Source: Chryseobacterium tructae
GTDB taxonomy: Bacteria; Bacteroidota; Bacteroidia; Flavobacteriales; Weeksellaceae
NCBI RefSeq assembly: GCF_030409875.1
Contig: NZ_JAUFQR010000001.1
Span: 2,604,001-2,668,000, forward strand
Reading direction: 5' to 3'
DNA: 64,000 nt
In this document: in pieces, positions 1 to 64,000 of the stretch
Numbering within the stretch: position 1 is the first letter of the stretch
How the letters are laid out: each line of letters starts with the position of its first letter
Notes under the pieces: model-generated
What the model was told of the DNA's origin: nothing
The model's database searches: none
Seen by the model: the letters and a program-made list of their open reading frames with translations, nothing else
Program-made: the position numbers and the translations under genes

Positions 1-48
1 TACGACTGGTGTATTTCCAATGGTTTCTAGGGCATTCTGAAATTTCAT
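1..48 (-). CDS. Cysteine synthase, N-terminus only (cut by window edge)
   Basis: Reading leftward from an ATG at 46-48, the sequence encodes MKFQNALETIGNTPVV and then leaves the window. The IGNTPVV string is the conserved N-terminal signature of the PLP-dependent O-acetylserine sulfhydrylase family (CysK/CysM), which makes cysteine from O-acetylserine and sulfide. It lies 28 bp downstream of cysE, the enzyme that supplies O-acetylserine, which fits. Only 16 residues are visible, so CysK and CysM cannot be told apart. Confidence 0.85.
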   Translation of the reverse strand, partial: MKFQNALETIGNTPVV

Positions 49-76
49 ATCAATACAATTTTTTGTTTTTTCTGTT

Positions 77-907
77 TTATATTACAAAGGTTAATGATTC
101 CGGTAAGGGATTGTTATCCTTTATTCTTATTTCACTTTTGTTATAGACCAGGGAATTGGGCGGGACATCCTGTGTGATCCACACATTTCCACCTATAACG
201 CTTTCCCTGCCTATGGTTGTATTTCCACCCAAAATCGTAGCTCCTGAATAGATGATGACATGGTCTTCAATATTCGGATGTCTTTTCTGGTTGGCTTTTT
301 CTTTAGAGACATTCAATGCACCGAGGGTTACTCCCTGATATATTTTGACATGATCGCCAATAACGGTAGTTTCTCCGATAACAATTCCGGTTCCGTGATC
401 GATGAAAAAATATTCTCCGATCACTGCTCCCGGATGAATGTCTATTCCTGTTTTGCTGTGGGCATATTCTGAAATAACACGGGGTAAAACAGGGACTTCC
501 TGATTCCAGAGCTGATGCGAGATCCTGTATACATAGGTTGCAAAATATCCGGGATACGCAAGGTATATTTCTTCCAGAGAGTCTGCTGCCGGGTCAAATT
601 CAAGGATAGACTGCGCGTCCTGAACGAGATGGCCGTAGATTTGGGGTAAGGCTTCAAAAAAAGCATTCACCTGTACTTCGGTAAGGTCTTTATCTCTCGT
701 GATTGTATTAATCAGGACTGAAAGATGATCGTGCAGTTGAGCAAAATCCTGTTTCAGCTGGTCAGGAGTATTCGTTTCTTGTGGAAGAAACAATACTTTA
801 TACAATTCTGTTACAAAAACCTTTACTCTGGCTCTGTCAAAGAATCCATGGGTTTTATTCTGTTTGCTCTGATGAATTCTTTCTATAAAATGATGGGTAA
901 CTGGCAT
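77..907 (-). CDS. cysE: Serine O-acetyltransferase
   Basis: This 276-residue protein acetylates L-serine with acetyl-CoA to give O-acetylserine, the carbon skeleton for cysteine. The N-terminal ~125 residues are the helical domain of the larger SAT/EpsC type. Residues ~150-250 form the left-handed beta-helix of hexapeptide repeats, including GIDIHPGAVIGEYFFIDHG and VIGETTVIGDHVKIYQGVTLGA, with catalytic-type Asp and His in the first. Cytosolic. It starts 5 bp after the cysN stop and is followed by cysteine synthase, so it closes the sulfur operon. Start chosen at the first Met, directly after cysN. Confidence 0.95.
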   Translation of the reverse strand: MPVTHHFIERIHQSKQNKTHGFFDRARVKVFVTELYKVLFLPQETNTPDQLKQDFAQLHDHLSVLINTITRDKDLTEVQVNAFFEALPQIYGHLVQDAQSILEFDPAADSLEEIYLAYPGYFATYVYRISHQLWNQEVPVLPRVISEYAHSKTGIDIHPGAVIGEYFFIDHGTGIVIGETTVIGDHVKIYQGVTLGALNVSKEKANQKRHPNIEDHVIIYSGATILGGNTTIGRESVIGGNVWITQDVPPNSLVYNKSEIRIKDNNPLPESLTFVI

Positions 908-912
908 ATTCT

Positions 913-2151
913 TTACTGAATTATGCAGGCAGCAACCGTTGAATTAGAAGTTTCATCTACCAAAATTGCAGAGCCTGTTCTTTTGTTATTGATAAAACTA
1001 TCATAGACCAAAGGTTGTGCCGTTCGTAGGGTTACTTTTACCACTTCATTCAGTTTGATGTCTCCTTCTGCTTTTTCCTGGGTAAGGGTATTCACATCAA
1101 TCTTATAATCAATCTCTTTCACAACGGCTCTTATCAGTCTGCTGTTCTGCTGTAAGAGGTATTTATTACCAGGCTGCAATGATTTTTGATCGAGCCAGCA
1201 TAACAGAACTTCAAGGTCTTTTTCAACTACAGGGAGCTGTTCTTCGGTAGCAAAAATATCTCCTCTGCTGATATCTACATCATCGTTTACATGAATCACA
1301 ACAGGCTGTCCTTCAAAAGCTTCTTCTTTTTCAATTCCGTTGATCTCGATTTTAGCAATTTCAGTTGTAATTCCTGCTGGAAGGATTTGGATTGGGTCTC
1401 CTTTCTGAAACTTTCCGCTTAAAATCTGTCCTGCATATCCTCTGTAATCATGCAACTCTTCAGTCTGAGGACGAATGACATATTGAACCTGAAAACGGCT
1501 GCCGGTATTTAACTCTTCATTCAGGGTTACATTTTCCAGATATTCTAAAAGCGAAGTCCCCTGGTACCAATCTGTCTGAGCTGATCCTGAAACAATATTG
1601 TCTCCTTTTAATGCTGAAATCGGGAAATAGCTTACCTCATTTAATCCAAGACTTTCTGCAATTTTAGCATAGTCTGCTTTAATGGTTTCAAATACTTCCT
1701 GTGAATAATCCACCATGTCCATTTTATTAATGGCTACAGCTACTTTTTTCAATTTTAATAACGATGCAATGATAGAATGTCTTCTTGTTTGCTCAATTAC
1801 TCCCTGACGGGCATCAATCAGGATTACCATCAAATCGGAGTTGGAAGCTCCGGTAATCATGTTTCTTGTATATTGTACGTGACCGGGTGCATCGGCAATG
1901 ATAAATTTTCTTTTTGTGGTAGAAAAATACCTGTATGCAACATCGATGGTGATCCCCTGCTCCCTTTCAGCACGTAAGCCGTCCGTAAGAAGAGCAAGGT
2001 CTACCCCGTCATCATTTTTATTTTTAGAATGTTTTTCCAGTACTTCTAACTGATCCTGTAAAATACTTTTACTATCATATAGCAGTCTTCCGATCAAGGT
2101 ACTTTTACCGTCATCTACGCTTCCTGCTGTTATAAATCTTAATATATCCAT
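913..2151 (-). CDS. cysN: Sulfate adenylyltransferase subunit 1 (GTPase)
   Basis: CysN is the GTP-hydrolysing subunit that drives ATP-sulfurylase (CysD) to convert sulfate to APS. The protein starts MDILRFITAG and shows the P-loop GSVDDGKST (~residues 10-18), the G3 motif DAPGHVQYTRNM and the G4 motif NKMDMV, then EF-Tu-like beta-barrel domains. At 412 residues it has no C-terminal APS kinase domain, unlike CysNC fusions. I use the Met at 2149-2151. The open frame runs upstream to 2223, but that extension (MTTFLLMEF...) is encoded by an AT-rich repeat and is not family-like. It lies between cysD and cysE. Confidence 0.95.
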   Translation of the reverse strand: MDILRFITAGSVDDGKSTLIGRLLYDSKSILQDQLEVLEKHSKNKNDDGVDLALLTDGLRAEREQGITIDVAYRYFSTTKRKFIIADAPGHVQYTRNMITGASNSDLMVILIDARQGVIEQTRRHSIIASLLKLKKVAVAINKMDMVDYSQEVFETIKADYAKIAESLGLNEVSYFPISALKGDNIVSGSAQTDWYQGTSLLEYLENVTLNEELNTGSRFQVQYVIRPQTEELHDYRGYAGQILSGKFQKGDPIQILPAGITTEIAKIEINGIEKEEAFEGQPVVIHVNDDVDISRGDIFATEEQLPVVEKDLEVLLCWLDQKSLQPGNKYLLQQNSRLIRAVVKEIDYKIDVNTLTQEKAEGDIKLNEVVKVTLRTAQPLVYDSFINNKRTGSAILVDETSNSTVAACIIQ

Positions 2152-2163
2152 CTGTTTTTGTTT

Positions 2164-2255
2164 ATGAGTAATGAATAATAGGTAATGAGTAATGGTGAAT
2201 TCCATAAGTAAAAAAGTTGTCATCTAATCACTTATTACTCATTGCTAATTACTTA
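2164..2255. repeat. AT-rich short-repeat spacer between cysD and cysN
   Basis: The 105-bp spacer carries imperfect direct copies of GAGTAATGA-like words (2164-2195) and inverted copies of the same theme (ATTACTCATT, 2231-2255). The two arms could pair as a stem around the middle of the spacer. Function unknown. It may be a dispersed intergenic repeat or an intra-operon processing structure. Confidence 0.5.
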
Positions 2256-2256
2256 T

Positions 2257-3165
2257 CTAAAAATAGCCTCCTTTTTTACGATCTTCCATTGCCGCTTCTG
2301 TCACACGGTCATCAATTCTGGTTTCACCACGTTCAGAGATTCTTGTGGCCACAATTTCTTCAATCACAGCATCAATTGTAGTTGCTTTAGATTCTACTGC
2401 TGCAGTGCAGGTCATATCTCCTACGGTGCGGTATCTTATCTTTTTTGTAGTGATGATATCGCTGGTTTCAAGAGAGGCATGGTGAGAATTGGCGATCCAT
2501 TGTCCGTTGAGGTCTACTACTTCTCTGTCATGCGAGAAGTAAATGGAAGGAAGGTCAATTTTTTCTCTTCGGATATAGTTCCAGATGTCGAGTTCCGTCC
2601 AGTTGCTGATCGGGAATACCCTTACATTTTCTCCTTTATGGATTTTTCCGTTGAAGATGCTCCATAATTCCGGACGTTGAAGTTTTGGATCCCATTGTCC
2701 GAATTCATCACGAACAGAGAAGATCCTTTCTTTGGCGCGGGCTTTTTCTTCATCTCTGCGGGCGCCTCCGATACAGGCATCAAATTCAAATTCTTCGATA
2801 GTATCCAGTAAAGTAAAGGTCTGCAGCCAGTTTCTGCTTGGGAATTTTCCCTTAGGCTCTGTTAATCCTTTCTTTTGGATGGTATCTTCTACTTTACGAA
2901 CTACCAAGTCAACTTCCAGCTGATTAACAAGTTCATCTCTAAAGTTCAAGACCTCAGGAAAGTTGTGCCCTGTATCTACATGAACAAACTTGAAAGGTAT
3001 TTTTCCGTAACGGAATGCTTTGGATGCTAAATGAGCCAGTACTATACTGTCTTTTCCACCGCTGAATAAAAGTGCCGGGCGTTCAAACTGTCCTGCGACT
3101 TCCCTTAAAATGTAAATAGATTCAGCTTCCAACTGATCCAGGTAATCTAAATGATATGTTGACAT
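2257..3165 (-). CDS. cysD: Sulfate adenylyltransferase subunit 2
   Basis: The catalytic ATP-sulfurylase subunit makes APS from sulfate and ATP with CysN. It is 302 residues, the usual length. The PP-loop FSGGKDSIVLAHLA is at ~residues 34-47. The family blocks HVDTGHNFPEVLNFRDE, GGARRDEEKARAKERIFS and RVFPISNWTELDIWNYI follow, and the protein ends with the typical MEDRKKGGYF. Its start lies 12 bp after the cysH stop, so it is cotranscribed with cysH upstream and cysN downstream. Confidence 0.96.
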   Translation of the reverse strand: MSTYHLDYLDQLEAESIYILREVAGQFERPALLFSGGKDSIVLAHLASKAFRYGKIPFKFVHVDTGHNFPEVLNFRDELVNQLEVDLVVRKVEDTIQKKGLTEPKGKFPSRNWLQTFTLLDTIEEFEFDACIGGARRDEEKARAKERIFSVRDEFGQWDPKLQRPELWSIFNGKIHKGENVRVFPISNWTELDIWNYIRREKIDLPSIYFSHDREVVDLNGQWIANSHHASLETSDIITTKKIRYRTVGDMTCTAAVESKATTIDAVIEEIVATRISERGETRIDDRVTEAAMEDRKKGGYF

Positions 3166-3177
3166 GTTTTTCTTTTT

Positions 3178-3897
3178 TTATTGATGAATATGGAGACCGC
3201 ATTCCTTTTTGTTGGCATCTTCCCACCACCAGCGGCCTGCTCTGAAATCTTCTCCTTCCCGAATAGCTCTTGTACAAGGCTCACATCCGATGCTTACAAA
3301 TCCTTTTTTATGAAGATAATTGTACGGAAGCTGATTGGTTTTTACGTAATCTGTCACCTGTTCAGTGCTCCAGTGCAGAAGCGGATGAAATTTAATGATC
3401 TGATTATCTTCGTCCCATTCCAATGACGGCATGTTCTGTCTGTTTGGGGAATGTTCAGCTCTTAAACCGGTAATCCAGACTTTATATCCTTTCAAAGCAG
3501 ATTTCAGTGGATGTACTTTACGAATGGTACAGCATGCTTTTCTCTGCTCTACGGACTGATAAAAAGAATTGGGGCCGTTTTCTGAGACAAATTTTTTCAG
3601 TTCTTCAGTATCCGGGTAGTACGCTTTGATCTCTTTTTTGAAGAAGGCTTTTGTAGAAGCCCAGGTGTCATAAGTCTGTTCAAAAAGTCTCCCGGTGTCC
3701 AATGTGAAAATATCAACATTTAGATTTTTTATTAAATGAGTGATCACCTGATCTTCGTAACTGAAGCTGGTTGAAAATACTACTCTACCAGGAAATTTTT
3801 GTGTAACCAATTGTAAAATATCCTGTTGAGAAGATTGCCCGGAGGTTTCTTCCCTAAGTTTTTCAAACTCGCTTTTCAAACTATTTTCCATTTCCAT
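3178..3897 (-). CDS. cysH: Assimilatory adenylylsulfate (APS) reductase, CysH family
   Basis: The enzyme reduces activated sulfate to sulfite. Of 239 residues, the N-terminal part holds the PAPS-reductase fold (VVFSTSFSYEDQVITHLI, FTLDTGRLFEQTYDTW). Four cysteines occur as CCTIRK and GCEPCT, the pattern that binds a [4Fe-4S] cluster in APS-using reductases and is absent from E. coli-type PAPS reductases. The C-terminus KECGLHIHQ carries the catalytic Cys. With no APS kinase in the operon, direct use of APS is the better reading. The start is taken at MEMENS (3895-3897). MENS at 3891 is also possible, and the longer frame to 3945 looks untranslated. Confidence 0.92.
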   Translation of the reverse strand: MEMENSLKSEFEKLREETSGQSSQQDILQLVTQKFPGRVVFSTSFSYEDQVITHLIKNLNVDIFTLDTGRLFEQTYDTWASTKAFFKKEIKAYYPDTEELKKFVSENGPNSFYQSVEQRKACCTIRKVHPLKSALKGYKVWITGLRAEHSPNRQNMPSLEWDEDNQIIKFHPLLHWSTEQVTDYVKTNQLPYNYLHKKGFVSIGCEPCTRAIREGEDFRAGRWWWEDANKKECGLHIHQ

Positions 3898-3971
3898 TCC
3901 AATTTGTTGATGCAAATATATATAAAATTCTATAACTCCTATCAAAATAGTAGAATTTAAATGAAAAAAAA

Positions 3972-4388
3972 TTATTTTTTATTGATAAACTTGGTCAAAG
4001 TGGCCTCCATCATACTTTTTCTTGTTTTCTCACGAACGATAATTAATTCATTTCTAAGGTAACATTCTGCTTCGTCTACACAATCGTCGCACGCTTCGTC
4101 GAAGTTTAAAGATACACAAGGTGTTAATGCAATTGGCCCATCAAAAATACGGTAGATATCCGCCAATGATACTTCATCGGGTGATTTTAACAGGTAGTAT
4201 CCACCTACTTTCCCCTGTTTACTGTTAACAAGTTTGGTTCTTTTAAGCTCAAGAAGGATTTGCTCCAGAAATTTTTTGGGAATGTTTTCATCCTGTGCAA
4301 TAATCGAAGTGGACAGATAGCCTTGATTGTAATTTCTTGCTAATCTGACCATTGCTTTCAGCGCATATTTGCAACGTTTGGACATCAT
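3972..4388 (-). CDS. Rrf2-family transcriptional regulator, probable sulfur regulator
   Basis: This 138-residue Rrf2 protein has an N-terminal winged helix (CKYALKAMVRLA ... IPKKFLEQILLELKRTKLVNSKQGKVGGYYL) and a C-terminal part with four clustered cysteines (PCV..., ACDDC, EC). Rrf2 proteins include IscR (Fe-S sensing) and CymR (cysteine regulation). The cysteines here could hold a cluster or sense redox state. It is the first gene of the minus-strand sulfur operon, 74 bp before cysH, so control of cys genes is likely by position, not shown. Start: the first of two Mets; the second is equally possible. Confidence 0.9.
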   Translation of the reverse strand: MMSKRCKYALKAMVRLARNYNQGYLSTSIIAQDENIPKKFLEQILLELKRTKLVNSKQGKVGGYYLLKSPDEVSLADIYRIFDGPIALTPCVSLNFDEACDDCVDEAECYLRNELIIVREKTRKSMMEATLTKFINKK

Positions 4389-4494
4389 AATCTACGCAAG
4401 GTATAACAAATTATCTGATAAATGAAATGTTTTTATGGAAGGAAAATATCGTTTCATCAATAAAGGATGGTTTATCTATGATGCTTTGAAACAT

Positions 4495-5349
4495 TTACGA
4501 AGTTTTATTCTCTTTTTTAAAGGCAGATGGAGATTTGCTCCTGTAGGTTTTGAATATTTTATTGAAATGACTAACATCATTAAAACCAAGTTTATCTGCA
4601 ATTTCGCTGATGTTATAATGGCTTTGAAGCAACAATTTTTCTGCAGCTTTTACTTTATATTGGATAATATGCTGCTGAATAGAAAAACCTGTTTCTTTTT
4701 TGATATAGATGCTGATGTAATTTGGGGAAAGCATAAATTCTTTGGCCATGTTTTCTATTTTCATTCTGTCTGTATCCAGAAAATTCACATTAATATAATA
4801 GAGAATTCTGTCAATTCTGCTTACATTTTTAAAAGCCCATTTCTGATTTGTAGTGTTACTCATGGTATTTCTGACGAGAATAGTGAAAATCCCTGAAAAG
4901 AGGTCTGCTGTAACTTCTTTGTTGTATAGTCCTTTATAACTGAATTCATGCAGGAGAATCCGGGAAAGCTGAAGCAGGTGTTCTCTGTCTGTTTTACTTT
5001 TAATCACTGATTCATAAACAAAAGATCGATCTTCTATCAGAAGCTGAATCATTTTTTTAAGCTCATTTTTCTTGTTCAACAAAAAGTTTTTCCAAATATA
5101 TTCTTCTGTAAATTTTATATAGATGAATCTTGTTTTGTTCTGAATGGTAAATTCATGAGCATCACTGGGTCTGAGAAGAAACACATCTCCTTTTTGGTAT
5201 GGGAACGTAATGCCGTTCAGATGGTGGGAGCCATTTCCGTTTTCTATGATAATGAGTTCGTAGAAGTTATGATTGTGATATTCAATATCCCAGATTTCTT
5301 TTTCAATTCTGAAAATATTGAATGAATTGAAGTTGACAATTCTTTTCAT
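4495..5349 (-). CDS. AraC-family transcriptional regulator
   Basis: A 284-residue regulator. The N-terminal cupin-like sensor includes EIWDIEYHNHNFYELIIIENGNGSHHLNG and FLLRPSDAHEF. The C-terminal double helix-turn-helix (~residues 185-280) includes MAKEFMLSPNYISIYIKKETG and ISEIADKLGFNDVSHFNKIFKTYRSKSPSAFKKE. It is divergent from the polysaccharide deacetylase gene across an 89-bp gap, so it probably controls that gene. The inducer cannot be deduced from sequence. Confidence 0.9.
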   Translation of the reverse strand: MKRIVNFNSFNIFRIEKEIWDIEYHNHNFYELIIIENGNGSHHLNGITFPYQKGDVFLLRPSDAHEFTIQNKTRFIYIKFTEEYIWKNFLLNKKNELKKMIQLLIEDRSFVYESVIKSKTDREHLLQLSRILLHEFSYKGLYNKEVTADLFSGIFTILVRNTMSNTTNQKWAFKNVSRIDRILYYINVNFLDTDRMKIENMAKEFMLSPNYISIYIKKETGFSIQQHIIQYKVKAAEKLLLQSHYNISEIADKLGFNDVSHFNKIFKTYRSKSPSAFKKENKTS

Positions 5350-5438
5350 GTAGAATGGATTTTTACAAATTTATGATTAATTTTTACAATAATAACAGGT
5401 GTATTAATAGCCAATTTTGCAAGGTAAATACATCTAAA

Positions 5439-6419
5439 ATGAAACATATAAAACAATCCGTAATGATGTTTGCGGCAACAGTATTTTTGATATCTGGTTT
5501 TAAAGCTAATGAAAGAACCAAGAAAGGGAACCCTGAAAAACAGAATCTTTCTGTGACAAAGAAACATTGGCCCAATGGGGCGCAATTGGTCATTTCAGTA
5601 TCCATGCAGTTTGAAACGGGAGGCCAGCCTGAAGGAGCTGAAAGCCCGTTCAGTAATACTCCACTTCCTAAAGGCCAGCCGGATCTTCCTGCAGAAAGCT
5701 GGTATCGTTATGGTGGAAATGAAGGGATGTACAGAATGCTGGATCTATGGAAAAAATATGATATCAAAGTAACTTCTCATGTAGTAGGAACAGCTGCTGA
5801 GAAATATCCGGAAATTGCAAAAGCTATTGTAAAAGGCGGACATGAGATTGCTGCTCACGGGATTTCCTGGGATAATCAGTGGAATAAAAGCTATGATGAA
5901 GAATTACAATTTATAAAACAAGGCGTAGAAGCTGTTGAAAAGCTTACAGGGCAGAAAGCTGTAGGTTACAACTGCAACTGGCTGAGAAGAAGTCCGAATA
6001 CCCTGAAAGTCTTACAGGAACTAGGATTCCTGTATCATATTGATGACCTTAGCCATGATGAGCCTTTCATCACTAAGGTAAAAGGGAAAAATTTTGTAGT
6101 CATTCCGTATACCCTTCGTAATAATGATATTGTAAATATAGAAGGAAAACACTGGAGTCCCGATCAGTTTCTTGCCCAATTGAAGTTTGAATTTGACAGA
6201 CTTTACGATGAAGGAGCTACCAAAAGAAGAATGATGAGTATCAGTTTCCATGACCGGATTGGCGGAACTCCTGCAATGGTACATGCAATGGAAGAATTTA
6301 TTAAATATACCAAAGAGAAACAGGGCGTTGTCTTTATGAGAAAAGATGATATTGCTAAAATGGTGATGAATGATCCAAATACTCCGGTTGATAACAGTGA
6401 GGCAAAGTTTAATAACTAA
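5439..6419 (+). CDS. Secreted polysaccharide deacetylase (PuuE/allantoinase-like)
   Basis: A 326-residue NodB-homology protein with an N-terminal export signal (MKHIKQSVMMFAATVFLISGF). Family features are the ISVSMQFETGG opening, YRMLDLWKKYDIKVTSHVVG, the HEIAAHGISWDNQW block (metal/active-site region), GYNCNWLRRSPNTLKVLQELGF, and SISFHDRIGGTPAMVHAMEEF near the end. It belongs to the branch with PuuE-type allantoinases and fungal-type deacetylases, and the substrate is uncertain. Start taken at the signal-peptide Met; the frame extends upstream to 5355 without a signal. It is followed by a DoxX gene after 44 bp. Confidence 0.87.
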   Translation: MKHIKQSVMMFAATVFLISGFKANERTKKGNPEKQNLSVTKKHWPNGAQLVISVSMQFETGGQPEGAESPFSNTPLPKGQPDLPAESWYRYGGNEGMYRMLDLWKKYDIKVTSHVVGTAAEKYPEIAKAIVKGGHEIAAHGISWDNQWNKSYDEELQFIKQGVEAVEKLTGQKAVGYNCNWLRRSPNTLKVLQELGFLYHIDDLSHDEPFITKVKGKNFVVIPYTLRNNDIVNIEGKHWSPDQFLAQLKFEFDRLYDEGATKRRMMSISFHDRIGGTPAMVHAMEEFIKYTKEKQGVVFMRKDDIAKMVMNDPNTPVDNSEAKFNN

Positions 6420-6463
6420 TAATTTGTTTTTCAGATTAAAATAATAACTCAAAACATATTTAT

Positions 6464-6850
6464 ATGAATAAAAAAACATCCTATTTCTTCCTTCGCTTAT
6501 CGATGGGAATTAATTTTTTCGGGCATGGATTGGTTCGGTTAACCAAACTTCAGGATTTTACTGAAGGAATGGTGAAAGGCTTTGAAAAAAGCTGGCTTCC
6601 TCTATTTTTTGTACAAATATTTGGTACAGCACTTCCCTTTTTGGAGTTTATCATTGGGCTTATGCTTATCATTGGTTTCAAAACGAGAATTGCAGTTGTG
6701 GCAGGCGCTTCACTGATTATTTTACTGTTGTTTGGCAGCAGTACGATTGAGAATTGGGAGGCTATGGGAATTCAGATGATCTATGCAGGACTGTTGTATA
6801 TCCTGATCTATAGAATAGATGATAATTATCTTTCTTTAGATAAAAAATAG
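6464..6850 (+). CDS. DoxX-family membrane protein
   Basis: A 128-residue protein with four hydrophobic segments: YFFLRLSMGINFFGHG, FFVQIFGTALPFLEFIIGLMLIIG, IAVVAGASLIILLLFG and IQMIYAGLLYILIYR. The N-terminal RLSMGINFFGHGLVRL and the following amphipathic loop match the DoxX/quinol-oxidase-subunit-like family in the inner membrane. The biochemical role of most members is unknown. It lies 44 bp after the deacetylase and probably shares its transcript. Confidence 0.85.
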   Translation: MNKKTSYFFLRLSMGINFFGHGLVRLTKLQDFTEGMVKGFEKSWLPLFFVQIFGTALPFLEFIIGLMLIIGFKTRIAVVAGASLIILLLFGSSTIENWEAMGIQMIYAGLLYILIYRIDDNYLSLDKK

Positions 6851-6854
6851 GGAG

Positions 6855-6913
6855 AGAGCTGAGAAAGAGAAGCCCGGTCTATTAAACTTAGCCATCTTAT
6901 CTTTCTCAGTTCT
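6855..6913. terminator. Inverted repeat between convergent genes, possible bidirectional terminator
   Basis: Arms 6855-6867 and 6901-6913 pair over 13 bp with one G-U, around a ~33-nt loop. They lie between the DoxX stop (6850) and the convergent acetyltransferase stop (6918). The large loop and weak T-tract make termination uncertain. Confidence 0.4.
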
Positions 6914-6917
6914 TAGT

Positions 6918-7415
6918 CTACTGATCTTTTGAAAATAAGAAATAAGCTAATTCTTTACCTTCTCTTTTCAGATTTTCCAATTGTTTAAATCCACTTTTTA
7001 GAAGGACTTTCTGTGAACCAATATTATCAAGGTCTGTTAATGCAACAATATCTTTCTGATGGTTTAATGATGAACAATAATCAACAAGGGCTTTACAAAC
7101 TTCAGTTCCAAGGCCTTTTCCCCAATAGCTTTCCCCTAATGTATACCCTATTTCTATTTGTTCAGGGTTATCAAGGAAGGTTCTGGCCAGACACATTCCA
7201 ACAAAATCGTGATTCTGAGCATTGAAAATCCCCCACCTGCTGAAAGACCCGTCTTTATAATCTGAAAGGGCTTTTTCAAACATTTCTTTGTATTCATCAG
7301 GAGTTTTATAGGGCAGATAGCGAGTTACATTTTCGCTTTCAAAGAGATTCAGAAATAAAATAAATTCCTGAGGAGTAAATTCACGAATGATGATCGTATC
7401 GTTTTTATAGTTCAT
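6918..7415 (-). CDS. GNAT N-acetyltransferase (RimJ/RimL-like)
   Basis: A 165-residue cytosolic GNAT protein. IIIREFTPQEFILFLNLFES at the N-terminus, GYTLGESYWGKGLGTEVCKALVDYC (~residues 90-115, the acetyl-CoA loop QxxGxG/A-type region) and ALTDLDNIGSQKVLLKSGFKQLE are diagnostic. Members of this branch acetylate protein N-termini or small molecules, and the substrate here is unknown. It stands alone and is convergent with the DoxX gene. Confidence 0.88.
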   Translation of the reverse strand: MNYKNDTIIIREFTPQEFILFLNLFESENVTRYLPYKTPDEYKEMFEKALSDYKDGSFSRWGIFNAQNHDFVGMCLARTFLDNPEQIEIGYTLGESYWGKGLGTEVCKALVDYCSSLNHQKDIVALTDLDNIGSQKVLLKSGFKQLENLKREGKELAYFLFSKDQ

Positions 7416-7517
7416 AGGAATAATTGAGTTTGAAAAACAATGAATAAAATTACATAAATAAATCTGTAATTATTGTTATTTATAATCCTTTTCTAAGATT
7501 ATATAAAAAGTAAGTTT

Positions 7518-7943
7518 TTAAATGTTAACTTTATTTTTAAGTGCTAATTCTTGTAACTTATAAATTGTAGTTTCTTCATTAATGGATCCTTCTTTGATAT
7601 CATGTAATAGTTCTTCCAATGTTACTTTATAGAGATTAGCTTCATTGTGCGTTAAAAAAGATATGATCTCATTCAAAGCATGATCATAATCTTTCAATTC
7701 ATAGTAAGATAAATATTTTATTTGAGAAGCATATTCATTTTTATGATCTTTTTGTAATAATCTGTTAGCTGTAGCAATTGCTAAGTAATATTCTTCAATA
7801 TTATAATAAGAATTTGACAAAAATAGCAATCTGAAAATTTCAGATTTTAAAGGTAATCCTTCCAAATTTTTTAAGATCTTAATGGCTAATTCATATTGTT
7901 TATTGTCCATCAAATCTTTAGCTTTATGTAATTCTGTAATCAT
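7518..7943 (-). CDS. Hypothetical protein with TPR-like helices
   Basis: A 141-residue protein with no signal or membrane segment. Residues ~1-110 read as three helix-pair repeats in TPR style: KAKDLMDNKQYELAIKILKNL, LFLSNSYYNIEEYYLAIATANRLLQ and YLSYYELKDYDHALNEIISFL, with the Y..A/G..A spacing of that family. It is probably a protein-interaction module. No neighbour suggests a partner. The coding potential is credible because of the repeat periodicity. Confidence 0.7.
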   Translation of the reverse strand: MITELHKAKDLMDNKQYELAIKILKNLEGLPLKSEIFRLLFLSNSYYNIEEYYLAIATANRLLQKDHKNEYASQIKYLSYYELKDYDHALNEIISFLTHNEANLYKVTLEELLHDIKEGSINEETTIYKLQELALKNKVNI

Positions 7944-8049
7944 GATATCATCTTTATAATAGATAAGGATAATCTGAATTTGAGATCAATAAATTACATA
8001 AAATAAAGGGATAGTTTCCGTTGAGACAGGGTAATATTCATCAATAAAT

Positions 8050-8079
8050 AAAAAAATGGACTTAAAAAATTAAGCCCAT
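8050..8079 (-). terminator. Rho-independent terminator of the M43 protease gene
   Basis: On the minus strand, arms 8079-8070 and 8065-8056 form a 10-bp stem with one G-U and a TTTT loop, followed at once by a run of Ts (8055-8050). It lies 67 bp past the protease stop. Confidence 0.7.
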
Positions 8080-8146
8080 CTTTTATTCAACAAGTGAATA
8101 ACTAAAATATCAATACTAAATTATTTCATTAAATGTATGTTTTATC

Positions 8147-10303
8147 CTATTTTTTAATGAATTTTTGGGAAGATTTTCCTAAAGAAGTTTCAATATCAAT
8201 TAAATAAGTTCCGCTTAGGAAATGTTTAACATCAACCTTATCACCAATAACTTTGGCATTCATTTTTCTTCCGGACATGTCGTAAACAGAAATTGATTGA
8301 ACTTTCCCTTTTGTTTTAATATACAATACATCAGAAACCGGATTCGGATAGATAGATGTTTCTGAGTTTGTTGTATCAACTTCGGAAGTGAATAATGGTG
8401 ATAATGATAATGCACAAGGCGTTGTAATACTGCCATTTGGTTGTGTATTATAGGCAAACTCAGTTACAGAATAACCAGAACCATTGGCTCCAACATTCAG
8501 TTTGAAATAGCCGTTAATATTGTAGCCTTCGAATTGGTTTCTAAAACCAACATAAGCTGTTTGTCCAGACCAGGTAGTGTATGTAGGGGTGTACACGTCA
8601 AGTTGTCCGGGAGTACCCGTTGGATAACCTATATTATTTGCATTACTTATAGTGGTGCAAGACGGAATTAAACTAATATTTCTTGTCCCTGCCCCACATA
8701 CTAATCCTTTCCAATAGGTTTCCAATTTTAATTGATTGGCTCCATAGTACCAAGCGCCATACCCAGCATCATCACTAAGCTCCGGGTTAATGATAAAATA
8801 TTTCCAAGTTGCTCCGGAGTTGGTTGTTACTGTTGTTGGTGTTGGATTGGCATAACTTTCCAGAGGAATTCCTGTAACTATTTTATAAGGATCTTTGTAA
8901 GAAAAAGTTAATGCCAAAGATGTAGTTGATCCTAATGAAGTTACACCTCCTGTTATAGCCGGATTTAGGAATGTAATTGATGAATTCAGAACCTGACTTT
9001 TAGGATGACTGGTTGCTGCACCATTTATGGTAAGTGTAGCAGTAGTAGGGCTTGTAACGGCTATAGTTGCTGTTTGTCCTGCTGGTAATGAAGAAGTGAA
9101 ATGTGTTCCTGCAGTAAGAGTTGTTCCATTCGATACGGCAAATGTTGCTCCGTTTAGTGTAATCGTTGATTTAGGGGCAGATGCTATTGTTCCATCTAAT
9201 GACACGGCTCCATTATTGTTTAAGTTCTCTGTAAAGGTACTGTTGCTAAGCGTTAATTTAGGCGGAGTATTGGCAACTCCGGTTGCTGCTAAGTTGGCAG
9301 GCTGCCATAAATTTATTCTTGACGGGTGATTTAATGCGGCTAACATTCTGTTAATTTGTCCATTGGTAAACATTTTATAACAACCAGCAGAACCGTTGTA
9401 TCCCATATAGTTTTCAACGTTCACTCTTTGTCCAAGACAATTGTTTCCGGTTGTACATCCTAATCCGGAAGAATTATTTTCTACTGGGGTGTCAGCAACT
9501 CCGTCACCATCATTACTAGGGTTCGCAGTCGAACAAAGAACATTGAACGTGTGTTGAAGATTTAGCCAATGCCCAAATTCGTGAGTGAATGTATCAGAAA
9601 ACTCGTTTGAAGCCAGAGTTCCTGCAGCATCATATATATAACGGCCATTATAAACAACTCTTGCTGTATTTACTGAAGACATGTATGAATCCGGATACCA
9701 GGCAACTCCTGATTGATATAAATCTTTATTAGCATATAGATCATTTTGTATATACACATTCATATACTTTGTATTATCCCATGCATCTGTGCCAATTTGT
9801 GCATCATATCCGCCTCCGTTGCCATATCCACTTTTGAAAGGGTGAAATACCACTCCGCTTGTTGCTTTTCCGGTTGGGTCAATTTTAGCTAAGCGGAATT
9901 CAATACTTAATGTACCCCTAATAGGTTGGAAGTAAGAATCTATAGTGTTTGAATCAGTATTAATTCCATTGAAATTTAAGTTGATTTGTTGCAGCAAGTC
10001 AACTACTTTTTGGTAATTTACTTTTACATTACTCTGAGATTCTCCATACACATGAAAAACCACAGGGATGATATAGGTGGGAGCATTGACCTTTTCATTC
10101 AATGGAGTTTTGTTTGATTCCATTTTTTTTACAAAATCTTTGGTGAATTTTTCAAATTTTTCATATTCAGCCTTAGATTCAGGGTGCCGTTCAAAATGAT
10201 TTTTCATCATTTCATCTGCTTTACACTCATGAGGTCTATTTTCCTGAGCAAAACCTATTATTGGAAATAGGGAAACAAGTAGTAGTAATTTAAATTTTTT
10301 CAT
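8147..10303 (-). CDS. Secreted M43 (pappalysin-like) zinc metalloprotease with T9SS sorting domain
   Basis: A 718-residue secreted protease. It has a signal peptide (MKKFKLLLLVSLFPIIGFAQ), a propeptide-like charged stretch to ~residue 70, and an M43 catalytic domain with zinc motif HEFGHWLNLQH (~residue 240), where the third His completes HExxHxxxxxH. The Met-turn region CYKMFTNGQIN follows. Middle domains are Ser/Thr/Gly-rich beta modules (~residues 345-630). The last ~75 residues (SIYPNPVSDVLYI ... GTYLIDIETSLGKSSQKFIKK) are a type A T9SS C-terminal sorting domain. M43 enzymes degrade extracellular proteins; this one could release collagen- or gelatin-type peptides for the adjacent hydroxyproline locus, which is an inference. 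Confidence 0.93.
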   Translation of the reverse strand: MKKFKLLLLVSLFPIIGFAQENRPHECKADEMMKNHFERHPESKAEYEKFEKFTKDFVKKMESNKTPLNEKVNAPTYIIPVVFHVYGESQSNVKVNYQKVVDLLQQINLNFNGINTDSNTIDSYFQPIRGTLSIEFRLAKIDPTGKATSGVVFHPFKSGYGNGGGYDAQIGTDAWDNTKYMNVYIQNDLYANKDLYQSGVAWYPDSYMSSVNTARVVYNGRYIYDAAGTLASNEFSDTFTHEFGHWLNLQHTFNVLCSTANPSNDGDGVADTPVENNSSGLGCTTGNNCLGQRVNVENYMGYNGSAGCYKMFTNGQINRMLAALNHPSRINLWQPANLAATGVANTPPKLTLSNSTFTENLNNNGAVSLDGTIASAPKSTITLNGATFAVSNGTTLTAGTHFTSSLPAGQTATIAVTSPTTATLTINGAATSHPKSQVLNSSITFLNPAITGGVTSLGSTTSLALTFSYKDPYKIVTGIPLESYANPTPTTVTTNSGATWKYFIINPELSDDAGYGAWYYGANQLKLETYWKGLVCGAGTRNISLIPSCTTISNANNIGYPTGTPGQLDVYTPTYTTWSGQTAYVGFRNQFEGYNINGYFKLNVGANGSGYSVTEFAYNTQPNGSITTPCALSLSPLFTSEVDTTNSETSIYPNPVSDVLYIKTKGKVQSISVYDMSGRKMNAKVIGDKVDVKHFLSGTYLIDIETSLGKSSQKFIKK

Positions 10304-10387
10304 GATTTTTTGGATTTGTTTGTTAATAAATTATTTGAATAGTCAAATTGTTTTAGGCATAATTTTTTGTGTGTTATGTGGTGTTTT

Positions 10388-11653
10388 CTAATTAAATCTT
10401 TCAGGGTTGAATATCTTTATCTCAACTGTTGGCTTTTGGTCATTGGCCAGCTCAGAAACTGTTTTTCCGAAAATAGGTCCGAGACTTAGTCCCATCATGC
10501 CACCGCCGCCTGCGATGATCAAGTTTTTTAATTGGGAAGATTGTCCCAGATATGGAAGTCCATCCGGAGCACAAGGTCTGTAACCAAACCAGATTTCCGA
10601 TTCTTTGGGTAATTTAACCTGAAAATCTGGCAAATATTTAGGAATAGATTGTACGATTCCCTCTACTCTTTTCATATTAATTTTATCCTGATGGGAAGCC
10701 AGTTCCATAGTTCCTCCAAAACGGATATGCCCGTTCATTGGTGTTACCGCTACTCTTGCTTCTAATAATAATGCAGCATGCTCCAATCTATGGATTGGGT
10801 TCTCAGGAGTATGCATGAAAGAATAACCTTTCCCTGGCATCAATTCAATTTTAATCCCTGCTTTTTGGGCGAGTTCCGGCAAAAATGAACCTCCAGTCAT
10901 TACAAAACGGTCTGCTGAAAACTTTTTACCATTGGCTATGATCGCATTTATGGTTTTCCCTGCAATTTCATATCCTGTTACTTTATGCTGTGTGTGGAAA
11001 ATAACACCACTACTTTTAAGGTAAGAAATCATTTGTTTCATCAGTTTCATGGGATTCATGTGACCGTCACATTTGTAATTGATTCCTCCGATGACATCCA
11101 GTTGAGCATTAGGCTCTAGCTCCTGAATTCCTTTTTTATCAAGAATTTCAACGGGCAATCCTAAACTGATGGCTTTATGAGCAAGTTCTGTTTCCTCTTC
11201 GGCTACTTTTTCCGTTTTATACAGCATCAGAATTCCGTTTTGATTCAGTTCAAAATCGAATTCAGGATTTTGGGCAATTTCATTATAAAGACTGCTGCTT
11301 GCCAAATTAAGATCCCTGATGGCTGTTGCTGAGCGGTCTACATGGTTCTGATTGGAATGTTTCAGAAATTTTAAACCCCAGGATAATAATTGAGTGCTGA
11401 GTGAAGGTTTCACATAAAACGGACTTTTACTGTCAAACATCCAGCGAATGCCCTGTGCCACAACTCCGGGAGCTGCCAATGGAGTGAAATGGCTGGGTAC
11501 GATCATTCCTGCATTGCCATAAGAGCAATTATTAGTAAGATCATTCTGTTCCAGAATTTCTACCTCCCAGCCTTTTTGTAAAAGATAATACGCTGAACTG
11601 AGTCCTGCTATTCCTGCACCGATAATAAGTGCTTTACCTTTATTTTGTGTCAT
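10388..11653 (-). CDS. FAD-dependent D-hydroxyproline / D-amino acid dehydrogenase (DadA family)
   Basis: A 421-residue flavoprotein with the N-terminal dinucleotide-binding motif ALIIGAGIAGLSSAYYLLQKGWEVEILEQ-like block (positions 11644-11560) and a C-terminal DAO signature WFGYRPCAPDGLPYLGQS ... GGGGMMGLSLGPIFGKTVSEL. In hydroxyproline catabolism this family oxidises cis-4-hydroxy-D-proline to 1-pyrroline-4-hydroxy-2-carboxylate. Its place directly after the 2-epimerase (14-bp gap) supports that substrate over D-alanine. The start is the MTQNKGKALIIG Met; the frame upstream overlaps the epimerase. It is the last gene of the operon. Confidence 0.9.
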   Translation of the reverse strand: MTQNKGKALIIGAGIAGLSSAYYLLQKGWEVEILEQNDLTNNCSYGNAGMIVPSHFTPLAAPGVVAQGIRWMFDSKSPFYVKPSLSTQLLSWGLKFLKHSNQNHVDRSATAIRDLNLASSSLYNEIAQNPEFDFELNQNGILMLYKTEKVAEEETELAHKAISLGLPVEILDKKGIQELEPNAQLDVIGGINYKCDGHMNPMKLMKQMISYLKSSGVIFHTQHKVTGYEIAGKTINAIIANGKKFSADRFVMTGGSFLPELAQKAGIKIELMPGKGYSFMHTPENPIHRLEHAALLLEARVAVTPMNGHIRFGGTMELASHQDKINMKRVEGIVQSIPKYLPDFQVKLPKESEIWFGYRPCAPDGLPYLGQSSQLKNLIIAGGGGMMGLSLGPIFGKTVSELANDQKPTVEIKIFNPERFN

Positions 11654-11667
11654 ACTTTTTACAAACT

Positions 11668-12665
11668 TTACATTACCTGAAAGCCCTGCCAATAAGGATC
11701 TTCATCATCAATAATAATCTGATTATAACCGGTAATTCTTGCCCAACCTTCTACTGACGGAACAATAGCCGGTTTGCCATCAACGGTAGCAGTGCCTTCA
11801 ATTCTTCCAATAAATTGGGAACCGATATAGCTTTCATGGATAAACTCTTCCCCTTCTTTTAGCTTTCCTTTAGCATACCATTGAGCCATTCTTGCTGATG
11901 TTCCCGTACCACAAGGGGAACGGTCTAAGGCATTTCACCTACTAATACGGCATTTCGTCCGCTAGCTTTAGGATCTGTAGGATTTCCTGTCCATTGAATA
12001 TGGCTTAATCCGGAGATGTGCTCATTTTCAGGATGAATGAATTGATATTTTTCATTGAGTAATCTTCTGATGATCTTCCCATAATGAATGAGCTGGCTGG
12101 CTGTAAAATCTGAAATATCTCTAAAATTCTCCTGAGGATCAATGATAGCATAAAAGTTTCCTCCATAAGCGACATCAGCCTTTATTACTCCAAGATCGGG
12201 ACATTCTACTTCAAGGTTTTCGGCGTAAAGAAAAGATTTCACATTGGTCAACTTTACTGATTTTACTTTTTTTCCTTCCTGTATATAATCTATGAGAATG
12301 AGTCCGGCGGGTGTTTCCAGTCGAAGCTTTCCCGGAATTTTAGGAATTACTAAACCTTCTTCTATAGCAATGGTGACAGTTCCGATGGTGCCATGTCCAC
12401 ACATGGGAAGGCAGCCACTGGTTTCAATGTATAAAACTCCAATATCATTTTCTTCATCAATAGGAGGATAAAGAATACTTCCACTCATCATATCATGGCC
12501 GCGAGGTTCAAACATTAATCCTTTTCGAATCCAGTCATATTCTTTCATGAAGTGAAGTCTGCGTTCCATCATGGTATTTCCTTTCAAAATTGGGCCACCG
12601 CCTGCAACAAGACGTACAGGGCAACCACAGGTATGGGAATCTATACAAAAAAATGTTCTGTTCAT
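11668..12665 (-). CDS. 4-hydroxyproline 2-epimerase (proline racemase family), frameshifted as read
   Basis: It converts trans-4-hydroxy-L-proline to cis-4-hydroxy-D-proline, the first catabolic step. The N-terminal piece (12665-11925) carries CLPMCGHGTIG with the first catalytic Cys. The C-terminal frame carries DRSPCGTGTSARMAQ with the second Cys. Two Cys mean an epimerase; the related 3-hydroxyproline dehydratases replace one. Restoring one T (A on the coding strand) at the run 11933-11935 joins the frames as GENALDRSPCGTG and gives 332 residues, normal for the family. The start overlaps the upstream dehydrogenase stop by 4 nt, so translation is coupled. Confidence 0.9.
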
Positions 12666-14145
12666 ATTGTTTCTAATTTTAATGATCCTGAATGAATTTC
12701 TCCATCCACCATTCTGCTAATTTGTAAAGGATTTTCGTTCTTTAGTTCTTCCGGTAAAAATTCATTCGGCCAATTTTGAAATGAGATGGGACGAACAAAT
12801 CGCTTAACAGCATCTGGCCCTACAGACGTAAAACGGGAATCTGTAGTAGATGGAAACGGCCCACCATGTTGCATCGCATAAACAACTTCTACTCCGGTAG
12901 GCATTCCGTTGAATAATAATCTTCCACATTTATCTTTCAAAAGATTGATCAATGCTGAGTTTTCAAATATATCATCACGAGTTGCCGCTACAGTAATGGT
13001 TAATTGACCTTTTAATTTTTGAGCAATTTGTATGAATTCTTCCTGATTTTCGCAAGTGACAATAATTCCAAAAGGACCAAACACTTCTTCACTCAATACA
13101 GGATTATTGATAAAGTTCTGGGCATTGGCTGCTATAACAGCAGCACTTCCTTTTCCTTCTTCTGTTTCTATGGCTGCGATTACATCAATATCAGGCTGTG
13201 CTACTGCGATTGCTTTATGTTTTTCAAAACTTTCATATATTCCTGTATGAAGCATATTGGAGGGGATAATTTCTTTAATTTCATTTTTTATTGCAGCAAT
13301 AAAACGATCCAATGATTCTCCTTTAACTGCAATAAATACTCCCGGATTGGTACAAAATTGCCCTGCTCCTAACGTTAATGAGGAAACATATTCTTTGGCT
13401 AAGGTTTCTGCTTTATTTTCAAGAAGATATGGGAGTGCAAATACCGGATTGATACTTCCCATTTCTGCAAATACCGGAATAGGGTTTCCCGACGGTTGGC
13501 TATATCAAACAATGCTTTGCCACCACTGAATGAACCGGTAAATGCTACTGCCTGAATATCCTGATGCTGCGTTAAATAAGCGCCAATCTCATAGGTTGTT
13601 CCGGTAATATGGCTAAAAATACCTTCCGGCCATCCGAATTCTTTTACAGCATTCGTTATAACATCAGCCATGATTTGAGAGGTCATAGGATGAGCCGGAT
13701 GAGCTTTTACAATCACAGGACATCCTGCTCCTATGGCACTTGCAGTATCACCACCTGCGGTGGAAAAAGCAAACGGAAAATTGCTGGCTCCAAAGACCAC
13801 TACAGGCCCTAATCCTATAGTATACTTTCTGAGATCTCCTTTCTGTTTTTCAGGCTGGGCAAGATCAATTCTTGGTTCTGTATATATTCCGGAAGCTACC
13901 GCTTTCGCATAACTTCGCCATTGGCCTACTGTTCTTGCTTTTTCACCTGTAAGTCTTGCCAGAGGTAATGAGGTTTCAGTATGAGCGGTAGTTAAAAGTT
14001 CTTCACCTAAAGCTTCAATCTGATCGGCAACAGTATTCATAAATGCTGCCCGTTCTTTTATCGTTGTATTTTTAAGGAATTGATAAGCTTCAGAAGCCAT
14101 CTGAATGCTCAGATCAATATTTTGTTTTGATGTTTCTTCGATCAT
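12662..14145 (-). CDS. 2-oxoglutarate semialdehyde (2,5-dioxovalerate) dehydrogenase, frameshifted as read
   Basis: An aldehyde dehydrogenase that oxidises 2-oxoglutarate semialdehyde to 2-oxoglutarate, the last step of hydroxyproline breakdown. The N-terminal piece shows VVVFGASNFPFAFSTAGGDTASAIGAGCPVIVKAHPAHP and the cofactor-region AVAFTGSFSGGKALFD. The C-terminal piece has the catalytic Cys in LGAGQFCTNPG and ends NENPLQISRMVDG. The AGQFCTNPG signature is that of the KGSADH branch. Restoring one base in the T-run 13485-13487 gives ANRRENPIPVFAEMGS and a 494-residue protein. It lies between the deaminase (15-bp gap) and the epimerase (4-nt overlap). Confidence 0.9.
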
Positions 14146-14160
14146 AGCTTTATTCTGATG

Positions 14161-15064
14161 TTAATTCAATACCGGACGGTTGGTTCTGCCCTCTTCAATA
14201 ATCTTGTTAACTCTTTCTGCTTCTTCACCCTGAAGCTCAAGACGTGGTGCTCTTACATATGGATTGCTTATTCCTTCAGCGGTGGCAGCCAGTTTAATAT
14301 ATTGGATCAGCTTTGGATGAATATCCAGTTCTAGCAATGGCATAAACCATCTGTAAATAGCTACGGCTTTCATATTGACCTGTTTTAGCATAATTATACA
14401 TGGCCATTGTCTCGTTGGGAAAAGCATCTACCAATCCTGCAACCAATCCATCAGCACCAAGTAGTAAGGTTTCAAGACAAATAGTATCTACACCACCAAG
14501 AATTTTAATCCTTTTTCCAAAACGGTTGATCATTCGAGTTACATTCGCCAGATCTCTGGTAGATTCTTTCACTGCCTGAATGGTTGGATATTCAATAAGC
14601 TCATCAAACATTTCTAAGGTTACATAAATTCCGTAATCAACAGGATTGTTATAAATAAGAATAGGAAGATCTGTAGCACTAGCCACAGCTTTGAAATATT
14701 CTACCACTTCACGGCTGTCTGCTTTATAACGCATTGGCGGGAGAAGCATTAATCCATCCGCTCCCAGTTCTTTTGCTTTTTGGGCAAAGCCTACTGCATT
14801 TTTGGTAGTATTTTCAGAAAGGTTAAGAATAACGGGAATTCTGCCTTGTGTCATTTTTTTTGCATATTGGAGAAGTTCAAACTTTTCTTCGGTTTCCAAG
14901 ACACTGGCTTCTCCTAATGTTCCGGCAAGGATAATTCCATGAACTCCGGCTTTAATCTGGGCTTCTGTATTGACTGCAAACATTTCAAAATCAATCTTTC
15001 CCTCTTTTGTAAAAGGAGTTAATACAGCAGGATAAATCCCTTCCCAGTTTAGTTTTGTACTCAT
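14161..15064 (-). CDS. 1-pyrroline-4-hydroxy-2-carboxylate deaminase (DapA/NAL family), frameshifted as read
   Basis: A TIM-barrel Schiff-base lyase-family protein of ~301 residues. It has WEGIYPAVLTPFTKEGKIDFE at the N-terminus, GTLGEASVLETEEK, the YNNP block containing the conserved Tyr (LPILIYNNPVDYG) and the catalytic Lys in IQAVKESTRD. DapA itself would not sit here. In hydroxyproline operons this family deaminates the pyrroline intermediate to 2-oxoglutarate semialdehyde. The frame breaks at the T-run 14368-14370; adding two bases (or removing one) rejoins KTGQYE to AVAIYRWFMPLLELDIH. It is the first gene of the minus-strand catabolic operon. Confidence 0.88.
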
Positions 15065-15152
15065 ATCAAATAATATTTATTCAAAACTAAGTGAATTTTA
15101 AAATAATAAATGTTAATATTTTAATGTATTCTAACCGTATTTTAACATGTTG

Positions 15153-16037
15153 TTATTCATGATCCATAGTTGCTTCTTTATAATGCTTCAGATATTCTTT
15201 TGGGGAGTATTTCATAATAGATTTAAAAACCCGGTTGAAATTGGTAAGGCTGTTGAATCCACTGTTAAAGGCAACAGAAGAAATACTGTACATACTGCTG
15301 GAGGTTAATAATCTGCAGGCTCTTTGCACCCGTAATTCATTAAGGTATTGAATATAGGTAATTCTGGTACGTTTTTTAAAAGATCTGCAAAATGCCTGTG
15401 GTGTCATACATGCTTTTTTTGCAATCGCGTCAAGAGTAAGTTTCTGCTGGGTGAAATTTTTCTTAATATAAGTTTGGGCATCAATAATTCTCTGGTCATT
15501 GTCAGAAATATGATTGGGAAGGTTCTTTTCTGAAGATAAAGGAATATGCAGATGCCTGTTTTGCATCAGGTGATTAAGAATCTTTATAAAGTCTAGAATC
15601 TGTTCTATGCCTTGGGTCTTGTGCAGGGCTGCCATGCTCTCACCCACGTTTGCTTTTAATTTTGATGCCACCTGAAATCCTATTTTTGAGTGTTCAATGA
15701 AGTTTTTAAGCTCTTCAAATTCAGGTAAATCAAAAAAAGCAGCTATTTTTTTATCAGGATCAAAAAATATAGAAATGGCATGAACTTTCTGCTTTTCATT
15801 TTCATCAAAATCTCCTTTGAAAACGTGGGATTGATTGGCACCCAGATAAAAAATATCTCCGGGTTCAAAGGTAAAGAGGTTTTGTTCTATCGCCAGAGTA
15901 CCATGTCCTTTAAGGATCCACATGATCTGTGTCTCCGTATGCCGATGGAAATAAGGATAGAAATTAGGCATAATATCTTCCTGAATACGGATACTTTTGT
16001 TGGTATCGGCAGGAACTGAGAACTGAAGACTCTTCAT
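15153..16037 (-). CDS. AraC-family regulator of the hydroxyproline locus
   Basis: A 294-residue regulator with an N-terminal cupin (FYPYFHRHTETQIMWILKGHGTLAIEQNLFTFEPGDIFYLGANQSHVFKG) and a C-terminal AraC DNA-binding domain (~residues 190-285: LDAIAKKACMTPQAFCRSFKKRTRITYIQYLNELRVQRACRLL, then FNSGFNSLTNFNRVFKS). It is 88 bp upstream of the deaminase on the same strand and divergent from the peptidase pair across 186 bp. It can therefore plausibly control both arms in response to hydroxyproline or a prolyl peptide. Confidence 0.9.
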   Translation of the reverse strand: MKSLQFSVPADTNKSIRIQEDIMPNFYPYFHRHTETQIMWILKGHGTLAIEQNLFTFEPGDIFYLGANQSHVFKGDFDENEKQKVHAISIFFDPDKKIAAFFDLPEFEELKNFIEHSKIGFQVASKLKANVGESMAALHKTQGIEQILDFIKILNHLMQNRHLHIPLSSEKNLPNHISDNDQRIIDAQTYIKKNFTQQKLTLDAIAKKACMTPQAFCRSFKKRTRITYIQYLNELRVQRACRLLTSSSMYSISSVAFNSGFNSLTNFNRVFKSIMKYSPKEYLKHYKEATMDHE

Positions 16038-16223
16038 ACAATCAATATGTTATGAAATTAATGAATGGGAATGTTAAAATATTGCCGAATTTAAGCAAAA
16101 TATGAACATTAAGTATGATATTAAAATACAACCTTTACATATTTATTATTTTAATGAATAAATGGCTATAAATAGTACAAAATCGTAACTTTAAACTTTT
16201 AAAATAAAAAGTATTCATAATAT

Positions 16224-17618
16224 ATGTTTTCAGCACAGACTTATCAAGACAGAAGAGCCGTATTACAGAGCAATGTGGCTAGTGGAATTCTATTGTTTTT
16301 AGGAAATATAGAAAATCCTGTAAATTTTGAGCATAATCCTTATTATTTCCGTCAGGATAGTACTTTCTTGTATTATTTTGGAATTCAGGAGCCAAAGATT
16401 GCTGCTATTATTGATATTGATGAAAATAAAACCATTGTTTTCGGAGATGAACTGAGTATTGATGACATCGTATGGATGGGAAGACAGGAAACATTAAAAG
16501 AAAAGAGCCAAAAGTCTGGTGTACAGGAAACTTTACCCTATTCGGAACTTTCTCAATACCTTCTGAAAGCACAGGCATCCGGAAGAAAGGTACATTATCT
16601 TCCTCCTTATCAGCCTTCTAACAAAATCTTATTAACAGACCTTTTAGGGATTAATATTGCAGCATTACAGCCTTCTGTGGAAATGATTAAAGCTGTTGTA
16701 AAGCAACGTTCCATAAAAGAAGCCCAGGAAATTGTGCAGATCGAAGAAGCGGTGAATGTCTCTAATGAAATGCATTTACTGGCCATGCGAATGGCTAAAC
16801 CGGGTATTAAAGAATACGAAATAGCCAATGCTATTCAATATCTTGCTGCTAATAAGGAGTGCCAGATGTCTTATCCGCCGATTGTTACCATCAATGGAGG
16901 CATACTTCACAATCATTATCGTCTGAATACCTTGAAAGATGGAGATCTTTTCCTAAATGATTCCGGAGCAGAAACAGCTATGGGATATGCAGGAGATTTA
17001 ACAAGAACATTTCCTGTAAGCAAAGCCTTTAGCACAAAACAAAAAGAGATCTATGAAATTGTTCTGAATTCATTCAATAATGCTCATCATCTTTTGAAAC
17101 CTGGAGTTAAATTTATAGATATTTATCTGAAAGCATCTCAGTATTTGGTAGAGGGACTTGTTGATTTAGGGTTAATGAGAGGTAATCCTGAAGAGGCGGT
17201 GAAAAATAACGCTCATACTCTGTTTTTCCAATGTGGATTGGGACATATGATGGGATTGGATGTACATGATATGGAAGATCTTGGCGAGCAGTATATTGGG
17301 TATACTGAAGAAGAGCCCAAAGATACCCAAACATTTGGTCTTAAATCTTTACGTTTAGGAAAGGCTTTGGAACCAGGTTTTGTAGTAACTGTTGAACCAG
17401 GAATTTACATGATCCCGGAACTGATTGATATCTGGCAGGCTGAAAATAAAAATGCAGAATTTATTAATTATGATAAAGTAAATGAATACCGAAATTTCGG
17501 TGGCGTTCGTGTAGAAGACGACTTCCTGATTACTGATGATGGGTACCAACTCCTTGGAGGTGGATTAATTACAACCGTTGAGGAAATTGAAAATTACAGA
17601 GCAGAATATTTAGCTTAA
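16224..17618 (+). CDS. Xaa-Pro aminopeptidase/dipeptidase (peptidase M24B)
   Basis: A 464-residue cytosolic metallopeptidase that removes residues N-terminal to proline (or hydroxyproline). An N-terminal creatinase-like domain is followed by the pita-bread domain with all five metal ligands: the two Asp of DSGAETAMGYAGDLTRTFPV, His in CGLGHMMGLDVHDM, Glu in VTVEPGIYMIPE and Glu in GVRVEDDFLIT. No signal peptide. Eleven bases separate it from the DPP IV gene, so the two are cotranscribed. Substrate choice fits the adjacent hydroxyproline catabolic operon. Confidence 0.93.
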   Translation: MFSAQTYQDRRAVLQSNVASGILLFLGNIENPVNFEHNPYYFRQDSTFLYYFGIQEPKIAAIIDIDENKTIVFGDELSIDDIVWMGRQETLKEKSQKSGVQETLPYSELSQYLLKAQASGRKVHYLPPYQPSNKILLTDLLGINIAALQPSVEMIKAVVKQRSIKEAQEIVQIEEAVNVSNEMHLLAMRMAKPGIKEYEIANAIQYLAANKECQMSYPPIVTINGGILHNHYRLNTLKDGDLFLNDSGAETAMGYAGDLTRTFPVSKAFSTKQKEIYEIVLNSFNNAHHLLKPGVKFIDIYLKASQYLVEGLVDLGLMRGNPEEAVKNNAHTLFFQCGLGHMMGLDVHDMEDLGEQYIGYTEEEPKDTQTFGLKSLRLGKALEPGFVVTVEPGIYMIPELIDIWQAENKNAEFINYDKVNEYRNFGGVRVEDDFLITDDGYQLLGGGLITTVEEIENYRAEYLA

Positions 17619-17629
17619 CAGATACAAAC

Positions 17630-19799
17630 ATGAAGAATATAAAGAAAATAACGGCTATTGCCTTATACTTTTTGTGCCTGTCGCCATTGGCCGCTCAAAA
17701 AACACAATGGACTCCTGACGGCAATGCTTACTACTCATTTACTAAGAATGGTGTCGGGATTATTGATGTCCTGAATCCTGGAAAAGATCAGGCTTTTTTA
17801 AGTAATAATGAATTGATTCCTGCCGGAAGCTCTACTGCTTTAGAAGTACAAAGCTTTCAGGTTTCACCGGATGAGAAAAGTTTATTGCTTTTTACCAATA
17901 CCCAGAAAGTATGGCGTGACAATACACGAGGAGATTATTGGATCTTTGATAAGAACACTAAAAAGCTTACTCAGCTCGGGAAAGGCCTTCCCACTGCATC
18001 ATTAATGTTTGCCAAATTCTCTCCTGATGGCAAAAAAGTGGCTTATGTATCGAAGCATAATATGTATATTGAAGATCTTTCCAGCCATGAACTGACAAAG
18101 ATTACTTCCGATGGTACAGATGGGATGATTAATGGTACTTTCGACTGGGCATATGAAGAAGAATTCGGGACTCAGGATGGCTTCAGATGGTCTCCTGACG
18201 GAAGTAAATTGCTTACTGGAAGCTGGATGCGCGAGGTACAAAAAATTTCCTGATGATCAATAATACAGACAGTCTGTATTCATTTACGATTCCTGTAGAA
18301 TATCCGAAAGTAGGTGAAAATCCTTCGGGATGCAGTATATGGTTCTATGATCTTGCATCAAAATCTTCTAAAAAAGCAGATATAGCGGGTGATGCAATAC
18401 AACATTATATTCCCAGAATGGAATGGGTATTGGATTCTAAATCTATTATTTTGCAGCAATTGAACAGGAAACAGAATCAAAGTAAAATTATTGTTGCGGA
18501 TGCTCAGTCTGGAAGCAGCAAAACCATTTATACAGAAACAGATAATGCATGGATTGATATCAAATCCCGTTGGAATGAGAATGACCCAAGTGGTTGGGAC
18601 TGGATCAATAATGGGAAAGAGTTTTTGTGGCTGTCCGAAAAAGACGGCTGGAGGCATATTTATAAAATAGATATGAATGGTAATGAAACATTGATTACAA
18701 AAGATGCTTTTGATGTTATAAAGCCCGAGTTTTTTGATGTTCCCAATAAGCAAATCTACTTTTTAGCCTCGCCTAATAATGCAACTCAGAAGTATCTGTA
18801 TAAAGTAAGTATGCAGGGCGGAAAGGCTCAAAGAATAACTCCTGATACCTATTCCGGATCCAATCAATACATGATCTCTCCCAACGGGAAAATTGCCATG
18901 TTTAATAACAGCAGTGTAAGTTCGCGTTCAGCAGGTGCTGTGGTATCATTGCCTGAACATAAAGAGCTTGTAGCTGCTAAGAGTAGTTCAAAAACTGATC
19001 CGGCAAGATCTAAAGCTGAGTTTTTCCAGATAGCAACACAGGATGGAGCAACCTTAGATGGATGGGTCGTAAAACCTAAAAATTTTGATCCTAACAAAAA
19101 ATATCCGATTGTTTTCATGGTGTATGGTGAACCTGGTTCACAGACGGTAACAGATAATTTCTATACAGGCAGAAACGGTTTATATATTGGCGATATGGCT
19201 CAGGATGGTTATCTGTACGTTTCCCTTGAAAACCGTGGAACACCAGCTCCTAAAGGACGTGAATGGAGAAAATCTATCTACCGTAAAATAGGACAACTTA
19301 ACATTCGTGATCAGGCTATGGGAGCGAAGGCTCTGTTTGCAAAATGGCCGTATGTGGATACCTCCAGAGTGGCTGTATGGGGCTGGAGCGGTGGTGGTTC
19401 TTCCACATTAAATCTTTAGGACAATACCCCGATATTTACCAGACCGGAATTGCCATTGCTCCGGTGGCTAACCAATTATTCTATGATAACATCTATCAGG
19501 AACGTTATATGGGGCTTCCACAGGAAAACAGAGAAGATTTTGTAAATGGCTCTCCGTTGGCTTATGCTAAAAACCTGAAAGGAAATCTTTTATTGGTTCA
19601 CGGAACAGGTGATGATAATGTACATTACCAAAATACAGAAGTTTATATTAATGAACTGGTAAAATACAACAAACAGTTTCAGTTGATGTCTTATCCTAAC
19701 AGAACTCACTCTATCAGTGAAGGAGAAGGAACATCATTGCATTTAGCCACCATGTTTACCAAATATTTGAAAGAACATTGTCCTCCGGGAGGAAGATAA
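17630..19799 (+). CDS. Prolyl dipeptidyl peptidase IV (S9 family), two frame breaks as read
   Basis: A periplasmic serine peptidase that releases X-Pro dipeptides. It has a signal peptide (IAL YFLCLSPLAAQ), an N-terminal beta-propeller (SPDGKKVAYVSKHNMYIEDLS) and a C-terminal alpha/beta hydrolase domain with nucleophile VWGWSGGGSS, Asp in HGTGDDNVHYQN and His in NRTHSI. Restoring an A at 18206-18208 gives SKIAYWKLDARGTKNFLMINNTD. Restoring a T at 19415-19417 gives STLNLLGQYPD. The repaired length is 723 residues, typical of bacterial DPP IV. It is followed by a terminator. Confidence 0.92.
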
Positions 19800-19812
19800 G
19801 TTATGCAATAGG

Positions 19813-19841
19813 AGTCTCACAGGAATGTGGGGCTTTTTTTT
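19813..19841 (+). terminator. Rho-independent terminator after DPP IV
   Basis: Arms 19813-19821 and 19826-19834 form a 9-bp stem with G-U pairs and a GGAA loop, followed by a run of eight Ts. Confidence 0.7.
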
Positions 19842-19855
19842 GAGTAAGGAAGTTG

Positions 19856-19995
19856 GAGGCTGGAAGATGGAAGTACTTGAAGTGAGAAAGCAATATCATT
19901 TCTTTTTATTACTTTTAAGAAGAAGTTAAAAATGTGATTCAGAGGTTATATACGAAATAGTAACTTCCAGCTTCCCTCTCCCATCTTCCAGCCTC
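19856..19995. repeat. Spaced inverted repeat in the DPP IV-mpg gap
   Basis: A perfect 15-bp inverted pair (19856-19870 and 19981-19995, GAGGCTGGAAGATGG and its complement) flanks ~110 bp of AT-rich sequence with no open frame. The purine-rich GGAAG theme recurs inside the gap. It is probably a dispersed intergenic element, not a coding or regulatory site. Confidence 0.5.
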
Positions 19996-20042
19996 TCATT
20001 TAACAAATTATCACTAAATTTGATTACCTATAACACTATCAA

Positions 20043-20648
20043 TTGAAACTACCACTCACCTATTATTCCAATCAGGATGTTCTTTTTCTGGCTCAGGATC
20101 TTCTGGGAAAAGTACTTTTTACCAAAATTGATGGCGAAATAACTGCTGGAATCATTGTAGAAACGGAAGCGTACAGGGGAATCTCAGACAAAGCATCTCA
20201 TGCTTATGGGGGCAGACGTACAGATCGTACAGAAACTTTATACAGCCATGGTGGCGTTTCATATGTTTACTTATGTTATGGAATCCATCACCTTTTTAAT
20301 GTAGTGACTTCTGTGGTGGATGAGCCTCATGCCGTCTTGGTGAGAGCGATTGAACCTTTAATCGGAAGTGAAATTATGGAACACAGGAGAAACATGCCGG
20401 CTTCCAAAGCTGCAATCTCTTCTGGGCCCGGATCTGCTGCGAAAGCTTTGGGAATTGATCGTTCCTTTAATAAAAAAGATCTGCAGGGACATGAAATCTG
20501 GATTGAAGATCATGGAATTCGTTATACTTCTGATGATATTATTGCCGGATCTCGCATAGGAGTTGCTTATGCACAAGAAGATGCATTGTTACCATGGCGT
20601 TTTTTTGTAAAAGGAAATAAATACGTGAGTAAACCGAATACACTATAG
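20043..20648 (+). CDS. DNA-3-methyladenine glycosylase (AAG/Mpg family)
   Basis: A 201-residue base-excision repair enzyme that removes alkylated purines. The conserved IIVETEAYRG contains the catalytic-type Glu. DKASHAYGGRRTDRTETLY, SYVYLCYGIHHLFNVVT and ISSGPGSAAKALGID are family blocks. The reading frame opens with TTG at 20043, and an in-frame stop lies 12 bp upstream, so a TTG start is the only option that keeps the usual MKLPL N-terminus. Convergent with mug; only 3 bp separate the stop codons once mug is repaired. Confidence 0.92.
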   Translation: MKLPLTYYSNQDVLFLAQDLLGKVLFTKIDGEITAGIIVETEAYRGISDKASHAYGGRRTDRTETLYSHGGVSYVYLCYGIHHLFNVVTSVVDEPHAVLVRAIEPLIGSEIMEHRRNMPASKAAISSGPGSAAKALGIDRSFNKKDLQGHEIWIEDHGIRYTSDDIIAGSRIGVAYAQEDALLPWRFFVKGNKYVSKPNTL

Positions 20649-20651
20649 AGG

Positions 20652-21154
20652 TTACAATGGATGAATGGTCAAATAAAGTTCTTTATAATAAACAACAAGA
20701 TCATCCAGAGAAATCCCCGGTTTAAACCACTGGGATTAGGCAACACCCAAACTTGTACCCCGCAAAAGTCTTCTGGCTGTAAACCCCATTGAATTTCTTT
20801 CTTTTTAGAAAAGGCTTTATAGGCAGCCTTACCAAGAAAAGCCACATATTTAGGCTGAAATTCTGTTATTTTGGCTTTAAAAGACTCAAGAGCATCATCA
20901 AACTCTTCTTTTGAAAGTTCATCAGCCCGGGACGTTGCTCGTGCAACCGCTGTTGTTAAGCCGCATTTGAAGTCTAAAATAACAGTATCATTTACAGCAT
21001 CAATTTCATAAGGAGTAAATCCGGATTGATGGAGGACTTTCCAGAAACGATTGCTCCGCCCTGAAAAGTGATGGCCATCATTTGATGATTTTAGACCTGG
21101 ATTAATTCCACAAAAAATAACATCGAGATTAGAAGTAATGATATCTGTTAACAT
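20652..21154 (-). CDS. mug: G/U mismatch-specific uracil-DNA glycosylase (Mug family), C-terminus frameshifted as read
   Basis: Mug removes uracil or thymine mispaired with guanine. Motif A is VIFCGINPGLKSS and the second motif is LPNPSGLNR, both diagnostic. As read, the C-terminus becomes GFLWMILLFIIKNFI and stops at 20669. Adding one base to the C-run 20715-20718 restores RGISLDDLVVYYKEL and moves the stop to 20652, for 167 residues of normal Mug length. Confidence 0.9.
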
Positions 21155-21383
21155 AATTGAATATATCCATTTTATTTTTACAGCTTAAAGGTATCAAATA
21201 TTCTTGCTATTCAGACTTAGATTGAAAATGAAATAAGTCTTCCCTAAAATATTGATTGTATTCCTCTGTAAATAAGGCCGGTGATTTCGAATTGAAGAAC
21301 TAAGCATTCCCTTCTCCTGTAGGGGTATCAAAAATTATTTGAATTTTGAAGCGGTGGTCAAATACAATACTCCATCACAGGCA

Positions 21384-22085
21384 TTATAAATCAATAAACG
21401 GCTTATAAGTTCGGCCAATAGGAAGCCTTTTCCCTTTAACCTGTACAATGGTTGCTGATTTCACCTCTATCTTAGGTTTGGAAATAATATAAGACTTATG
21501 GATACGGGTAAATATACTTGGATTGAGACTGGCTTCTATCTTACTGATTGGCATTTTAAAGGTAAAAGTATCCGTTTTGGTGTGAATGTGAATGTATTCC
21601 CTTAAACTTTCAATATAAAATATATCCTGAAGAATAATCTTTACCTGTTTTTTACCACTATGAATAAAGATGTAATCTCGTTCCGCAATTTCCAATAAAG
21701 CATCTTCAGCTTCCATTAGATACTTGAATTTCCCAACAGCATTCACAAAGCGGTCATAAGGAATAGGTTTAAGCAAATAATCTGTAATATCCAGTTCATA
21801 GCCTTCTAAAGCATATTGATGATAGGCAGTAGTTACTATAACCAATGGCGGATTCTTTAGCTTTTTTAAAAAATCAAAGCCCTTTATTACGGGAAGATGC
21901 AGATCTAAAAACATAAGATCTACTTGATGAAGCCCCAAAAGACTGATTGCATGAACAGCATCAGCACATTTGCCTATAAGGTTCAGTTCAGGATCCCGGG
22001 ATATAAAAGTTTCGAGAATTTCTGCGGCGATCGGTTCGTCTTCTACAATAATGCAGTTGTACTTTTTAAGAGCTTGATGTATCAT
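21384..22085 (-). CDS. LytTR-type response regulator
   Basis: A ~233-residue regulator. The receiver domain (~residues 8-115) has acidic EDEP, the phosphoacceptor in LMFLDLHLP and Lys in LLKPI. The C-terminal LytTR DNA-binding domain (~130-233) includes YIFIHSGKKQVKIILQDIFYIESLREYIHIHT and FTRIHKSYII. The start is taken at MIHQALKKYNCIIVEDE. It overlaps the kinase stop by 20 nt, so the pair is translationally coupled. Confidence 0.92.
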   Translation of the reverse strand: MIHQALKKYNCIIVEDEPIAAEILETFISRDPELNLIGKCADAVHAISLLGLHQVDLMFLDLHLPVIKGFDFLKKLKNPPLVIVTTAYHQYALEGYELDITDYLLKPIPYDRFVNAVGKFKYLMEAEDALLEIAERDYIFIHSGKKQVKIILQDIFYIESLREYIHIHTKTDTFTFKMPISKIEASLNPSIFTRIHKSYIISKPKIEVKSATIVQVKGKRLPIGRTYKPFIDL

Positions 22086-23139
22086 TGAAATCAATGTTGA
22101 GTTGTACAATATATCTGTCGCTTTTATCTTCTACAGTCAATGTATGGTTAGGATAAAGCAGTTCAAGCTGTCGGCGGATATTTTTCAGTCCTATTTTCGT
22201 GGAATGAATTTGAGTTTTTTCTTCCTTTGAATTTTCAATACGATACATGAGGATACTATTTCTTAATTCGATATCAATAGAGATGAAAGATTCGCCCAAA
22301 CTTTCGGAAACACCATGTTTGAAAGCATTTTCAACAAATTGAATAAGAATAAGAGGTGAAATTTCCAGAGAAGGATCATCTATATTTTCCTGTAAACTGA
22401 CATTCAGATGATGGTAACGTATTTTTTGAATTTGGATAAAATCCTTTATATTTTCAATATCTTTTTCTATGGAAATATTCTTTTCTGCAGCATCACAAAT
22501 ATTGTAGCGCATAATTTTTGAAAGCTTTAGAATTACATCAGGAGTTTCATCCGCTTTTTTAAGAGCCATTCCGTAGATATTGTTTAAGGTATTAAACAGA
22601 AAATGAGGATTAATTTGTGCTTTTAGCATGGTAAGCTCCTGATCCAGCTTTTCAGATTTTAATAGGGAAATTTGCTCTTTCAAAAGATTTTTCTGTCTTG
22701 TAATTTCAACCCCGAAAATAAGTCCTACCATAAAAATAAGATCCATAAAGGAATTGAAGGCTACTAAACCATTAATGTATCCCGATGGCTGCTTATTATC
22801 TAACATTTCTGTAACTCCATAGATATAAGGGTAAATGATATAATGAGTAAAAAATCGATGCCCTAAAACCGCAACAATAATAATGAAAATAGAAATCAAG
22901 TATCTGAAAATCTTCTTGATGGATATTTTTTCATAGATATACAATAAGGAATAGGCTAACGGAATTTTAACCAGAAGATAGCCTAGTTCCAGAATAAGAG
23001 TATTCTGAAGCCGTATTTGCCATTTGAAATTAGGAAACTGATACCGAGACCAATAAAAATCAAGATAAGCTTCCAGTATAAAGTACAATACCCAAAAAAG
23101 GGAATGAGTCTGTAATTTGGATTTTCTATTTGATCTCAA
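22066..23139 (-). CDS. LytS-type sensor histidine kinase
   Basis: A 357-residue membrane kinase. Four hydrophobic segments lie in residues ~12-155. A linker is followed by the His_kinase domain with phosphoacceptor His in LKAQINPHFLFNTLNNIYG and an N-box in LILIQFVENAFKHGV. It lacks periplasmic or GAF-type sensor domains, as is common for Bacteroidetes LytS/YehU-like kinases. It pairs with the overlapping LytTR regulator. Signal and targets unknown. Confidence 0.92.
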   Translation of the reverse strand: MRSNRKSKLQTHSLFWVLYFILEAYLDFYWSRYQFPNFKWQIRLQNTLILELGYLLVKIPLAYSLLYIYEKISIKKIFRYLISIFIIIVAVLGHRFFTHYIIYPYIYGVTEMLDNKQPSGYINGLVAFNSFMDLIFMVGLIFGVEITRQKNLLKEQISLLKSEKLDQELTMLKAQINPHFLFNTLNNIYGMALKKADETPDVILKLSKIMRYNICDAAEKNISIEKDIENIKDFIQIQKIRYHHLNVSLQENIDDPSLEISPLILIQFVENAFKHGVSESLGESFISIDIELRNSILMYRIENSKEEKTQIHSTKIGLKNIRRQLELLYPNHTLTVEDKSDRYIVQLNIDFNDTSSS

Positions 23140-23257
23140 GCTTGTTATGATTTAAAAATACAAATTAATACTGTTTAGTCAAATATAAAAATATAAAGGC
23201 TATAAAAACTATTCTTTTATCTACAAACGGCTTTTAATTAAGATCTATTAGTAAAGA

Positions 23258-23644
23258 TTATTGACTTCTTTTTCGTAAATGAACTTCAGGAATCATGAGA
23301 TTCAGAAAACAAAAAATAAGCAAAATATTAAATTCAATACCATTGGTGCCTCCTCCTACAACAAACCAGCCATTATCCCAGTGAACGTAATAGATTCCAA
23401 AAACAAAGATCAGGATATTGCAAATGGCAACAGGCCTGATATAATGATCAAACCAAAGTGCCGGAACTGAAAAAAGATGAATAAGTTTAATTCCCCAGGC
23501 CAAATAAAGACCTATGGGACTAAACCCTATTACATTCAGATAATGAAGCCCAAAATCATTGACATCACCACTGAAGATAGAAACTACACTATGCATCAGT
23601 AAAATGACTGATAGCGCAACGCGAAGGAAGAAATTCTTTTTCAT
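23258..23644 (-). CDS. DoxX-like small membrane protein
   Basis: A ~128-residue protein with four hydrophobic segments: FLRVALSVILLMHSVVSIF, IGLYLAWGIKLIHLFSVPALWF, AICNILIFVFGIYYV and FNILLIFCFLNLMI. The GGGTNGIEFNILLI block is typical of DoxX-like proteins of Bacteroidetes. Start taken at MKKNFFLR; an upstream MSTFG in frame is less typical. Function unknown. It lies downstream of the LytS/LytT pair's start on the same strand. Confidence 0.75.
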   Translation of the reverse strand: MKKNFFLRVALSVILLMHSVVSIFSGDVNDFGLHYLNVIGFSPIGLYLAWGIKLIHLFSVPALWFDHYIRPVAICNILIFVFGIYYVHWDNGWFVVGGGTNGIEFNILLIFCFLNLMIPEVHLRKRSQ

Positions 23645-23765
23645 GAAACCAAAAGTAGACATCAGAACTATAGAGTGTGTTCTGATGTCTATTAATAGCT
23701 CTTAAGTATATATAAAAACATCTTTATCATTCATGACAAAGATGTTAACTAATGAAATATAACTT

Positions 23766-25676
23766 CTATATCCCTCTAAAATAAGGAACTCGCTTTTCAA
23801 TAAAAGCGACAATACCTTCTTTATGATCTTCAGTTTTGATAAGTTCGTTAAATAAACATGCTTCCTGTTTCAAACCATCAGCAATGCATAGCTCCAATCC
23901 TTTGTCTAGTGATTGCTTCGCTTTTGTAATTGCAGAAGGGCCTCTGGATGCAATTGTATTGGCTAATTTTAAAGCCTCATTCATTAATTCCTCTTGGGGT
24001 ACAATCTGATTCACAAATCCAAATTCTTTACAAGTTTGTGCAGGGTAAAGTTCTCCAGAGAAAATCATTTCTTTTGCTTTATATAGGCCAATGGCTTTAG
24101 GTAAGCGGAGAGTACCTCCTAAACAGGGTACAATACCAAACATAGCTTCTGGTAATCCAAACTTTGCTTTTTCGCTGGCCAAAATTATATCACAAGATAA
24201 CGCCAATTCACACCCTCCTCCTATGGCAACTCCATTTACCGCTGCAATGACAGGAAAATGTAACATTCCTATTGCATTGATTGCTGCTTGTGCCGCTTCA
24301 CCGAAATCTTTTTTTTCCTCCGATGTCATTTCTTGCATTGCCTTGAGGTCTGCGCCTGAAACAAATGCTTTTTCTCCTACTCCTGTAATAATCAATACGC
24401 GAATTTCTTTATTTCTTTTGATTTGCTCGGCAAAGGACTTTAATTCATTTAAAACTTGTTTATTGATACTATTTAAAACTTGAGGACGATTTATGGTTAG
24501 AATACCAATATGCCCTTCTTGTCTGTATAATAAATTGGTAAAGTTCATGATCTGATTTTTTAGATTAAAAATATCCTGATCATCTTTGGTATTTACCTTG
24601 AATTGTGTAGCTGGATAATCCACCATAGAATGTTTGAGATCTAATAAAGACCACCACCATGATATGGAAGAAATTTCTTTCGGCGGGTTTATATACTGTT
24701 TACAATTCCTTGTGATTGTAAAGTCACGCCCTTTTTGGTCATTAGCTACTTTATATCGTTTATTGGTACTGCAAAAAATAAGATTTCCTGAGATAACATC
24801 TTCCAAACCTTTAAAATATAAAGTTACGGGTTCGTAGATGTATGGAAATTTCTGTTTTAAAGATTGATACAAAAGCAAAATCTGATTACGAAGATCTATG
24901 GCTTTAGATATAGCCTGCTCCTCATTAAGATCCGGATAGGTAATAAGGTAAATTTGAATAATGTTATTGTAATATCCGGTATTAGAAGCTTTCTCTTTCT
25001 CATAAGAATAGATATCATTATCGAGAAGTGCAGCAAAAGCAATAGATTTGGTTAAAACCTGTATAACAGGATTGTTAGATTCTAGAGTACTTAGTTGTAC
25101 ATTGTTTACACATTGTGCTAAAGCAAACGGGATATCCATTCCGCCGCTGGCTATTCTTAAGGCACAAAAAGTAGTAAGATCCGGATATTTATTTTGAATT
25201 TTATATGCATTTTCCCATTGTATCCCGGATGTAAAGGATCCAACAGCTTTCATCAGGTTATTGATTTGAGGGATTTCTGCCCAGGAACTTAATCTGGCTT
25301 TAAGATCTAAAAGAGCCTCTACAATGGGGTTTTCAGGCAGGAGCCCAAGGTGAGAAAAATTCTGATAGGAGGGTTCTTCGCAAATGTATTTTAAACCAGT
25401 AAAAGAAATGATAAATTCGGGAAGGCTTTTATGAAGAAGAATTTCTTCTCCTACATCATCTAAAAGGCATACCCAAGAGCAAAAATCTGTGATATCTCTC
25501 ACCTGAAAATTTTTGATATCAGGATAACTGAGTGCCGTAAAATAAGCGCCGGCATTGGCTGCCTGATATCCATTTTCTATGAGTTGGTATTTTTTTAACC
25601 AGCCTATTGATTCCTGTAAGGCGGTTTCTGGTTTTTTGATTTCCGACAATGGAAATTCATGAATGATTGTGTTCAT
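23766..25676 (-). CDS. Class I terpene synthase fused in frame to an enoyl-CoA hydratase
   Basis: This 636-residue open frame starts MNTIIHEFPLSE. Residues 1-~345 are a class I terpene synthase: the metal motif LLDDVGEE (D73-E77), the pyrophosphate-sensor Arg174 exactly 46 residues before the NSE triad NDIYSYEKE (N220, S224, E228), and the RY pair at 307-308. Residues 377-636 are a complete crotonase beginning MNFTNLLYRQEGHIGILTINRP, with both hydratase Glu (GGGCELAL and LPEAMFG) and the oxyanion motif SGADLKAM. The linker (346-376) is hydrophilic. A frame change in the six-T run 24555-24560 would make two ATGA-overlapping genes, so fusion is not certain. Probable cyclic terpene product, identity unknown. 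Confidence 0.87.
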   Translation of the reverse strand: MNTIIHEFPLSEIKKPETALQESIGWLKKYQLIENGYQAANAGAYFTALSYPDIKNFQVRDITDFCSWVCLLDDVGEEILLHKSLPEFIISFTGLKYICEEPSYQNFSHLGLLPENPIVEALLDLKARLSSWAEIPQINNLMKAVGSFTSGIQWENAYKIQNKYPDLTTFCALRIASGGMDIPFALAQCVNNVQLSTLESNNPVIQVLTKSIAFAALLDNDIYSYEKEKASNTGYYNNIIQIYLITYPDLNEEQAISKAIDLRNQILLLYQSLKQKFPYIYEPVTLYFKGLEDVISGNLIFCSTNKRYKVANDQKGRDFTITRNCKQYINPPKEISSISWWWSLLDLKHSMVDYPATQFKVNTKDDQDIFNLKNQIMNFTNLLYRQEGHIGILTINRPQVLNSINKQVLNELKSFAEQIKRNKEIRVLIITGVGEKAFVSGADLKAMQEMTSEEKKDFGEAAQAAINAIGMLHFPVIAAVNGVAIGGGCELALSCDIILASEKAKFGLPEAMFGIVPCLGGTLRLPKAIGLYKAKEMIFSGELYPAQTCKEFGFVNQIVPQEELMNEALKLANTIASRGPSAITKAKQSLDKGLELCIADGLKQEACLFNELIKTEDHKEGIVAFIEKRVPYFRGI

Positions 25677-25827
25677 AATATTTGAATGATTTAGGTGTTT
25701 TTTGTGGAGTATGCTGCCCAAAAATGAGAGCTAATGATTTTCCTGCTACAAATTCATAGAATTCATACCTACAGAAAGAGAGCCGGGAATGTGTTAATAA
25801 AATAGTATTAGGTCTATATATATCAGG

Positions 25828-25956
25828 TCAAGTCTGTGTTTTTGATGCAGGATTATATAATACTTCAATATCAGAACAGGCAGGATGATTGAGATTCAGA
25901 CTCCGAAAAGGAATCTCTTTAATCATAGAGGGAGTTATTTTAAATTTCATTTTCAT
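25828..25956 (-). CDS. Possible 42-residue peptide upstream of the terpene synthase
   Basis: An ATG at 25954-25956 opens a short frame, MKMKFKITPSMIKEIPFRSL..., ending TQT-stop at 25828-25830. A TATATTTA box lies ~20 bp upstream on the minus strand. It could be a leader peptide, a remnant of a second synthase N-terminus (the IPFRSLNLNHPAC stretch is vaguely like it), or non-coding. No family recognised. Confidence 0.3.
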   Translation of the reverse strand: MKMKFKITPSMIKEIPFRSLNLNHPACSDIEVLYNPASKTQT

Positions 25957-26186
25957 TTTGTTGTGGTGTTATCATGTAAATATAATTAATTAAAATTCAC
26001 ATATAGTTATTTATATTTAAATAATATTTATTTTTTTATTGAAATAAATGTATTATCTTTAAATTGTAGTTAACATACTCTACAATTAGATCTTAGTATT
26101 ATATGAATACTTTTTTACGGGCATCCAACTATTAAGTATTTGTTACAGACATGACATAGAAATTAACATTTAGATTATTCCCTTAA
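25957..26186. other. AT-rich intergenic stretch
   Basis: No open frame, RNA or repeat recognised. It includes the probable minus-strand promoter of the terpene locus (TATATTTA complement at 25976-25983) and A/T tracts. Confidence 0.4.
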
Positions 26187-26218
26187 TTGTGATTTTTAAA
26201 ATATAATTATTATTTTTG
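26187..26218 (+). promoter_or_regulatory. Bacteroidetes-type promoter
   Basis: TTG at 26187-26189 and TATTTTTG at 26211-26218 with a 21-bp spacer match the -33 TTG / -7 TAnnTTTG consensus of the Bacteroidetes housekeeping sigma factor. No plus-strand gene follows before the terminator at 26378. Confidence 0.6.
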
Positions 26219-26223
26219 CAACA

Positions 26224-26406
26224 TTAGATTAAAAGAAATCAGTAAAACCAGACTAAAGAAAACCATCCTTCCTGATCTGAAGTAACCATCTTCCCTCTAA
26301 GGCTTCTTCTGATTAGTATTGACGAGTGACAAGTTTATTCAGTATCGATTCTAATACACAAATTCCAACTAAAAAACAAAAGAGTGGCCGTCGTGACCAC
26401 TCTTTT
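26224..26406 (+). ncRNA. Candidate small RNA of ~180 nt
   Basis: The interval between a good promoter and a strong terminator contains no open frame on the plus strand. The expected transcript starts ~5-7 bp after the -7 box and ends in the GAGTGG/CCACTC hairpin. Internal complementary stretches (for example CTTCCTGATC near 26269 and GATTAG-type words) suggest folding. I do not recognise an RNA family. The size is in the range of 6S-like RNA but no match is claimed. Confidence 0.4.
26378..26406. terminator. Bidirectional Rho-independent terminator
   Basis: Arms 26378-26387 and 26397-26406 (AAAAGAGTGG and its complement) form a perfect 10-bp stem with a 9-nt loop. T-rich sequence follows on both strands. 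It serves the TlpA gene on the minus strand and the candidate RNA on the plus strand. Confidence 0.75.
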
Positions 26407-26426
26407 ATAGATGTATTTTTTTACCT

Positions 26427-26930
26427 TTAATTCTGACTTAAGGTTTTCTTTACAAATTCTTCAAGTTCCTTTTCATGGAGATTTTTAGCGATAATTGTTC
26501 CCTCACTATTAATGATTACATTAAAAGGAAGCTCATCAATTTCATAGGCTTTTGCCACAGGACTTTTCCAGAATTTTAAATCACTGATCTGTATCCAGTT
26601 AATGTTAAAACGGTCTATGGCTTTCTGCCAGCTGTCTTTATTTTTATCTAAAGAAACACCAATGATTTCAAACTTGTTCGCTTTCACCTGATCCGAATAA
26701 GTATCGTATAAAGTTTTCAGTTGAGGTTGTTCTCCTACACATGGAGCACACCAGGTAGCCCAAAAATCAATAAGAACCAGTTTCCCTTTTAGGCTTGAAA
26801 GCGAAAATGAGGTTCCATCTGCTCTAGACATGGTAATCTCCGGAGCCTTCTTCCCTACTTCAATTTTGTTTTGAGCCAATGAATATCCTGAAAACAGGAT
26901 TGAAAATATTATTATAAAACCGGTTTTCAT
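26427..26930 (-). CDS. TlpA-like thiol-disulfide oxidoreductase
   Basis: A 167-residue exported thioredoxin-fold protein. The signal peptide is KTGFIIIFSILFSGYSLAQ. The AhpC/TSA-type fold has active-site WATWCAPCVGEQPQL (CAPC) and the cis-Pro region IDELPFNVIIN. Expected role: reduction of disulfides or resupply of reductant in the periplasm. The start MKTGF lies 1 bp after the rhodanese stop; a Met 3 codons earlier is possible. It forms a two-gene unit with the rhodanese protein. Confidence 0.9.
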   Translation of the reverse strand: MKTGFIIIFSILFSGYSLAQNKIEVGKKAPEITMSRADGTSFSLSSLKGKLVLIDFWATWCAPCVGEQPQLKTLYDTYSDQVKANKFEIIGVSLDKNKDSWQKAIDRFNINWIQISDLKFWKSPVAKAYEIDELPFNVIINSEGTIIAKNLHEKELEEFVKKTLSQN

Positions 26931-26931
26931 A

Positions 26932-27360
26932 TTAATCATTTGTAGGATAATCTTTATCTAGCCAGTCCGTTTTGATATTTTTAGGAAGATTTAAAAGCTT
27001 TGCATTTTTGAATCCCAGTTCCATTAATAAGTTAAATGCAGGTCGAATGTTTGGACACTTTACAAAAGGACAACATCCACAGTAGATCACAATTTCTTTA
27101 TTTTTTGGAATGTCTTTAAGATAATTTCTTAATTTTTCCAGATTCTCAGGCTCATGAGTGGGACCTATATCTACAGACCCTTTTATAATCGCCTCTGGCC
27201 CTACGGAAATAATCAATATATCCTTAGTCTTGTGCTTTACTATTCTGGATGCCAATAATGCCGGATCCATCAGTTGGCTCTCTTTCCATGGATCTTGTGT
27301 TTGTTGTGCCTGGCTGAAAATGGAACAGACAAAACACATCATCATAAATAAATACTTCAT
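26932..27360 (-). CDS. Exported rhodanese-like protein
   Basis: A 142-residue protein with a signal peptide (MKYLFMMMCFVCSIFSQAQ) and a rhodanese domain. The active-site loop is EIVIYCGCCPFVKCPNIRPA, with several Cys where sulfur-transferases carry one, and ELGFKNAKLLNL follows. The Cys-rich loop (CGCCPFVKC) is unusual and could bind a metal or form disulfides handled by the TlpA neighbour. The start is taken at MKYLF; the frame begins 5 residues earlier. Confidence 0.85.
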   Translation of the reverse strand: MKYLFMMMCFVCSIFSQAQQTQDPWKESQLMDPALLASRIVKHKTKDILIISVGPEAIIKGSVDIGPTHEPENLEKLRNYLKDIPKNKEIVIYCGCCPFVKCPNIRPAFNLLMELGFKNAKLLNLPKNIKTDWLDKDYPTND

Positions 27361-27433
27361 GCTTCTATTTTTCACAAATATAAATGATTTGCTTAATTTT
27401 AAAGAGGTTTTTGAAGGTGTTCTTTTGCTTTTA

Positions 27434-27709
27434 TTAAGTGATTTTATTCTTTTTAGGAGTAATATGAACTACATTGGCCGCTCCCGGTTCTATAATCAGT
27501 TGGGTTCCCAATCCCCTTTCTTGTTCACGTCCCTGGATGGCAGAACCTGTTGCTAGTGTCAATTTTCCTTTAAAAACCGGATGTGGTGGAATTAATGATA
27601 TTTCAATTTCCTCCTCTTCAAGCTGTATAACAATGGAAGTTGCATCAATACGATGACGGGTTCCATCTTTAGCTATTGCAAATACCGGATAAGGTTTAGT
27701 TTCTTCCAT
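27434..27709 (-). CDS. Hypothetical 91-residue protein
   Basis: Not recognised. MEETKPYPVFAIAKDGTRHRIDATSIVIQLEE begins a beta-strand-rich, acidic protein without signal or membrane segments. The middle (IEISLIPPHPVFKGKLTLATG) also predicts strands. The opposite-strand frame is less protein-like. It lies 73 bp upstream of the rhodanese gene on the same strand. Confidence 0.55.
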   Translation of the reverse strand: MEETKPYPVFAIAKDGTRHRIDATSIVIQLEEEEIEISLIPPHPVFKGKLTLATGSAIQGREQERGLGTQLIIEPGAANVVHITPKKNKIT

Positions 27710-27834
27710 GTAATATGATTTTTAGCAAAGATAAAATTTCAAATGAATCCACTTTTTGTATTTTAGTAGTGAAAAATGAATAACAGTCAATAATTGACGG
27801 TAATTTCAATAATTTTAAAGTATTCTTTCATTCT

Positions 27835-28941
27835 ATGAAAATCAATCCTCCAGATCATTGGGTAAATTTTATAAAGGTTTTTACTAACAAGTTCAAAGAT
27901 GACATTGTTTATGATGTAGTACGTGTTTTCAGAACCGAAGAAGAGATTCAGGAACGCTATGATACTTATGGGTTTGAAGAATTTCTTCCGGGATATATTC
28001 CTGTAGTGGATGATTCCGGTGGGCAGGTTGCTGTCATATCGAAAGATGGCAGTAATACAAAAGTATATCTAAGTTCATATGGAACACTGCAGGAACAGTA
28101 TTTTGAAGTTTTAGATCGTGACCTATTCCACTGGATGCAGAGGAAATTTCCTTTTGATAGAGAGCAAAAGACAATATCAGCTGCAGAAATTAAGAAAAGA
28201 GAAGAACACAATACTTTATGGTTTCAAAAGATTTTATCATTTCCTTTCATTATAGAGTTTTTGAAAGTACCAATCAGCATTGAAGGACTTGCGTTACCTG
28301 AGAATTTTGCTTCTGCAGAGCATATCTATTATTTTCAGGATGGGTATCACTATAATTCTGTTGAGAATAAAGTTCTGACAGGTGATGCTCTGGGAGAGTT
28401 TAAGCCAACCTGGATTGTCTTGGCCTCCAATTATTTTGCAGATCCTTTTTTTGTAGACTTGAATGAAGCTAAAAATGATTTTCCCGTCTATTTTGCTTAT
28501 CAAGGACAAGGAAATTGGGAACCTCTAAAAGTTGCTGAAAGTTTAAAAACATTTCAGAAAATATTAAATGTAATGCAAAGCTTAAGAACCGATAAAACGA
28601 GTTTAATTGATTATTTCGATGAAAATATAGATCTTGAAAACCCTTTCTGGAAGGAAGTATACGCAAGTATTGAAGACGAGAATGAATGTGATTCAGAACC
28701 AATAGAACCATATGAATCAATAGGTTCAGAAGCCCATTTGTACATTACCGATATCGGACCTAATAAAATGAAGGTTATTGCATTACTAAAAAAAGAATTC
28801 GGTCTCTCCGGAACAGAAGCTCTGGAGCTCAGTAAAAAACCTAAAATATTGTTCAGAACCGGGTATAGTAAATGGCTGGAGTATGACCGTAAGCAACTGG
28901 AAGAGCTCGGTGCGAAAGTTGAATTCGTAATCTTGGATTAA
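27835..28941 (+). CDS. SUKH (SMI1/KNR4)-like protein with C-terminal ribosomal L7/L12-like domain
   Basis: A 368-residue cytosolic protein. Residues ~25-110 (EEFLPGYIPVVDDSGGQVAVISKDG ... VYLSSYGTL) and ~150-250 (WIVLASNYFADPFFVDLNEAKNDFPVYFAYQGQGNWEPLKVAESLKTF) read as SUKH-superfamily segments, often found in toxin-immunity proteins. Residues ~300-368 (NKMKVIALLKKEFGLSGTEALELSKKPKILFRTG ... LEELGAKVEFVIL) match the C-terminal domain of ribosomal protein L7/L12. No toxin gene adjoins it. Function is inference only: immunity or a protein-binding role. Confidence 0.75.
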   Translation: MKINPPDHWVNFIKVFTNKFKDDIVYDVVRVFRTEEEIQERYDTYGFEEFLPGYIPVVDDSGGQVAVISKDGSNTKVYLSSYGTLQEQYFEVLDRDLFHWMQRKFPFDREQKTISAAEIKKREEHNTLWFQKILSFPFIIEFLKVPISIEGLALPENFASAEHIYYFQDGYHYNSVENKVLTGDALGEFKPTWIVLASNYFADPFFVDLNEAKNDFPVYFAYQGQGNWEPLKVAESLKTFQKILNVMQSLRTDKTSLIDYFDENIDLENPFWKEVYASIEDENECDSEPIEPYESIGSEAHLYITDIGPNKMKVIALLKKEFGLSGTEALELSKKPKILFRTGYSKWLEYDRKQLEELGAKVEFVILD

Positions 28942-29070
28942 TAATTATCCAAGATTTTCAGTCTCTGGTATCACAATAATTTCTTATTGTTTTTAAAGGC
29001 GTTTTATCTATTTAAAGACAAATATTTTATACATTTATATAAAGTATTGTGAATCAAAAAGACCTTTATC

Positions 29071-30749
29071 ATGGAAGAAACATTCCAGCCTGATGCTATT
29101 ATTATTGGAACCGGTTTAGCTGGACTTACTGCTGCGATGGAAATCACGGATGTCGGGAAAAAAGTATTGCTTCTGGATCAGGAAACCGAACAAAATATCG
29201 GTGGACAGGCTTTCTGGTCATTTGGTGGACTTTTCCTCATTAACTCTCCCCAACAACGAAGAGTGGGGATTAAAGATTCTTATGAACTGGCTTTACAAGA
29301 TTGGAAAGGAACGGCAGGTTTCGACCGTGAAGAAGATTATTGGCCTCGTAAATGGGCAGAAGCGTATCTGAAATTTGCAGCCGGTGAAAAATATGAATAC
29401 ATTTCTAAACTTGGTATTAAACTAATGTTTATGGTAGGCTGGGCAGAACGTGGTGACGGATCGGCCACCGGCCACGGAAATTCTGTTCCCCGTTTTCATG
29501 TAAGTTGGGGAACAGGTACAGGCGTTATAAAACCTTTTGTGAAAAAAGCCTATCAAGCTAAAGAAAAAGGTCTCTTACAAATGAAATTCCGGCATAGAGT
29601 AACAGAATTGATCGTTAAAAACGGAAAGATAACAGGTCTGAAAGGTGATATTCTTGAAAATGATGCTCAGGAAAGAGGCGTTGCTACCAACAGAAATATA
29701 ATCTCACAATTTGAATATTCTGCTAGTCATATTATCATTGCCTCAGGAGGTATAGGAGCCAATCACGAATTGGTAAGGAAAAACTGGCCCGAAAGACTGG
29801 GAACTCCTCCGGAAAATATGGTTTGTGGAGTTCCTGCCTATGTAGATGGGAAGATGATTGGTATTGCTGAAAATGCAGGAGCCAATATCATCAACCGTGA
29901 TCGCATGTGGCATTATACAGAAGGTTTACAAAACTGGAATCCTATCTGGCCTAATCACGGAATTCGAATACTTCCCGGCCCTTCTTCCCTATGGTTGGAT
30001 GCCAAAGGAAACGCCTCCCTGCTCCATTTCTTCCAGGATTTGATACTCTGGGTACTCTGAAGTATATTCAGGATTCAGGATATTCTTATTCTTGGTTTAT
30101 TCTGACTCAAAAAATCATCAAAAAAGAATTTGCACTTTCTGGTTCTGAACAGAATCCGGATATTACCAATAAGGATTATATTCTTTTCCTGAAACGAATA
30201 TTTGGTAAAAAAGCTCCCGGTCCCGTTGAAGCTTTTAAAGAGCATGGTAAAGATTTTATTGTTTCTGACAACCTTAAAGATCTGGTAGAAAAAATGAATC
30301 AACTGACAGGCAATCACCTTCTGAATTATGAAAAAATAAAATCTCAGATCGAAGCCAGAGATCGAGAACTGGACAATCAATTTTCAAAAGATACCCAGGT
30401 TAATTATATCAGAAGTACCCGAAGCTATTTGGGGGATAAATTGGGGAGAGTGGCAACTCCACATAAGATTCTTTCTCCTGAAAATGGCCCTTTAATTGCA
30501 GTTAGGCTGAATATTTTAACCCGAAAGACATTGGGTGGAATAAAAACCAACCTTAACGGACAGGTTTTAAGAGAAGATGATAGCATTATTGAAGGACTTT
30601 ATGCTGCTGGTGAAGTGGCTGGCTTCGGTGGTGGCGGAATGCACGGATACCGCGCTTTAGAAGGAACATTTCTTGGTGGATGTATTTTCTCAGGAATGAA
30701 AGCCGGAAAGTATATTGCCGGATTAAAAAAGGATAATTCAAATCTATAA
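29071..30749 (+). CDS. FAD-binding dehydrogenase (KstD/fumarate reductase-like), frameshifted as read
   Basis: A repaired length of 559 residues. The N-terminal FAD motif is AIIIGTGLAGLTAAMEITDVGKKVLLLDQE. The middle has GHGNSVPRFHVSWGTGTGVIKPF and IIIASGGIGANHELVRKNWP. The C-terminus carries the second FAD contact, YAAGEVAGFGGGGMHGYRALEGTFLGGCIFSGMKAG. The family contains 3-ketosteroid-1-dehydrogenase-like and fumarate reductase-like flavoproteins; the substrate is unknown. One missing A in the run 30009-30011 breaks the frame, and repair gives LDAKGKRLPAPFLPGFDTLG. It lies 9 bp before an SDR gene. Confidence 0.88.
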
Positions 30750-30758
30750 AGCCACGGA

Positions 30759-31560
30759 ATGAGCAACTATTATAATAACAAAGTCGTTTGGATTACAGGA
30801 GCGTCATCAGGAATTGGTGAAGCTTTGGTAAAAGAACTGGCAGAGAATAGCAATGCAAAAGTGATTCTTTCCTCCAGAAACGAGGAACAGTTGTATGAAG
30901 TGGCCGAAAGTATTGGACTTACCGTTAATCAATATGCAGTAATTCCTTTGGATCTGAAGAACTATAAAGAAATGCCTACTATCGCAGCTCAAGCTGTAGC
31001 AGCCTTTGGGAAATTGATATTCTGATCAATAATGCAGGATTATCCCAACGTTCTCTGGCCATGGAAACAGATATAGAAGTGGATAAGCGTTTAATGGATG
31101 TCGATTTTATCGGGACAGTAGCTTTAACGAAAGCTGTAATTCCTTATATGATAAAAAATCAAGGCGGGCAGATTGCGGTAGTTTCAAGTCTTATGGGTGT
31201 ATTCGGAGCACCAATGCGGAGTGGCTATGCTGCGGCTAAACATGCTCTTCATGGTTTCTTTGATGCTTTACGGGCTGAATTGTATGCTCAACGTATTTCG
31301 GTAACGATAATTTGTCCGGGATTTATACAAACCAACATTTCCATTCATGCGGTAACGGGTGATGGCTCAACACAAGGAACGATGGATGATGCCACGAATA
31401 ACGGTATGCCGGTAGATGTTTCGCTAAAAAAATGCTGAATGCCATTGAAAAAAAGAAAAACCAAAAAGCCATCGGCGGCAAAGAAGTATTGGGGGTTTAT
31501 CTGAAGAGATTCTTCCCTGCCCTGTTGGCAAAAATCATCCGAAAAGCAAAGGTAGTCTGA
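30759..31560 (+). CDS. Short-chain dehydrogenase/reductase, two frame breaks as read
   Basis: An NAD(P)-dependent classical SDR of 267 residues after repair. The cofactor motif is VVWITGASSGIGEAL, the structural motif INNAGLSQRS is split by the first break, and the catalytic set is Ser in AVVSSLMG with YAAAKHALH (Tyr-x-x-x-Lys). Restoring an A at 31011-31013 gives FGKIDILINNAG. Restoring a T at 31419-31421 gives DVFAKKMLNAIEKKKNQ and moves the stop from 31438 to 31558-31560. It follows the FAD dehydrogenase, so both may act on the same substrate. Confidence 0.88.
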
Positions 31561-31713
31561 AATTTTTTTTATAAAGAATAAATAGTTCGTGAAATTATAG
31601 TTTTAATGGCTTGCCTAAAATAATTAGGACTTTATGAAATTGATGCTTCTTCTATCAGTAAAATGTATCCGTTTTAAAGTAATATGTCTACCTGTTTTGA
31701 AATAGAGTGCCTG

Positions 31714-31721
31714 TACATTTG
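31714..31721 (+). promoter_or_regulatory. Probable -7 promoter box of the hydrolase gene
   Basis: TACATTTG matches the Bacteroidetes -7 box. A TTTG lies 14 bp upstream, shorter than the usual spacer, so the site is uncertain. It is 44 bp before the start codon. Confidence 0.35.
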
Positions 31722-31765
31722 TATCATAAAATAATCACAGTGTTCATCACTAAAAAACAAGTATT

Positions 31766-32689
31766 ATGATTCAATCAGTAACATTTAAAAACCTTAATTG
31801 GGACGTAGCAGCAAACCTGTATTTCCCACCTAACTTTGACGAGAATAAAAAATATGCAACCATTATCAGTGCTCATCCGATAGGAAGCTGCAAAGAACAA
31901 ACCTCCGGAAATGTGTATGGACAGGCATTAGCAGATGCAGGATTTGTAGTATTGGCATTCGATGCTTCATTTCAGGGAGCCAGTGGCGGAGATATCCGTT
32001 TCATTGAAGATCCTACATTAAGAGTAGAAGATTTCCGTTGTGCTTGCGATTATCTTGTCACTCTTCCCTATGTAGATGAAAAACGTATTGGAGTATTAGG
32101 AATCTGTGGCGGCGGCGGTTATGCAATGAATGCCGCAATGACAGAACGCCGTATCAAAGCTATTGGAAGCGTTACAGGGGTTAACTATGGGAGACTTTGG
32201 AGAGAAGCATTTGGAAACTGGAGTCCTATTGAAGCGCTGGAGAAAATTGCAGAGCAACGTACTGCAGAAGTAAGAGGAACAGAACGTCTTATTGGCCAGT
32301 TTTTACCGTCATCTGTGGAGGCAGGAAAAGCAGCAGGAATTAAAGATATTGACGTGTTGGAAGCTACAGAGTACTACAAAACTCCTAGAGGTGAAAAACC
32401 TCATGGAGCAACAAGTTATTTATATTCCAGAAGCAGTGCCGCAGTGGGTTGGGACGCTTTTCATTTGGCAGAAGTATTATTAAGTCAGCCATTAATGGTT
32501 GTAATTGGTGATAAACCCGGAGGTTTTGGAGCTTACAGAGATGGACTGGAAATTATGAGAAGAGCTAGATCTGAGAAAAAAGAGCTTGTTATTGCAGAAG
32601 GATGGTCGCATTATGAATTATATGATCAGCCGGAACCCGTAAAAATAGCATTAGACAAATTGATTCCTTTCTATCAGGAAAATCTGTAG
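31766..32689 (+). CDS. Alpha/beta hydrolase (YcjY/dienelactone hydrolase-like)
   Basis: A 307-residue cytosolic hydrolase. It starts MIQSVTFKNLNWDVAANLYFPPNFDE. The HPIGSCKEQTSGN oxyanion-region block, GICGGGGYAMNAA (G-x-C-x-G-G nucleophile elbow with Cys, not Ser) and the late His in EGWSHYELYDQPEP fit the YcjY group of dienelactone-hydrolase-like proteins. The Cys nucleophile is as in dienelactone hydrolases. Substrate unknown. It has its own promoter region after a ~205-bp gap. Confidence 0.88.
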   Translation: MIQSVTFKNLNWDVAANLYFPPNFDENKKYATIISAHPIGSCKEQTSGNVYGQALADAGFVVLAFDASFQGASGGDIRFIEDPTLRVEDFRCACDYLVTLPYVDEKRIGVLGICGGGGYAMNAAMTERRIKAIGSVTGVNYGRLWREAFGNWSPIEALEKIAEQRTAEVRGTERLIGQFLPSSVEAGKAAGIKDIDVLEATEYYKTPRGEKPHGATSYLYSRSSAAVGWDAFHLAEVLLSQPLMVVIGDKPGGFGAYRDGLEIMRRARSEKKELVIAEGWSHYELYDQPEPVKIALDKLIPFYQENL

Positions 32690-33053
32690 CAGAATGCTGG
32701 ACTTGGTGTTAAAGGTTGGAGGATTGTCGATCGATTCTGATGAAGCGAATGTTATCCAGTTGCTTTATAGAATCAGTGGAGTTGATTCCATCTTTGTCTC
32801 CTTAAACATGTAACATATGCCTCTTAAAACTTTGCGCTGGAAAAACATACTTTAACTTAGAGAACCGGAAGGGAATCATTTCTTTTTTTTAAGATTCATC
32901 AAAATTTTGGTGTTGAGACATTTTTTCAATCAATACGCAGTGTTTTTAATCTGAATATGAGGTTTCGGCGGCCGAAGGCCGCCGAAACCATTTATAAATA
33001 ATTTTTTAAAATCTTAATACAACCTAATGGTTTAAAAGTTAAATGTGATAAAA
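32690..33053. other. Intergenic stretch between convergent genes
   Basis: A 364-bp region with no convincing open frame. It contains the perfect hairpin at 32961-32989 and otherwise AT-rich sequence. Confidence 0.5.
32961..32989. repeat. Perfect GC-rich hairpin, 13-bp stem with GAA loop
   Basis: GGTTTCGGCGGCC at 32961-32973, loop GAA, and the exact complement at 32977-32989. In an AT-rich genome this stem is striking. No long T-run follows on either strand, so it is not a standard terminator. It lies between convergent genes and could stop transcription in both directions or be a REP-like unit. Confidence 0.7.
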
Positions 33054-33854
33054 TCAGAAATTCTTAACCAATCCTATTCCTACTATTTTATTCTGATAGA
33101 AAGGCATAACCATTGTAGAACTTGACAGATTCTTAGCTTTATTCTTTCCGCGCAACATCCCATCAATCCTTGGGAAAAGCCAATAGGCCAATTCTGTAGA
33201 AAGAATTCCAAAACCTGCGCCTGCAACAACATCGCCCAGCCAATGTTTGTCATTCAACATCCGGTATACTCCTGTAAAAATAGCAAATGGATATCCGGAA
33301 AGACTGAGCCAGAAATTGGTGTCCTTATATTCCCTGAACATAAATTGTGCAGAAGAAAAAGCTGTAGCAGAATGTCCCGAAGGAAAAGAAAGCGTATTAG
33401 ACTTATCGGGTCTTTCTTCTTTGACAAGATACTTTAAGGGTATCGTAAATGCTGCGGAAATCAATTGTGATGAAGCACAGATAATAGTGCGGTCTCTCAG
33501 ATTATGTTTCCCTTTTATTCCTATCGCATTCAGCCCGTATACCATTACTGCAGGAGCATATTGGGTATAATTATCCAGGTTCATCTGTGCAGGTTGGTGC
33601 TCATTGATCTCTGTACGGGTAGAAAAATTCAGTTGTTTAAGTTTATCTGTTGTTAAAGCTGCTACTCCATAGGTAATGAATGCTGCAGGAATAATCAGAC
33701 TTTTATAATTCAACTTACCTGGCCGAATAATAGACAAACTATCTTGTTTAGGCTCATTAACAACAATAGTATCATTGTTCTGAGCTTTAATTTTGCTGAT
33801 AACTGAAGTGAAAACCAGTAAATAGATCAGTAATTTTTGACAAGATCTTTTCAT
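33054..33854 (-). CDS. PAP2-family phosphatase, envelope-associated
   Basis: A 266-residue protein with an N-terminal signal/anchor (KLLIYLLVFTSVISKIKAQ) and the PAP2 motifs in order: KYLVKEERP (KxxxxxxRP), FPSGHSATAFSS (PSGH) and the final HWLGDVVAGAGFG (SRxxxxxHxxxD-type). It removes phosphate from lipid substrates such as undecaprenyl pyrophosphate or lipid A precursors in this family. It is the last gene of a minus-strand group after the TonB-type receptor (21 bp). Confidence 0.9.
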   Translation of the reverse strand: MKRSCQKLLIYLLVFTSVISKIKAQNNDTIVVNEPKQDSLSIIRPGKLNYKSLIIPAAFITYGVAALTTDKLKQLNFSTRTEINEHQPAQMNLDNYTQYAPAVMVYGLNAIGIKGKHNLRDRTIICASSQLISAAFTIPLKYLVKEERPDKSNTLSFPSGHSATAFSSAQFMFREYKDTNFWLSLSGYPFAIFTGVYRMLNDKHWLGDVVAGAGFGILSTELAYWLFPRIDGMLRGKNKAKNLSSSTMVMPFYQNKIVGIGLVKNF

Positions 33855-33875
33855 TGTACATAGATTGGTTTTATA

Positions 33876-36292
33876 TTAAAATTTATAATTGTAACCCAGT
33901 CTTACTACTTGGGTTTCATAATAATCATTGCTGGTATAAGCAAATCCCATCCCCTGAATGTTTTTCTTAATAACCATCGTATTCAAGAGGTCAGAGGCGT
34001 TTAAGAATAGTTCTCCCTTCCCTTTCTGAATGGCTTTTTTCAATCCAACATCCATGGTGAATCTTGCCTTTATTTTTCCTTGAGGAATAACATCCGGAGC
34101 CAGATAAACCGCGGTAAGCTGAACATTCAGGCCTTTTGAAAAACGAAGGATATTATTCAGCTTTATATTTCCGGAAACAGCAGTCTGCCTGTCTGCAGAA
34201 AATGTATTGGGTTGAGGATATAAATTCTGGACTGTAAAAGCGTCAATTTGATTGCGATAGATATTCCCATTGATATTGAATGAGTATACATCCGAAACCT
34301 TTTGATTCCAGATTGCTTCCAGTCCTGTATTATAACTTTTGCCTGCATTTTGAAAAATGGCATAGATCAGATTACTGCCCGGTACGATACTGGAGATACG
34401 GGTAATTGTTCCATTGGAAAAACGATGATAGAGAGCAGAATACAGATATCCGTTATCCCAATTGTATTTATATCCCAACTCAATAGAATTGGTAAACTGT
34501 GGCCTTAATGCCGGATTTCCTACTTTAATGATTTCAGCATCATCGTATTTTGGAAATATTCTGATATCTACTTCATTCGGACGGTCTACCCTTCTGTTAT
34601 AAAATACCGAAAACTTGTTATGATCATCAAGTTTATAAGCTAATCTAAAGTTGGGAAACGGCTGGGTATAATTATATCCATCACTTTTATAAGTAGGATG
34701 ATTAGGATTTACATCGTATTCAATTCTTACATATTCCAGTCTTAGTCCAAGCTCAGCTTCCCATTTTTCATTCTCAAAAATATAGTTTCCGTATACAGCA
34801 GGGATAAATTCTTTATAGTCAGCCTTACCACCGGCAGATACATCGAGTACAGAATTGGCTCCGGGAATGAAATTCATATTGGTAGGAATACTTCTGCTTC
34901 TCAGTTTAATACCTGTTTCAATTCTACCATATTTCAATGGTTGATATAATCTACGTTAAAATCATAAACCTGCTCATCTGATAAGAGTTTAAAGGCATCA
35001 GTTCCTGTAGAAGCCGGTAAATAATTATCATAGAAGTATTTTTCATCCTCCCTGTGAAACGTATAATTGAATCCAACATTTAATAAATGACCTGCTTCCT
35101 TAAATTTATGCTGATAAGAAGCACTCCCCATTATGGTGGTTTTGAGCTCATCTTCTAAAAATTGCCACAGACGAAGACGCTGAGACATGTCTCCATTAAA
35201 AAATGGCTGATCTCCACGATCAATAATTTTTTCACTTCCGTACATTCCTGAAACCGTTAACGTATTTTGCGCATCAATATTCCAGTCTAATCCTGCTTTT
35301 GTGGTAAAGAAGTTGGTATTTCTGTTTCTTTTCAGCTGAGAATTGATAACTGTTCCATTATCATAAGTACGGGTTACAAATTCATTTTTATTCAGTGTTT
35401 CCGTGTATAAATTATCAGCTTGTAGAAATAGATTGACCTTATTTTTTCTGTAATTGAGAGAAAGCGATGGATTAATTTTTGGTGTCAATGTATATTGAAG
35501 TCTTATGGTTGGTAAGTTCTCTTTTCTTACCCATAATGAACCCAGACCTGTCGTAAAGCCGAGCTTTCCGTTCCATCCATTTTGTTTATTTTTCTTCATG
35601 ATAATATTGATGATTCCGGCATTCCCGTTGGCATCATACTTTGAAGAAGGATTGTTGATAATCTCAATTTTCTCAATAGCTGAAGACGGAATATTATCAA
35701 GTCCTGTCTGACTGCCAAATCCGGTAAGAGCGGTTTGTTTACCATCAATAAGAACGGTTACCTTATCATTTCCTCTTAATTGTACTTTCCCGTCCTGTAC
35801 TGTGATTCCGGGAAGATTCTGCATACTCTGTAATACAGAACCTCCACTTTGGCTGATATTATCTGCTACAGAATACGTTTTTTTGTCAAGCTTGTTATCA
35901 ATTTCATTTTTTTTAGAAGCAGAGACAACCACTTCTTCGATCTTTGTTTCCTGTTCCTGTTTTTGTGCCAGCTCTATAGATGGAATTTCCAGAAATTCAG
36001 AAAGGCTTCCAATAAAAACAGATTGTTTATGCATATGATATCCTGGAATAGAGACCTCCAACAGGTAATGATCCGGTTTAACTCCGCTAATTGAAAATCG
36101 GCCCTCTTCATTGGTAATTGTTCCGGAAACAAACGCTGTATCTTTTTCCTTTTTTAAAATAATGTTGGAATAAGGAAGAGCTTCCTTGTCCTTAGTAGTA
36201 ACTTTTCCGGAAAAAGTGACTGAAGTGACTTGTGCTGTCACCATAGAAGAAATGGCAACGGCCGGAAAAAGGAAGAATTTCGATCTGTTCAT
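33876..36292 (-). CDS. TonB-dependent/outer-membrane beta-barrel protein with CarboxypepD_reg-like domain, frameshifted as read
   Basis: 805 residues after repair. Order: signal peptide (KFFLFPAVAISSMVTAQ), an Ig-like regulatory domain (~25-100: SGKVTTKDKEALPYSNIILKKEKDTAFVSGTITNEEGRFSI), a linker, a plug (~130-225: SVLQSMQNLPGITVQDGKVQLRGNDKVTVLIDGKQ), then an OMP_b-brl_3 barrel ending VVRLGYNYKF, a terminal aromatic as in outer-membrane proteins. Restoring a C (two G at 34939-34940 on the plus strand) gives DYINPLKYGRIETG. Ligand unknown. It follows the DUF347 gene. Confidence 0.88.
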
Positions 36293-36333
36293 ATAGTTTA
36301 AGCTTTAATTACTGATTATTTATCGTCTAGAAT

Positions 36334-37086
36334 TCAATTTTGAAGAGCTTGTTTGTTATTGTGTTTTCGTTGTGAAATAAGAATCATAACAATCATTAAA
36401 GCAAAAGATACTAGCGAAGCATTGATGGTTCCGAGATCAAGACCTCCTTTGGTAAGCGGCTTCGTCAAAAGATCTCCAAAAGTAGCTCCAAAGGGTCGGG
36501 TAAATACAAAGGCGATCCAAAACAGAAGAACATGATTGATCTTTGTAAAATAATGGAGTAATACAACGATCAGAATAATAAGTCCGGTGATAAAAGCTCC
36601 CGTCATATAACCCAATCCCATATTGTCACTCAGGAAATCTCCAAATGCAGTTCCAAGGCTGTTGGAAAATAAAATAGCAGTCCAGTAATAGAACTCTTTA
36701 TTTCTTTCAAAAATGGGATAGACTTCAAGGTTTCCATATTTTTTATACCACAAGAAAAGTGAAATTAAGAGGCCGGAAAGAAGAACTAAACTCCCTACTA
36801 GATATCCTGCTTTCAATGTTCTGTCAATAAAATCCGAAATTTCTGTTCCTAAAGTGGTCGTTCCGATAATGACCAGCCAATAGACAGCTGGAATATACTT
36901 TTTGACACCAAGCTGTATGGAGAGAATAAGGATGAAAAAGAATAAGGTAATGAGAATCCCTTTGGTATATCCCAAATTCAGGGTCATGGAAATAAAATCT
37001 CCAAGAGTTTCTCCTAATGTGGTTGCTACAATTTTCATAAGCCAGAAAAGGATCGTAACTGCTGCTACTTTGTTTGCTGTTCTCAT
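36334..37086 (-). CDS. Multi-pass membrane protein with four DUF347 repeats (COG4705)
   Basis: A 250-residue inner-membrane protein with ~8-9 hydrophobic segments. Four copies of a repeat, (T/S)xG..xxDFxxxxLxxGY, occur as TTLGETLGDFISMTLNLGY, TTLGTEISDFIDRTLKAGY, NSLGTAFGDFLSDNMGLGY and RPFGATFGDLLTKPLTKGG. This is the DUF347 repeat, of unknown function. The start is taken at MRTANK; the frame goes ten residues upstream. It lies between the receptor and the TauE/SafE gene. Confidence 0.88.
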   Translation of the reverse strand: MRTANKVAAVTILFWLMKIVATTLGETLGDFISMTLNLGYTKGILITLFFFILILSIQLGVKKYIPAVYWLVIIGTTTLGTEISDFIDRTLKAGYLVGSLVLLSGLLISLFLWYKKYGNLEVYPIFERNKEFYYWTAILFSNSLGTAFGDFLSDNMGLGYMTGAFITGLIILIVVLLHYFTKINHVLLFWIAFVFTRPFGATFGDLLTKPLTKGGLDLGTINASLVSFALMIVMILISQRKHNNKQALQN

Positions 37087-37162
37087 TGTATCTTTTTTTA
37101 TTGGTTTAAACTTCAAAAGATTAATGTTTGTACACTCTTCTTTTTTTCTTACTAATACCTAT

Positions 37163-37184
37163 TTTTTGCCACGAATGCACGAAT
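37163..37184. repeat. Dispersed intergenic repeat, copy 1
   Basis: TTTTTGCCACGAATGCACGA followed by AT recurs at 46322-46343 with one mismatch. It lies in the gap upstream of the DUF347 gene. Confidence 0.6.
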
Positions 37185-37252
37185 AATTTTATTCTATGTT
37201 TCTATGTGGTTTAAAAAATTACAACATAGATTACATAGTTTTTAGAGCTATG

Positions 37253-38287
37253 CTAAGCTTTAAATTTTGTCAGTACATTATCCTTGTAGCAATAAAATTC
37301 ATGAGAGGTCTTTTTTCCTAAAACATATACTTTTTCAATACGAACTTCGTCGTAATGTTCCATGAGTATATGATACTTTTCTTTCAGATTTTCTGATAAG
37401 TCATCAGGGCGTACACTTTTTTCTATTTCTATTCCTTCATGCGCTTTATATTCCACGACCAGACGGGTTTCTCGCCAGGACATGGTATAGACATTTTTAT
37501 GCACAGTGGATGAAGAATTAATTACGATCTGATCCTGCTGAATGATCTTTCCTGAAGTACTGGTCATTAAAGTAATTCCCGAAATAACCATAGCACTATA
37601 CCCTATTTTTTTAAACAGATTCTCACTTAAATGGGGAAGAATATATTTTACCGTATAAGAAGAGACAATAGCAGCCACTGCAATCGCTATTCCCAGCCAA
37701 AGAGCTGTCTTGGAGTATAATCCTAATGAAATATAAATAACAAGCTTAATAAGGTGAAGAAACACTTCATTGGCAGCTCGGGTAGCAACAATCTCCTCTT
37801 TTTTAAGCCCGAATTTTAAATAAAAACGGTTAAAAAGAAGGCCTACAGCACCTGTAATTCCTGAAATAAAACCAGCTAAGAATCCAATAAGAGCCAAAGC
37901 TGATTTTGGATATTCCTTTTCTGTTTCTTCAATTTTATTTTTGGAAGTGAAAAGCTGTGGAAGATTGGCAATCAGAAAGAAAGCAACGATCAACTGCAGG
38001 TAATTCGGATTCACATATTTAATCAGATAAGCTCCCAACAAAACAGCCGGAATAGAAAATGGTACAAACCATAAAAATATTTTCCAATTGATATGTTTCT
38101 TAAATACAGCAATTCGGGAAGCTGAGCTTGTAAAGGTTCCGATCGTTAAAGAAAAAGGAACCAATGAAGTAGGAAGCAAAAGATTCAGGATTGGGATCAA
38201 AATAAGACTTGCACCGCCTCCACAAATAGCGCTGATCCAAAATGCAAGAATAGTTCCTGCGAATAAAAGGGCAATTTTTAAAATCAT
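37253..38287 (-). CDS. TauE/SafE-family permease with extra C-terminal domain
   Basis: A 344-residue protein. Residues ~1-255 have eight or so membrane segments with the family block ISAICGGGASLILIPIL and a second half FLAGFISGITGAVGLLF. The remaining ~90 residues are soluble, with RETRLVVEYKAHEGIEIEKSVRPDDL ... YDEVRIEKVYVLGKKTSHEFYCY, not part of the usual permease, which is ~250 residues. Family members export sulfite or organic anions. The tail may be a regulatory domain. It lies in the cluster downstream of the two-component pair. Confidence 0.85.
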   Translation of the reverse strand: MILKIALLFAGTILAFWISAICGGGASLILIPILNLLLPTSLVPFSLTIGTFTSSASRIAVFKKHINWKIFLWFVPFSIPAVLLGAYLIKYVNPNYLQLIVAFFLIANLPQLFTSKNKIEETEKEYPKSALALIGFLAGFISGITGAVGLLFNRFYLKFGLKKEEIVATRAANEVFLHLIKLVIYISLGLYSKTALWLGIAIAVAAIVSSYTVKYILPHLSENLFKKIGYSAMVISGITLMTSTSGKIIQQDQIVINSSSTVHKNVYTMSWRETRLVVEYKAHEGIEIEKSVRPDDLSENLKEKYHILMEHYDEVRIEKVYVLGKKTSHEFYCYKDNVLTKFKA

Positions 38288-38380
38288 TTCTAAATAAAAT
38301 TTACACTTCAGTACGTATATTTTCAGTACAAAGGTGCAATCCGATTTAGAATAAATTTTGAATTTTTTAGATCTTAAATG

Positions 38381-39675
38381 TTAAGAAAATGATAAACCTA
38401 TAGAGAAAATATGACGGCCATTTTCAAATCTATAATTAACGGTCCAATGATGAAATTTACAGATTTCCTGTATGATAGATAATCCTAAGCCACTTCCATT
38501 GGTATCTGCAGATAGTTTGGAAAATCTTTTAAAGAGTAAGTCTTTATTCAGTTGGTGTGTTCCAGAATTGGAAACTTCGAAAACAGAATGAGTTAACTGA
38601 AGAGAAATGACACCTCCGGAAGCCGTATGACGGATCGCATTAATAATGAGGTTATTAATCATAATTTCTGTCAAACTGCTATTGCCATTTACTTTAATGT
38701 CTGGCTGTATATTTTTCTCTACAGTAATATTTTTCTGTTCAAAATGTTCCTCCAGAATATCTATGCTTTGAAGTAACATCTGATCAAAGGAAATTGTTTC
38801 AGAATTATCAAACTGATGATTATCTATTTTGGCAAGGAGTAATAAGTTCTTATTGATTCTTGAACTTCTCGTAAGCGCTTTGTTCATGTCTTCAGCAATA
38901 CGGTATTGTTTTTCAGTAAGATCCCGGTCTTGAAGTAAAAGATCCAGTTTGTTTTTAATAATGGCAAGCGGAGTCTGTAACTCGTGAGAGGCATTTTCTG
39001 TAAATTCTTTCTGGGTTTTATAGACGGAAACATTTCGTTCAATCAGTTTATCAAGAGACTGATTAAGTTCGTCAAACTCTAAAGTATCAGAGGGCGGAAA
39101 AACGATTTTCGTCTGGCTATTAAGATTGAAAGTCTTTAATTGGTTCAATGTATCTCTAAATGGCTTCCAAATAGATGCAGAAAGCCTTCTGTTTAAATAC
39201 AAAAGTCCTATTACAATCACTGTAAAGAAGAAAACAGTGATCATGGCAATTACAGCAATGGTTTCATGAGATTCCTCAATATTGGTTTCTACGGTAAACA
39301 AGTAAGGTTTCCCTTGAATATAAACCACTTTTTTGAGACATCGGTAACGTTCTTTCTTCTGATCTGAAATAAACGGAAGATGTTTTTCAGCAATATAAAC
39401 GGTATCACTGGTTATCTGATCCGGAGAGATCCTTTCAATATCTGTTTCCGGCTGAATATGATTCCAAAGATCGATACTCTGCTCAAGCTTTCATCAGAAA
39501 GCTTTAAATGATTGAATTTATAAGCTGTTTTTTCTACAATGATCTGGTTATGTTCATCCAACTCATCTTGCCAGATTTTATCCACAACAAAGTAATACAC
39601 AGGAATACTTATCATCAGAACGATAAGAACATAGATGATAAAAGGTTTGGTGGTTTTGTTTAAAAGTGGATTCAA
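38381..39675 (-). CDS. Sensor histidine kinase (OmpR-pair type), frameshifted as read
   Basis: 431 residues after repair. TM1 is PFIIYVLIVLMISIPVYYFVV (~residue 12), followed by a short periplasmic region of ~120 residues, TM2 TIAVIAMITVFFFTVIVIGLLYL (~150), a HAMP-like linker, HisKA with FTENASHELQTPLAIIKNKLD (phospho-His) and HATPase_c (INNLIINAIRHT, GSGLGLSIIQEI). One base is missing at the AA 39485-39486; restored, the frame reads LSDESFEQSIDLWNH. The partner is the regulator upstream, 218 bp away. Confidence 0.88.
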
Positions 39676-39893
39676 ATTAATAGGTTGAGTTTAAAGTTGA
39701 TGTATTTAGAAAATGGTAGTTTATTGTAATTTGTTGCAATTTAGTATTTATTTGATTGCAATTTTATGCTTAAATAATGAGGCAATTTCTCTATTGTTTT
39801 GTCATTCGACCGAAGTAAGAAAGTTGTTTTGTAAAACATTCAAACTTTACCATCTAACAATCCAGATTCCGTCTCTATCACCTCATAATCAAT

Positions 39894-40568
39894 CTAAGCT
39901 TCCCACTTATACCCCGTTCCATAGACTGTTTTAAGATAGTGTTCACAACCTGCATCATATAACTTCTTTTTAAGGTTTTTGACATGAGCGTAAACAAAAT
40001 CATGATTATCAAGCATATCTGCAAAATCTCCGGAAAGGTGTTCTGCCAAGGTACTTTTAGAAATAACTTTATTCTTGTTTCCTATGAAATAGATCAGGAG
40101 GTCAAATTCTTTTTTGGTGAGCGCAATTGTTTCATCATTAACGGCCACTGTTTTAGCCAGAAGGTCGATCTGAAGTTCATTTTGTTTAACCACATTGGAA
40201 CTGCTGAACTGTTTTCTTCGGATAATGGAATATATCCTTGCCATAAGTTCAGAAAGATGAAAAGGTTTGGTAAGGTAATCATCAGCCCCCAGCTTCAGGC
40301 CTTCAATCTTATCATCCAAAGCATTTTTGGCCGAAATAATGATCACACCATCCTGCTTATTTTGCTTTTTTAATTCCTCCAGAATTCTGAGACCATTTCC
40401 ATCAGGAAGCATGATATCCAATAGGATACAATCATACTCGAACATTTCTATTTTACTCATGGCTTCACTAAAGGTGGCCGCATTTTCACAGAGATAATTT
40501 TCCTCAGATAAATATTCGGCGATACTTTTGGCGAGTTCGGCTTCGTCTTCAACAATTAGAATTTTCAT
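39894..40568 (-). CDS. OmpR-family response regulator
   Basis: A 224-residue regulator. The receiver (1-118) has VEDEAELA, the phospho-Asp in CILLDIMLPDG and Lys in YLTKPFHLSEL. The winged-helix DNA-binding domain follows (~128-222: ELQIDLLAKTVAVNDETIALTKKEFDLLIYF ... VYAHVKNLKKKLYD ... TVYGTGYKWEA). It forms the pair with the kinase downstream and likely controls the TauE-DUF347-receptor-PAP2 genes that follow on the same strand; this is inferred from position. Confidence 0.93.
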   Translation of the reverse strand: MKILIVEDEAELAKSIAEYLSEENYLCENAATFSEAMSKIEMFEYDCILLDIMLPDGNGLRILEELKKQNKQDGVIIISAKNALDDKIEGLKLGADDYLTKPFHLSELMARIYSIIRRKQFSSSNVVKQNELQIDLLAKTVAVNDETIALTKKEFDLLIYFIGNKNKVISKSTLAEHLSGDFADMLDNHDFVYAHVKNLKKKLYDAGCEHYLKTVYGTGYKWEA

Positions 40569-40774
40569 GGGATAAATCTATCATTAAATTTTGAAGAAAT
40601 TTTGAACTTCAAAATAAATAATCCTGAGAATAAATGTACCAAAAAAGAATTTGATTTTTGCACTATTTATCCCTCGAAAAACTTTAAAAGGATATTTTGA
40701 GGGAGTTTTTATCATATATTTCATAAATTTACACAGCAGTTTCAAATTGAGACCTGTATTAAAATTCTTCCCAG

Positions 40775-42620
40775 GTGAAAATTCACAACAAAAAAAAGTA
40801 CCTAAGTTTTCTAAAATTTAAAAGAGATTTCCAAAAATATGGATTGGAAAAAGCCCGCAGTTATGAGCTCATCCTGCATTGGCTGAATAATAGACTGAGC
40901 CGGAATCAGTTCCTTGTGCTTTCCGGAATTTTGGTAGGATGTACAGCCGGATTAGCAGGAGTGATTCTGAAAACGTTGGTGCACAACATTCACTATTTCA
41001 TTACCAATAAGGTTCATTTTGAATATCAGATCTTATTCTATATCGTTTTTCCTTTTCTAGGAATTGTCCTGACTACTTTGATTGTCCTGACATTATTTAA
41101 AGGACAAGATCGAAAAGGTATTGGTGCCATTCTTTATGAAATTGCCCAAAATTCAAGTATTGTAGCTTCCGTGAAAATGTATTCTCAGGTGATCCAAAGT
41201 GCAGTTACTGTTGGATTAGGAGGATCTGCCGGATTGGAGAGCCCATTGCGGTTACCGGAGCTGCCATTGGATCTAATTTTGCACAGACTTACAGGCTTAA
41301 TTATAAGGAACGTACCTTACTACTTGCTGCCGGAGCTACTGCCGGAATTGCATCTGCATTTAATGCTCCCATTGCTGGGATAATGTTTGCTTTTGAGATA
41401 TTGTTAACTGGTGTGGTTTTTACTGATTTTATTCCATTGGTAGTGGCAGCAGTTTGTGGAAGTCTTTTGTCCAGGATATTGCTTCAGGAGGATGTGCTTT
41501 TCAGATTTTATACCAGAGATGCCTTTAACTATAAAAACTTACCTTATTATTTAATTTTAGGTCTTGTCACTGGATTATATGCCCGATATTTTGTGATTAT
41601 TTCTCAAAAGGTAGAACATTTTATAAAAAAGCTTCAACTTTCAAAAATGCGTAAGGCCATGTTTGGAGGGGCGGTGCTTTCTTTGCTTTGTGTTCTTTTT
41701 CCGCCATTATTCGGAGAGGGATATGATACTGTGAAAGCTTTCACCAACGGAAATACGCATTCTATTATTGAAAACAGTTTTTTCAGATATTTTGAAATTG
41801 GTGATTGGACAATTATTGTCTTTTTAATATTGGTATTATTATTAAAGGCTTTTGCCACCTCATTTACCATATTCAGTGGTGGAAACGGAGGAAACTTTGC
41901 ACCCTCTCTTTTTGCTGGTGGAACATTAGGTTATTTGTTTGCCTTAATTTGTCAGCATATAGGATTTACGGATGTTCCGGTAACTAATCTTGTGCTGGTA
42001 GGAATGGCCGGAGCCATGAGTGGCGTTATGTATGCACCGCTTACTGCCATATTTCTGATTGCAGAATCTAGTTTTGGATATGATTTGTTTATCCCATTGA
42101 TGATTGTATCCATTATATCTTATCTTATTGCAAAATGGTTCTCTCCTATTTCTCCGGAACTGAAATCTCTTGCTGATGAAGGAAAGATATTTACCAATAA
42201 GCATGATAAAAACCTTCTTTTTGCCCTAAGAACTGACGATTTTATTGATAAATATTCTCAAACTATTCAGGAAAGTGCTTCTATTGCTGAGCTTTTTGAA
42301 CTGGTGAAAAACGGAAATAAAAATATTTTTGCGATAGTAGATGATTCGAGAAAGCTAAAAGGAGTCTTAACGCTGGATGATGTAAGACCTTATCTTTTTA
42401 ACAAAGAATTTGATACTTCACAAGCGGTTGTTCAGATTATGAAAACCCCGCCAGCCATAGTTCATCCGGAAAATAAACCTTTGGAAATTCTTCAAACTTT
42501 TGATGATACCGGAGTATGGAATCTTCCTGTTGTGAGTACAGGTAATGATTTATAGGGTTTATTTCCAAATCTTCTATTTTAATGAGTTATAGACAGTTGT
42601 TGAAAGATTATTCGGATTAA
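40775..42620 (+). CDS. CLC-family chloride channel/transporter with CBS domains, two frame breaks as read
   Basis: 615 residues after repair, starting with GTG. Ten or more membrane segments carry the CLC blocks GGSAGLESP (selectivity region) and GNGGNFAPSLFAGGTLGYL. A C-terminal cytosolic pair of CBS-like domains ends GNDFIGFISKSSILMSYRQLLKDYSD. Restoring a C at 41242-41244 gives ESPIAVTGAAIGSNFAQTY. Restoring a T at 42549-42551 extends the protein from 42555 to a stop at 42618-42620. It moves Cl- or exchanges it for protons; the exchanger or channel type is not decided from sequence. Confidence 0.9.
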
Positions 42621-42842
42621 TAGCTGTTGAACCAACCCGTCAAATCTATGATTTGACACCCTCTGAAGGATGGAATATCACGTCTTCAATTGTGATATTT
42701 GATGGAAATTGGAGATCATGGATTTTCAAAAACTTAAGTGTACTTCTCAAAAACAGTTAGTTGTCACTTAAAAATAAACTGAGATCCTACGGAATGACAA
42801 AGATAAATAGTCTAATTATTTATTCTTAAAATAGAGAAAAAT
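42621..42842. other. Intergenic stretch with imperfect hairpin repeat
   Basis: Self-complementary words CGTCAAATC/GATTTGAC around 42638-42656 and a GATCCTACGGAATGACA word (~42783-42799) look like parts of dispersed intergenic elements. No open frame. Confidence 0.4.
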
Positions 42843-42875
42843 AAAATCCGTTCAGCACTACACTGAACGGATTTT
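42843..42875. terminator. Bidirectional Rho-independent terminator
   Basis: Arms 42843-42855 and 42863-42875 (AAAATCCGTTCAG and its complement) form a perfect 13-bp stem, followed by T-runs on both strands. It ends the CLC gene and the convergent aldo/keto reductase gene. Confidence 0.8.
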
Positions 42876-42901
42876 TTTAATCTAATAATGATGATTGAAA
42901 A

Positions 42902-43846
42902 TTAATTGCTCACTTTAGTAAGCAAATTAATATCTTCCTGATCTAAAATAAGTTTAGGGGCATTAAATAATGTTTCAAGCTGTGAAGAACTTGTTGCACT
43001 TACAATTGGAGCAGTAATCAATGGGTTGGATAATAACCACGCCAATGCTACAGTTCCCTGATTGCTGTGATGTTTTTCACTTACCTGATCCAAAGCTTTT
43101 AATACTTCAAGGCCTTTAGGATTTAAATATTTTCTTACACCTTCTCCTCTGGCGCTTTTAGCAAGATCTGATTCATCACGATATTTTCCGGTTAAGAATC
43201 CTGCTGCTAATGACCAATAAGGAAATACGCTCAGGTCAAACTGTTCTACCAAAGGAGCATAGTTTTTCTCAAAGCCTTCTCTTTCCAATAAGTTATAATG
43301 AGGTTGTAATGCTACATATTTAGGAAGATTGTTCTTTTCAGAGGCTTCAAAAGATGCTTTTAAACGTTCAGGAGAAAGATTAGAAGCTGCAATATAACGT
43401 ACTTTTCCGGCTTTAATGATTTCATTATACGCTGAAAGTGTTTCTTCTACCGGTGTTGTATGATCATCAAAATGCGTATAATAAAGATCAATATGATCCG
43501 TCTGAAGTCTTTGCAGAGATTCGTCAACTGATTTTAGAATATGCTTTTTACTGATGTCAAATCCATGTTCCTTGGTTTCAGAGCCTACTTTAGTAGCCAA
43601 AACAATATCTTTACGGTTGTTGCGGTTTTTCATCCATTTTCCGATGATCTCTTCAGATTGTCCTCCTTTTCCATTTACCCACCATGAATAGGTATCTGCA
43701 GTATCTACAAAATTAAACCCGGCTTCAGTAAACTGATCCAGTATATCAAAGGATTGCTTTTCATCCAATGTCCATCCGAAAACATTTCCTCCAAAGTTAA
43801 TAGGAGCTACTTCTAAATCAGTGTTTTTGATCTGTCTTTTTTCCAT
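42902..43846 (-). CDS. Aldo/keto reductase
   Basis: A 314-residue NADPH-dependent oxidoreductase of the YhdN/voltage-gated potassium channel beta-like branch. The catalytic tetrad is visible: Asp and Tyr in FVDTADTYSWW, Lys in LATKVGSET and His in DLYYTHFDDHTTP. The GKVRYIAASNLSPERL and VALQPHYNLLERE blocks and ALAWLLSNP follow. Full length. It stands alone and ends at the shared terminator. Substrate unknown. Confidence 0.92.
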   Translation of the reverse strand: MEKRQIKNTDLEVAPINFGGNVFGWTLDEKQSFDILDQFTEAGFNFVDTADTYSWWVNGKGGQSEEIIGKWMKNRNNRKDIVLATKVGSETKEHGFDISKKHILKSVDESLQRLQTDHIDLYYTHFDDHTTPVEETLSAYNEIIKAGKVRYIAASNLSPERLKASFEASEKNNLPKYVALQPHYNLLEREGFEKNYAPLVEQFDLSVFPYWSLAAGFLTGKYRDESDLAKSARGEGVRKYLNPKGLEVLKALDQVSEKHHSNQGTVALAWLLSNPLITAPIVSATSSSQLETLFNAPKLILDQEDINLLTKVSN

Positions 43847-44238
43847 AAAAATAATTTTACTAACTGAAATCTAAGGTAAGGAATATTATACGGTATAACT
43901 ATTCAAAATAGCCATATGACCTATAGTTATTATAAATGGAAAAGCCGATGTCTACTCGTTTATTTTGCTGAATGCAATAATAAAAAACAGCCTTAATAAA
44001 AGGCTGCTCTATCTGAATGGCTGGATTAACGTAAAGTCGCAAGTTTTATCTCTATTGTGTATATTTTTAAGGCGCTAGAAAATCAAAGATTTTCAGAAAG
44101 GGTAACGTTGATATTTTTTTTTCACTAATGGACTAATATTTTTAACAGAACTCAATTTTATCATAGATAACATCTTTGCGCCTTAAAGCATTATGTAGGT
44201 AAAAAAACTTGCGTCTTTGCGTTTACCAACATATTTAA
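43847..44238. other. Repeat-rich intergenic stretch
   Basis: 392 bp with no convincing gene. It contains the repeat copy at 44064-44096 and a complementary GCGCCTTAAA word near 44176 that can pair with it. Confidence 0.5.
44064..44096. repeat. 33-bp dispersed repeat, copy 1
   Basis: Positions 44064-44096 match 46274-46306 with one mismatch. The second half is a palindrome (GAAAATC AAA GATTTTC). The AAGGCGC half recurs inverted near 44176. Confidence 0.75.
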
Positions 44239-46047
44239 TTATTTTTCGACCTGAGGAATTTCAAGTACCACAAGCATTTGTTTATATTCTTGAAGCTGGT
44301 GATTAATTGTCTGTAATCCCTGCTTGAAGAATGTTGATGTATTGAATAGATTTTGATAATATTCTACGCCTTCCAGCATATTCTTTTTAAATGCATTCCA
44401 TTTCTTTGTTTGAGATTGACTAATTTGTATTGATGTATTTTCGACTTCCTTTTTCAGATACTCAACATACATTTTCAACTCATTAATGAATATATTGGGG
44501 CGATTGTTATCGGGTAGAATATTTGTATTTCCATAAATATGTTTTACCATTTCCGAAAGGGAAACTTCTTTATCAAAGAAAGCAATATTAGGTCCCGGAC
44601 AGATAACCACTCCCTGTTTCTCGCCTTTAATCTCCATTCCCTGTTCCATATAGGCGGCATTCACAAGCCCAACACAAAGACAGGCTTTATCTGTAATTTC
44701 AGTCTTTTTCCTATTGAACTCTTCTGCAGAAAGGGTTTCCTTTTGAGTATAAAGTTCATTGAGCTTAATATCCTGATATTTTCTGGAAGCTGTACAGGTT
44801 CCTTCCGGAGAATATTCTTTGCTTAAGGCCAACAGCTTTTTAGGGCAAGAACTTCCATACTTTCCTTGGGCTTCTTTTTGATATTTTAATATTTCATTGG
44901 AAGTTCCCTTTATTGTATTGAAAGGTACTCCAAGAGGTGAAATCTGACTCAGATAAAAGTCTTTTTCCTTAGCCTTTAAAAGAAGATTTCTTGTTTCGGT
45001 ATCTACGGAAGTCGCTTCGGGAACAAGTAAAAATGGCGATCCCCAGCCTACACTGTCTACGTGATAATTGCTTAATAGAAATTGATGCTCTTCAGAAGTA
45101 CCCACACCTCCTTGTACGGTAATTTTCATTTCTAAAGGCTTAGAAACAGTCGGTTTCCCTTTTTGTTCTAAAGCCTTGCTCATTAAATCATGAGCCGATT
45201 GTATGAGATCACTCTTTTTCTGTCTGAATTCCTCCATGATAGGGCCTAAAAGCATTCCTTCTGTAGCAAATGCATGACCACCACAGTTCAATCCGGATTC
45301 TATTCTGTACTCAGAAACCCATAATCCTTTTTTGGCTAAAAAGTTTCCCTGTACCATGGCAGAACGGAAATCACTCACTTTAAGAATGATTTTCTTTTTC
45401 AGATATCCGTTTTCATCAGGGTAAAAATCATCGAACTCTTCCATATAACTGTACAGACGAGGATTCATTCCTGCGGACAAAACCATAGAAGAAGATAATT
45501 TACTCTTTGCAAACCCGCGGAGTGAAGCGTGTGCATCATTGTACATAACAGGAAGCTGCTCACTTTTTTTATAGTTGTCTTTATCTACTTTCGTCATGAT
45601 ATTGACATCAATGCTGCCTGGTAAAAGATTTTTTTCAATAAAGTTTTTGATGCTTTCGCTCCAATTATCTTTTTGGTTTATAATATTTTGGAGACTGTTC
45701 TTCAGATCTGAAGTATTGGGCAGTATAGCCATAAAGTCTTTCAGAGCCTCTTTATTTTTACTGATTTCCTGTTTGAAAGATTCGAATTTTTCATTCACGA
45801 TATCATCTACCATGTCCAGATAAGCAGTAATTCTTTTGGCTCTGTAATCTTCTGTTTTTGTTGAGATTCCTAAATAATCAAGATTAAACTTCTGATTATA
45901 GAAGTTCTTCATTTTTTCCAGAATCTCATCATCAATGATCGAAATCACAGAAGAAATTCCATATTGTGCGACACGGATTGGGCTGTCTATGGTATAAGCC
46001 AATCCCATCACAGGAATATGGAAATTGTGTAACGGTTTAGTTGTCAT
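44239..46047 (-). CDS. Uncharacterised 602-residue protein, FMN/TIM-barrel (nitronate monooxygenase/glutamate synthase-like)
   Basis: Not a family I can name with certainty. The N-terminus IPVMGLAYTIDSPIRVAQYGISSVISI resembles the start of nitronate-monooxygenase barrels. The later blocks GLNCGGHAFATEG and ITVQGGVGTSEEHQFLLSNYHVDSVGWGSPFLLVPEATSV match the phosphate-binding end of such FMN enzymes. Residues ~420-480 hold a Cys set (SCPKKL, GTCTAS, ACLCVG) as for an iron-sulfur cluster. A C-terminal ~100-residue coiled region follows. No signal peptide. It is alone between repeat-rich gaps. Oxidoreductase is the best guess. Confidence 0.7.
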   Translation of the reverse strand: MTTKPLHNFHIPVMGLAYTIDSPIRVAQYGISSVISIIDDEILEKMKNFYNQKFNLDYLGISTKTEDYRAKRITAYLDMVDDIVNEKFESFKQEISKNKEALKDFMAILPNTSDLKNSLQNIINQKDNWSESIKNFIEKNLLPGSIDVNIMTKVDKDNYKKSEQLPVMYNDAHASLRGFAKSKLSSSMVLSAGMNPRLYSYMEEFDDFYPDENGYLKKKIILKVSDFRSAMVQGNFLAKKGLWVSEYRIESGLNCGGHAFATEGMLLGPIMEEFRQKKSDLIQSAHDLMSKALEQKGKPTVSKPLEMKITVQGGVGTSEEHQFLLSNYHVDSVGWGSPFLLVPEATSVDTETRNLLLKAKEKDFYLSQISPLGVPFNTIKGTSNEILKYQKEAQGKYGSSCPKKLLALSKEYSPEGTCTASRKYQDIKLNELYTQKETLSAEEFNRKKTEITDKACLCVGLVNAAYMEQGMEIKGEKQGVVICPGPNIAFFDKEVSLSEMVKHIYGNTNILPDNNRPNIFINELKMYVEYLKKEVENTSIQISQSQTKKWNAFKKNMLEGVEYYQNLFNTSTFFKQGLQTINHQLQEYKQMLVVLEIPQVEK

Positions 46048-46273
46048 TATGTTTCAATAAAAGTTTTTTACTTAATGCAACTAAAAATTCTTTCAACTAA
46101 TTCACTGCTTAAAAGTATTGCTTTTTTAATTAATTATGCATTAAATAATATCTGTAATATTGAAAATATGCTAAAAATCATCTTATGCCACGGTTTGGAA
46201 TTACAAGATTAGAATGGGGTTTTTTGCTTTATTGGGGTGGCACTAAGACACAAAGATCTTTAGTGTTATGACG

Positions 46274-46306
46274 TTTTTAAGGCGCAAGAAAATCAAAGAT
46301 TTTCAG
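46274..46306. repeat. 33-bp dispersed repeat, copy 2
   Basis: One mismatch to 44064-44096, with the same internal palindrome. Confidence 0.75.
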
Positions 46307-46321
46307 TGAGTGTATACTTTA

Positions 46322-46343
46322 TTTTTGCCACGGATGCACGAAT
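46322..46343. repeat. Dispersed intergenic repeat, copy 2
   Basis: One mismatch to 37163-37184. Confidence 0.6.
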
Positions 46344-46450
46344 GTTTTTGGAATGATGTTAAGAACTATATTTTGTCATTGACTATGTTGAATCTTCGAT
46401 TGTTATTGGAATGACAAATATGACGTGTAACCTATTCCTATAAAGATCTT

Positions 46451-46483
46451 CGTCCCCCGCTAGCGCGAGCATCTTGCTCGTGC
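46451..46483 (-). repeat. REP-like element, left copy
   Basis: The complement of this GC-rich segment matches 46728-46760 (CACGAGCAAGATGCTCGCGC core). The core itself folds (GAGCA...TGCTC). It flanks the transposase remnant on its 3' side. Confidence 0.75.
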
Positions 46484-46496
46484 TAATCAAATATCT

Positions 46497-46647
46497 TTAT
46501 AAATTTACATCTATTTCCAAGATCTCCTGATAATCATCGCAATAATTTCTAGCACTACTATACTTCCACTCCCATGGTTCCATAACAAAACCACTTTCAA
46601 CGGGATTTTGATGGATATATTTCATGAAATTTATATTTTCTGCTCAT
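46497..46647 (-). pseudogene. REP-associated tyrosine transposase (RAYT/Y1_Tnp), internally deleted
   Basis: From the ATG at 46645-46647 the strand reads MSRKYKFH, the usual N-terminus of Bacteroidetes RAYT proteins. After a junction in AAATTTCATGAAA, a shifted frame reads FMKYIHQNPVESGFVMEPWE then WKYSSARNY and ends EILEIDVNL-stop, the usual C-terminus. About 100-150 middle residues, including the HUH and catalytic Tyr region, are missing, so it cannot be active. It lies between inverted REP copies. Confidence 0.82.
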
Positions 46648-46672
46648 ATTATAAAATTAAAGAATTGGGTTA

Positions 46673-46710
46673 AATAACAAAGCTAACTCATAAAAGTTAG
46701 CTTTGTTATT
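46673..46710. terminator. Perfect 16-bp stem hairpin, probable terminator
   Basis: Arms 46673-46688 and 46695-46710 (AATAACAAAGCTAACT and its complement) with a CATAAA loop; T-rich sequence follows on the plus side. It lies between the transposase remnant and the right REP. Confidence 0.6.
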
Positions 46711-46727
46711 GTTATTTCCATTTAGGA

Positions 46728-46760
46728 CACGAGCAAGATGCTCGCGCCAGCGAAGGGGGC
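46728..46760 (+). repeat. REP-like element, right copy
   Basis: Inverted partner of 46451-46483, directly downstream of the lipoprotein gene stop (46763). Confidence 0.75.
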
Positions 46761-46762
46761 TG

Positions 46763-47149
46763 TTATTTTACTTTTTTATAACAATTTTCTCCATAGTGAC
46801 CAAAGCATAGGAAAACATTTCCATCCTTTTTTTTGAAAGAATTGGTATAGGTCATATCAATATCATTCACATCTTCTGGAAAGGCAATTAAATCTTTATC
46901 TAAATTTAAATAAAAATCAGAAAACTTTATTGAAGAACCATCTAATTTATATTTCGAATCGTAATTCAACAATTTCTTCCCTTTTATATTGTAAATTACC
47001 CTGTTATAAACCCCATCCTTGTTAATTGTTAGAGTGTCATATGTATTCTTGTATGATATTGGCGAATATTTCCCGTATATATCTTCATTACTAATATTTT
47101 GGCATGAAAATAAAAGAAGTAATAAAATTAAACTTATACTTTTTTTCAT
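46763..47149 (-). CDS. Hypothetical lipoprotein
   Basis: A 128-residue protein with a lipoprotein signal: KKSISLILLLLLFSCQN, where Cys after the LFS lipobox is the lipidation site. The rest is polar (EDIYGKYSPISYKNTYDTLTINKDGVYNRVIYN...) and reads like a small beta-sheet lipocalin-type or DUF fold. No family recognised. The stretch before its start (47153-47190) resembles 46650-46683 before the transposase ATG. Confidence 0.7.
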   Translation of the reverse strand: MKKSISLILLLLLFSCQNISNEDIYGKYSPISYKNTYDTLTINKDGVYNRVIYNIKGKKLLNYDSKYKLDGSSIKFSDFYLNLDKDLIAFPEDVNDIDMTYTNSFKKKDGNVFLCFGHYGENCYKKVK

Positions 47150-47396
47150 ATTCTAAAATTAAAAGAATTGGATTAAATAACCAAACCCTCGCAAATATAC
47201 TTAGAGTGAAGCTCACCGCTAAATACTCATATCCTCTTAAACCATTCTTAATGGTTCAAAAAATAGTTCAATTGTAATAATAATACTGAGCTTATTAAGG
47301 AAAGTTAAGGTAAAACTCTTAAGTTCAAAAATAAAAAAGGTCTCATTTACCTTAGTAAACAAAACCTTTTATGTAAAATATATGGGGAGTAAGAGA

Positions 47397-48548
47397 TTAC
47401 TCCGCTTTATTTTTCAGCATCATCAGAAGGCTATATGCTCCTTTTTGTACAATCTTTTTATCCTTTAAAAGGTCTCCTTTTATAATTTCTGTAAACTGAT
47501 CATCAGCAATTCCGGTTACTACAGGGATCATTTTATATTTTGATTGCCCCAGATCTTCAAAAACATAATTTTTACTTTCAAAAGAAACAACAGCATCGTT
47601 GGGAAGTCCCTGAGTATATCGATTGCTGATATTAACTTCAGCATTGATGTACATGCCTTTTACAAATTCGGAATTGGCAGATGACAATTTAGCAACAGCT
47701 GTTGCAGAACCTCCGGTTTCAATACTGGGAACCAGACTTACAATTTTAGCATTGGATTTCACGTCAGGATTTTGATTGTTATACACCAAAATTTCCTGGC
47801 CGACTTTTATATCGTTAATATCATTTTCAAAAACTTTTAATTCTAAAAGCAATCCTGTTGGATTGATCAATTCAAATAAAGTATCTGCCGGGTTGATGTA
47901 CTGCCCGTTATTGACCAGTATTTTACTTACAAAACCTGTGAATGGGGCGTAAATATTGATCTTACTTCTGATATTTCCGGTATTGAGACCTTGGGCGTTG
48001 ATTCCGATGATTCTTAGCTTTTCTTCAAGTCCTCTCAACGTCGCATTTAAGGTTGAATAATCTGCCTGAGCGGTTTGCAGGGTTTTATCACTGCTTGCTT
48101 TGCTGGTGTTAAGATCTTTCTGGCGGTTAAGGTTCAGCCTTGCAGCTTCAAGTTGTGCTCTTGTTACCAAATAGTCTTGCTGCAATTGGATGAATTGCGG
48201 ATCTTCCACAACAGCGAGCACCTGACCTTTGCTGAAGTGGCTTCCATTAATTACATTGATAGATTTGATGTGTCCGCCCATAATGCTTGAAACAGAACTG
48301 ATATGAGAAGGAGCAATTTCTACTTTTCCATTCAAACGTGCCAATTTCTCCATGTTTCTGTCTTGAAGAGAAGTCGTGGTAATTCCTACAGACTGAATTT
48401 GCTGATTGGTAAGATGAACGGTATTCTCAGTACCTTTTGTAAATTTCGTGTTTTCGTAGACCGTTTTTTCTTCTTCTTTCTTGCCTGAGCATGATGATAA
48501 GGCCAATACTAAAGCCAGACTGTATATTGATATTATTTTGAATTGCAT
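47397..48548 (-). CDS. RND efflux periplasmic adaptor (CusB/HlyD-like)
   Basis: A 383-residue membrane-fusion lipoprotein (SLALVLALSSCSG lipobox). The barrel-sandwich halves are MGGHIKSINVINGSHFSKGQVLAVVEDPQF (~90-120) and IYAPFTGFVSKILVNNGQYI (~205), separated by an alpha-helical hairpin (~120-185, coiled). The beta-barrel region ELKVFENDINDIKVGQEILVYNNQ and a C-terminal membrane-proximal domain follow. It links the RND pump to the outer-membrane channel for heavy-metal export. It lies 7 bp after the pump gene, so cotranscribed. Confidence 0.93.
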   Translation of the reverse strand: MQFKIISIYSLALVLALSSCSGKKEEEKTVYENTKFTKGTENTVHLTNQQIQSVGITTTSLQDRNMEKLARLNGKVEIAPSHISSVSSIMGGHIKSINVINGSHFSKGQVLAVVEDPQFIQLQQDYLVTRAQLEAARLNLNRQKDLNTSKASSDKTLQTAQADYSTLNATLRGLEEKLRIIGINAQGLNTGNIRSKINIYAPFTGFVSKILVNNGQYINPADTLFELINPTGLLLELKVFENDINDIKVGQEILVYNNQNPDVKSNAKIVSLVPSIETGGSATAVAKLSSANSEFVKGMYINAEVNISNRYTQGLPNDAVVSFESKNYVFEDLGQSKYKMIPVVTGIADDQFTEIIKGDLLKDKKIVQKGAYSLLMMLKNKAE

Positions 48549-48555
48549 GATGCTG

Positions 48556-51500
48556 TTATTTTGAAATTAAGAAATTAAGTTCTGCTCCAATTTGATTTAA
48601 TCTTTCCAGGCTGTCAATATAGTCTGCCTTGGTTTTTACGGCTTGGTTGACTAGAATTACCCAGTTCAGGTAATCTATTTCTCCTACATCCATTTGTTTT
48701 TGGGCTGTTTTTAAGATCGTTTCAGATTTTGGAAGCTGTTTCTGTTCATAATTTTCAATGATTCTCTGTTGATTCACGTAATTGTTCAGCTGCTGCCCTA
48801 ATCTGTTTTTAAGTTCAATTTCTTTCCTTTGATATTGATTTTCAGAGATCGCAATTTTTGCCTGTGCTGCTTTGGCTAATGCTCTTTGTCCTTTGGTGAA
48901 CAACGGGATTCCTACTCCAACCTGAACCGAATTAAAACGATTATTGTTAATATTCTTCATACTTTGATTGGTATATCCTATCAGAAGTTCAGGTAACAGT
49001 CTGCTTTTCTCAAGCTGTACTTCAGCTTCTCCCACTTTGATCTGTTGTTGCAGGTACTGAAGTTCGGGATGTTGTTTACCATTTCCTCTGAAATCTGAAG
49101 TTTTACATTCATTGTTGGTTGATCAGCAATGGGCTGATAAGGGATATCAGATTGCAGGAGTAACTGTAGCTGTAATTTTGCAATATTAAGGTCATTTTCA
49201 AGAGAGTTTAGCTGTACTTTCACTTGTTCTTTTTGAATTTCAGCAGTGGACTCTTCTAAAATGTTAGCTTCCCCTTTCTTTAGTCTTAAACCAGCTTTAT
49301 TTGCAAAATTAGTGTACATCTGGCTAATGTATTCCAATACCTTTTTCTTCTCCTGAAGCACTAGGATTCTGTAAAAAACATCTGTAACTTCTTTGGTAAG
49401 CTGTGTTTTGGTAAGATTTTGATTAATAACACTTGATGTCCATTCCGCATCCAGCATCTGCTTTCTTTTTGAATATACGGTTGGAAAACTGAATCTTTGA
49501 GAAATCCCAAATGAATTATCGGTCTCTTCCCCCTGAATCTGCCCAAATGCTCCGGTAACCTCCAGTTGGGGAAGATCAAGATAACTGGCTTTTAATTTTT
49601 CCTGATAATCTGAGATTAATTTTGAATTTTTAAGGATTCCGTTTTGCTGGTATGCTTTTTCGAGTGCTTGTTCAAAAGTAATATTTTCCTGTGCCTGAAT
49701 GCTTCCGAAAGAAATCAGTAACAAGAAGACAGACAGTTTTTTATAGTTTATTTTTTTTGAGAATTTCATTTTATCTTTATTAATATGTTCAAATAAGACG
49801 TAAAGAATAGGAAGGACAAATAAGGTTAAAAGGGTGGCAAGCATTAACCCACCAATTACTACAGTTGCCAATGGTCTTTGTACCTCGGCTCCTGCTCCGT
49901 CGCTTATTGCCATAGGAAGGAATCCTAATGAAGCCACAAAAGCAGTCATGAGAACCGGACGAAGTCTTATTTTTGTTCCTATCAGCACAATTCTGCTGGT
50001 GTTTGTTATTCCGTTCTTTTTCAATCTGTTAAATTCTGATATCAAAACAATTCCATTAAGTACCGCAACTCCAAATAAGGCAATAAACCCTACTCCGGCA
50101 CTGATACTGAAAGGCATTCCTCTCAAGGCAAGGAAATAGATTCCTCCAATAGCTGATAATGGAATGGCTGTATAGATCAATAAACTGTGTTTTACAGAAC
50201 CAAAAGCAAAGAATAGCAGTAAGAAAATCATTACTAAAGAGATAGGAACTGCAATACCTAATCTTGCTTTGGCCTCATTTAAGTTTTCAAAAGTTCCACC
50301 ATAAGCAATCGTATAGCCTGGTGAGAATTTTAGTTTTTTACCTACTTTCTGCTGAAGCTCTTCCACAAGGCTCTGTACATCTCTGTCTCTTGCATTAAAT
50401 CCTACGATAATCCTTCTTTTGGTATCTTCTCTCTGAATCTGGTTCGGACTTTCTTTAAGCTCTACTTTTGCTAGCTGTGATAAGGGAATCTGTTCTCCGG
50501 AAGCGGTAGGAACTAATAGATTCTGAATGCTGGTAATGTCCTTCTTGTAGTCATTATCCATACGGACAACAATATCAAATTTCTTTTCTCCTTCATATAA
50601 CGCTCCTGCTGTTTGTCCTGCAAAAGCCATATTGATCACTTTGTTGATCTCTGCAACAGAAATATTATATCTTGATAATTCGGAACGGTTATAATCAATA
50701 ACGACTTGTGGAGCACCTTCAACGGGTTCTATATAAAGATCCTGTGCTCCTTTTACTGTATTGATGATACTGCCCAATTTTTTGGCGTAGGTGGTAAGGC
50801 TGTCCAAATCTTCACCGTAGATCTTACAGACGATATCCTGTCTGGCTCCTGTCATTAGCTCATTGAAACGCATCTGTACAGGAAACTGGAAACTGGTGGT
50901 TAATCCTGGAATAACAGTGAGTGCTTTACTCATCTTTTCAGAAAGTTCCGGAAATGATTTTGCAGATGTCCATTCTTTCTTGGGTTTTAAAACAATAATC
51001 ATATCTCCTGCATCCATCGGCATAGGTTCCGTTGGAATCTCTGCACTTCCTATCTTTACGACGATTTTTTGTATTTCAGGGAACTGTTTTAAAAGGATGC
51101 CTGAGGCCTGTGTCGTCACCTTTTTGGTTTCGTTAATATTACTTCCCTGAAGGATTCTCATTTCAACAGCAAAATCTCCTTCTTCTAATGAGGGAATAAA
51201 TTCTCCGCCCATTCTTGACAGTGTAAAAACAGCGCCTGCAAAAAGAACAAGAACGCCCAGAATGATTGTTTTTCTGTATTTTAAAGCTTTCATCAGAAGA
51301 TTTTGATGCCCTGTTTCCACTTTGGCCATTACCTTGTCTGAAATATTGTCTTTTTCTTTTTTCTTTCTGCTTAATACCAGTGAACTCATCATCGGAATAT
51401 AAGTAAGGGAAAGAATAAATGCTCCAATCAATGCAAAAGCAACTGTTTGTGCCATTGGTTTGAACATTTTTCCTTCAATTCCCTGCAGTGTAAAGATCGG

Positions 51501-52892
51501 AAGGTATACAATAAGGATAATAATTTGTCCGAAAACGGCACTGTTTACCATTTTGGTAGCAGAGTTTGAAACCTGATCATCCATTTCTTTTTTGCTCAAG
51601 ATATTGTCTTTACCAAAGTGTTTTTTATGAGCCAACTGATGTAAAACGGCTTCTACAATGATTACAGCTCCATCTACGATAAGACCAAAATCTAATGCTC
51701 CAAGACTCATCAGGTTTCCGCCAACGCCAAAGATATTCATCATGATAATGGCAAATAACATCGCTAAGGGAATTACGGATGCTACTAATAATCCGGCTCT
51801 GAAGTTACCAAGGAATAAAACCAGAATGAAAACCACAATTAAAGCACCTTCCATAAGGTTTGTCTTTACAGTACTAATGGTATTATTTACCATTTTAGCG
51901 CGGTCAAGGAAAGGTTCAATGACAACTCCTTCAGGTAAAGATTCCTGAATTTTCTCAAGTCTTTGCTTAATATTACCGATGACCTCATTGGCATTTTCTC
52001 CTTTAAGCATTAATACAATGGCACCTGATACTTCTCCTGTGTCATTATAAGTCATGGCTCCATATCTTGTCGCATACCCTATCTTTACGGAAGCTACATC
52101 TTTGATATGAACTGGAATTCCTTCTTTGGTTTCGGCTACCTGAGTATTTCCTATGTCTTCTTTTGTTCCTAAAAGTCCTTCACTTCGGATAAAAAGAACA
52201 GTTTCTTTCTTTTCGATATAAGCCCCACCGGTATTTTGATTATTTTTTTCCAATGCTGCAAAAACATCATTGATATTGATATTAAAGGCCTGAAGCTTAT
52301 TAGGATTAATAGCAATTTCATATTGTTTCAGCTTTCCTCCAAAACTGCTGACATCTGCTACTCCTTTGGTTCCCAGTAACTGTCGTCTCACAACCCAATC
52401 CTGAATGGTTCTCAGTTCAGTTTCATCATACACATTTTCATAGCCTTTCTTGGCTCTTACCACGTATTGAAAAATCTCTCCCAATCCGGTTGAAATAGGC
52501 CCCAGTTCCGGTTTTCCAATTCCGGCAGGAATGTTATCCTGAACGAGTTGTAAACGTTCCTGAACTTGCTGGCGTGCCCAATATACATCCGTTTTATCAT
52601 CGAAAACTACGGTTACTAATGATAATCCAAATCTGGAAAGGCTTCGAAGTTCTGTAATTCCGCTGATGTTGCTGGTGGCCTGTTCGATGGGGAATGTGAC
52701 AAGACGTTCAATATCTGCTGCCCCATACGATGGTGCTGTGGTAATGATCTGTACCTGGTTATTGGTAATATCAGGTTGTGCATCAATGGGAAGTTTGGTG
52801 GTTTCATATACTCCTAAAAGAACCAAACCAATGGTGAACAGAGCAATGATGAGTTTATTCTTTACAGAAAACTCAATAATTTTGTTTAACAT
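48556..52892 (-). CDS. CusA/CzcA heavy-metal RND pump fused to TolC-type outer-membrane domain, frameshifted as read
   Basis: 1445 residues after repair. Residues 1-~1035 are the RND transporter: TM1 NKLIIALFTIGLVLLGVYETTKLPIDAQPDITN, porter domains, and proton-relay motifs in TM4 (LGALDFGLIVDGAVIIVEAVL, DFGxxVD as in metal RND). A short linker follows, then a signal-like segment (LSVFLLLISFGSIQAQ) and a TolC-like domain (~1060-1445, coiled helices and LTKEVTDVFYRILVLQEKKK). Restoring an A at the T-run 49075-49077 gives MVKQHPELQYLQQQIKVGEAEVQ. This fused form is common in Bacteroidetes. Metal specificity (Cu/Ag or Co/Zn/Cd) is not decided. Confidence 0.93.
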
Positions 52893-53140
52893 GAAAAATT
52901 ATTAATTTGATCTGTAGTGTTTTATAAACTGCCTGTATTGTAATAGTTAATCACAAAAGCCTACAAAAGTCTTTTTTAATACTTTATAGAATGTTTATTT
53001 GAGTTTACAATAAAACCTGAAAAGTATCTATTAACGTAAAATACAAGTAGAATAATACTACTACAAAGTTGATTGATAGGTAATAAGAGTCTGATACTTT
53101 AAGTGAATTTTAAAGTATTGATTTCTAAATTTTAAATCAA

Positions 53141-53503
53141 TTAAGAAAGCCGTGGAGGCTGGAAAATATTGGAAAGATAAAGATTTGAGAAGTCTTTTTC
53201 CTGGTAAATGCTGTTTTTTTGAGGAATTTTAATTTCCTTAGGTTTCTTGATTTCAAAAATATAATCAGGAAGTTGGGCATGTACAGTGAGTACAATAGGT
53301 GGATTGATGAATGGTAATTTCTGATCAAGATCCCAGTCTGAATCTTTTTTATGGTTGTCATAGTGTTCCATGACAAACTCTGAAAAATTTCCTTCATATT
53401 CCATAAAATGTTCTACAAACATAGGCACCTTGAGTACTTCCCCCGCATTGGTGGTAGCCAGTACATACATCATTGAACATATTATGGAGAACCATTTTAA
53501 CAT
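53141..53503 (-). CDS. Small exported protein upstream of the metal efflux operon
   Basis: A ~120-residue protein starting MLKWFSIICSMMYVLATTNAGEVLK, with a hydrophobic N-terminus and no charged cytosolic part, then a His/Asp/Glu-rich body (HFMEYEGNFSEFVMEHYDNHKK). Small proteins of this sort commonly precede CzcA-type pumps in Bacteroidetes. The acidic/His content would fit metal contact, but this is inference. The start is chosen just after the TATATTTG box; a longer frame to 53551 exists. A 248-bp gap separates it from the pump gene. Confidence 0.65.
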   Translation of the reverse strand: MLKWFSIICSMMYVLATTNAGEVLKVPMFVEHFMEYEGNFSEFVMEHYDNHKKDSDWDLDQKLPFINPPIVLTVHAQLPDYIFEIKKPKEIKIPQKNSIYQEKDFSNLYLSNIFQPPRLS

Positions 53504-53508
53504 CTCTG

Positions 53509-53516
53509 CAAATATA
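53509..53516 (-). promoter_or_regulatory. -7 promoter box of the metal efflux group
   Basis: TATATTTG on the minus strand, five bases before the ATG at 53503. Transcripts would be nearly leaderless. Confidence 0.45.
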
Positions 53517-53661
53517 AGGCTTAAATTTTTCCTGAGGAAAAAGAGAAACATTAATTTTTGTTTAATAAAGAGGTTTTTGACGGGTGAAGTCTGAGCCTTT
53601 TTAAAAAGATCAGTCGTTTTTTGGTGCCTCTAGCTATTTTATAGTATTAGAAAGATATAAG

Positions 53662-53691
53662 TAAGTCCTTAATTATTAAAAACTAAGGACT
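53662..53691. terminator. Possible terminator hairpin
   Basis: Arms 53662-53670 and 53683-53691 (AAGTCCTTA and its complement) with a 12-nt loop; TTTTATTTTG follows on the plus strand. It lies 43 bp past the methyltransferase stop. Confidence 0.5.
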
Positions 53692-53733
53692 TTTATTTTG
53701 AAGTATTTATCACATGTCTGAAGGTATACCTTT

Positions 53734-54419
53734 TTATTTTTTGGTAGCTTCCAACATAAAAAGTCCCTCTGTTTCTTCGGGAAGTCCTAAGATGTGATTT
53801 TGTGCATTCATATCTATATTTACTGAGCTGAATCCTATAGTCTGAAGTACTTCTATATCTTTTGCAGGACGTTCATGTTTGCTGATTTCCAATTCGGATT
53901 TAATATCATTTACTTCCTGAATGGCTCCGGATGGGCATTCGTCATGTCGATCTGTACTAAAAACTGTTTTTCCGAAATCGGCATCAAAGTTCAGCAGTAT
54001 CCCTCCAGGTTTCAGAACGCGTTCCATTTCCAGATAACATGTTTCTAAATCCGGAACCGTCCATGTCATAAGACGTGTAAAGACCAGATCAAAGGTATTG
54101 TCTTCCAATTGCAGGGAGTGAGCATCCATTACATCATATTCTACAGAATTTGCAGCGTTTCGCTGACTTGTTTTGCAGCTTCAATCATTTGTGGAGAAAG
54201 ATCCACACCGATGACTTCAAAGCCCGCTAAAGTCATAATATGGGCAAAATATCCTGTGGCAGTACCCACTTCAAGCGCTTTATTCCCTTTTGTACGGTTT
54301 CTAACCGATTTAAAAAAATCTAACCATTTTTCCGTTTCAGGACGAGACCAGGCTTCCTCTTTTTCCTTGCGCCATGATTCACTTCTGTCATCCCAATAGG
54401 TTGCTATTCTTTCAATCAT
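53734..54419 (-). CDS. Class I SAM-dependent methyltransferase, frameshifted as read
   Basis: 228 residues after repair. Motif I is KALEVGTATGYFAHIMTLAGFEVIGVDLSPQMIEAA (SAM-binding). After the join come DVMDAHSLQLEDNTFDLVFTRLMTWTVPD (motif II) and MERVLKPGGILLNFDADFG. The UbiE/Methyltransf_11 family transfers methyl groups to small molecules; substrate unknown. A missing A at 54149-54151 or 54158-54160 breaks the frame. It is alone on this strand. Confidence 0.87.
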
Positions 54420-54569
54420 CTCAATAGATTTTATGGCTGCAAATTTACATTTTATCCTGAAGGTTTTTATGCTTTTAAACCTAATTTAATTGAATCTTAA
54501 TTTCCTTTAAAATTTTCCTTTTTTAGAATTTTAGAATAGTCATATTAAGTTTTAGGAAAACCAGAATCA

Positions 54570-55139
54570 TTAAAGTTTAGATTTGAGTCTGCTTAAAGTT
54601 TCCTGTGAAATATTGAGATAAGAAGCCACCATTTTATTAGAAAGTCGTCTTACCACAACAGGATTTTCATTCAGTAGCTGACGGTACTTTTCAAGCGCAT
54701 CCTGAACAAGGAAAGACATCAGTCTCTTCGTATTACTCACATAAGCTGTTTCCAGATATATTCTGTAAAATTTTTCCCATTGCGGAATAATATCCAGGAG
54801 ATGGTAAAAACTTTCATGACTAATGTAATATACCTCTGAATCCTCCACGGCCTGAATAAATTCGTCGGAGGGCTCAGAAGTAATAAAACTGGTTAATGCT
54901 GTTGCAAACTGATTTTCAAATGCAAAATATCTTGTGGAATCCTGTCCCTCTTCATTAATAAAAAATATACGAAGACAACCGTTTACGACAAAAAATGTCC
55001 GTTGGCTGTGCTGTCCGTTGGTAAGGAGTGTCTCATTCTTTTTTAATTGAACACATTTGAAATAAGAAAGAATGGTATTCAATTCTTCATCCGTTACTGA
55101 TATTCTATTTTTAATATATGAAGCTAAAAGTTCCTGCAT
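54570..55139 (-). CDS. Crp/Fnr-family transcriptional regulator
   Basis: A 189-residue protein with an N-terminal cyclic-nucleotide-binding-like domain (ILSYFKCVQLKKNETLLTNGQHSQRTFFVVNGCLRIFFINEEGQ) and a C-terminal winged helix (VVVRRLSNKMVASYLNISQETLSRLKSKL). The start is taken at MQELLASYIKNR; upstream residues in the same frame overlap the SIP gene. It is 44 bp after the SIP stop, so likely cotranscribed with SIP and the MFS gene. It lacks Fnr cluster cysteines. Confidence 0.9.
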   Translation of the reverse strand: MQELLASYIKNRISVTDEELNTILSYFKCVQLKKNETLLTNGQHSQRTFFVVNGCLRIFFINEEGQDSTRYFAFENQFATALTSFITSEPSDEFIQAVEDSEVYYISHESFYHLLDIIPQWEKFYRIYLETAYVSNTKRLMSFLVQDALEKYRQLLNENPVVVRRLSNKMVASYLNISQETLSRLKSKL

Positions 55140-55183
55140 GTAAGCAAAAGTAGTGATAAAAAGGTTTTGCTTGCTGTTTTTAT

Positions 55184-55942
55184 CTAAACTGTCCGGATAT
55201 TTTCTGCCTGTCCGGCTTTCCAGTATGAGCATATATATAAACCATGAGGATCCCATTGCAGGATTGTTTTAAAATAATTACGAAGTTCATGCACCGTTGT
55301 GTATTCTGCGGCGATATACACATATTCTTTCAAAACTCCGGGTGGAAACTGAACAGATTTCACAGCTTCTGCAAGTTTGCTTCCTTCTTCCGGATGAGGA
55401 TTGTGAAGCCATTCTACTGATATATCTGCTGCAGAACACAGAATAAGTTCATCTTCTTTGCTTGCCACCTCTAATAGTATTTTTGCTGATACGTAAGAAG
55501 GAAACTGCTCAGCAACAGCACAAATGACAGGCAATGCTGTTGCATCTCCCCCCAGCAGATAAAAATCGGCATCGGGAACTAAAGGTCTTGTACTTTCTTT
55601 CATCCCTATTTCCAAAGAATCACCAGGATTCGCTTGTAATGCCCATGCAGATGCAGGCCCGTTATCACCATGGGCAACAAAATCTATAGTTAATTCCCGG
55701 TTTTCAAGATCAATTTTTCTGTTAGTATATGTTCTGATTAAAGGAGTATTTCCTTCTTCAACAGGAATAAATATTTTATTATTAGAACCAGAGTGCACAT
55801 GGGTTAACAGACCAATCTGATCTTCATTGATTTCAAACACCACACGGATAAGATGTGGAGTGAGATACTGTTTACTTTTAATGATAAATGCAGAACGTAT
55901 TTTTTTCGTTTTTTCTGCCTGAGTGATGATAGAATTTTCCAT
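55184..55942 (-). CDS. Siderophore-interacting protein (FAD-dependent ferric-siderophore reductase)
   Basis: A 252-residue protein. The FAD-binding barrel carries [33 protein letters not shown] (RTYT contacts FAD). The NAD(P)-binding half has [20 protein letters not shown] and the C-terminal [12 protein letters not shown] signature of the SIP family. It reduces Fe(III)-siderophores in the cytosol to release iron. It overlaps closely with the MFS gene (2-bp gap), forming an MFS-SIP-Crp unit. Confidence 0.92.
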
Positions 55943-55944
55943 TT

Positions 55945-57120
55945 TTATTTTTTATTACCTAGTAGAATAATCATAGATACAATACAGCTGATACCCCCGA
56001 AAAGATACACTGTCTGATAATCAAACCAGCCTGCAATCAGTCCGGCAATTGGCCCTGCTAATCCTAATGAAAGATCAACAAAAGCAACGTACGCTCCCAA
56101 TGCTGTTCCTCTCATTTGTGGTTTTACTTTTTGAATGGCAAGAACTCCCAAAGCCGGAAAGACCAATGAAAATCCAACCCCGGTCAACCCACATCCGATA
56201 ATGGCTAATGTTTTGGAAGCAGACATCCATATCAGTAGTTGTCCTGCCACTTCGATAATCAAAGAGATGAAAGCAATCTTAAGACCTCCGTATTTATCAG
56301 GAAATGAAGCAAATAATACTCGGGTAAGAACGTAGCATATTCCAAAAATTATAAAAGCAAGTGAAGCATCTCCCCAATTCTTTTGTGAGAAAAATAAAGC
56401 AATAAAAGAAGCAATACATCCAAAAGCCATTGATGAAAAAGCAAGGCTCAGCCCCTGGCCTGATATTGCACCGATCACCTTGTAAAAAGGCGTTCGCACA
56501 TGATCTTTATCTACAGGAATAGAAGGAAGTTTTGCAGTAGAAAGCCAACTTATAAGGGGAAGCAAGGCTATAAGGATAAAAGCAGGCAACATATTAAATT
56601 CTTTACTCAACCAGATGCTGACAGGAGCTCCGATTGCAATTCCTGCATACATAGCAATACCGTTCCAGGTCATCGCTTTTCCAGAATTAGAGTGTCCTAC
56701 CAGCCCTATTCCCCACGTTAATGCTCCGGTAACCAGAAAGCTTTCGCCAATACCATGAATGATTCTTGCTGCTAACAGAAAGATAAGTGCCATCAGCGGA
56801 TGAGCTTGAAATAGTACTGCAAGTACATAAACAACCCCGGCAATAACAGCTAATACCACACCAGACATTTTACTTTTCTTGGCACCTCTGGTATCTGTGA
56901 TTTTTCCGGAATATGCACGGGTTAAAAGTGTTGACAATGATTGGAGACCAATAACAAGTCCTACAATAATGCTGTCAAAACCTAATGTGTTCTGGACAAA
57001 TCCGGGAAGTACACCCAGTGCAATTCCTATCGTAAGGTAAACTCCGAATACCGAAATGATAATGGGAGCAGTCGCCTGGTAGAAATTAATAGTCTGTCCT
57101 TTTTCTAATGTTATACTCAT
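55945..57120 (-). CDS. MFS transporter (YfcJ/YhhS-like)
   Basis: A 391-residue inner-membrane transporter with 12 hydrophobic segments. The loop 2-3 motif [20 protein letters not shown] and [14 protein letters not shown] near the N-terminus match the arabinose-efflux-permease-like family YfcJ/YhhS. With SIP it may export or import a siderophore; the direction is not shown by sequence. First gene of the MFS-SIP-Crp group. Confidence 0.9.
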
Positions 57121-57203
57121 AAATTTTGTTTAAAATATTCGGGTACAAATGTCACTGAACAGTCAACACGAAACTTTGATTTAGATCAAAAAATGAAAAA
57201 AAG

Positions 57204-58817
57204 TTACTCTTTTGATTCGGAATAATGTTGTAACGTTTTGAGTTCCTGATGCACGGTTGCTGTCCAGAAATCCAGTTCCCATTCTTTTTTGCGGACGGTT
57301 TCAAGAGAAAAGTTACCTTTATGATAATTTTTCATCAGTTCTTTTCTTTGATAATCTGCAAGTTCAAGTTCTAAATGGAAATATTTTTTTTTCCATTCGG
57401 TATTGCCAGAATTTGAAAATGTTTGGGCAGCATGAAGCAGCTGGTCTTCTTCTTTTTCCAGTTTTTCAGACATGATTTTTATGGCGGCCCCAACCATACT
57501 GTTATTGCGGTTCAAATTTTTTAAAAAAATATTTGATTGTCTCAGCAGAAGTATGTTCAGTTCTTTTTCTTCCTGTTTGACGGGAGCAGAAGGTTTTATC
57601 ATACGAATAAGCCTGGGAAGTGTAAGTCCCTGAATAACCAATGTAAAAATGATTACCACAAATGAAATAAATAACAGAGTATTTCTTTGTTCTATAACAA
57701 TTCCCAGACTGTCCCGAATCGGTAAAGCCAAAGCTGCCGCCAGGGATACTACTCCACGCATCCCAGACCATGATAATATAATATACTCCTTTTTGGATTG
57801 GGTCATAAAGCAACTTCCTTTTTTAGGAGCCTGCTGGAAAAAAGCAGGAAATAAAGCAAGTACAGCCAGTCTTACGATGACCAGAATAATAAAAAGAAGA
57901 AAGCCATAGAAAACAAGGATAAGCAGCTCGTCTTTAGGTATATTTGAAATAATTATCGGCAGTTGCATTCCCAGGATTAAAAATACCAATCCGTTCAGAA
58001 TAAAAATAATAACATCCCAGAAATGACTCATCTGTATCCTGCTGCCCGCACTGAATAAAGAAAATGAATTCCAGGAAAGAAACATTCCCAATACTACGAC
58101 TGCCAAAACACCGGAACACCCCAAATGCTCTGCAAAACTGTATGCAGCGAAAGGAAGAAGGATAACAGCAAAGGTTTCTGCACTGCTGTCTCCGTTAAAA
58201 TACCTGTGTAATTTTAAGAATATAAAACCTATCACCAGTCCAATGAATATTCCACCAATACTGATCCCAACAAACTGGAGTCCTGCATTCCAGAAAGAAA
58301 ATACTCCACTGGTAACAGCGATAATGGCACATTTGTAAGCAATCAGCGCTGATGCATCATTTAGAAGACTTTCTCCTTCAAGGATGGTCGTTAATTTTGG
58401 AGGTAGCGGAAGGTTCTTTGTAATGCTTGTAGCTGCAACAGCGTCGGGTGGCGAGATAACAGCTCCCAGTACAAAAGATAACGGCCAGGTGAAACCGGGA
58501 ATAATACTGTGAACAGTTACGGCAATAATGGTAGTGGTAAGAAACACCAAACCTACAGCCATCAGTGAAATTGTAGGAAATTCTCTTTTGAAATCAGGGA
58601 TGGATGTATTCCAGGCTGCATCAAACAATATAGGAGGAAGTACAGCATAGAAAATCATTTCCGGGCTCATATCAATAGATGGAACGACCTTAGTAAGGCT
58701 CAATATAAGCCCTGCCAATACCAATACAATAGGAAGTTCAAGTTTTATTTTGTCTTTTACCGAAATGAGGATCATTAAAATGATGGATATCCAGATTATT
58801 TTTTCAAGTTCTGCCAT
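57204..58817 (-). CDS. Na+/H+ antiporter (CPA1/NhaP type)
   Basis: A 537-residue protein with ~12 membrane segments in residues 1-415 and a ~110-residue soluble, Lys/Glu-rich tail. CPA1 motifs: FDAAWNTSIPDFKREF, the ion-binding block GAVISPPDAVAATSI and ILEGESLLNDASALIAYK, and SWSGMRGVVSLAAALALP in the second half. It exchanges Na+ for H+ across the inner membrane for pH and salt control. Stands alone; 83 bp upstream of the MFS gene. Confidence 0.93.
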   Translation of the reverse strand: MAELEKIIWISIILMILISVKDKIKLELPIVLVLAGLILSLTKVVPSIDMSPEMIFYAVLPPILFDAAWNTSIPDFKREFPTISLMAVGLVFLTTTIIAVTVHSIIPGFTWPLSFVLGAVISPPDAVAATSITKNLPLPPKLTTILEGESLLNDASALIAYKCAIIAVTSGVFSFWNAGLQFVGISIGGIFIGLVIGFIFLKLHRYFNGDSSAETFAVILLPFAAYSFAEHLGCSGVLAVVVLGMFLSWNSFSLFSAGSRIQMSHFWDVIIFILNGLVFLILGMQLPIIISNIPKDELLILVFYGFLLFIILVIVRLAVLALFPAFFQQAPKKGSCFMTQSKKEYIILSWSGMRGVVSLAAALALPIRDSLGIVIEQRNTLLFISFVVIIFTLVIQGLTLPRLIRMIKPSAPVKQEEKELNILLLRQSNIFLKNLNRNNSMVGAAIKIMSEKLEKEEDQLLHAAQTFSNSGNTEWKKKYFHLELELADYQRKELMKNYHKGNFSLETVRKKEWELDFWTATVHQELKTLQHYSESKE

Positions 58818-58894
58818 AGCTTAATAATAAGCAGCGAAATTAAAGAGCCTTTACAGGCAAAACTATGATCTAGATCAAAAAGCGTATTGTAGAT

Positions 58895-59499
58895 TTACTC
58901 AAAATCAAGAAGTCCGTCTGCCAGCTTCTTCCATTGGATTTTGGCAATGCCTATCATACCTCCTACTGCTATAGCTATGTTTCTGAGGATATCAATAAAG
59001 CTGGCGTTATAATTTGGAGATTCATTTCTTCCATATACAGCAGCTGTTAAATGAGAGGGATTTTTTTTAATCATAAAGGTTGAAGTTGCTTTTGAACTGT
59101 AAAAATGAGCAATATGATGGCTCTTATCTACAGGACTTATGGAGGGTCTACAGGTCATTGTGATGCTTTCTGAAATAGCATCCTCATAATAACAAATATC
59201 TGTCACTTCAACCCAGTCATAGCCTTTAGCTTCTGTTTCTCCCGGACCAGGAATATTGATGCGGATATAATCTCCTTTCTGAGGTTCCCGATGCACGGGA
59301 TTTCCTGAAACATCATAGAGCTTAAATCTGCAAATGCCTCTCCACAATAGCTGTTCCAAGTATTGATTGAGAAAAATCTCTCCTTTAATTCTTCAAACTT
59401 CACTGGAATCATCACTTTGGTCAATGGTTTTCCACTTTCAGTATCATGGAATCCGCCTGAGTTTTGCTTCGGAACTCCCCTAATCTCTTTTGGTTTCAT
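58895..59499 (-). CDS. Hypothetical 201-residue protein, frameshifted as read
   Basis: Not recognised. The N-terminal piece (59499-59203 frame) runs MKPKEIRGVPKQNSGGFHDTES to TWNSYCGE. The C-terminal frame continues FKLYDVSGNPVHREPQKGDYIRINIPGPGE to the stop, with no signal peptide and one Gly-rich hydrophobic stretch near the end (NIAIAVGGMIGIAKI). One base added near 59324-59326 or 59337-59338 joins the two pieces. Both pieces are coherent, so the gene is probably real. Confidence 0.7.
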
Positions 59500-59842
59500 A
59501 CCTCTTTTTATTCAAATTAAAGAAATTTATATCTCTTATTTTATGAGTAGCGTCACAATGAAAGACATTTCGTTGACTAAAATTATTCCGTTATACGGAC
59601 TATTTATTCCTTTTCAAGGATCTTGATTTACAGTTGGAGCTAGTAAGTTTGTCTACAATTTAATTAAAACATTATTAATGCTAAAGTGAGTGTTCGTGGG
59701 AAGCCGGTAGAAAGCAGTTGGGAATTTATTTTTGTGGGTAATGAATAATGCGGGTGTCGTGAATCACTAAGATTCTTATAATTCCTTTCTTCTTTCTCCG
59801 GTTCCCTTTATTACTCCTTTATTCAATAGTTTACGATATACA
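59500..59842. other. Intergenic stretch
   Basis: 343 bp with no convincing open frame, RNA or repeat. It must hold the promoters of the diverging genes at 59499 and 59843, but I saw no clear match. Confidence 0.4.
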
Positions 59843-61191
59843 ATGGAAAAACAAAGACAGCTTATTTTAAACGGGAATATGCGAAACGTAATGTGGCAGA
59901 TGTCTTGGCCTGCAGTAATTGCTATGGTGCTGTATGGATTGAATAATTTTCTGGATGGAATTTTTGTGGGTCATCTGATTAGCAATACCGCTTTGGCTGC
60001 TGTAGGAGTGGCTTATCCTTTGGCACAGTTTGCACAGGGATTTGGAACTCTGATAGGAACTGGTGTAGGATCTGCCGTGAGTATTTGGATTGGTGCAGGA
60101 GATAAAGATAAGCTCAACAGGGCAATGGGAACTGTAAATTTTCTCACATTACTATTTTCTCTGGTTATCACAATCCCCTGTTATATTTTCGCTAAAGAAC
60201 TGGTTTATATGATGGGGGGACGAGGTGAAATCCTTACATTGGGAGTGGAATACTTTAGATCAACGATTCTGGGAAGCTTTTTCTGGATTCACGGGCTGGC
60301 ACTTAATATGCTGATTCGCGCTGAAGGCCGTATGAAGACTGCTGCCTGGATGATTGCAGTAGGACTGATTGTAGATGTGGCATTAAAGCCATTGTTTATT
60401 GATTCTTTGGTGGTGGAGTAAGTGGAGCTGCCTGGGCAACGAATGTTTCCATGATAATTTATATGGTATTGGGCATTTGGTATTATGCCTCCGGAAAATC
60501 TTCTTTTAAAACCCATTTTTGGTCATTAAAGTATGATAAAGCTATTATTAAAGAAGCTATTTCATTGGGCATGCCCGGTTTTATTATGATGGTGATGATT
60601 GTGGTTCAAAATATTGTGGTCTTCAATGTGATTGCTAAATATGGCAAAGAGGCAGATGTTACCTTTTTTACCGCAGTGAATCGGTTTTATATTTTATTAA
60701 ATACTCCGTTGTGGGGACTAATGAGAGCATTACAACCTGTATCAGGGATGAATTTCGGAGCAGAGAAATATGAACGAAGTATCAAAGCCTATCGGCTTTT
60801 TTCTCTTACAGGATTGGTTATTCTACTTCCTTTCTGGCTCTTTGTGATGTATTTCCCTGCAGAAGTACTCTCTGTAATGATCCCGAATGTCTCTTTTCAG
60901 GCCAGTCAGCTTACTGATTTCAGGATTTATATGAGCGTTTTACCTGCTTTACCGTTTATTTTTATGGCTATGGTTTGGTTTCCTTCTGTGGAAAATGCGC
61001 GGCCAGCTACTGTGATCAGTATTTTAAGACAGCTGGTATTATATATTCCTGCCCTGCTTATTGTTCCGATGTTGTATGGAATCCGAAGTATTTACGTAGT
61101 AAGTGCCATTATAGAATGGGTCGTATTTGGTGGAGTAATTTACATGATAGGGTTAAATTTCAAAATGTTAAGAAAAATCACAATATTTTAA
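59843..61191 (+). CDS. MATE-family efflux transporter, frameshifted as read
   Basis: 449 residues after repair with 12 hydrophobic segments. The N-terminal MSWPAVIAMVLYGLNNFLDGIFVGHLISNTALAAVGVAYPL and AQGFGTLIGTGVGSAVSIWIGAGD (typical MATE), the second-half repeat GAAWATNVSMIIYMVLG and LNTPLWGLMRALQPVSGMNFGAEKYER are diagnostic. It exports cationic drugs in exchange for Na+ or H+. Restoring a T at 60406-60408 gives IDSFGGGVSGAAWATN. Confidence 0.9.
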
Positions 61192-61317
61192 TAAAAGGTA
61201 ATTTTTAATTAAAATAAATAGTTTTTAAAAAAAATGCTCATCCAATGCGATGCATAATATAAATTTTGCTTATATTTGTGAATCGAAATAATTTTTTTTC
61301 ATCATTTGTGTTTTTTT

Positions 61318-61346
61318 AAGGTCTCCTCTCTTGGAGGCCTTTTTGC
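61318..61346 (+). terminator. Rho-independent terminator downstream of MATE
   Basis: Arms 61318-61326 and 61333-61341 form a 9-bp stem with one G-U, followed by TTTTG. It lies 127 bp past the MATE stop. Confidence 0.65.
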
Positions 61347-61467
61347 TTTAATAAGCTTTATATCCGATGTTTTTCTGCGGATGTAATAAATGGACGAAAT
61401 GGGAATTATGTACATGAAAGTAAATTTGTAATATATTCCTATAGCTGATTACAGTGATTTTTAACTT

Positions 61468-62274
61468 TTAATAAATCCCCTTTCCTAGACCTAAATTAAT
61501 GTTTTTAATAAAATCCGTAGGTCTGAATTGCATCACAGCCTGAAAACTTCGGGTATAAGCCTGTACACTTTTGTATCCAATTTCATAAGCCGTTTCTGAA
61601 ATGGTTAAATTTCCTGCGCTCAGAAATTCTAAACTTTTAATAATACGAAGCATTTGTTGATATTTGCTCAGGGTAAGACCCGTTTCTTTTTTGAAAATTC
61701 TCTCCAGACTTCGGGAAGAAAGGAGCGCCAGCTCACCGAGATTGTCTATTTTGATTTCTGTATTGTAATAATCATGAAGGTATTCAATGACTTTCTCCAG
61801 GCGTTTATCTTTGGGAAGACAAAGGTGAAGCTTCAGGGAATGTTCTACAAAATGAGGAAGTTCATTGAAAAGGGCTTTTAAAAATAGGGTCTCATCAGAA
61901 TCTTTTTTCATCAGTTTAGACCACTTTTCAGCATATTTTATCATTTCCCTCAATACAGGAGGAACGGAAAATACAGTGACCTCATCATAAAAGGAATTTT
62001 TCTGATCCGTATCAGCAAACATAATCATCAGCTTGATCTTTTCAGAATGGGAGTTGGTTTTATGAATAACATTGGATGGGATCCAGGCCGCATGATTCTG
62101 GGGAAGAAGATAAATCCGCCCTTCAATGGTAATATATTGAAATCCACTTTCTACATAGACCAATTGCCCCTTTTGGTGCTTATGGAGAACATCATCATGG
62201 ATCCAGTTTTCTTCAAACCAGACAAAATAAGGTTTATGAAGCTCATCTATTTTTATACTGTCATTGTCATTCAT
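61468..62274 (-). CDS. AraC-family regulator, divergent from MFS
   Basis: A 268-residue regulator with a cupin-like sensor (YFVWFEENWIHDDVLHKHQKGQLVYVESGFQYITIEGRIYLLPQNHAAWIPSNVIHKTNSH) and the AraC DNA-binding domain (~165-258: IDNLGELALLSSRSLERIFKKETGLTLSKYQQMLRI, SETAYEIGYKSVQAYTRSFQAVM). It starts 71 bp from the start of the CynX-like transporter on the other strand, so it probably controls that gene. Confidence 0.92.
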   Translation of the reverse strand: MNDNDSIKIDELHKPYFVWFEENWIHDDVLHKHQKGQLVYVESGFQYITIEGRIYLLPQNHAAWIPSNVIHKTNSHSEKIKLMIMFADTDQKNSFYDEVTVFSVPPVLREMIKYAEKWSKLMKKDSDETLFLKALFNELPHFVEHSLKLHLCLPKDKRLEKVIEYLHDYYNTEIKIDNLGELALLSSRSLERIFKKETGLTLSKYQQMLRIIKSLEFLSAGNLTISETAYEIGYKSVQAYTRSFQAVMQFRPTDFIKNINLGLGKGIY

Positions 62275-62287
62275 GTCGTTTTAGGTT

Positions 62288-62341
62288 AAAACTTTGGCAA
62301 AATTAAACAAAATTACTATACTAATTTTGTGCAAAAGTTTT
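62288..62341. promoter_or_regulatory. Inverted-repeat operator candidate and promoter between araC and MFS genes
   Basis: Arms 62288-62304 and 62323-62341 are imperfect inverted copies (AAAACTTTGG-CAAAATT and AATTTTGTGCAAAAGTTTT). TAATTTTG at 62322-62329 is a good -7 box for the MFS gene, inside the right arm, so a protein bound here would affect RNA polymerase directly. TTTG at 62293-62296 is the -33 candidate, 25 bp away. Confidence 0.5.
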
Positions 62342-62345
62342 TAAT

Positions 62346-63550
62346 ATGATGAAGAACGAAGTCAAAAAGAATGCTTCTTATGTTTTAATGATTTTAAATG
62401 TACTGGTTGTTATCTTGATCTCCAGTAACCTACGCTCTCCTATTGTTGCAGTATCTCCCGTATTGGGTGATGTGAGGGATGCTTTACAGCTGGATAATTT
62501 CCAGGTAAGCCTCCTTACCTCTATTCCACTCTTTATGTTTGCCGTTTGCTCAGTTTGGTGAGTCGATTTTCTAATACCCTTGGAATCAGTAAACTATTGA
62601 TGTATTCATTGGTTATTCTAAGTTTTGGATTATTTCTGAGGATCACAGGCTCTCTGTGGTTGTTGTTTGCTGGCTCAGTATTTATTGGTTTAGGAATTTG
62701 TATAGGAAATGTAGTAACACCCGGATATGTTAAAAATAACTTTCCGAAACAAATTGGCTTGATGACGGGTATTTTCGCCGTTTCTATGAACCTTACTGCT
62801 GCTCTGGCTTCCGGTTTCAGTGTAAGAATCGGAGAATGGACAGGTTTTGGATGGCGTGGTTCCCTGGGAATTTGGCTGGTGATCGCCGCTTTAGGATTTT
62901 TGGTATTGATTCTTGAAATGATTTTTAATAAAAGGAACTCCGATCAGCCTAAGCCTGCTTTGGGAACTTCTGATTTTAATATGTTTAAATCGTCTCAGGC
63001 ATGGAATATCAGTATTTTCATGGGATTACAGTCTCTATTTTACTATTGTATGGTGGCCTGGCTGCCTTCTTTCCTGACAGATTATCATATGCCTGGTGAA
63101 AGTTCAGGTTGGGTACTTTTTGTTATTCAGATCACTATGATTCCTATAACATTCTGCTGCCCGATTATTGCCAGTAAAATGAAAGATCAGAGAATTATGA
63201 TCCTTTTTATATGTGCTTTGATGTTTGGAAGTACAATGATGTTTGTTTTTCTAAAATCTCAATGGATCTATGTGAATGCTGTTATCATCGGAATTTCCAA
63301 TGGATTGTCATTCAGTTTGTCTATCCTGTTTTTCTCTACAAGAACGAAAAGCAGTATCAATGCTGTGAAGATTTCCGGAATGGCACAGTCTGTGGGCTAT
63401 CTGATTGCAGCATTTGGACCACCGGTATTTGGAAAACTGCATGATTGGGATATTTCCTGGAACACTTCATTCTATTTTCTGAGTGCTGCAGTATTGATCA
63501 TGCTTTTCTTTGGATTAAGAGCTGCAAGAAATAAATATGTAGAAGATTAA
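62346..63550 (+). CDS. CynX/NimT-family MFS transporter, frameshifted as read
   Basis: 401 residues after repair. The N-terminal SNLRSPIVAVSPVLGDVRDALQLDNFQVSLLTSIPL is the CynX signature region, followed by about 12 membrane segments (GSVFIGLGICIGNVVTPGYVKNNFPKQIGLMTGIFAVSMNLTAALASG and so on). The family includes cyanate and 2-nitroimidazole transporters; substrate unknown. Restoring a T at 62545-62547 joins FMFAV to LLSLVSRFSNTLG. It is followed by a terminator. Confidence 0.9.
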
Positions 63551-63576
63551 TACTACTGAGTTTTATTTTAAAATAT

Positions 63577-63614
63577 AATGAGGTCTTTTCTGATTGAAAA
63601 GGCCTCATTTTTTT
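63577..63614 (+). terminator. Rho-independent terminator after the MFS gene
   Basis: Arms 63577-63590 and 63596-63609 form a 14-bp stem with one G-U and a TGATT loop, followed by a T-run. Confidence 0.8.
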
Positions 63615-63878
63615 GGAATGTAGCATATTGTATTAATGTGTATAAACCTTGTAGGTTTTCGAAAGCTATAAGGTTTAAGAGATTGAGAAATCTTGACCGA
63701 ATTCCCTGATATTTTAAGCAAAAGATAGATGCATCGTTTCTCCATCTTTTAGAGTGAAAACAGAACCCTAGCATTTCCTTGTTCTTTCAAAATTTTATCA
63801 TACATTTGGGAAAAATCTAAAACGCTTTTATATAGGGGGTTGCATAATATAACTTCAAATTTTTTAAAAAAACAAACA
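63615..63878. other. Intergenic stretch
   Basis: About 260 bp without a convincing gene on either strand; short minus-strand frames here overlap the signal-peptide gene and look random. Confidence 0.4.
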
Positions 63879-64000
63879 ATGAAAAAAAAATTATTACTTG
63901 TGTTCATTCTTGTAATGCAAACTTCTTTTGCACAAATTATCTCCAAAGATCCTACGTTTGCTTCAAACGGAATTTACAGCCTCCCAACAGGAAGCTCTTA
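63879..64000 (+). CDS. Start of a secreted protein, possibly delta-60-repeat beta-propeller (cut by window edge)
   Basis: ATG at 63879-63881 opens MKKKLLLVFILVMQTSFAQ, a classic signal peptide, and then IISKDPTFASNGIYSLPTG. The DPTFxxNGI motif is that of delta-60 repeats in secreted Bacteroidetes propeller proteins that usually carry T9SS tails. Only ~40 residues are visible, so the assignment beyond secreted is tentative. Confidence 0.75.
   Translation, partial: MKKKLLLVFILVMQTSFAQIISKDPTFASNGIYSLPTGSS

Follow-up and report, generated by a model that had tools for sequence, protein, structure and literature searches.

A probable gene fusion of a class I terpene synthase and a crotonase in two close species of Chryseobacterium

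In Chryseobacterium tructae, a class I terpene synthase and a crotonase (enoyl-CoA hydratase) are joined in a single open reading frame. Judging from the sequences, the two genes have probably truly fused, fairly recently, and selection maintains the resulting two-enzyme protein. We propose that a gene for a short-chain enoyl-CoA hydratase, akin to the enzyme of valine breakdown, landed just behind a terpene synthase gene that was already there, that the stop codon of the terpene synthase was lost, and that formerly noncoding sequence became a linker. The product would be a single two-enzyme protein of about 72 kDa: its N-terminal half would ionize and cyclize an isoprenyl diphosphate (FPP or GGPP), and its C-terminal half, with a changed acyl pocket, would hydrate a short or branched 2-enoyl-CoA.

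The fused gene lies on the reverse strand of the stretch of DNA that we analyzed (the window, 64,000 nucleotides), at positions 23,766 to 25,676. It has an ATG start, 636 codons, and a stop, and there is an in-frame TTG at 25,721, upstream of the ATG. The terpene synthase half comprises residues 1-353 (24,618-25,676, reverse strand), as shown by a match to Pfam PF19086 and by alignment with a free terpene synthase from Chryseobacterium sp. CH25. A linker of 23 residues (354-376; 24,549-24,617, reverse strand) connects it to the crotonase half (residues 377-636 and the stop; 23,766-24,548, reverse strand), which matches PF00378. So one frame does hold both enzymes, as the initial annotation had it, with strong Pfam matches to each half. 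An orthologous fused frame is present in Chryseobacterium sp. c4a (1561-3471 of locus L003, which is 6001-7911 of locus L072). Its linker has the same length and differs from the window's at 18 of 69 nucleotides. Because both halves have strong family matches and the same frame is found in a second species, the frame is not due to chance.

At the junction there is a homopolymer on which the open frame depends: six T on the forward strand, or six A in the gene, at 24,556-24,561. If the run had one A fewer, then the terpene synthase frame would end after residue 376 and would overlap the start of the crotonase by ATGA. The initial annotation pointed this out, and the consequence is as it described, although it placed the run one base off, at 24,555-24,560. 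Its caution about the homopolymer was also sound. We compared the window's assembly (three contigs) to c4a for positions 18.6-31.6 kb of the window, and four other genes have single-base gaps (17,630-19,799, 20,669-21,154, 29,071-30,749, and 30,759-31,438). All four are open in c4a, where the peptidase gene is only partly covered as the c4a locus ends. According to Pfam matches of the c4a copies, two of the four are an FAD dehydrogenase and a short-chain dehydrogenase, which lie 3.4-5.8 kb upstream of the fused gene; the other two are presumably a serine peptidase and a uracil-DNA-glycosylase-like gene. It seems that the assembly of the window is prone to errors. Relative to c4a, these genes are missing five bases and have one extra base, which lies toward the 3' end of the gene for the short-chain dehydrogenase. 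As the gaps include a gain as well as losses, we do not argue from their sign.

Nevertheless, we consider it extremely improbable that two real genes overlapping by ATGA were joined by one extra base in the homopolymer. Removing one A does yield that overlap, and given the extra base in the short-chain dehydrogenase, this assembly could have gained one here too. But the independent genome of c4a has the same 636-residue frame at the same locus, with 88% identity and no gap inside the frame. Furthermore, the run at the c4a junction is longer (seven A versus six) because of a T-to-A substitution and not because of an indel, so an artefact would require the same gain in two assemblies. We therefore rejected a sequencing artefact. 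The comparison of orthologs that the initial annotation proposed also favors the fusion: c4a is fused in the same frame, and the more distant CH25 has the terpene synthase alone.

A different reading of the same run is that one mRNA gives more than one product, by slippage at the run of six or seven A or by an internal start at the crotonase's ATG, so that the fusion and separate enzymes would be made together. The run sits at the junction, a one-base shift gives a terpene synthase that ends in the ATGA overlap with the crotonase start, and the run is common to both species. On the other hand, a shared run of A may reflect plain shared descent, and efficient slippage usually needs a run of more than 6-7 A. 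We view this reading as quite improbable, and we prefer the single fused product.

How might the fusion have arisen? The fused gene is flanked by two landmarks, both on the reverse strand: a thioredoxin-like protein upstream (26,427-26,939) and a 134-residue protein without a Pfam match downstream (23,258-23,662). (The 134-residue protein has a weak match to a prenyltransferase model, at 18.2 bits versus a cutoff of 288.) Among ten neighboring proteins that we scanned, none was terpene-specific or CoA-specific. Close relatives of the terpene synthase are present in just 3 of 173 genomes of the genus, namely the window's genome, c4a, and CH25, and there is a decayed piece in a fourth (G021). 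In CH25 (locus L073), a free terpene synthase gene of 356 amino acids lies between the same neighbors. The upstream neighbors are present in 73 genomes of the genus, and we inspected 30 of those loci: 3 have the terpene synthase, 1 has the remnant, 22 have both neighbors with no terpene synthase match between them, and 4 have no downstream neighbor within reach. The remnant in G021 (locus L030, around 1430-1660) is what decay has left of this terpene synthase gene, and it occupies the same locus, between the same neighbors.

Evidence about the order of events comes from a stretch of 40 nucleotides 3' of the crotonase's stop (23,690-23,729, reverse strand). It matches the 3' flank of the free terpene synthase in CH25, starting 7 nucleotides past its stop codon (90% identity, E = 5.6e-11). 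Thus the crotonase sits between the terpene synthase and what was the terpene synthase's 3' flank. We infer that the terpene synthase gene was there first and that the crotonase gene came in behind it, and it is this flank, not any similarity of the linker, that leads us to do so.

As for the linker, its DNA bears some likeness to the 3' flank of the terpene synthase and some to the junction between mmsB and the hydratase gene of certain relatives. Given the many comparisons that we made, this is only suggestive of its origin. When we aligned the linkers locally to the 3' ends of mmsB from eight relatives and to the 3' flank of the free terpene synthase, 4 of 18 alignments had p < 0.03 by shuffling (0.007, 0.019, 0.022, and 0.028). 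In an alignment anchored at the ATG, we compared the linkers to the regions upstream of the hydratase in 32 relatives, with 202 other upstream regions as background. The window's linker beat all 202 for one of the 32 relatives (G118) and reached 0.02 for five more, while c4a's linker reached only 0.035. Neither linker is much like the corresponding DNA of the operons in the window's genome and c4a themselves (p = 0.10-0.56).

The N-terminal half is, by its sequence, a class I terpene synthase. Residues 64-264 match Terpene_syn_C_2 (PF19086) at 79.4 bits, as compared to a cutoff of 23.7, and the motifs are present at the expected spacing. The four signatures are where the initial annotation placed them (D73-D74...E77-E78, R174, N220/S224/E228, and R307-Y308, with the sensor arginine R174 lying 46 residues ahead of N220 of the NSE motif), and they are invariant in all three members of the family. 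What the enzyme makes is another matter. None of the seven NCBIfam models that match this half does so at its own cutoff. The best of them is selina-4(15),7(11)-diene synthase (NF041565), and since its score is 114.7 bits against a cutoff of 450, the half is not assigned to that family and we do not predict its product. The nearest solved chain is 4okm_A. With that synthase and this chain, the fused protein shares the family profile, the four signatures, and a tryptophan-rich C-terminal end. Unlike these and other bacterial class I terpene synthases, it carries a crotonase. There is also a weak match to models of encapsulin-cargo terpene cyclases (67.8 bits versus a cutoff of 1200).

In a tree of 30 terpene synthases (28 from the genus and 2 from outside), the proteins from the window, c4a, and CH25 form a branch of their own, with a length of 2.89. 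For this tree, we began with 34 further terpene synthase loci, of which 27 passed our filter for length and motifs and 7 were dropped. Such a long branch calls for caution, so we use only the separateness of the three-member family and not its place in the tree.

Class I terpene synthases are familiar from this genus. The available parts of the published accounts describe diterpene synthases for chryseodiene and wanjudiene (PMC7383580), polytrichastrene (PMC8518897), and chryseojoostene (PMC12535395). They share the genus and the class I mechanism with our protein, a likeness drawn from their descriptions alone. No fusion is mentioned in these parts, and in the available text of PMC12535395, as in that of another terpene synthase paper, the words "fusion" and "fused" occur zero times.

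The C-terminal half appears from its sequence to be a complete crotonase. Residues 387-634 match ECH_1 (PF00378) at 232.8 bits, far above the cutoff of 27. E490 and E510, which are 20 residues apart and which we take to be the catalytic glutamates, are kept in both fusions, as are A442 and G487, presumably the oxyanion positions. With the profile above its cutoff and both pairs of residues in place, this half has the marks of an enoyl-CoA hydratase of the crotonase superfamily, and the initial description of a complete crotonase of 260 residues with both hydratase glutamates is borne out. Among the 25 of 77 matches listed for named enoyl-CoA hydratase subfamilies of NCBIfam, none reaches its cutoff, and the best is PRK05809.1, at 280.2 versus 394. 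This says little, because the hydratase of the valine operon also misses that cutoff (305.3 versus 394).

The nearest relatives that we found of the fused crotonase are those same hydratases from the valine operons of Chryseobacterium (64-71% identity across 32 genomes). When we compared the fused protein to 320 genomes from the family, 33 had a match at E ≤ 1e-100. In CH25 the match is to the terpene synthase only, and the other 32 genomes each have a stand-alone hydratase. At all eight loci that we read at length, the stand-alone hydratase is in the operon, as a free enzyme of 260 amino acids adjoining 3-hydroxyisobutyrate dehydrogenase. We assign the operon to the valine pathway because, in c4a, methylmalonate-semialdehyde dehydrogenase, 3-hydroxyisobutyryl-CoA hydrolase, and 3-hydroxyisobutyrate dehydrogenase all score above their NCBIfam cutoffs. 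(The operon in c4a also includes an acyl-CoA dehydrogenase, for which no model is above its cutoff among the models listed.) In the valine pathway, a short-chain hydratase acts on methacrylyl-CoA. Both fused genomes have kept their valine-operon copy. In the operon of the window's genome (locus L074 of G000), two frames are shortened relative to c4a: the acyl-CoA dehydrogenase has 277 instead of 386 amino acids, and the hydroxyisobutyryl-CoA hydrolase has 251 instead of 368. Perhaps this is the same assembly problem.

The fused crotonases share the catalytic residues of the operon enzymes and are 68-69% identical to the operon copies of their own two genomes. However, in a tree of 34 hydratases, the fused pair group together (100/100) and apart from the 32 stand-alone rows, with branches of 0.49 and 0.22 on either side of a midpoint root that is drawn for display. 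Given the different locus and this placement outside the 32 rows, we do not classify the fused crotonase as an ortholog of the valine-operon enzyme. So its source would be an old paralog, a fast-evolving copy, or a donor that is not in our sample.

How far has the fused crotonase diverged? Of 167 columns that are nearly invariant among the stand-alone enzymes, 132 are kept in both fusions, and 35 differ in at least one of the two. Six positions within 511-523, directly after the second catalytic glutamate, are changed in both fusions. This pattern suggests that the core is intact and that the acyl pocket has changed.

Both halves are under purifying selection, and both are less constrained than the housekeeping copy in the operon. 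Between the window and c4a, dN/dS is 0.155 for the terpene synthase half (bootstrap range 0.10-0.23) and 0.175 for the crotonase half (0.11-0.28). For comparison, dN/dS is 0.068 for the valine-operon hydratase of the same two genomes, 0.069 for the thioredoxin-like neighbor, and 0.14 for the 134-residue neighbor. The 23-codon linker shows no clear constraint (0.37, range 0.08-1.84). The motifs that were kept and the low dN/dS in both halves argue for a bifunctional enzyme, as the initial annotation had suggested. The excess of the fused hydratase over the operon hydratase (0.175 versus 0.068) also fits a partial relaxation of constraint.

Perhaps, then, only the cyclase matters, and the fusion is nearly neutral, with the crotonase as a passenger or at most a noncatalytic tail that stabilizes or oligomerizes the protein. 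The fusion is known from two close species only, the 35 altered positions are among the nearly invariant ones, and dN/dS for the crotonase half exceeds that for the operon hydratase by a factor of about 2.6. On the other hand, that dN/dS is bounded at 0.28, and neither species has lost the catalytic glutamates or the oxyanion positions. We find a passenger unlikely, and we prefer the reading that both enzymes are under selection. A bolder version of that reading is that the crotonase, once freed from valine breakdown and with its acyl pocket remodeled, came to act in the same pathway as the cyclase, on an acyl-CoA that is branched or an isoprenoid. The protein would then be the first two-enzyme protein of the terpene synthase-crotonase kind, with a single oligomeric scaffold for making terpenes and for CoA chemistry. 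This strikes us as unlikely.

What would such a fusion be good for? To our knowledge, in natural fusions of terpene synthases, the partner of the cyclase is either another cyclase or the enzyme that provides its substrate. Joining a cyclase to an acyl-CoA hydratase would imply a different logic, with the crotonase as a scaffold or with a link between branched-chain acyl-CoA and isoprenoids. We know of no chemistry by which a crotonase could supply the substrate of a cyclase, so channeling between the two sites is not expected. Fixed-ratio co-expression, clustering of the cyclases on a hexamer, and an unknown acyl-CoA step could each account for the fusion, and we favor the first two; it is more likely that the two reactions are co-expressed and clustered than that they are consecutive. 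Because crotonases of this kind are usually hexamers, we propose that the crotonase could form a core from which the cyclase domains hang on flexible tethers. By analogy, this layout perhaps resembles that of the fungal fusicoccadiene synthase PaFS. According to the available part of its description, PaFS has an N-terminal class I cyclase, a flexible linker of 70 residues, and an oligomeric C-terminal core, with the cyclases splayed, and this core is a prenyltransferase that makes the cyclase's substrate (PMC8190136). Our protein instead has a crotonase as its second domain and a linker of 23 residues. As the fused protein has no prenyltransferase domain, it is not a member of the PaFS type. 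An AlphaFold prediction for the fused protein, made with three sequences, has a mean pLDDT of 32.5, which is too low to support any packing of the domains or any oligomeric state.

To judge from the collections that we searched, the domain architecture is new; both families are known. In a scan of 173 genomes of the genus for close relatives of the terpene synthase, frames of more than 425 codons were found only in the window and in c4a. In a broader survey for terpene synthases, 76 of the 173 genomes were positive, with no frame above 425 codons among the matches listed. Across the phylum, 5 of 395 genomes have this terpene synthase family, and the longest frame besides the window's has 408 codons. 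We also scanned GTDB contigs for two short peptide patterns, an approach that is limited to close relatives, and this returned c4a and CH25. Among 1,801 matching plasmid records, none covers 80% of the fused protein. Finally, we did not find such a fusion in the full-text literature, as searched by titles and the openings of abstracts in a collection that leaves out most subscription journals. The initial annotation knew of no described fusion of this kind, and these partial searches agree. The absence holds only for the genome and literature collections that we searched.

At this locus, relatives have no terpene synthase, a free one, a decayed one, or a fused one. These are the stages that surround a recent gene fusion in bacteria, so the step from two genes to one is open to direct study. 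As a side observation, the number of terpene synthase matches per genome is very uneven across the genus, from none to at least 17 among the matches listed (for example, G058, G063, and G110). The window's own genome has further terpene synthase frames: one of 329 amino acids on contig 3, and one of 348 amino acids next to a partial one of 188 amino acids on contig 1 (loci L082 and L088).
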